NCBI GenBank assembly: GCA_031272655.1
Contig: JAISTJ010000015.1
Span: 1 to 19,088, forward strand
Reading direction: 5' to 3'
Source: Tannerella sp.
Lineage (GTDB): Bacteria > Bacteroidota > Bacteroidia > Bacteroidales > Tannerellaceae
Length of the DNA: 19,088 bases
Part shown: one piece after another, positions 1 through 19,088 of the stretch
How positions within the stretch are numbered: position 1 is the first letter of the stretch
How the letters are laid out: every line of letters starts with the position of its first letter
Position numbers and translations under genes: made by a program
Notes under the pieces: model-generated
The model's input: only the letters and a program-made list of their open reading frames with translations
The model's database searches: none
What the model was told of the DNA's origin: nothing

Positions 1-1130
1 TGAGGTTTGAGTGGTTCGGATAGCATTAGGTCGGTGGATAGGTATTTTTTGTTGTCGTCGGGGAAGACGGTTGTTACGATGGCGTCGGCGCCGTACTTTT
101 GTTGCAGTTTGATGGCGCCGAGCAGATTGGCGCCTGACGAGATGCCGACCGCCAGACCAAGCGTGCAGGCGAGTTTCTGCGCCATAAGGATAGCATCGCC
201 GTCGGAAACGGCTACAACCTCGTCGAGCGGCTCGGCTTTAAGTATCTCCGGGATGAACTCGTCGGAGATGCCCTGAATACGATGCTTGCCGACCTTGTAA
301 CCTGTTGATAATGTAGGACTTTCGAGCGGCTCAAGGGGATGAATCTTAACGTCTTTGCCATAAGCGGCGCGTAATGCCTTGCCTACGCCTGTTACAGTGC
401 CGCCGGTGCCTACGCCAGCCACGAACGCATCGGGCTGTAAGCCTTTCTTTCGCAACTGGGAGATAATTTCTATACCGGTAGTCTCTTCGTGGGCGCGATA
501 GTTAGCGGGGTTGGAAAATTGACGAGGCAGGAAAACCGAAGCGTTGAGATTGCTTCGTTCCTCGCATTGACGGGCTATGTCGGTGATGAGATTGCTGTGT
601 TCCTCCTTGCAATGATGTGGTACGTCTGTGGTGAGTTCCCCGCAATGAGATGTTAGGTCAGTGGTGAGCGTTTCGCTATGATGTAAGTATTCCACCCTGT
701 GAAACGACGCCGCCATCTCTTCCGCAAGTTGGATACTTCCCAGAAAGCCGCCCTGCTCTTTCGAGATAGAGATTATTTCCGCTCCATAGCACTGTATCAA
801 CATCTTACGTTCACGGCTCATCCAGTCGGGCATGATAATCGAGACCCTGTGCCCAAGCAACCGTCCGAGTGCAGCAAAAGCGATGCCGGTATTTCCGCTT
901 GTGGCTTCCACTATATGATAACCCGGCTTGAGGGCGCCTGTTTGGTACGCCTCCCGCAGGATGTATAGAGCCATACGGTCTTTGATGCTACCGGTCAGGT
1001 TATATTGTTCGCACTTGGCGTAAACAACTCCGTTAACGCCTTTGTATGAGTAACTTACAGCCACCATCGGGGTATTGCCGATAAGGTGGCTCAATGAGTG
1101 AAAAGTTTCGTCCTTGTCTGACATTTTCAT
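1..1130 (-). CDS. cysK: Cysteine synthase (O-acetylserine sulfhydrylase), 3' end cut by window edge
   Basis: PLP-dependent fold-type II enzyme that makes cysteine from O-acetylserine and sulfide in the cytoplasm. The frame is open from ATG 1130 to the window edge (376 codons). A second ATG at 1124 is an equally possible start. Visible motifs: the PLP lysine in [11 protein letters not shown] (K50), the substrate loop TSGNTG (78-82), GTGGT in the second half, and the C-terminal [13 protein letters not shown] stretch. The family is normally about 305-320 residues. This one is longer because about 50 extra residues (roughly 146-198, nt 537-694) interrupt the usual junction between AEEMA and [10 protein letters not shown]. 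The extra residues are a degenerate tandem repeat (see the repeat entry) and keep the frame. The gene has its own promoter in the 65-nt gap after the porin gene. The family call is secure. Whether the enzyme is active with the insert is not known. Confidence 0.93.
537..694 (-). repeat. In-frame tandem repeat insertion inside cysteine synthase
   Basis: Read on the minus strand, three to four decaying units of about 33-48 nt follow each other. They translate as [28 protein letters not shown] and [15 protein letters not shown], preceded by a remnant HHSET. The common nucleotide core (plus strand: gagattgcttcgttcctcg, then cattgacgg) matches the interspersed element found at 3486-3520, 13465-13520 and 13755-13833. 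The insertion is a multiple of three and contains no stop. Confidence 0.8.
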
Positions 1131-1150
1131 TTTATTCTATATTATCACTG

Positions 1151-1182
1151 CAAAATTACAAATCATTTTTCAAACCGCCAAA
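1151..1182 (-). promoter_or_regulatory. Bacteroidota-type promoter for cysteine synthase
   Basis: On the minus strand a -33 TTTG (1182-1179) is followed after exactly 20 nt by a -7 TAATTTTG (1158-1151). The start codon lies 20 nt further down. This fits the consensus TTTG-N19/20-TAnnTTTG of Bacteroides primary sigma promoters. Confidence 0.65.
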
Positions 1183-1195
1183 TTTTATGATTGTT

Positions 1196-3574
1196 TCAAT
1201 TGTTAAAATAGACCGAGATGCCAAGTTTTATCAGCATCGGGTTCAGGGGGTAATGTAGCATTGAGAAATAGTAGGCGGGGGTGAAGAGGAGCGAGCCGAC
1301 ATTGTAACCGGCAATGAAGAAACGCGCCTGCTTGAGGCGGAAGTTGGCGTAGGCGTTGATTAGCGGGTAGTCGCCGACGTTCTTTTCTTCCTGTATTTGA
1401 AACTGTTGCGTTGCCGGCTCGTAATACGGGGCGTGGTAGGCAGTGAAGTAATGCGCATCAACGCCGAGTTGGATGTTGAGCACTTTTGCATAAGTGAAAT
1501 CAAGATAAATGTTTGAATATGCGCATATTTGCGGCAGGGGCAGCACCGACTGTTCGCTGCTCAACTGCCATGCAGCCTCGTTTTCCCATCCGAAAGCCTT
1601 GTATCGGAAATCCTGACGGATGCGTGCAGTGATGACTTGCAGGTTGCTCTCGTACTGTTCGGGCGTGCCTTTTGCACCGAAATAAACATAGTTTTGGATA
1701 CTTTGGACGTTGGCGGATAGACGTGTTTGTGTCTGTTCAAGGTCAATCTCGCCGCCGACAAGTACTTTCTGGCTGTTTTTCAGGCTCTTATCCCACCAGA
1801 AATAGCGCGAATGGTGATGACGCTGGTAAAAAGCCGGAGTGAGATTGCGGATGTAACCGAACGCTCGTATAGACGCCTCTTTGCCCATCAGCGGAAATCG
1901 GGTGCGCAGTTCGCCTTCGAGGTTGAACTCGCCGAGGTCGCTGCCTACAATGCACATCTCGCCGCGAGCCTTGTATGTCAGCAGTTCGCCGCGTTGCTTC
2001 GACAGTTCGCCGCCAAGATATGTCGAAAACTCGTCATAGTTCATCGTCCCGCGCACCGAATCGCCAGGCAGCGTAAAACGGCGTTTTTCAAAGTGCACAA
2101 ACGCCGTTACACCAAATTTCGCCCAGTCCTGAAAGCCCTCACGCAACGACAAACCAATAGTGTTCTTGATGTTCCAAGACTTGGTGTAGTCGTTAAGAGT
2201 AGAGTCCGGCGAACCGTAAAGCACTGAATCATTGCGACTTAGATACGCTTCATCAATTCCATTGAAATAAGAAATAAAACGGCGGGAGAATTTTTCGTAT
2301 TCAAAAGTGTGAATAATGCTCGAAACGGGGACGAAAACAGCGTCAATCTCTTCCTCTTCGGGGGCGGTTGCGTCGGGATTTTCGCCGAAAACGTTGGCAG
2401 GGGGCGTTTGAGCGGTTTCTACCGGTTCGGTAAGTTGCCTGTTGCGTTCACGCGGGTCTCCGCCTCCGCCGAGCGCCTCTTCTTCCTCGCGTTTCTTTTT
2501 CTGTTCTTCGAGTTCCTTTTTCAGTTCTTTCTTTTTGGAAGCTTCCTCGCGCTCACGGTCGGTCATCTCGCGGTAGAAACCGAGGTTGTAGCGATGTGTG
2601 AGGTAAAACTGCCCGCCCTTGTTGCGGTTCCACGTGTTGGTGAAGCGCGTGGGGTACGACTGACGGTCAATAGGGCGTTTGTTGTCGGTAAATTCGTCGG
2701 GGTGCGAAACGTAGCGGTCTTCGGTCAAGCCGCCGTTCTCGGTGTTGAGGTAGTTGTAGTTGCGCATGTACACCATCACTTCGTAGCGGTCGGTGCGGTA
2801 ACTCGCAAACGGCCTGTAATACAGCATTTTATTGGCATTGGAAGTGTATTGCCCGCGCACATAAGTGTAATCCCACTCCAAACCGACATTCAGTTGCTTG
2901 CCGAAATTGGACGTAAGCACGCCGTTGAACATCTCTTCGCGATTCTTTTGCCCCCCTGACCTCAGGTAAGTCAGGCGCGTATATGGGTCTTTGACGTCGT
3001 ACCAGAGGGCATTGGTTGGTTTGGTGATATAACAGTTGAAGCCGTTGGCGAAGATGAAATCGCCGTCTTCTTCACGTTCCGAGAAGATGCGGCTTTGGGC
3101 GGGCGAACCGATATTAGCCAGATAGCCGACGGAAAGCCCGCGACCATCTATCAGCGTGCTGTTGAAGAAGTTAAGGCGTTGCGTATCCATCGGGGCGATA
3201 TAGCGTTCGCCGGTTTTTTCGGTTACACGGAAAGCGGTTACGGGGTTAAGTATCTGTTTTGTAGTGTCTTGCATCATGATGCTGTCAGGTATGCTTCCCG
3301 CCATTTGAGACAGCTTGGGAGTGATGCCTTTGCGCCCTACCCTATTGACGGTGGTATCGGTTTCTATGATGCTGTCGGTCTGAATTATGCTGTTGGGGAT
3401 AACATTCAGAGTATCAGGGATTTGCGCCGACAAAGAAAAGGTAAAAAGTAATAACATCGAAATAACCTTAACAAGGCTTGGGAACGATGAGATTGCTTCA
3501 CTGCGTTCACAATGACGGGCGCCGGAAACCTCAGACAGTTTTGGCATAAGTTCAAAACAGGATAAACCATTCAC
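1196..3574 (-). CDS. Putative outer-membrane porin (Bacteroidota Porin_10-like)
   Basis: Predicted outer-membrane beta-barrel of 792 residues as called. A hydrophobic secretion segment ends in LLLFTFSLSAQ at residue 51. The rest is rich in alternating aromatic strands (for example YEVMVYMRNYNYL, FFIAGYNVGSLLF) and ends in ISVYFNN, as expected for a barrel. The general pattern matches the Bacteroidota family annotated as putative porin. Residues about 338-412 form a very charged insert (poly-Lys/Glu, then a Gly/Pro/Glu linker), probably a periplasmic or surface loop. The start is uncertain: GTG 3574 overlaps the stop of the upstream oxidoreductase gene (GTGA), which suggests translational coupling. 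The resulting first 39 residues include a repeat-derived stretch (RHCERSEAISS) and would be an unusual signal peptide. ATG 3457 gives a signal peptide without basic residues. The transported substrate is unknown. Confidence 0.75.
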   Translation of the reverse strand: MNGLSCFELMPKLSEVSGARHCERSEAISSFPSLVKVISMLLLFTFSLSAQIPDTLNVIPNSIIQTDSIIETDTTVNRVGRKGITPKLSQMAGSIPDSIMMQDTTKQILNPVTAFRVTEKTGERYIAPMDTQRLNFFNSTLIDGRGLSVGYLANIGSPAQSRIFSEREEDGDFIFANGFNCYITKPTNALWYDVKDPYTRLTYLRSGGQKNREEMFNGVLTSNFGKQLNVGLEWDYTYVRGQYTSNANKMLYYRPFASYRTDRYEVMVYMRNYNYLNTENGGLTEDRYVSHPDEFTDNKRPIDRQSYPTRFTNTWNRNKGGQFYLTHRYNLGFYREMTDREREEASKKKELKKELEEQKKKREEEEALGGGGDPRERNRQLTEPVETAQTPPANVFGENPDATAPEEEEIDAVFVPVSSIIHTFEYEKFSRRFISYFNGIDEAYLSRNDSVLYGSPDSTLNDYTKSWNIKNTIGLSLREGFQDWAKFGVTAFVHFEKRRFTLPGDSVRGTMNYDEFSTYLGGELSKQRGELLTYKARGEMCIVGSDLGEFNLEGELRTRFPLMGKEASIRAFGYIRNLTPAFYQRHHHSRYFWWDKSLKNSQKVLVGGEIDLEQTQTRLSANVQSIQNYVYFGAKGTPEQYESNLQVITARIRQDFRYKAFGWENEAAWQLSSEQSVLPLPQICAYSNIYLDFTYAKVLNIQLGVDAHYFTAYHAPYYEPATQQFQIQEEKNVGDYPLINAYANFRLKQARFFIAGYNVGSLLFTPAYYFSMLHYPLNPMLIKLGISVYFNN
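3462..3520 (-). repeat. Interspersed repeats at the 5' end of the porin gene
   Basis: Positions 3486-3520 carry one copy of the element also seen in cysteine synthase and after the DJ-1 gene (gattgcttcactgcgttcac, then aatgacg). It is read through as GARHCERSEAISS. Immediately downstream in the gene, 3464-3476 (aaccttaacaagg) matches the palindromic element in the fucosidase gene (10882-10914) and encodes LVKV. Both lie before the secretion segment and probably displaced the original start region. Confidence 0.7.
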
Positions 3575-4119
3575 AACTCCACCCTTTGGATAATTTCTAT
3601 CCCTTTGCGGATAGCTTCCTCGTTGGCCGGAAGCGTAGAGTAATGCCGTTCCGGCAGGGTCTTCTTCAGACCTTTCATCACGTTTTCAAGCGTTACCAAA
3701 GGCACGATTTTCAGCAGCCCGCCGAGCACGAGCATGTTGAAAGTCTTCTGCATATCAAGCGCATTAGCCGTATCCATAGCGTTAATGCGGTAAATATCAA
3801 TATCTTTGCGTGTCAGCGGCTTCTGGATGCCATAGTCGTCATAAATCAGGATGCCGCCTTTCTTCACCTTGCTTTCAAACTTGTCCATAGAAGGCTGGTT
3901 GAGGATGATAGCGATGTCGTACTCGTTCAGGACGGGCGAACTGATGCGTTCGTCGCTGATGATGACGGTAACGTTTGCCGTTCCGCCGCGCTGTTCGGGT
4001 CCGTACGACGGCATCCAACTGACTTCCTTGCCTTCCATCAGCCCCGAATATGCCAGTATCTTTCCCATCGAAAGCACCCCTTGACCGCCAAATCCCGCAA
4101 TAATTATTTCGTATGTCAT
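3571..4119 (-). CDS. 2-oxoacid:ferredoxin oxidoreductase, gamma subunit
   Basis: A 182-residue cytoplasmic protein of the gamma domain of the pyruvate/2-oxoglutarate ferredoxin oxidoreductase family. These enzymes oxidatively decarboxylate 2-oxoacids to acyl-CoA and reduce ferredoxin in anaerobes. Visible family motifs are GFGGQGVLSMGK near the N-terminus and SYGPEQRGGTANV at 38-50. Length is normal for a free gamma subunit. The frame is open further upstream to 4416, but that part overlaps the divergent transporter gene, and MTYEIIIAG at 4119 is the natural start. No alpha or beta (TPP-binding) subunit lies beside it. The next gene upstream is divergent and the next downstream is a porin, so the partners must be encoded elsewhere. 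The substrate (2-oxoglutarate, branched-chain or other) cannot be told from this subunit alone. Confidence 0.88.
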   Translation of the reverse strand: MTYEIIIAGFGGQGVLSMGKILAYSGLMEGKEVSWMPSYGPEQRGGTANVTVIISDERISSPVLNEYDIAIILNQPSMDKFESKVKKGGILIYDDYGIQKPLTRKDIDIYRINAMDTANALDMQKTFNMLVLGGLLKIVPLVTLENVMKGLKKTLPERHYSTLPANEEAIRKGIEIIQRVEL

Positions 4120-4155
4120 ATATATTAATGTATATAGTTTGATTGTTTGAGGGTA

Positions 4156-4163
4156 CAAAATTA
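4156..4163 (-). promoter_or_regulatory. Candidate -7 element for the oxidoreductase gamma gene
   Basis: Minus-strand TAATTTTG (4163-4156), 36 nt upstream of the start at 4119. No clear TTTG at the expected -33 distance, so this is a half-site call. Confidence 0.4.
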
Positions 4164-4172
4164 ATTGAAATT

Positions 4173-4204
4173 TTTGAATAAATGAAATATTTTTCGTTAC
4201 TTTG
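4173..4204 (+). promoter_or_regulatory. Promoter of the sugar transporter
   Basis: -33 TTTG (4173-4176), 20-nt spacer, then TTACTTTG (4197-4204), which is one base off TAnnTTTG. It overlaps the divergent promoter region of the oxidoreductase gene. Confidence 0.5.
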
Positions 4205-4245
4205 CGTTCGCGAAACTGACAAAACATAACATTAAATAATTGATT

Positions 4246-5694
4246 ATGACCAAACAAAGAGATTACAACCTTGCTTATATTGTAAGCATTACGCTTGTCG
4301 CCACACTTGGCGGTTTGCTTTTCGGCTACGACACAGCCGTAATTTCGGGCGCAGAGAAAGGACTTGAAGGTTTCTTTCTGAAAGCGACTGATTTCCAGTA
4401 TGATAAAATCCTTCACGGGATAACTTCTTCGAGTGCATTGATCGGATGCGTCATCGGAGGCTTTATTTCGGGTTTCTTCGCTATGCGCTTCGGAAGGCGC
4501 GACTCGCTGCGTTTTGCATCGGTGCTGTTTTTCCTGTCGGCGCTCGGCTCTTGGAATCCGGAATTTTTGTTTTTCAAATACGGCGAGCCGACATGGAACC
4601 TGTGGATCACGTTCAACCTGTACCGCGTGCTTGGCGGCATCGGTGTCGGTCTGGCTTCGGCTATCGTGCCGATGTATATTGCCGAGATTGCGCCCTCGAA
4701 CATACGCGGAACGTTAGTTTCATGCAACCAGTTCGCTATAATCTTCGGTATGTTGGTAGTCTATTTCGTTAATTACCTGATACTTGGCGGACATCAAAAC
4801 CCGATAATTGACAAGAGCGCCGAAGGCGTTTTGAGCGTCAATCCTGCGTCAGACCCGTGGACTATCGCGACCGGATGGCGATTGATGTTTGTTTCGGAGG
4901 CTTATGTGGCAGCGGTGTTCGGCATCCTGTTGTTTTTCGTGCCGCGTACACCGCGTTATTTAGCGCTTATCGGCCAGAATGACAAGGCTTTGAGTATTTT
5001 GACTAAAGTCAACGGCGCATCCCGTGCGAAAGATATCCTCGCCGATATTCGCGAAACGCTGACCGAAAAGACCGAGCGGCTCTTTGCTTACGGCGCTTTG
5101 GTTGTAGTCATCGGCATATTGCTGTCCGTTTTCCAACAGGCAATCGGCATCAACGCCGTGCTTTATTACGCCCCGAGAATATTTGAAAGCGCGGGCGCAG
5201 AGGGCGGCGGCATGATGCAGACAGTGATTATGGGCGTCGTGAACATTATTTTCACCGTTGTAGCGATTGTTACGGTGGACAAGTTCGGACGCAAGCCGCT
5301 GTTGATAATCGGCTCCATTGGCATGGCTGTGGGCGCATTTGCGGTTGCGTTGTGCGACAGCTTCGGGCTTAAAGGCATAGTTCCTGTGCTATCGGTCATC
5401 GTTTACGCGGCTTTCTTCATGATGTCATGGGGGCCAATCTGCTGGGTGCTGATTTCGGAAATTTTCCCGAACACTATCCGCGGAAAGGCTGTAGCGATAG
5501 CTGTGGCTGCGCAATGGATTTTCAATTACATCGTATCTTCCACATTCCCAGCGCTTTACGACTTCAGCCCTATGGTAGCATACGGCATTTATGGCGTGAT
5601 GTGTATCCTTGCAGCGCTCTTCGTTTGGAGACTTGTCCCTGAAACAAAGGGCAAAACGCTCGAAGACATGACGCGCTTATGGAGGAAAAAATAA
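4246..5694 (+). CDS. xylE: Sugar/H+ symporter, XylE-like (MFS sugar porter family)
   Basis: Inner-membrane 12-helix transporter of 482 residues that probably imports D-xylose or a related sugar with a proton. Sugar-porter signatures are present in order: GGLLFGYDTAVISG (22-35), FGRRDSL (82-88), GGIGVGLAS (130-138), NIRG (152-155), VDKFGRKP (344-351), NTIRGKA (409-415) and VPETKGKTLE (464-473). By my alignment from memory with E. coli XylE, the sugar-binding residues are all kept: Q162, Q297-Q298, N303, W395 and Q423-W424. This supports xylose, but close homologues carry glucose or galactose. ATG 4246 is preferred over a TTG two codons upstream. No xylose isomerase or kinase gene is in the window. 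The gene stands alone between a divergent gene and an independent rubrerythrin promoter. Confidence 0.88.
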   Translation: MTKQRDYNLAYIVSITLVATLGGLLFGYDTAVISGAEKGLEGFFLKATDFQYDKILHGITSSSALIGCVIGGFISGFFAMRFGRRDSLRFASVLFFLSALGSWNPEFLFFKYGEPTWNLWITFNLYRVLGGIGVGLASAIVPMYIAEIAPSNIRGTLVSCNQFAIIFGMLVVYFVNYLILGGHQNPIIDKSAEGVLSVNPASDPWTIATGWRLMFVSEAYVAAVFGILLFFVPRTPRYLALIGQNDKALSILTKVNGASRAKDILADIRETLTEKTERLFAYGALVVVIGILLSVFQQAIGINAVLYYAPRIFESAGAEGGGMMQTVIMGVVNIIFTVVAIVTVDKFGRKPLLIIGSIGMAVGAFAVALCDSFGLKGIVPVLSVIVYAAFFMMSWGPICWVLISEIFPNTIRGKAVAIAVAAQWIFNYIVSSTFPALYDFSPMVAYGIYGVMCILAALFVWRLVPETKGKTLEDMTRLWRKK

Positions 5695-5710
5695 CTTTCC
5701 GGGGAAAATA

Positions 5711-5742
5711 TTTGGAAGTTTGAAATAAAATTTGTAATTTTG
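5711..5742 (+). promoter_or_regulatory. Rubrerythrin promoter
   Basis: A perfect Bacteroidota-type match: TTTG (5711-5714), 20 nt, TAATTTTG (5735-5742). It starts 16 nt after the stop codon of the transporter, so rubrerythrin is transcribed separately. Confidence 0.75.
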
Positions 5743-5749
5743 CACCCGA

Positions 5750-5768
5750 TAACGATTTGTATTCGTTA
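5750..5768 (+). promoter_or_regulatory. Inverted repeat in the rubrerythrin 5' leader, candidate operator
   Basis: TAACGA (5750-5755), 7-nt spacer, TCGTTA (5763-5768), placed just at or after the expected transcription start. The position fits a repressor site, for example for a peroxide-responsive regulator. The regulator is not identified and the 6-bp arms could be chance. Confidence 0.3.
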
Positions 5769-5805
5769 CAAAATAGTATTATTTACAAATTAAAATTTTA
5801 AGAAA

Positions 5806-6357
5806 ATGAAAAAGAAGTGGATTTGTACCGTGTGCGGATACGTACACGAAGGGGACGAGGCTCCCGAAAAATGTCCCCAGTGCGGACAACCGAAAGAGAA
5901 GTTTAAAGAAGTTGTTGAAGGCGGCAGTCTCCAGTTTGCCGATGAACACGTGATTGGCGTAGCCAAAGGTGTTGATAAGGAGATCTGGGACGGTTTGCAG
6001 GCGCATTTCATGGGTGAAGCTACCGAGGTTGGAATGTACATTGCCATGAGCCGTCAGGCAGACCGTGAGGGTTACCCGGAAATAGCGGAGGCGTTCAAGC
6101 GTTACGCTTACGAGGAGGCAGACCATTGCGCCCGTTTTGCCGAGTTGCTCGGCGAGATAGTCTGGGACACCAAGACCAATGTCTATAAGCGTATGCTTGC
6201 CGAGCAGGGCGCTTGCGCCGACAAGAAGCGCATAGCAACGCTCGCCAAACAGCAAAATCTTGACGCCATCCATGACACTGTTCATGAAATGTGCAAAGAT
6301 GAAGCGCGTCACGGAAAAGGCTTTGAAGGACTTTATAACCGCTATTTCAAGAAATAA
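5806..6357 (+). CDS. rbr: Rubrerythrin with N-terminal rubredoxin domain (reverse rubrerythrin)
   Basis: Cytoplasmic non-haem di-iron peroxidase that reduces H2O2 with electrons passed through its own rubredoxin centre, an oxidative-stress defence typical of anaerobes. The order of domains is reversed compared with classical rubrerythrin. A rubredoxin-type Fe(Cys)4 site comes first (C7-x2-C10 and C23-x2-C26, 12 residues apart), then a ferritin-like four-helix domain. Visible di-iron ligand motifs are GEATE (E71, E74), EEADH (E103/E104, H107) and CKDEARH (E166, H169). The 183-residue length fits the family. ATG 5806 has no Shine-Dalgarno but follows an A/T-rich leader usual in this phylum. It is transcribed alone: own promoter upstream and a strong hairpin terminator downstream. 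Confidence 0.93.
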
Positions 6358-6408
6358 ACATGATTAGCCGACTTACTAAGCCGACAATATTTTCATTTTG
6401 TTTATTTG

Positions 6409-6450
6409 ATAACGCAGACAACATTTTTCTGTTGTCTGCGTTATTTGTTT
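6409..6450 (+). terminator. Intrinsic terminator after rubrerythrin
   Basis: Perfect 15-bp stem: ATAACGCAGACAACA (6409-6423) pairs with 6430-6444 around a 6-nt loop, followed by a T-rich stretch (ttgttt). Confidence 0.8.
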
Positions 6451-6517
6451 AAATTCAGCAAGTTACGCATGTCAACAAAATCAAATATATGTTAAATTTT
6501 ATATTAACAGTTATTTT

Positions 6518-6531
6518 TTGACTTAAATCAA
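6518..6531 (+). promoter_or_regulatory. FNR/CRP-like box upstream of a candidate small RNA
   Basis: TTGAC-TTAA-ATCAA differs by one base from the FNR consensus TTGAT-N4-ATCAA. It directly abuts the -33 TTTG (6532-6535) of the next promoter, a position usual for an activator. The regulator is not in the window. Confidence 0.35.
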
Positions 6532-6561
6532 TTTGAATTGTGTCAAAATGTCGTACTTTTG
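6532..6561 (+). promoter_or_regulatory. Promoter of candidate small RNA
   Basis: TTTG (6532-6535), 18-nt spacer, TACTTTTG (6554-6561). The next annotated gene starts more than 350 nt downstream, so the transcript begins with a long untranslated stretch. Confidence 0.55.
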
Positions 6562-6566
6562 CAGTC

Positions 6567-6815
6567 CGAAAGAATAAAAATAGAATGATTCGGTAATAAA
6601 AAGTAAATGTCAAAAGTGACTCATAACTGGTTTAAATAGAATTAAATGCGTGGTCGGGAATAATCCTACACTCTCATACACACAGTCAATATGCAACCGA
6701 CCACGACACGCTCGCGCAGGATATTATTAACATTTGATAAACCAACTGTATATCCTGAAAAAAACTGCCGCTGTGAAGCGTCAGCTATCGCGGGTGTATT
6801 TTTTACCGCTTTTTC
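6567..6815 (+). ncRNA. Candidate structured RNA between rubrerythrin and the HTH regulator
   Basis: About 250 nt with several mutually compatible stems. CGTGGTCGG (6649-6657) pairs with CCGACCACG (6697-6705). Outside it, TTAAATG (6642-6648) pairs with CATTTGA (6731-6737) and GGTTTA (6629-6634) with TAAACC (6738-6743). The loop segment AATAATCCT (6659-6667) can pair with 6718-6728, which would make a pseudoknot. CAGGATAT (6717-6724) can alternatively pair with ATATCCTG (6750-6757). A hairpin with a GTGA tetraloop follows at 6765-6784, and a weak hairpin with a T run (6790-6814) could terminate it. It could be a free small RNA, a long leader of the downstream regulator, or antisense to a minus-strand transcript. 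No known RNA family was recognised. Confidence 0.4.
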
Positions 6816-6821
6816 AATCAT
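6666..6821 (-). CDS. Possible small protein, 51 residues, doubtful
   Basis: An ATG at 6821 opens a 51-codon frame to TAG 6666. The product begins MIEKAVKNTPAIADAS and ends VVVGCILTVCMRV. A minus-strand TAATTTTG (6838-6831) sits only 10 nt upstream, so a transcript would be almost leaderless. The frame lies wholly inside the stem-rich candidate RNA on the other strand, and no family is recognised. Real small gene, antisense RNA or chance are all possible. Confidence 0.2.
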   Translation of the reverse strand: MIEKAVKNTPAIADASQRQFFSGYTVGLSNVNNILRERVVVGCILTVCMRV

Positions 6822-6880
6822 AATACGGCGCAAAATTAAAAAGAAATCGGAAAAAAAATAATTTCTTGTAATTTTTTTTA

Positions 6881-6888
6881 TAAATTTG
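6881..6888 (+). promoter_or_regulatory. Candidate -7 element for the HTH regulator
   Basis: TAAATTTG, 27 nt upstream of ATG 6916, in a very A/T-rich stretch. No TTTG at the standard -33 distance. Confidence 0.4.
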
Positions 6889-6915
6889 CAGCGAAATTTA
6901 TAGGAATTGTTAGAT

Positions 6916-7884
6916 ATGGATCATTTTGAGTTAGAAATCAATGACCGATTAGCTGAAATTTTAAAGAAAGCGGTGCCCGAAAGAGGCAAGCTGACAAACC
7001 TGCTTTGCGAGCAGCTTGAGATAGAAAAGGTGGCTATTTACAGGCGTTTGCGTAACGATATACCGTTTACATTCGCTGAAGTGGTGAAGATTGCGAAGTG
7101 GCTCGGCATCTCGTTGGATTCCATCGTAGGCGAGTCAAACCCGTATAGAAGTCAGGCGTTCCAGTTGTACTGGCAGGATTTTTTTAACCTGAACGAGAAA
7201 GACGAGAAGATGAGCAACGACTATATCGCAGCTATCATCCTCGCCGCGCATAATCCCTACTCCGAGTTTGGGATAGCCGTGAACGGCCTGCCACTGCATG
7301 TTACCGTGCAATTTCCAACCATTTTCCGTTTCTACGTGCTGAAATGGATGTACCAGTTCGGCAAACCCGGGGAACTGATCAAGTATTCCGATGTTGTGCT
7401 GCCCGAATTTCTGCTTGACATCCACAGGCGCTACCGTGCAGCCGTTTTGCAGGTCGGCTACACATATTTTATCAGCGATGAGACTGCTTTTCAGAAACTT
7501 ATCAATGATATTCACTATTTCAAGTCAATACACCTGATAACAGATGACGAGATTGCGCAGCTGAAAGACGATTTCACCGAGATGTTCAGCAGGATTGAGG
7601 CCATCGCGATTAAAGGCGCATATCCAAATGGCAACGAGGTTGAAATTTACACGTCGGGAGTTTCGTTTGAAACCACATACACCTATCTTTACTCCGAAAG
7701 CGTGTATGTCAGTATGATAGGCGTATTTACCACAGGATCAATGTCTTCCGTTGACCCGCAATCGTGTAATCACATGCGGTCATGGCTTAGGGCGCTGAAA
7801 CGCACCGCTACACCAATCACCGGCAACGAAAAGAACCGCATCCAATATATAGAGAAGCAGTTAAAAGTGCTTAATACTCTGTAA
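6916..7884 (+). CDS. Helix-turn-helix regulator with uncharacterised C-terminal domain
   Basis: A 322-residue soluble protein. The N-terminal 70 residues have an XRE-like helix-turn-helix pattern: RGKLTNLLCEQLEIEKVAIY, then RRLRND, then FTFAEVVKIAKWLGISLDSIVG. The remaining 250 residues show no motif I can name, no membrane segment and no catalytic signature, so this part may sense a ligand or mediate oligomerisation. Similar HTH proteins of about 300 residues are common in Bacteroidota and are of unknown function. ATG 6916 is preferred to a TTG three codons upstream. The stop (7882-7884) is one base from the stop of the convergent lipoprotein gene. The candidate RNA just upstream may regulate it or be regulated by it. 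Targets unknown. Confidence 0.7.
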   Translation: MDHFELEINDRLAEILKKAVPERGKLTNLLCEQLEIEKVAIYRRLRNDIPFTFAEVVKIAKWLGISLDSIVGESNPYRSQAFQLYWQDFFNLNEKDEKMSNDYIAAIILAAHNPYSEFGIAVNGLPLHVTVQFPTIFRFYVLKWMYQFGKPGELIKYSDVVLPEFLLDIHRRYRAAVLQVGYTYFISDETAFQKLINDIHYFKSIHLITDDEIAQLKDDFTEMFSRIEAIAIKGAYPNGNEVEIYTSGVSFETTYTYLYSESVYVSMIGVFTTGSMSSVDPQSCNHMRSWLRALKRTATPITGNEKNRIQYIEKQLKVLNTL

Positions 7885-7885
7885 A

Positions 7886-10660
7886 TCAGTCCTCATATAT
7901 CCGGTTCTCCATATCTAACGTGATGCCGCAAACAGACGCTTTGCCGTACTGCGAACTGATGGCTATTGCAAAATAGCCGCTGTTTTCGGGTATATAAAAC
8001 CTGTAAATCTCCGCAACACCCGGCTTCGGCGAAATTGTAGAAAGTACATAACTTTTTCTCGTTGCCGAAATCATAAGTATATCAAATTCAGAGTCTTCCG
8101 GCTCTTCAACTTCCGGATCGGCCACATAGATACTTAGTTTCATCCGTCTGCCCGGAGGCGAATTAATCGTCTTTTTGGAAGCAAAAAAGGATTGCATGGC
8201 AGGAACGACGAACAGACTTGCGAAGTCATCAATATATACGCCTGTCCGGAAGATTTCCCTTTCGGTTTCGGTAATCTCTTCGCCTTCGAAAATTGAATCG
8301 TGGGGCACAGACCAGACCTCGCCCTGCGTTTCCCTTCCGTTGTGCACAATCCACATACGTTTCTTTTTATCAATGAAAAAAGTGCGTTTGCCGGCGCCTC
8401 CGGCAAGTTTTTCACGCACCCTTGGGCCGTAATTGATGCGGACGGCATCTAACCCGACCATCTGTCGCTGACCGATGAAAGCCGGTAACCAGCGCAGGTT
8501 CATCAACGTCAAAATGCCGAGGTCGCCGCGCGTCAAACCTAATTGTGAAGCGTATTCTTCATACTTTTTGATTGTCGCTTCGGGATTGGCCTGTTTGATA
8601 TAATACTTGGCAGTCGAATCGTCAAATACGTTCGATGCTTTAACCGATTGCTGCAGAAGCGTTTCGTTCGTCCAAAAGCTAAGGTTAAACTCCTCAAGCC
8701 CCGTCCAGTATGCCAAATGGCGGTTTCGGGCGCTATTGACTTCATTTTCAGGGCTTTTCTTTAGGTTATCCCCTACCCTTCCGAGCAACTCAAGCCGCCG
8801 CTCGCCTTCTTTCCTGTATTCATCGCATTTTTCGGGCGTAAAAACGCGGTCAATCATATAATCGCCCGTCTCACGGCCGAAAATCGGGGCTTTCGTTATC
8901 CAGTCGTAGAGATATGCGCCGCCGATACTGTCATTTTCATTGCCGAAAATATCCCGCGCCATCGTTTTGCAAGTTTCTATAAGAGGCTGATTTTTAGTCG
9001 TTTGCCATGTCTGGACGGAATGTGATTTGAAATACAACCCGTGCGGACGGAGCGTCCAGTGGATAATCCCGTATGAATCAAAGCCTCCCTGCTCTAAAAT
9101 TGTCGCAAAATTCTCAAAAGGCGTGTGTGAGCGGCCGATATAATTGCCGTCGTCGTGATGGGACCAAATAATCGGGACAATCCTCCTGCCCGACGCCGTT
9201 ATTTTGCTCAACCATTCGATGCCTTCGGGCGTGGAGAACTCCGGCTTGTTGTTCAGCTCGTTGTAATCAAGGTTTAACAGGGCTACGTTTTTGGGCGAAC
9301 AGGCGTCGGCGTATGGAACAGTGTTCTTGAACCTCCATGTAGCCTGCGAGATGACAAGGTCGTCGCGCCCGCTCTCATACGCTATCTCCTGGATGGTTTT
9401 CACCACTTTTCCGAGCCAGAAATACCGCGCTAACTGTTCGGGATTTTCCCATTTCCGGCTCTTCAGGATGTCGTTGTATTCCTGTTGCCATTTGACGGGA
9501 AACGACTTAATATCAAACTGTTGCACCTGCCATGTAACTGTGGACATGGCAGGTTCGGTGCGGTGGCATATCACGAGCGGGTTTATTTCAGGATATAACT
9601 CCATGAGACTGTTGAAAATAGCTTTGTAATAGGCTCTTCCGGTCGGGGATTCGGGGTTCGGGAACTCGCGCTCGTTTGTTTTAATACGCTCATTTTCAGG
9701 CACAAAAGCCATCATGCTGTCCTGATAATTATGCTCTACATCAATATCAAGCTGAAACGCAACTTTCACACCTTGCGCTTTTGCATGACTGAACACCTCT
9801 TTCATCATCTTCTGCGTCGCTTCGGCTTCCTGTTCGGGTGGCAGCAGCGCGGGCGAGGCGCCGAAAACAGGCCCGTCGAAATTCTCGCCGCCAATCATCC
9901 TTCGTACATCGTTCACATGCGCCGTCCCCCAGTCGCGCCCTCTGTCGGTGCTTGCCAACCAACCCACAGGCTTCTTCACGCCGTTGAACTCGAATGTGAA
10001 CATCGGGTTGTTGCCGTAGGCATGCACCATAATGACGTTGTAACGCATCTTGCGCGACCGGTCAATCCAGTCTTTCCAGTCTTCAAGGTTCCATGCCGAA
10101 CAGCCCGACAGGAAATTATGCCAGTTGAAGCTGTACCGCTCGATGCAAAGCGGCCGGTCTGCCAAATCGCTTTCCGGCAAACGCCACTTGCCTTTTTCGG
10201 GCGTCGGATAGGTGTCATACGTGAGGTAAAACCCGCAACCGTAGTGCTCAAGCAGCGCATAAATACCATAAACAGCGCCAAGCGTGTCTGCGCCTGCGAT
10301 ACGAAGTGTGCTTGGGGAGACTTTGCTGATGCGGAAAGACTCTTGCGCGCCTTCACCTTCGACATCTATAAGAATACAGCGCGATTCTTCGGCCTGTTCC
10401 GGATCCGTCTCCGTTTCCGTTTTCGGATTTGGTTTTGGATTTGGTTTTGGAACATAGCCTTCCTTAATCGCAAAAATGTCGTCGGGGAAAATTTTTTCCA
10501 GACCATTTTTCAGGTCTTCGGCCGCCGATTTTATGGCAGTCGAAGATCCTTTAGGAAACGACACAACAACTGCGTTTTTTGGCAATTTGCTCTCGCAACT
10601 TACTAATAATAAGATAGTTATAAAAACGGATATCGTACGAAATAAATTTTGTGTTGTCAT
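7886..10660 (-). CDS. Lipoprotein, putative glycoside hydrolase with alpha-glucuronidase-like N-terminal domain
   Basis: A 924-residue lipoprotein. The signal peptide ends in the lipobox LLVSC with the lipidated Cys at position 22, then CESK, so it probably sits on the outer membrane. A Lys/Pro/Asn and Thr/Glu linker (72-85, from a 12-nt tandem repeat) interrupts the N-terminal domain. The segment DTLGAVYGIYALLEHYG (125-141) resembles the accessory N-terminal domain of GH67/GH20-type enzymes. A TIM-barrel-like middle part follows, with motifs such as YNVIMVHAYGNNP (207-219), ICHRTEPAMS (364-373), IIWSHHDDGNYIG (497-509) and IIHWTLRPHGLYF (532-544). E369 and D503/D504 are plausible acids, but this is a guess. 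The C-terminus looks like a beta-sandwich. It lies 38 nt after the GH29 fucosidase on the same strand, so a joint role in glycan breakdown is likely. Substrate and CAZy family are not assignable here. ATG 10660 is chosen because it gives the lipoprotein signal. Confidence 0.65.
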   Translation of the reverse strand: MTTQNLFRTISVFITILLLVSCESKLPKNAVVVSFPKGSSTAIKSAAEDLKNGLEKIFPDDIFAIKEGYVPKPNPKPNPKTETETDPEQAEESRCILIDVEGEGAQESFRISKVSPSTLRIAGADTLGAVYGIYALLEHYGCGFYLTYDTYPTPEKGKWRLPESDLADRPLCIERYSFNWHNFLSGCSAWNLEDWKDWIDRSRKMRYNVIMVHAYGNNPMFTFEFNGVKKPVGWLASTDRGRDWGTAHVNDVRRMIGGENFDGPVFGASPALLPPEQEAEATQKMMKEVFSHAKAQGVKVAFQLDIDVEHNYQDSMMAFVPENERIKTNEREFPNPESPTGRAYYKAIFNSLMELYPEINPLVICHRTEPAMSTVTWQVQQFDIKSFPVKWQQEYNDILKSRKWENPEQLARYFWLGKVVKTIQEIAYESGRDDLVISQATWRFKNTVPYADACSPKNVALLNLDYNELNNKPEFSTPEGIEWLSKITASGRRIVPIIWSHHDDGNYIGRSHTPFENFATILEQGGFDSYGIIHWTLRPHGLYFKSHSVQTWQTTKNQPLIETCKTMARDIFGNENDSIGGAYLYDWITKAPIFGRETGDYMIDRVFTPEKCDEYRKEGERRLELLGRVGDNLKKSPENEVNSARNRHLAYWTGLEEFNLSFWTNETLLQQSVKASNVFDDSTAKYYIKQANPEATIKKYEEYASQLGLTRGDLGILTLMNLRWLPAFIGQRQMVGLDAVRINYGPRVREKLAGGAGKRTFFIDKKKRMWIVHNGRETQGEVWSVPHDSIFEGEEITETEREIFRTGVYIDDFASLFVVPAMQSFFASKKTINSPPGRRMKLSIYVADPEVEEPEDSEFDILMISATRKSYVLSTISPKPGVAEIYRFYIPENSGYFAIAISSQYGKASVCGITLDMENRIYED

Positions 10661-10698
10661 ACAGTCTAATTTTTTGATGCAAAGATATAAAAAAATAA

Positions 10699-12345
10699 TC
10701 AATTTACAGTAAATTCAAATCCGATAGCGTATTTTGAGGGCATCACAGACGGAATTTCTACGGTTACGCCGTCGCCTTCAGGTTGCCATTTCAGCGGTTT
10801 TTTGTGGCCGAACATATAGACTTTGCTGCCTTTCAGCGGGGTAACGGACGGGATTGTTACCTTTACAAAGTTTTGATCTTTAACCTTAACAAGGTTTTGA
10901 ACCTTGTTAAGGTTCGAGCCATCAACCCCGTTAACTTCATCCGGAATATTCTCAGTAAAAGCATAAACTTTCTTATTGTCCTTGCTGCGCGTGAAGTAGT
11001 AATCTCCTGATTTCCAGACATCTCGGAAACGTGTTTCATAGATACCCTGTCCGTTAACGCGCAGCCAGTCGCCGACTTCCTCTAACTGCCTGACTGCTTC
11101 GGGGTGAAACTCTCCGTCGGCGTCGGGACCTATACAGACCATAAAACTCCCCCCTTTGGCAACGCAGTCTATCAGATTGTGTATCACCCATTTAGCGCCT
11201 TTATAATGTTCGCCGACAGGGTCAAACGAGAAGACGTCCCCAAGCAGGCAGATGCTCATCCACGGCATGCCGGTATTTTCGTCGCTGCCTGCGGGGACGG
11301 ACTGTTCCGGCTGGTAGTAGTCACCATAGTTGCCGATGCCTCGGTTGCGAATCATGATATCGGGCTGCAACTGCCGTATCATTTTAACCGTCTTGCGCAA
11401 TTCGGGCCATACATCGGCGCCAAGAAACTCGTCCAAACAAAGCATGTCAATCTTGCCGTAGTTAGTAAGCAGTTCGCGCAGCTGCTCGCGATGGCGGGCG
11501 ATGAAGCGTGCTGTCTGCTCCGGCGTGCGGCTGCTTTCCCTGTAAACATGATTCGCATATTCGTCGAGCAGCTTTTGAGACGGTTGCGGCTCGGAGCGGG
11601 TTGCGGGGTTATAGTCGTAGGGGCGGAAATCGGCATCGTACCAGTCCACATGCGGGAAGTAAAAGTCAATCTTAATGCCATGTTTGTGAGCTGCATCCGC
11701 AAGTTGCTTCACAATATCCTGTTTATAAGGCGATTCCGCGACGCTGTAATGCAGGTCGCACTCCTCAAGCACAGGGTTCCCCTTGTTATGCCAGACCGGA
11801 GCGCTGTTATACAGCCCCGGTTTCCATGTATTTGCGTCGGGTTCGAGCGTTGAAGCGGCATAGTTAATACGCGAGCGGACGCGGGTATTAGTGTGAAACA
11901 GTGAGAAACCGTCGGTATGCTTCGTAGTGAAAGCCATGCACTGGGCGCCGATACGTTTGAAAAAGCGCATCCATCCGTCGGGGTCAAACTTTTGCGGGTT
12001 CCATTTTTTATACAGTTGGTTATACTCCGCAGCGTCTGCAGGCGTCATCGCCAGCAAAGGCCACGACGCCTCCACATGCTTCATGGCATACACTCCCCAA
12101 TGAATGCGGACGGAGAACTTGATGTCCCGAAACGCTTCATAAGCCGCTTCCGAAGCGTGCAGATAGTCATCGTCGGGCGTCTCTTCTACGTAATCTTTCA
12201 CACGCTGATAGTGCCAGTCCGACTTGGGCAGGCGGATATTCCTCGCCCTGTCGCGCGCCAGTTCTTCCGGCGAAGGCTTGTTTTGAGCCTGTAACTTAGT
12301 GAATATCAAGCAAAAACCGATAAAAACAACAATAAATTTCTTCAT
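10699..12345 (-). CDS. Alpha-L-fucosidase, glycoside hydrolase family 29
   Basis: A 548-residue secreted enzyme that should release alpha-linked fucose. The signal peptide is MKKFIVVFIGFCLIFTKLQA with cleavage before Q21, so it acts in the periplasm or at the surface. GH29 features: FSVRIHWGVYA (77-87, corresponding to the usual FGIFIHWG), FTTKHTDGFSLF (139-150), KIDFYFPHVDWYD (225-237), and GKIDMLCLDEF (297-307), where D305 aligns with the catalytic nucleophile of the usual WFDG. The C-terminal signature GGSFMVCIGPDADGEF (398-413), then WLRVNGQGIYET, is also kept. The nucleophile motif differs from the common one (CLDE rather than WFDG), so substrate specificity may be unusual. Residues 478-496 (NLNKV, NLVKV, NFVKV) come from an inserted palindromic repeat between the barrel and the C-terminal sandwich. 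It is the first gene of an operon with the downstream lipoprotein. Confidence 0.9.
   Translation of the reverse strand: MKKFIVVFIGFCLIFTKLQAQNKPSPEELARDRARNIRLPKSDWHYQRVKDYVEETPDDDYLHASEAAYEAFRDIKFSVRIHWGVYAMKHVEASWPLLAMTPADAAEYNQLYKKWNPQKFDPDGWMRFFKRIGAQCMAFTTKHTDGFSLFHTNTRVRSRINYAASTLEPDANTWKPGLYNSAPVWHNKGNPVLEECDLHYSVAESPYKQDIVKQLADAAHKHGIKIDFYFPHVDWYDADFRPYDYNPATRSEPQPSQKLLDEYANHVYRESSRTPEQTARFIARHREQLRELLTNYGKIDMLCLDEFLGADVWPELRKTVKMIRQLQPDIMIRNRGIGNYGDYYQPEQSVPAGSDENTGMPWMSICLLGDVFSFDPVGEHYKGAKWVIHNLIDCVAKGGSFMVCIGPDADGEFHPEAVRQLEEVGDWLRVNGQGIYETRFRDVWKSGDYYFTRSKDNKKVYAFTENIPDEVNGVDGSNLNKVQNLVKVKDQNFVKVTIPSVTPLKGSKVYMFGHKKPLKWQPEGDGVTVEIPSVMPSKYAIGFEFTVN
10859..10914. repeat. Palindromic repeat cluster inside the fucosidase gene
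   Basis: AACCTTAACAAGGTT (10882-10896) and AACCTTGTTAAGGTT (10900-10914) are near-perfect palindromes in tandem, with a degenerate unit before them (ACCTTTACAAAG from 10859). They add the peptide repeats NLNKV, NLVKV and NFVKV in frame. A related copy lies at 3464-3476 in the porin gene. Confidence 0.7.
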
Positions 12346-12366
12346 GATGTAAATTTTATTTTACGG

Positions 12367-12374
12367 CAAAGATA
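12367..12374 (-). promoter_or_regulatory. -7 element for the fucosidase operon
   Basis: TATCTTTG on the minus strand (12374-12367), 21 nt upstream of the start at 12345 and overlapping the region just after the HxlR stop codon. No convincing -33 TTTG is seen, so read-through from the HxlR gene also remains possible. Confidence 0.5.
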
Positions 12375-12379
12375 ATAAT

Positions 12380-12736
12380 TTATCGCCGTTTATTAGATTT
12401 TCTCGAATCCATAATTGCCTGCATATTATCTAACGCCCAGTTTATCAGGCTGTTAATATGCGGCATAAGGTCATGTCCCAAACCGGTCAGGCAATACTCA
12501 ACGCGCGGCGGCACTTCGGGATAGATGGTGCGGCGGACAAAGCCATCCGCCTCAAGCGACCGCAGAGTAACCGTCAGCATCCGTTGCGAGACGTCGCCGA
12601 TAGATTTCTGTAACTCACTGAAACGCAGCGTGCCGTTGGCTTCCAAACTTGTAAGCGCCAAGAGCGACCATTTATCGCCGAGCTTGCTGATAACATCGCG
12701 TATAGGACAGTCCTTTTCGTGTAAAAATTGTTTCAT
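12380..12736 (-). CDS. HxlR-family winged-helix transcriptional regulator
   Basis: A 118-residue DNA-binding protein. The family pattern is clear: HEKDCPIRDVISKLGDKWSLLAL at the N-terminus (matching the usual CPV..LDVIGGKW), FSELQKSIGDVSQRMLTVTLRSLEADGFV as the winged helix (39-67), and PRVEYCLTGLG at 77-87. Cys10 is in the position that acts as redox or electrophile sensor in YodB/HypR-type members, so a response to oxidants, quinones or aldehydes is plausible. ATG 12736 fits the family start. An upstream in-frame start would add 16 unrelated residues. It is divergent from the DJ-1/PfpI gene with two operator-like repeats between them, which suggests it controls that gene and possibly itself. 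Confidence 0.88.
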   Translation of the reverse strand: MKQFLHEKDCPIRDVISKLGDKWSLLALTSLEANGTLRFSELQKSIGDVSQRMLTVTLRSLEADGFVRRTIYPEVPPRVEYCLTGLGHDLMPHINSLINWALDNMQAIMDSRKSNKRR

Positions 12737-12789
12737 CTGTATAATCTTTGTTAAATGTTCATTTTTTTGTAACCTGATAATCAATAATT

Positions 12790-12808
12790 GTTACCTTGAA
12801 GTAACTTT
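12790..12808 (+). promoter_or_regulatory. Operator-like repeat 1 between HxlR and DJ-1 genes
   Basis: TTACC-TTGA-AGTAACTTT (12791-12808). It contains the inverted repeat GTTAC-N6-GTAAC (12790-12805). The same sequence recurs 50 bp downstream. Likely HxlR binding site, by analogy with dyad operators of that family. Confidence 0.5.
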
Positions 12809-12827
12809 ATAACAGGCATGTAAGCTC

Positions 12828-12858
12828 TTGCGTAATAAAATTACCCATAGTAACTTTG
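12828..12858 (+). promoter_or_regulatory. Promoter of the DJ-1/PfpI gene
   Basis: TTG (12828-12830), 20-nt spacer, TAACTTTG (12851-12858). The leader to ATG 12907 is about 45 nt. Confidence 0.65.
12841..12858 (+). promoter_or_regulatory. Operator-like repeat 2 overlapping the DJ-1 -7 element
   Basis: TTACC-CAT-AGTAACTTT (12841-12857), with inverted repeat TTAC-N5-GTAA. Its right half is part of the -7 element TAACTTTG (12851-12858). A protein bound here would block the promoter, so repression is expected. Confidence 0.55.
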
Positions 12859-12906
12859 CGGCGCAAAAGTAATTAAAATATTATTAATAACAAAATTTTT
12901 AACATT

Positions 12907-13437
12907 ATGACAAAGAAAATTGCAGTATTAGTAGTGAACCCTGTAAACGGGTTCGGATTGTTTCAGTATCTTGAGGCGTTTTATGAGAACAAGCTCGTTT
13001 TCAAGACTTTCGCTGTAGCTGAAACCGTGAATGTAAAAACAAATTCGGGGGTTGCATTGACAACCGACGATGTAGTGTCTAATCTAAAAGGTCGGGAGGG
13101 CGACTTCGATGCCTTGGTCTTCGCTTGTGGCGACGCCATGCCCGTCTTCTCGCAAAATGCCGATAAACAATACAACCGCGACATGTTGGCTGTGATACGT
13201 GCTTTTGGCGAGGCGGGCAAGACGGTGGCGGGGCATTGCGTAGCAGCGTTGATGTTCGACATCGCAGGTATCGCTGCCGGCAAGCGCGTTGCATTGCATC
13301 CGTTCATCAAAACGGCGGTGCAAAGCGCCATCCCGACAGATGAAAAGTCGTGCATTGACGGCAACCTCTTCACTGCCCAAAACGAAAACACAATTTGGAC
13401 GATGATCCCGCAACTGATTGAAACTTTGAGAAATTAA
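12907..13437 (+). CDS. DJ-1/PfpI-family protein (class I glutamine amidotransferase-like)
   Basis: A 176-residue cytoplasmic protein with the DJ-1/PfpI fold. It starts with KKIAVLVVNPVNGFG, has FDALVFACGDAMP (67-79), and the nucleophile elbow AGHCVAALMF with the reactive Cys at 111. Members include glyoxalases/deglycases, chaperones and stress proteins, and the exact activity here cannot be told. The region around the Cys resembles members annotated only as DJ-1/PfpI. The divergent HxlR regulator with its conserved Cys suggests induction by oxidants or reactive carbonyls such as methylglyoxal. The transcript probably ends at the hairpin of the repeat element at 13481-13520. Confidence 0.85.
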   Translation: MTKKIAVLVVNPVNGFGLFQYLEAFYENKLVFKTFAVAETVNVKTNSGVALTTDDVVSNLKGREGDFDALVFACGDAMPVFSQNADKQYNRDMLAVIRAFGEAGKTVAGHCVAALMFDIAGIAAGKRVALHPFIKTAVQSAIPTDEKSCIDGNLFTAQNENTIWTMIPQLIETLRN

Positions 13438-13464
13438 GAATTAAAAATTAAGAATTAAGATCTT

Positions 13465-13526
13465 CCGTCATTGCGAACGAAGTGAAGCAATCCAGAAAAA
13501 AAACTCCGGATTGCTTCACTATTTTA
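13465..13526 (+). repeat. Interspersed palindromic element, copy 1 (may act as terminator)
   Basis: CGTCATTGCGAACGA leads into arm AGTGAAGCAATCC (13481-13493), 14-nt loop, and the exact complement GGATTGCTTCACT (13508-13520), then attttat. It lies 28 nt after the DJ-1 stop and could terminate it. An A/T-rich AATTAAG tandem stretch separates it from the gene. Confidence 0.75.
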
Positions 13527-13544
13527 TCATTACTTCGACAACAT

Positions 13545-13599
13545 TTTTTGCTCTTCTGAAGAAACATTTTTACATGATTTTTGCTCTTTATAAGAAACA
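13545..13599 (+). repeat. Imperfect direct repeat, 33-bp period
   Basis: A 22-nt unit TTTTTGCTCTT-NNN-AAGAAACA occurs at 13545-13566 and 13578-13599 with only three differences. No gene is supported here. The 68-codon frame across it has no recognisable product. Confidence 0.45.
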
Positions 13600-13672
13600 A
13601 AAGTCGAATACTGCTTTGGATGTTTTGGAATGCTCTATTAGTAACAAATTCTTCATAACATCTCAACTTTAC

Positions 13673-13703
13673 GACCGATTTGCAGTCAGACTGCAAATCG
13701 GTC
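13673..13703. repeat. Perfect 31-bp palindrome
   Basis: GACCGATTTGCAGTC (13673-13687), one central A, then its exact complement (13689-13703). No T run follows, so a classical terminator is unlikely. Could be an interspersed palindromic element or a protein-binding site. Confidence 0.7.
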
Positions 13704-13754
13704 AGACTTCAATATAATTCATTAATTATCAAATATATGTATTTCGACCAACCC

Positions 13755-13839
13755 CGTCATTTTTTCCGCAAGCGAAAAAGAAAAAGCGAACGAAGTGAAG
13801 CAATCCAGAAAAAAATATTCGGATTGCTTCACTATTTTT
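13755..13839 (+). repeat. Interspersed palindromic element, copy 2, with a nested small palindrome
   Basis: Same as copy 1: CGTCAT (13755-13760), GCGAACGA, arm AGTGAAGCAATCC (13794-13806), 14-nt loop, arm 13821-13833, then T run. It differs by about 24 extra nt (13761-13785) that themselves form a small hairpin (TTTTTCCGC-AA-GCGAAAAAG). Confidence 0.75.
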
Positions 13840-13873
13840 TGTAATTTTTTCAACAACATATCAAATTTATTTT

Positions 13874-13881
13874 TATCTTTG
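13874..13881 (+). promoter_or_regulatory. -7 element of the structured RNA
   Basis: TATCTTTG, an exact TAnnTTTG match. The expected -33 TTTG is not present at 20 nt. The predicted start is near 13888. Confidence 0.55.
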
Positions 13882-13887
13882 CCTCAA

Positions 13888-14204
13888 AATTCGGACTGTC
13901 GGTCCCCGCTGGGGACGAGGGGTAGGTCGGACAGAACGGACAAAGATAAACAGTGTAACTGCACCTTTTAACGGGACGTGTTCCTGAAAAATCCGAAGCA
14001 AGTTACGCTAAGACATTGTGGAAAAGCGTTTAAGGCTTATTATTTTGGTGTTACGAAATCTCTACATTTTCGCAATCCAACCAGGAGTAAGGCAAAACGC
14101 TCACGCTTTTAGCGTGGGCTTTACTCGGATTTTATTGGTGGGTTAGGTAGTCGAGGACCTCGTAACACGGATAAAACATTTAGAGTTTTGTCCGCGCTTT
14201 TTTT
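13888..14204 (+). ncRNA. Structured RNA of about 315 nt with own terminator, family unknown
   Basis: Three separate domains are seen. P1: CTGTC (13896-13900) with GACAG (13930-13934), enclosing GTCCCC-GCT-GGGGAC. P2: AGTGTAACT (13952-13960) with AGTTACGCT (14001-14009), nine pairs with one G-U. P3: GTGTTACGA (14048-14056) with TCGTAACAC (14160-14168), nine perfect pairs. P3 encloses AATCCAACCA (14074-14083) with TGGTGGGTT (14136-14144), GAGTAA with TTACTC, and CTCACGC with GCGTGGG. The 3' end is an intrinsic terminator. No protein frame of note is present. It does not show tmRNA, RNase P, SRP or common riboswitch signatures I know. It is either an independent RNA or a conditional leader of the signalling operon starting 137 nt later. 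Confidence 0.72.
14168..14204 (+). terminator. Intrinsic terminator of the structured RNA
   Basis: CGGATAAAAC (14168-14177) pairs with GTTTTGTCCG (14185-14194), 10 pairs with one G-U, 7-nt loop, then CGC and seven T. Confidence 0.88.
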
Positions 14205-14340
14205 ATGTCCAAACCCGAATGGCGCTGCCCTGCCATTTCCATACGTCCGACGCACAGACAAAATGTGACTGACGATGCTTTGCATAGATAGACTGCTCAT
14301 TTAATATATTAATTTTCAAGATATTATAAATTTAACAAAC
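14205..14340 (+). other. Gap between the RNA terminator and the signalling operon
   Basis: Holds a small inverted repeat AATGGC/GCCATT (14219-14237) and an A/T-rich stretch before the start codon. TAATTTTC near 14310 resembles a -7 element but lacks the final G. No convincing promoter for the operon was found, which leaves open read-through from the RNA. Confidence 0.4.
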
Positions 14341-14937
14341 ATGAACAAGAATTTCAAAAAATGCCCTAACGGGCACTATTATCAACAGGAATTACAGTCG
14401 TGTCCGTTTTGCAAAAATCCTGTTGCGGGCGGTAGCGACGTAAAGACGCGAATTATAGAGACTTCCGGCGTTGTTGATCCGAAAGGAAAAACGGAAGTAT
14501 ATACTGCGGATGCAGGCAAAACGCGGGTTATCGTCGAACCGGTTGCCTCCAAAGTGCAGAATAAAACTCATTTTGTTGACCCACCCGGCACAGACGGCGC
14601 AAGCAACGACAAGGCGACTTACCGCCCTGAACGTATGTTAGTTGGCTGGTTAGTAACATTTTCATACGATCGCTTGGGCGCTGATTTTCGACTGTTTGAA
14701 GGTCGCAACGAGATAGGACGCGATATTGAGTGCAGTATCACTGTGCCCGATAAAACGATGTCTGGCAGGCATGCTACTATTCTTTTCCGTAACGGCAAAT
14801 TCTTGATTAAAGACGAACTGTCATCGCATGGAACGTTTGTAAATCAGGAAGATATTGAACAGCTCACGGTCGAATTGAACGACAATGATGTTATCCGTAT
14901 GGGCGAAACCGATTTCAAATTTAAAACAGCGTTTTAG
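14341..14937 (+). CDS. Zinc-ribbon and FHA domain protein
   Basis: A 198-residue cytoplasmic protein, first gene of the signalling operon. The N-terminus is a probable zinc ribbon (C8, H12, C21, C24 in CPNGH and CPFC). A flexible linker (30-98) carries four similar Thr motifs: KTRIIE, KTEVYT, KTRVIV and KTHFV (T36, T51, T61, T76). The C-terminal FHA domain (119-198) has GRNEIGRD, the phospho-binding SGRHA and SSHGTFVN, so it should bind phosphothreonine peptides. A likely role is substrate and adaptor: the linker threonines are phosphorylated by the operon's kinase and read by its own or the other FHA domains. The stop is 4 nt before the next start, so translation is probably coupled. Confidence 0.85.
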   Translation: MNKNFKKCPNGHYYQQELQSCPFCKNPVAGGSDVKTRIIETSGVVDPKGKTEVYTADAGKTRVIVEPVASKVQNKTHFVDPPGTDGASNDKATYRPERMLVGWLVTFSYDRLGADFRLFEGRNEIGRDIECSITVPDKTMSGRHATILFRNGKFLIKDELSSHGTFVNQEDIEQLTVELNDNDVIRMGETDFKFKTAF

Positions 14938-14941
14938 CATT

Positions 14942-16447
14942 ATGAAAAGGTATTATTACGTAATAATCGCATTTCTCGCCTGCATTGCAAAAGAGACTTT
15001 CGCGCAAACCGTGAGGGGTGATTTTGATCTGACGGCCTACCCCGAAGTTTCATTTGTATGGAACGAATACGACCCTGATATTAAGGATTCTACGCAATTC
15101 TCACTGTCGTCCGACGGCGAAAAAATCCCCGTCCAAATAGCAAATATGCCTTATATTGACACGCTGAAGACGCCGAAAACAATCCTTTTCCTGTGGGAAG
15201 ACCTCAATCATCGCTCTCACGGCATGCAGTCGCAGTTTACTCAAATAGCGCTTTATAACTTCCTAAAAGACTTGCCGCCACAGGGACTGGACAAATTCAA
15301 TGTCGCAGTCTTCGACCGCAAAGGCGGAAACGATACTGGTAACAGCATCCACTCATGGCTCTCAAAATCTTTTACCGACAATCCGCAACAGTTAGCCGAA
15401 GTCGTGCGTACTTACGACAGCAAGTATGATATGTTCTCAAACCAACAAAATTCGGAACTGTATCTCGCTATTGAAGAGGGCATTACACAGTTAGAACGCG
15501 AACTGTCGGACCGTATTAGGGCGATAGTCGTATTCACCGCGGGCAGCAACCTTGACAATTACGGCGGTCGCAACAGTATTGACGAAACCCGCGCCAAAGC
15601 GTTGAAAATTCCTGTTTACGTGGTCAAATACCCTATTAAAGGCTGTGAACACTGCACAAACATTGACCTTATCAGCAAAAACACTAATGGTCTGACAGTT
15701 ACTACCGATAATATCCAAACCGCCACAAATCTGTTGCGTCAATGCTACGACACGATGAGCAAACGGCATCACGGGCAGGATTACCGCATATCATTTAGCG
15801 CACCTTTCAAACGCGACGGCAAACAACACACTGTTATTCTGAATATTAGCGGCAAAGAATATCCGCTTACAATTACTTCACCTGCATTTTCGCTTACACA
15901 ATGGATACGTGAACATATCCTTTATTCTGTTATTATCGGAGTTATATTATTGATAATCTTATTATTAGTTGTTTGGCTGATAATCCGCATCATAAAGAAA
16001 CGCCGCCAAAAGATAATAGAAATCGAAATACGTCTGCAACAGGAATCCGAAGCAAACCGAGCCGCCATCGAAGACTACAAACGCCAACAAGAAGCCAATG
16101 AACAGGAAGCAAAGCAGCGCGAACAGCAGGAACATTTTGCTCGACTTATTCAAACAAAAAACCTCTATCCCCGACTGCAATACTCCATTGACAATAAGGT
16201 GAATACATTCACTGTCAGCAAACCGGAAACGATTATCGGACGCGACGAAACTAATGACCTTGTCCTTCCCAATGACAGTGTTTCGCGACGTCACGCAAAA
16301 ATTATCTTCAATGGCTCTGCATTTGAAATCGAAGACCTCGGCAGTTCTAACCACGTCATAGTCAATGGCGCTTTCGTAACCCGCGCCCAACTCCACAATG
16401 GCGACATCATCGGACTTGGAGAAATTATAGTTTATTTCAATGTTTGA
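14942..16447 (+). CDS. Secreted vWA-like domain, membrane helix and cytoplasmic FHA domain
   Basis: A 501-residue single-pass membrane protein. Signal peptide residues 1-21 (FLACIAKETFA, then Q22), then a vWA-like alpha/beta domain at about 78-270: KTILFLWEDLNHRS, IRAIVVFTAGSN, KIPVYVVKYP. The metal site DxSxS is degenerate (D87-x-N89-x-R91), so metal binding is doubtful. A Cys pair (C235, C238) may form a disulfide or metal site. A small domain (280-312) leads to a strong membrane helix (328-351), a basic stop-transfer KKRRQK, a Glu/Gln-rich coiled coil (360-402) and an FHA domain (409-499) with IIGRDETNDL, VSRRHA and GSSNHVIVN. Topology is therefore vWA in the periplasm, FHA in the cytoplasm. 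ATG 14942 is chosen because it gives the signal peptide. Probably a sensor or scaffold that recruits phosphorylated partners. Confidence 0.82.
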   Translation: MKRYYYVIIAFLACIAKETFAQTVRGDFDLTAYPEVSFVWNEYDPDIKDSTQFSLSSDGEKIPVQIANMPYIDTLKTPKTILFLWEDLNHRSHGMQSQFTQIALYNFLKDLPPQGLDKFNVAVFDRKGGNDTGNSIHSWLSKSFTDNPQQLAEVVRTYDSKYDMFSNQQNSELYLAIEEGITQLERELSDRIRAIVVFTAGSNLDNYGGRNSIDETRAKALKIPVYVVKYPIKGCEHCTNIDLISKNTNGLTVTTDNIQTATNLLRQCYDTMSKRHHGQDYRISFSAPFKRDGKQHTVILNISGKEYPLTITSPAFSLTQWIREHILYSVIIGVILLIILLLVVWLIIRIIKKRRQKIIEIEIRLQQESEANRAAIEDYKRQQEANEQEAKQREQQEHFARLIQTKNLYPRLQYSIDNKVNTFTVSKPETIIGRDETNDLVLPNDSVSRRHAKIIFNGSAFEIEDLGSSNHVIVNGAFVTRAQLHNGDIIGLGEIIVYFNV

Positions 16448-16480
16448 ACTTCTATCTTAAAATGAAATATTAAAATTAAA

Positions 16481-17452
16481 ATGAAACGAATTGACATTGA
16501 GATACTTTCCGCTACCGACGTGGGGCTTGTGCGGGAACAGAACGAAGATAACTGCGGCACAGCCGAAACGCCAAACGGCATGGTATGTGTAGTTTGCGAC
16601 GGAATGGGAGGACATACGGGCGGGCAGGAAGCGTCGCGGATTGCCGTTGATTGCATTATTCAGCATTTGAGCGGCGAAAAGTATGCTGACATCTGCCAAG
16701 CGATACGTGATGCGATGGAATTTGCCAATATGCAGATTCTCGGCACGGCTACCGAACATCCTGAACTGCAAGGCATGGGTACAACAGCCTGCGTATTACT
16801 TATTCAGGACGAACAAGTGTGGATTGCTCATGTGGGCGACAGCCGGATTTACCTTTATGTAGCCAAAGAAAAGCGTTTGCACCGATTGACAAAAGACCAT
16901 TCATTTGTTCAGGGATTGGTTGATCAGGAAATTATTTATCCAGAAGAAGCTGACAATCACCCTGATAGAAACCGTTTAATAAAAGCGTTGGGTATCAAGG
17001 AAGAACCAAATCCCGAAATTCCCGAAAATCCTATTTTGCCGGCCAAAGGCGATATTTTCCTGATATGTAGCGACGGACTTTCCGGAATGGTTTCCGACAG
17101 TCAGATTGAGGTCATACTCGCAGACAGCAAAACAGATATGCAACAAAAAGAGGCGGTTCTGATGTCGGCAGCAAAGTCGGCAGGCGGAACTGACAACATC
17201 ACGTTTCAGTTAATACGAATCATCCACAGCCCGCACCGCAAAAGCGTTTTCGTAAGCAAAAGCCAACCGACAGCCGCAAAAACAGACACACACAAGCAGC
17301 AATGGTTAAAACTTGCAATCCTTGCCGCCATAATCACTGCAAGCATTCTCGCTGGCATCTTGATTGGCAGAAACATTTTTCAACATCCTGATAATTCTGG
17401 TATTCCGAAGCCAGACACAATACCCGATCAACAGGACTCCACAAACAATTAA
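16481..17452 (+). CDS. PP2C-type Ser/Thr phosphatase with C-terminal membrane anchor
   Basis: A 323-residue metal-dependent phosphatase that removes phosphate from Ser/Thr. PP2C motifs in order: REQNEDN (18-24), VCDGMGGH with D40 and G41 (38-45), MGTTA (99-103), HVGDSR with D120 (117-122), LTKDHS (136-141), CSDGLSG with D198 (196-202) and GTDNIT with D238 (236-241). All metal-binding aspartates are present, so it should be active. A short linker and one membrane helix (277-297) follow, then an acidic Pro-rich tail of about 25 residues predicted to face the periplasm. Expected role: to counteract the kinase encoded two genes downstream. Gaps of 33 nt upstream and 13 nt downstream support one operon. 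Confidence 0.92.
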   Translation: MKRIDIEILSATDVGLVREQNEDNCGTAETPNGMVCVVCDGMGGHTGGQEASRIAVDCIIQHLSGEKYADICQAIRDAMEFANMQILGTATEHPELQGMGTTACVLLIQDEQVWIAHVGDSRIYLYVAKEKRLHRLTKDHSFVQGLVDQEIIYPEEADNHPDRNRLIKALGIKEEPNPEIPENPILPAKGDIFLICSDGLSGMVSDSQIEVILADSKTDMQQKEAVLMSAAKSAGGTDNITFQLIRIIHSPHRKSVFVSKSQPTAAKTDTHKQQWLKLAILAAIITASILAGILIGRNIFQHPDNSGIPKPDTIPDQQDSTNN

Positions 17453-17465
17453 TTCTTAATTAGTT

Positions 17466-18200
17466 ATGAAAATAATAACAATAGGCAGGGATACTGACAA
17501 CGACATTCAGGTCAGCGATAGCAAGGCGTCGCGCCACCATGTACAGATAATCAGCAATGGCGGCGAGTTCCGCATCGTTGATTTAAACTCAAGCAATGGC
17601 ACATTCGTTAACAATTTCAAGATTAACCACGAGACTGTCTTGCAGGCGAACGACATTGTGCGTGTCGGGAATACTGTATTGCCCTGGCAAACATATTTCC
17701 GAGATGGAAAGAAGCCAAACAGCAGACTTTGGATAGCGACGGCGGCGGCAGTGGTTTTGGCTTTGATTATCGGTATCTATTTCTTGAGCAAACAGAGCGC
17801 TGATAAAACGCCTGATAAACAAATCGTTAAGATGCACGAGAAAAATGGTGTGCGATGTATTCCGGTGAAAATCAACGGACAGGAACTTGATTTTGTATTC
17901 GATACCGGCGCCGGTAGCATCTGTATTTCTACGCTTGAAGCGCTGGTGCTTGTCAAAAACGGCACGCTTGTCGAAAACGACGTCATCGGTTCAGACCCGT
18001 TCATGGACGCTTCAGGTAATGTGTCGGTCGGGACACGTATTAACCTGAAAACTGTGCAGATTGGCGACAGAACGCTACGAAACATCGAAGCAACAGTCAT
18101 CGAAAATCCCAATGCAGTGTGTCTGCTTGGACAAACTGTCCTTTCCCGATTCGGAAAATATACTATAGATAATCAGCGAGGTGAGATAATATTTGAATAA
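17466..18200 (+). CDS. FHA domain, membrane helix and retropepsin-like aspartic protease
   Basis: A 244-residue fusion. The FHA domain starts at residue 1 (ITIGRDTDNDI, ASRHHV, NSSNGTFVN) and ends near 75. One membrane helix (88-108) follows. The C-terminal half (about 125-244) is a clan AA aspartic protease of retropepsin type: DFVFDTGAGSICIS with catalytic D146, and the late signature CLLGQTVLSRFGKYTID (219-234). Single-lobe enzymes of this type work as homodimers. No signal peptide is present, so the N-terminal FHA should be cytoplasmic and the protease periplasmic. The design suggests that phosphothreonine binding inside could bring two protease lobes together outside. The substrate is unknown. 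I do not recall this exact domain order as a described family. Confidence 0.85.
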   Translation: MKIITIGRDTDNDIQVSDSKASRHHVQIISNGGEFRIVDLNSSNGTFVNNFKINHETVLQANDIVRVGNTVLPWQTYFRDGKKPNSRLWIATAAAVVLALIIGIYFLSKQSADKTPDKQIVKMHEKNGVRCIPVKINGQELDFVFDTGAGSICISTLEALVLVKNGTLVENDVIGSDPFMDASGNVSVGTRINLKTVQIGDRTLRNIEATVIENPNAVCLLGQTVLSRFGKYTIDNQRGEIIFE

Positions 18201-18216
18201 CGATAATTATAAAAAA

Positions 18217-19088
18217 ATGGAAAATAAGGAATTACAAACAGGCATAACACTACAACAAGGTAAATATACTATTGAGCGCGTGATTGGGTCGGGCGGGTTT
18301 GGCATCACGTACTATGCGCGGCATAATGTGTTCGGGCATAATTACGCTGTAAAAGAGTTTTTTATCAGCGGCTACTGCGTGCGCAATACGGCGAATAAAA
18401 CCGTGATGCTGCAAGGTATGACGGACGACGTTTACGGAAAATACCTGCAAAAGTTTATTGACGAAGCGGGTACGCTGGCTCGTCTCGACCACCCGAACAT
18501 CGTGAAAGTAACCGACATCTTCCGCGAAAACGGCACGGCTTATATCGTGATGAACTTCATCGAAGGGCAAACCTTGCAGAAACTTGTTGACCGGCAGGGA
18601 CGCCTGCCTTACGAGACTGCCGTCAACTACATCGCCCAGATAGCCGAAGCCGTTGACTATATCCACAGCCGTAATATCCTGCATCGCGACATCAAACCTG
18701 AAAATATCATTATCACTCCCGACAACCGCGCCGTCCTGCTCGATTTCGGCTCCGCCCGCGAGTTTGTGCACGACAAAACGCAGATGCACACCTCAATACT
18801 GACGCCCGGCTATGCGCCACCCGAACAAGATTCTAACACCAGCCGCAAAGGCGCATACAGCGACATCTATTCGCTTGGCGCAACCTTCTATTTTGCCCTG
18901 ACTGCCACAATGCCGACCGACGCGGCAGCCCGCAGTTTTGAAGCCCTGCCCGAACCGAAAATGCTCGTTCCAAACCTCCCCGACGAAGCGAACCGCACGA
19001 TAATGAAGGCAATGCAAACAAAACCCGAAGACCGCTACCAGCATGTTAACGAGTTTATGGGGGATTTGCTGAATGTCGGGACGGGAAA
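18217..19088 (+). CDS. Hanks-type Ser/Thr protein kinase, 3' end cut by window edge
   Basis: The frame is open from ATG 18217 to the edge (290 codons) and covers a whole kinase domain. Visible: Gly-rich loop IGSGGFG (23-29), catalytic Lys in YAVKEF (K46), the helix C Glu in FIDEAGTLARL (E83), HRDIKPEN (156-163), DFG (176-178), activation segment with TPGYAPPEQ (196-204) and SDIYSLGATFY (215-225). All catalytic residues are kept, so it should be active. HRD has the Arg typical of kinases controlled by activation-loop phosphorylation. Anything after the kinase domain (membrane helix, sensor repeats) lies outside the window. It starts 16 nt after the protease gene. Its expected partners are the FHA proteins and PP2C phosphatase of the same operon. 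Confidence 0.94.
   Translation, partial: MENKELQTGITLQQGKYTIERVIGSGGFGITYYARHNVFGHNYAVKEFFISGYCVRNTANKTVMLQGMTDDVYGKYLQKFIDEAGTLARLDHPNIVKVTDIFRENGTAYIVMNFIEGQTLQKLVDRQGRLPYETAVNYIAQIAEAVDYIHSRNILHRDIKPENIIITPDNRAVLLDFGSAREFVHDKTQMHTSILTPGYAPPEQDSNTSRKGAYSDIYSLGATFYFALTATMPTDAAARSFEALPEPKMLVPNLPDEANRTIMKAMQTKPEDRYQHVNEFMGDLLNVGTG

Follow-up and report, generated by a model that had tools for sequence, protein, structure and literature searches.

A Tannerella cassette of kinase, PP2C phosphatase and FHA proteins, one of them fused to a retropepsin, as a candidate membrane phosphothreonine signalling unit

In the threonine phosphorylation pathway of type VI secretion systems (T6SS), PpkA, PppA and Fha provide a kinase, a PP2C phosphatase and an FHA reader, and TerY-P triads, which need not carry terD, combine a vWA protein with PP2C and a kinase. 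OdhI and GarA have an N-terminal region with a phosphorylatable threonine and a C-terminal FHA domain, and PerP of Caulobacter is a bacterial retropepsin. FHA binding to the phosphothreonine of a membrane protein is reported to activate secretion in the T6SS (PMC3953482). For KKP modules, the presence of CSD and FHA on the kinases was used as a filter (PMC11341870).

The window analysed here, 19,088 nucleotides of Tannerella sp., holds five compact genes at positions 14341-19088 of the forward strand (Table 1): a zinc-ribbon/FHA adaptor, a vWA-TM-FHA protein, a PP2C-TM phosphatase, an FHA-TM-retropepsin fusion and a Ser/Thr kinase. The cassette runs into the contig end and its right flank is absent; the genome itself is 72.5% complete. 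The vWA protein, the PP2C and the FHA-retropepsin fusion are each predicted to have one TM segment, the topology being derived from hydropathy and a signal peptide judged by eye. A sequence-only reading had proposed such a module, and it is confirmed by the compact order and by domains for a kinase, PP2C, three FHA, vWA and a protease. Upstream signals are weak, since TANNTTTG upstream sites (23 against 14.8 in shuffles) and terminator-like sites (6 against 6.2) hardly exceed, or do not exceed, their numbers in shuffled sequence. We tentatively regard the five genes as a membrane phosphothreonine signalling cassette, a judgement made jointly with the scaffold-docking mechanism discussed below.

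Table 1. Coordinates of the cassette genes and of the features within them
Feature	Position	Strand	Basis
Zinc-ribbon / variable Thr-motif linker / FHA adaptor, 198 aa	14341..14937	+	FHA Pfam E 1.2e-17
Candidate phospho-Thr docking stretch: codons T51, T61, T76	14491..14568	+	Thr conservation, motif excess
Linker Thr codons	T51 14491-14493, T61 14521-14523, T76 14566-14568	+	
vWA ectodomain - TM - coiled coil - FHA, 501 aa	14942..16447	+	AF2 pLDDT 89.2
vWA domain, residues 71-277, degenerate MIDAS	15152..15772	+	Predicted structure, motif
PP2C phosphatase - TM (278-296) - short tail	16481..17452	+	PP2C_2 E 2.4e-17
FHA - TM (90-108) - retropepsin, 244 aa	17466..18200	+	FHA E 6.5e-20; gag-asp_proteas E 1.4e-15
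Catalytic motif DTGA, residues 146-149	17901..17912	+	Invariant 41/41 aligned, window included
Ser/Thr kinase, first 290 codons, cut by contig end	18217..19086	+	Pkinase E 1.7e-45

The cassette shares kinase, PP2C and FHA reader with the T6SS pathway but differs in that its readers bear a TM segment with a vWA domain or a protease. Its three FHA proteins reach 42.1, 38.6 and 35.7 bits with TagH (TIGR03354), below the cut-off of 120.25, which agrees with the earlier reading, where no secretion genes were seen; TssC (PF17541) was found in 0 of 15 cassette genomes, with control genomes likewise without a match and the window's own genome 72.5% complete. The set of vWA, PP2C and kinase is shared with TerY-P, whereas the vWA domain here is predicted to be extracytoplasmic and is fused through a TM segment to FHA. 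No ter genes were seen with the cassette, as in the same reading: TerD (PF02342) was on the cassette contig in 0 of the 15 draft genomes and on other contigs in 2. The adaptor has the layout of OdhI and GarA, an N-terminal Thr region and a C-terminal FHA domain, and differs from them by its zinc ribbon and several Thr motifs; with the OdhI model NF041660 the three FHA proteins score 29.8 (the adaptor), 42.0 and 42.8 bits, below the cut-off of 200. The window protease shares the retropepsin fold with Rickettsia ApRick (5c9f), with DTGA as its motif, and differs from ApRick and PerP by its fusion with an FHA reader that is predicted to be cytoplasmic. PP2C with kinases is common to KKP and the cassette, and three related cassettes (L074, L077, L078) have PP2C and two kinases; the cassette differs in placing its FHA domains on separate proteins rather than on kinases, and the 290 visible residues of its kinase, which is cut at the contig end, contain neither CSD nor FHA. 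A second kinase may lie past that end. Rv1747-type FHA-ABC exporters, which occur with their kinase, have counterparts in the FHA-ABC2 proteins of two related cassettes (L077, L085); no such exporter is seen next to the cassette of the window, where the right flank is absent. MoxR-vWA ternary systems (PMC7159879) have a MoxR AAA+ ATPase as partner; an AAA+ scan of the five cassette proteins gave no match. A literature search lying mostly outside subscription journals found no paper combining 'forkhead-associated' with 'retropepsin', and among the matches listed no title describes the cassette or an FHA-retropepsin fusion.

The FHA-protease fusion pointed out in the sequence-only reading is a true conserved family, with at least 69 other full-length homologues, the window's own excluded, among the best 120 of 157 matches. 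FHA residues G7-R8, S22-R23 and N44-G45 are, like DTGA, invariant in the 41 sequences aligned from the matches listed (alignment A1, the window and 40 of the 69 others), 40 of which have one DTG per chain. By sequence or model, the retropepsin carries one catalytic half-site per chain. Its fold is that of a retropepsin in the AF2 model (Foldseek to 5c9f, E 2.2e-9), in which a single chain was modelled with pTM 0.49. Besides DTGA, a score of 58.1 bits with PF13975 (cut-off 28.2) marks it as a clan AA retropepsin; the clan AA protease subfamily TIGR02281 scores below its cut-off (50.5 against 57.95 bits).

The vWA domain of the second protein was missed in a Pfam scan; the predicted structure shows a clear vWA fold flanked by beta strands (24-69 and 279-312), which bears out the vWA-like domain claimed from sequence. 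The TM segment (330-348) and FHA domain (409-501) follow. A canonical MIDAS reads DxSxS...T...D; a canonical metal-binding vWA domain was rejected on motif, which is WED(L/M) and lacks the two serines. The third-loop Asp is replaced by Ala in 49 of 56 aligned sequences among the matches listed, with positions mapped by eye (alignment A2, the window and 55 others from the best 120 of 163 matches). GarA and OdhI are near the top of the PDB sequence and fold matches for the protein's FHA domain. Nine plasmid records match this protein, over the FHA part only, and none cover more than 80%.

In the adaptor, 'zinc ribbon' is a reading of the Cys/His pattern, for which Pfam gave no match: C8, H12 and C21 are invariant and C24 is kept in 53 of 54 aligned homologues among the matches listed (alignment A3, the window and 53 others from the best 120 of 420 matches). 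The linker is hypervariable around T51, T61 and T76, which are Thr in 53, 53 and 54 of these 54 sequences. A repeated [KR]T motif array in the linker is newly found here. Among the matches listed, [KR]-T-x-hydrophobic-hydrophobic was observed 133 times against 5.2 expected (sd 2.4), the homologous linkers being non-independent samples and 12 of 120 linkers, unrecognised by the pattern, being left out; a looser motif has Thr 156 times and Ser 4 times. Because of this motif excess, the three kept threonines and the preference for Thr over Ser, the adaptor linker fits, on sequence grounds, a multisite phosphothreonine scaffold.

The PP2C protein scores 239.1 bits with the Stp1/IreP model NF033484, above its cut-off of 230. 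LysM domains had been suggested by eye in long PP2C tails and were discarded; Pfam on L074 gave PP2C alone. The window kinase, being incomplete, reaches 198.6 bits with the PknB PASTA kinase model NF033483 (cut-off 450). Its homologues extend to a TM segment, present in 5 of 5 tested, and a variable C-terminal part, which holds SH3 in L039, WG and FGE-like domains in L032 and, just below the cut-off, BACON in L038; no domain was recognised in the kinase C-termini of L033 and L034.

A Prevotellaceae MAG (L033) has the identical five-gene order at 49-70% identity, and related orders occur in several families and in a genome placed outside the order (G546). In the window and 14 other regions, the gene immediately after the vWA gene is PP2C in 11 of the 13 cases where it can be seen, a kinase is among the three genes that follow in 10 of 12 visible cases, and the gene immediately before the vWA gene is the zinc-ribbon/FHA one in 9 of 14. 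A coincidental grouping of common signalling genes, confined to a single genome, the alternative against which the earlier reading had set a neighbourhood search, is rejected as scarcely credible given this conserved order. That reading stands in its conserved signalling unit and is revised as to the five genes: the window set represents one version of a more extensive cassette, in which the retropepsin is a clade-specific filling of a variable FHA-TM-X slot. That slot holds RDD in both L074 and L077, and in L075 it holds DUF4328. In each of the five distant cassettes with an FHA-TM slot protein, that protein is the best match for the FHA domain of the protease gene.

A scan of genome contigs with two peptide patterns yielded 8 loci. 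With the own genome included throughout, the vWA gene was found in 2 of 41 genus genomes, in at least 2 of 395 phylum genomes by single-sequence search and, by profile, in at least 13 of 393 order and at least 2 of 390 phylum genomes; at most three first-look candidates were scored per genome in the order and phylum searches, and misses are likely. The protease query matched 16 of 393 order genomes at E 1e-20, over residues 95 onward only except in the window's own. At least 16 of 70 protease proteins share a contig with a near vWA protein, and at least 13 of 22 on contigs of at least 8 kb (the window's own included in each), co-occurrence being taken from equal size of the longest contig; of these, the gene content of L032 and L033 was examined. 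Two longest-contig sizes also equal ones among distant vWA proteins, perhaps by coincidence.

Overall, the evidence suggests that cytoplasmic phosphorylation may control proteolysis outside the inner membrane. Such control by Thr phosphorylation had been proposed in the sequence-only reading, and the adaptor Thr array lends it indirect support. The kinase would phosphorylate the [KR]T motifs that recur along the adaptor linker, creating a multivalent phosphothreonine scaffold on which FHA-TM proteins could dock from the cytoplasmic side. Retropepsins such as HIV protease work as dimers; clustering that brings two FHA-TM-retropepsin chains together, pairing their half-sites into an active protease at the periplasmic face, would therefore switch on proteolysis. 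The vWA-TM-FHA protein may serve this cluster as its receptor or as the arm that holds a ligand, and PP2C would reset the cluster. Since relatives have RDD or some other membrane part on this reader arm, phosphorylation might gather interchangeable membrane outputs. Scaffold docking, clustering, periplasmic protease switch and PP2C reset are the best explanation, held tentatively and jointly with the identity of the cassette. A broader principle is more doubtful, namely an inside-out switch in which a cytoplasmic phosphothreonine scaffold gathers FHA-tethered single-pass monomers into a protease dimer across the membrane, the FHA-TM arm serving as a general-purpose connector for exchangeable membrane outputs. 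Several observations count against the proposed mechanism. The protease gene and kinase occur with no vWA or PP2C seen in L034 and L035, PP2C and a broken protease frame with no kinase or vWA seen in L036, and the vWA gene without adjoining PP2C or kinase in G176 and G345; no adaptor lies upstream of the vWA gene in G345, G279, G350, G410 and G079. Moreover, FHA readers need not all be alike, since the adaptor's own FHA reads SHGT where canonical FHA domains have NGT.

Signalling could also run outside-in, the vWA ectodomain and retropepsin sensing or processing an envelope protein, with external clustering leading to kinase trans-phosphorylation and the protease acting as signal processor. 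The TM segment and variable C-termini of the kinase homologues would suit such a role, and vWA domains often bind ligands; we nevertheless think it unlikely, as it explains neither the adaptor Thr array nor why the fusion partner of the protease is an FHA reader and not the kinase. About equally improbable is a role in defence or conflict, in which the cassette would sense envelope attack, such as by phage, and the periplasmic protease would be the effector. The patchy presence of the vWA gene in the genus, a possible protease-gene remnant in G020 and an AbiEii gene adjoining PP2C in L036, with an AbiEi-like gene just below the cut-off, point in this direction, as do several unfused relatives of the retropepsin that adjoin ZorB-like genes. 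KKP is an example of a kinase-phosphatase defence module (PMC11341870). PADLOC matched the kinase to 37 families, with mad6 (3.8e-60) and PD-T4-6 the best, and the PP2C to the candidate family PDC-M21C (6.9e-13); however, the kinase matches spread over many kinase families and may be generic, for none of the adaptor, vWA and protease proteins did PADLOC give a match. The protease also had no match in a phage collection of 50,697 records, where records near the window's genome may be absent, and its carriage by phages was rejected on this result.

Less likely again is control of envelope export, with the cassette governing envelope maintenance or an ABC exporter that bears FHA, and the protease trimming exported substrates. 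An FHA x3-ABC2 protein lies directly upstream in L077, an FHA x2-ABC2 protein occurs in L085, an FHA gene of like appearance in L078 and an ABC2 end upstream in L076, and L075 and L085 have M48 peptidases in the neighbourhood of the cassette; L032 and L033, however, have no FHA-ABC exporter, since their ORFs hold no further FHA gene.

Most of the outputs known for kinase/FHA systems of bacteria are cytoplasmic or concern secretion. If the scaffold-docking mechanism is true, a conserved FHA-TM-protease would carry a phospho-signal across the inner membrane by proteolysis. The adaptor Thr array supplies exact candidate sites, and the FHA-TM-X slot suggests one reader arm driving outputs that differ between lineages.

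The window is a complete contig (G000:C150) of a genome that is 72.5% complete, and the five genes of the set lie on one strand with the short gaps described from the sequence alone. Pfam matches cover FHA (genes 1, 2 and 4), PP2C (gene 3), aspartic protease (gene 4) and protein kinase (gene 5, which runs off the contig after codon 290). Records named among the relatives are from Tannerella, Prevotellaceae and further Bacteroidales or Bacteroidia, on which ground Bacteroidota is assumed as the phylum.

Features of the window and of the gene 4 protein
Feature	Position	Strand	Remarks
Five-gene set	14341-19088	all one strand	intergenic gaps 4, 33, 13, 16 nt
FHA	residues 4-68 of gene 4 protein		Pfam
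TM	residues 90-108 of gene 4 protein		predicted
Retropepsin	residues ~124-244 of gene 4 protein
Structured RNA-like element	~13990-14206	+	just upstream of cassette
Repeat GCGAACGAAGTGAAGCAATCC	13473-13493, 13786-13806, 3490-3510		two exact copies, one with 3 mismatches inside ORF

The gene neighbourhood is conserved when the window is compared with eight other loci around the protease gene. One (L033) has identical five-gene content and order (protein identities 49, 49, 56, 58 and 70%), and L032 has all five genes plus an extra kinase and intervening genes. The protease gene is fused or apparently fused in eight loci, window counted, including two where only its 3′ end is seen at a contig edge (L038, L039) and one with a broken frame (L036); in L037 it is an unfused relative. 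The kinase follows directly in 5/8 (window, L032, L033, L038, L039), and PP2C directly precedes in four of the six with visible upstream sequence (window, L032, L033, L036). In L034 and L035 a kinase lies upstream with other genes between; the stretches covered hold no vWA or PP2C there, and no kinase or vWA in L036. At 1318-2747 in L036, immediately before the PP2C and FHA-retropepsin genes, there is an AbiEii-like gene (147 bits, cut-off 22.5) with an AbiEi-like companion that scores just under cut-off. Between the kinase and FHA-retropepsin genes, L032 (6507-7589) and L035 (7860-9287) encode proteins in which an entire ribosomal L30 or L17 domain at the N-terminus is followed by other sequence, with a sub-threshold HNH-like match in L035; these are either real fusions or assembly effects.

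A wider cassette is seen around the vWA-TM-FHA gene, which a profile search detected in 13 of 393 genomes of the order. The gene is also present in 2 of the 41 genomes of the genus and in one further phylum-sample genome (G546), the window's own being counted in each set. Across 14 regions plus the window, PP2C is directly downstream in 11/13 visible cases (absent in G176 and G345; contig ends in G428 and G108), the zinc-ribbon/FHA gene directly upstream in 9/14 (exceptions G345, G279, G350, G410 and G079; contig start in G094), and at least one of the three genes that follow is a kinase in 10/12. Chance adjacency of vWA and PP2C would be rare, since the 15 genomes hold only 32 PP2C_2 matches in total. 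Each of L074, L075, L077, L078 and L085 has an FHA-TM gene, and its FHA matches that of the window's FHA-retropepsin protein better than any other in the locus. C-terminally, the encoded protein carries RDD in L074 and L077 and DUF4328 in L075; by eye, the part is RDD-like in L078, while the L085 protein has a short tail. The retropepsin thus occupies a slot filled by other parts in other lineages. FHA-ABC2 proteins (L077, L085) and M48 peptidases (L075, L085) also occur.

The proposed FHA-protease fusion proved to be a family: a database search gave 70 full-length proteins including the window's own, the other 69 at 51-68% identity, and precomputed Pfam assignments place both domains in all 70. 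In an alignment of the window protein with 40 homologues, FHA positions G7, R8, S22, R23, N44 and G45 and the DTGA motif are invariant (41/41), and 40/41 chains carry a single DTG. The best structural match of the model (pLDDT 82.2, pTM 0.49) is 5c9f, a retropepsin of Rickettsia (E 2.2e-9). Because no signal precedes the FHA and the N- and C-terminal flanks of the TM segment have net charges of +3 and +1, the FHA should face the cytoplasm; given this predicted topology, the retropepsin would be periplasmic. In a same-genus genome (L003, G020:C414) a piece matching residues 156-244 at 75%, in a frame without the FHA part, is possibly a remnant of such a gene.

In the gene 1 adaptor a hypervariable linker joins a Cys/His zinc-ribbon pattern to an FHA domain. 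Three linker threonines are kept in 53/54, 53/54 and 54/54 aligned sequences, the third within the consensus N-R-T-V-F-G-D-E. A pattern recognised the linker in 108 of 120 listed proteins, and in these [KR]T.[VILMFA][YFVILM] occurs 133 times vs 5.2 (sd 2.4) in shuffled linkers; the looser [KR]T..[YFVILM] is found 156 times, against 4 for its Ser counterpart, with 969 Thr and 699 Ser present. Seven distant adaptors have 16 motifs vs 0.2, at most four per protein. All these counts come from related homologues and are not independent, but the variation in copy number among distant adaptors argues for selection of the motif. We read the linker as a putative multisite phospho-Thr docking array.

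Upstream, the RNA-like element has copies at nine places in 7/41 same-genus genomes (own counted), a fold z of -2.66 and two-sided changes in 15/49 predicted pairs (nine sequences), while no Rfam family reaches its gathering threshold and the matches at E <=1 look like chance. It is not tied to the cassette, as G428 has the cassette genes without a copy. Neither the TANNTTTG site at 13874 nor the terminator-like end at 14168-14194 is commoner than chance would allow. No copies of the repeat GCGAACGAAGTGAAGCAATCC are expected by chance; exact matches occur in 4 of 96 loci compared, all from the window's own contig.

The likeliest course of events, which we put forward tentatively as a whole, is that the kinase would phosphorylate the adaptor's Thr array, FHA-TM proteins would cluster on it, retropepsin halves would pair and then cut at the periplasmic face, and PP2C would reset the system; what the analysis shows is the domains, motifs, conservation and predicted topology, and each phosphorylation, binding and activation step is our inference. 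Signalling might instead run from outside in, or the cassette might control an exporter or be a defence system. Defence draws one support from unfused retropepsin relatives (eight loci; 44-57% identity to the window domain; by eye mostly small and lipoprotein-like), five of which directly follow a gene with a MotB/ZorB-like start (L037, L040, L041, L043, L044). The four of these MotB/ZorB-like genes that were tested (all but L044) match PADLOC ZorB (best E 2.9e-11 to 3.1e-14), and in L037 the gene before the ZorB-like one matches ZorA (E 2.8e-8). An SNase gene comes next in L041 and L042; L004 and L045 have no ZorB-like neighbour, and L042 is cut upstream. The loci with a ZorB-like gene are possibly Zorya-like envelope systems with a protease. 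These neighbourhoods hint at repeated use of the retropepsin family at the envelope.

The sequence-only reading that this is neither a ter nor a T6SS set gains partial support: TerD occurs in 2/15 cassette genomes, never on the cassette's contig, and the cassette proteins score under the TagH cut-off. TssC is matched in 0/15, and control genomes gave no match either. Scores for the OdhI and TIGR02281 models are likewise under their cut-offs. The PP2C meets the Stp1/IreP model cut-off. In PADLOC the kinase matches 37 families, mad6 and PD-T4-6 best, and the PP2C matches PDC-M21C, with zero matches in the adaptor, vWA and FHA-retropepsin proteins, and no such cassette is described among the papers listed in the literature searches. 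On these grounds we would call it a kinase/PP2C/FHA pathway, a known kind, in which the new element would be predicted transmembrane FHA outputs that include a protease.
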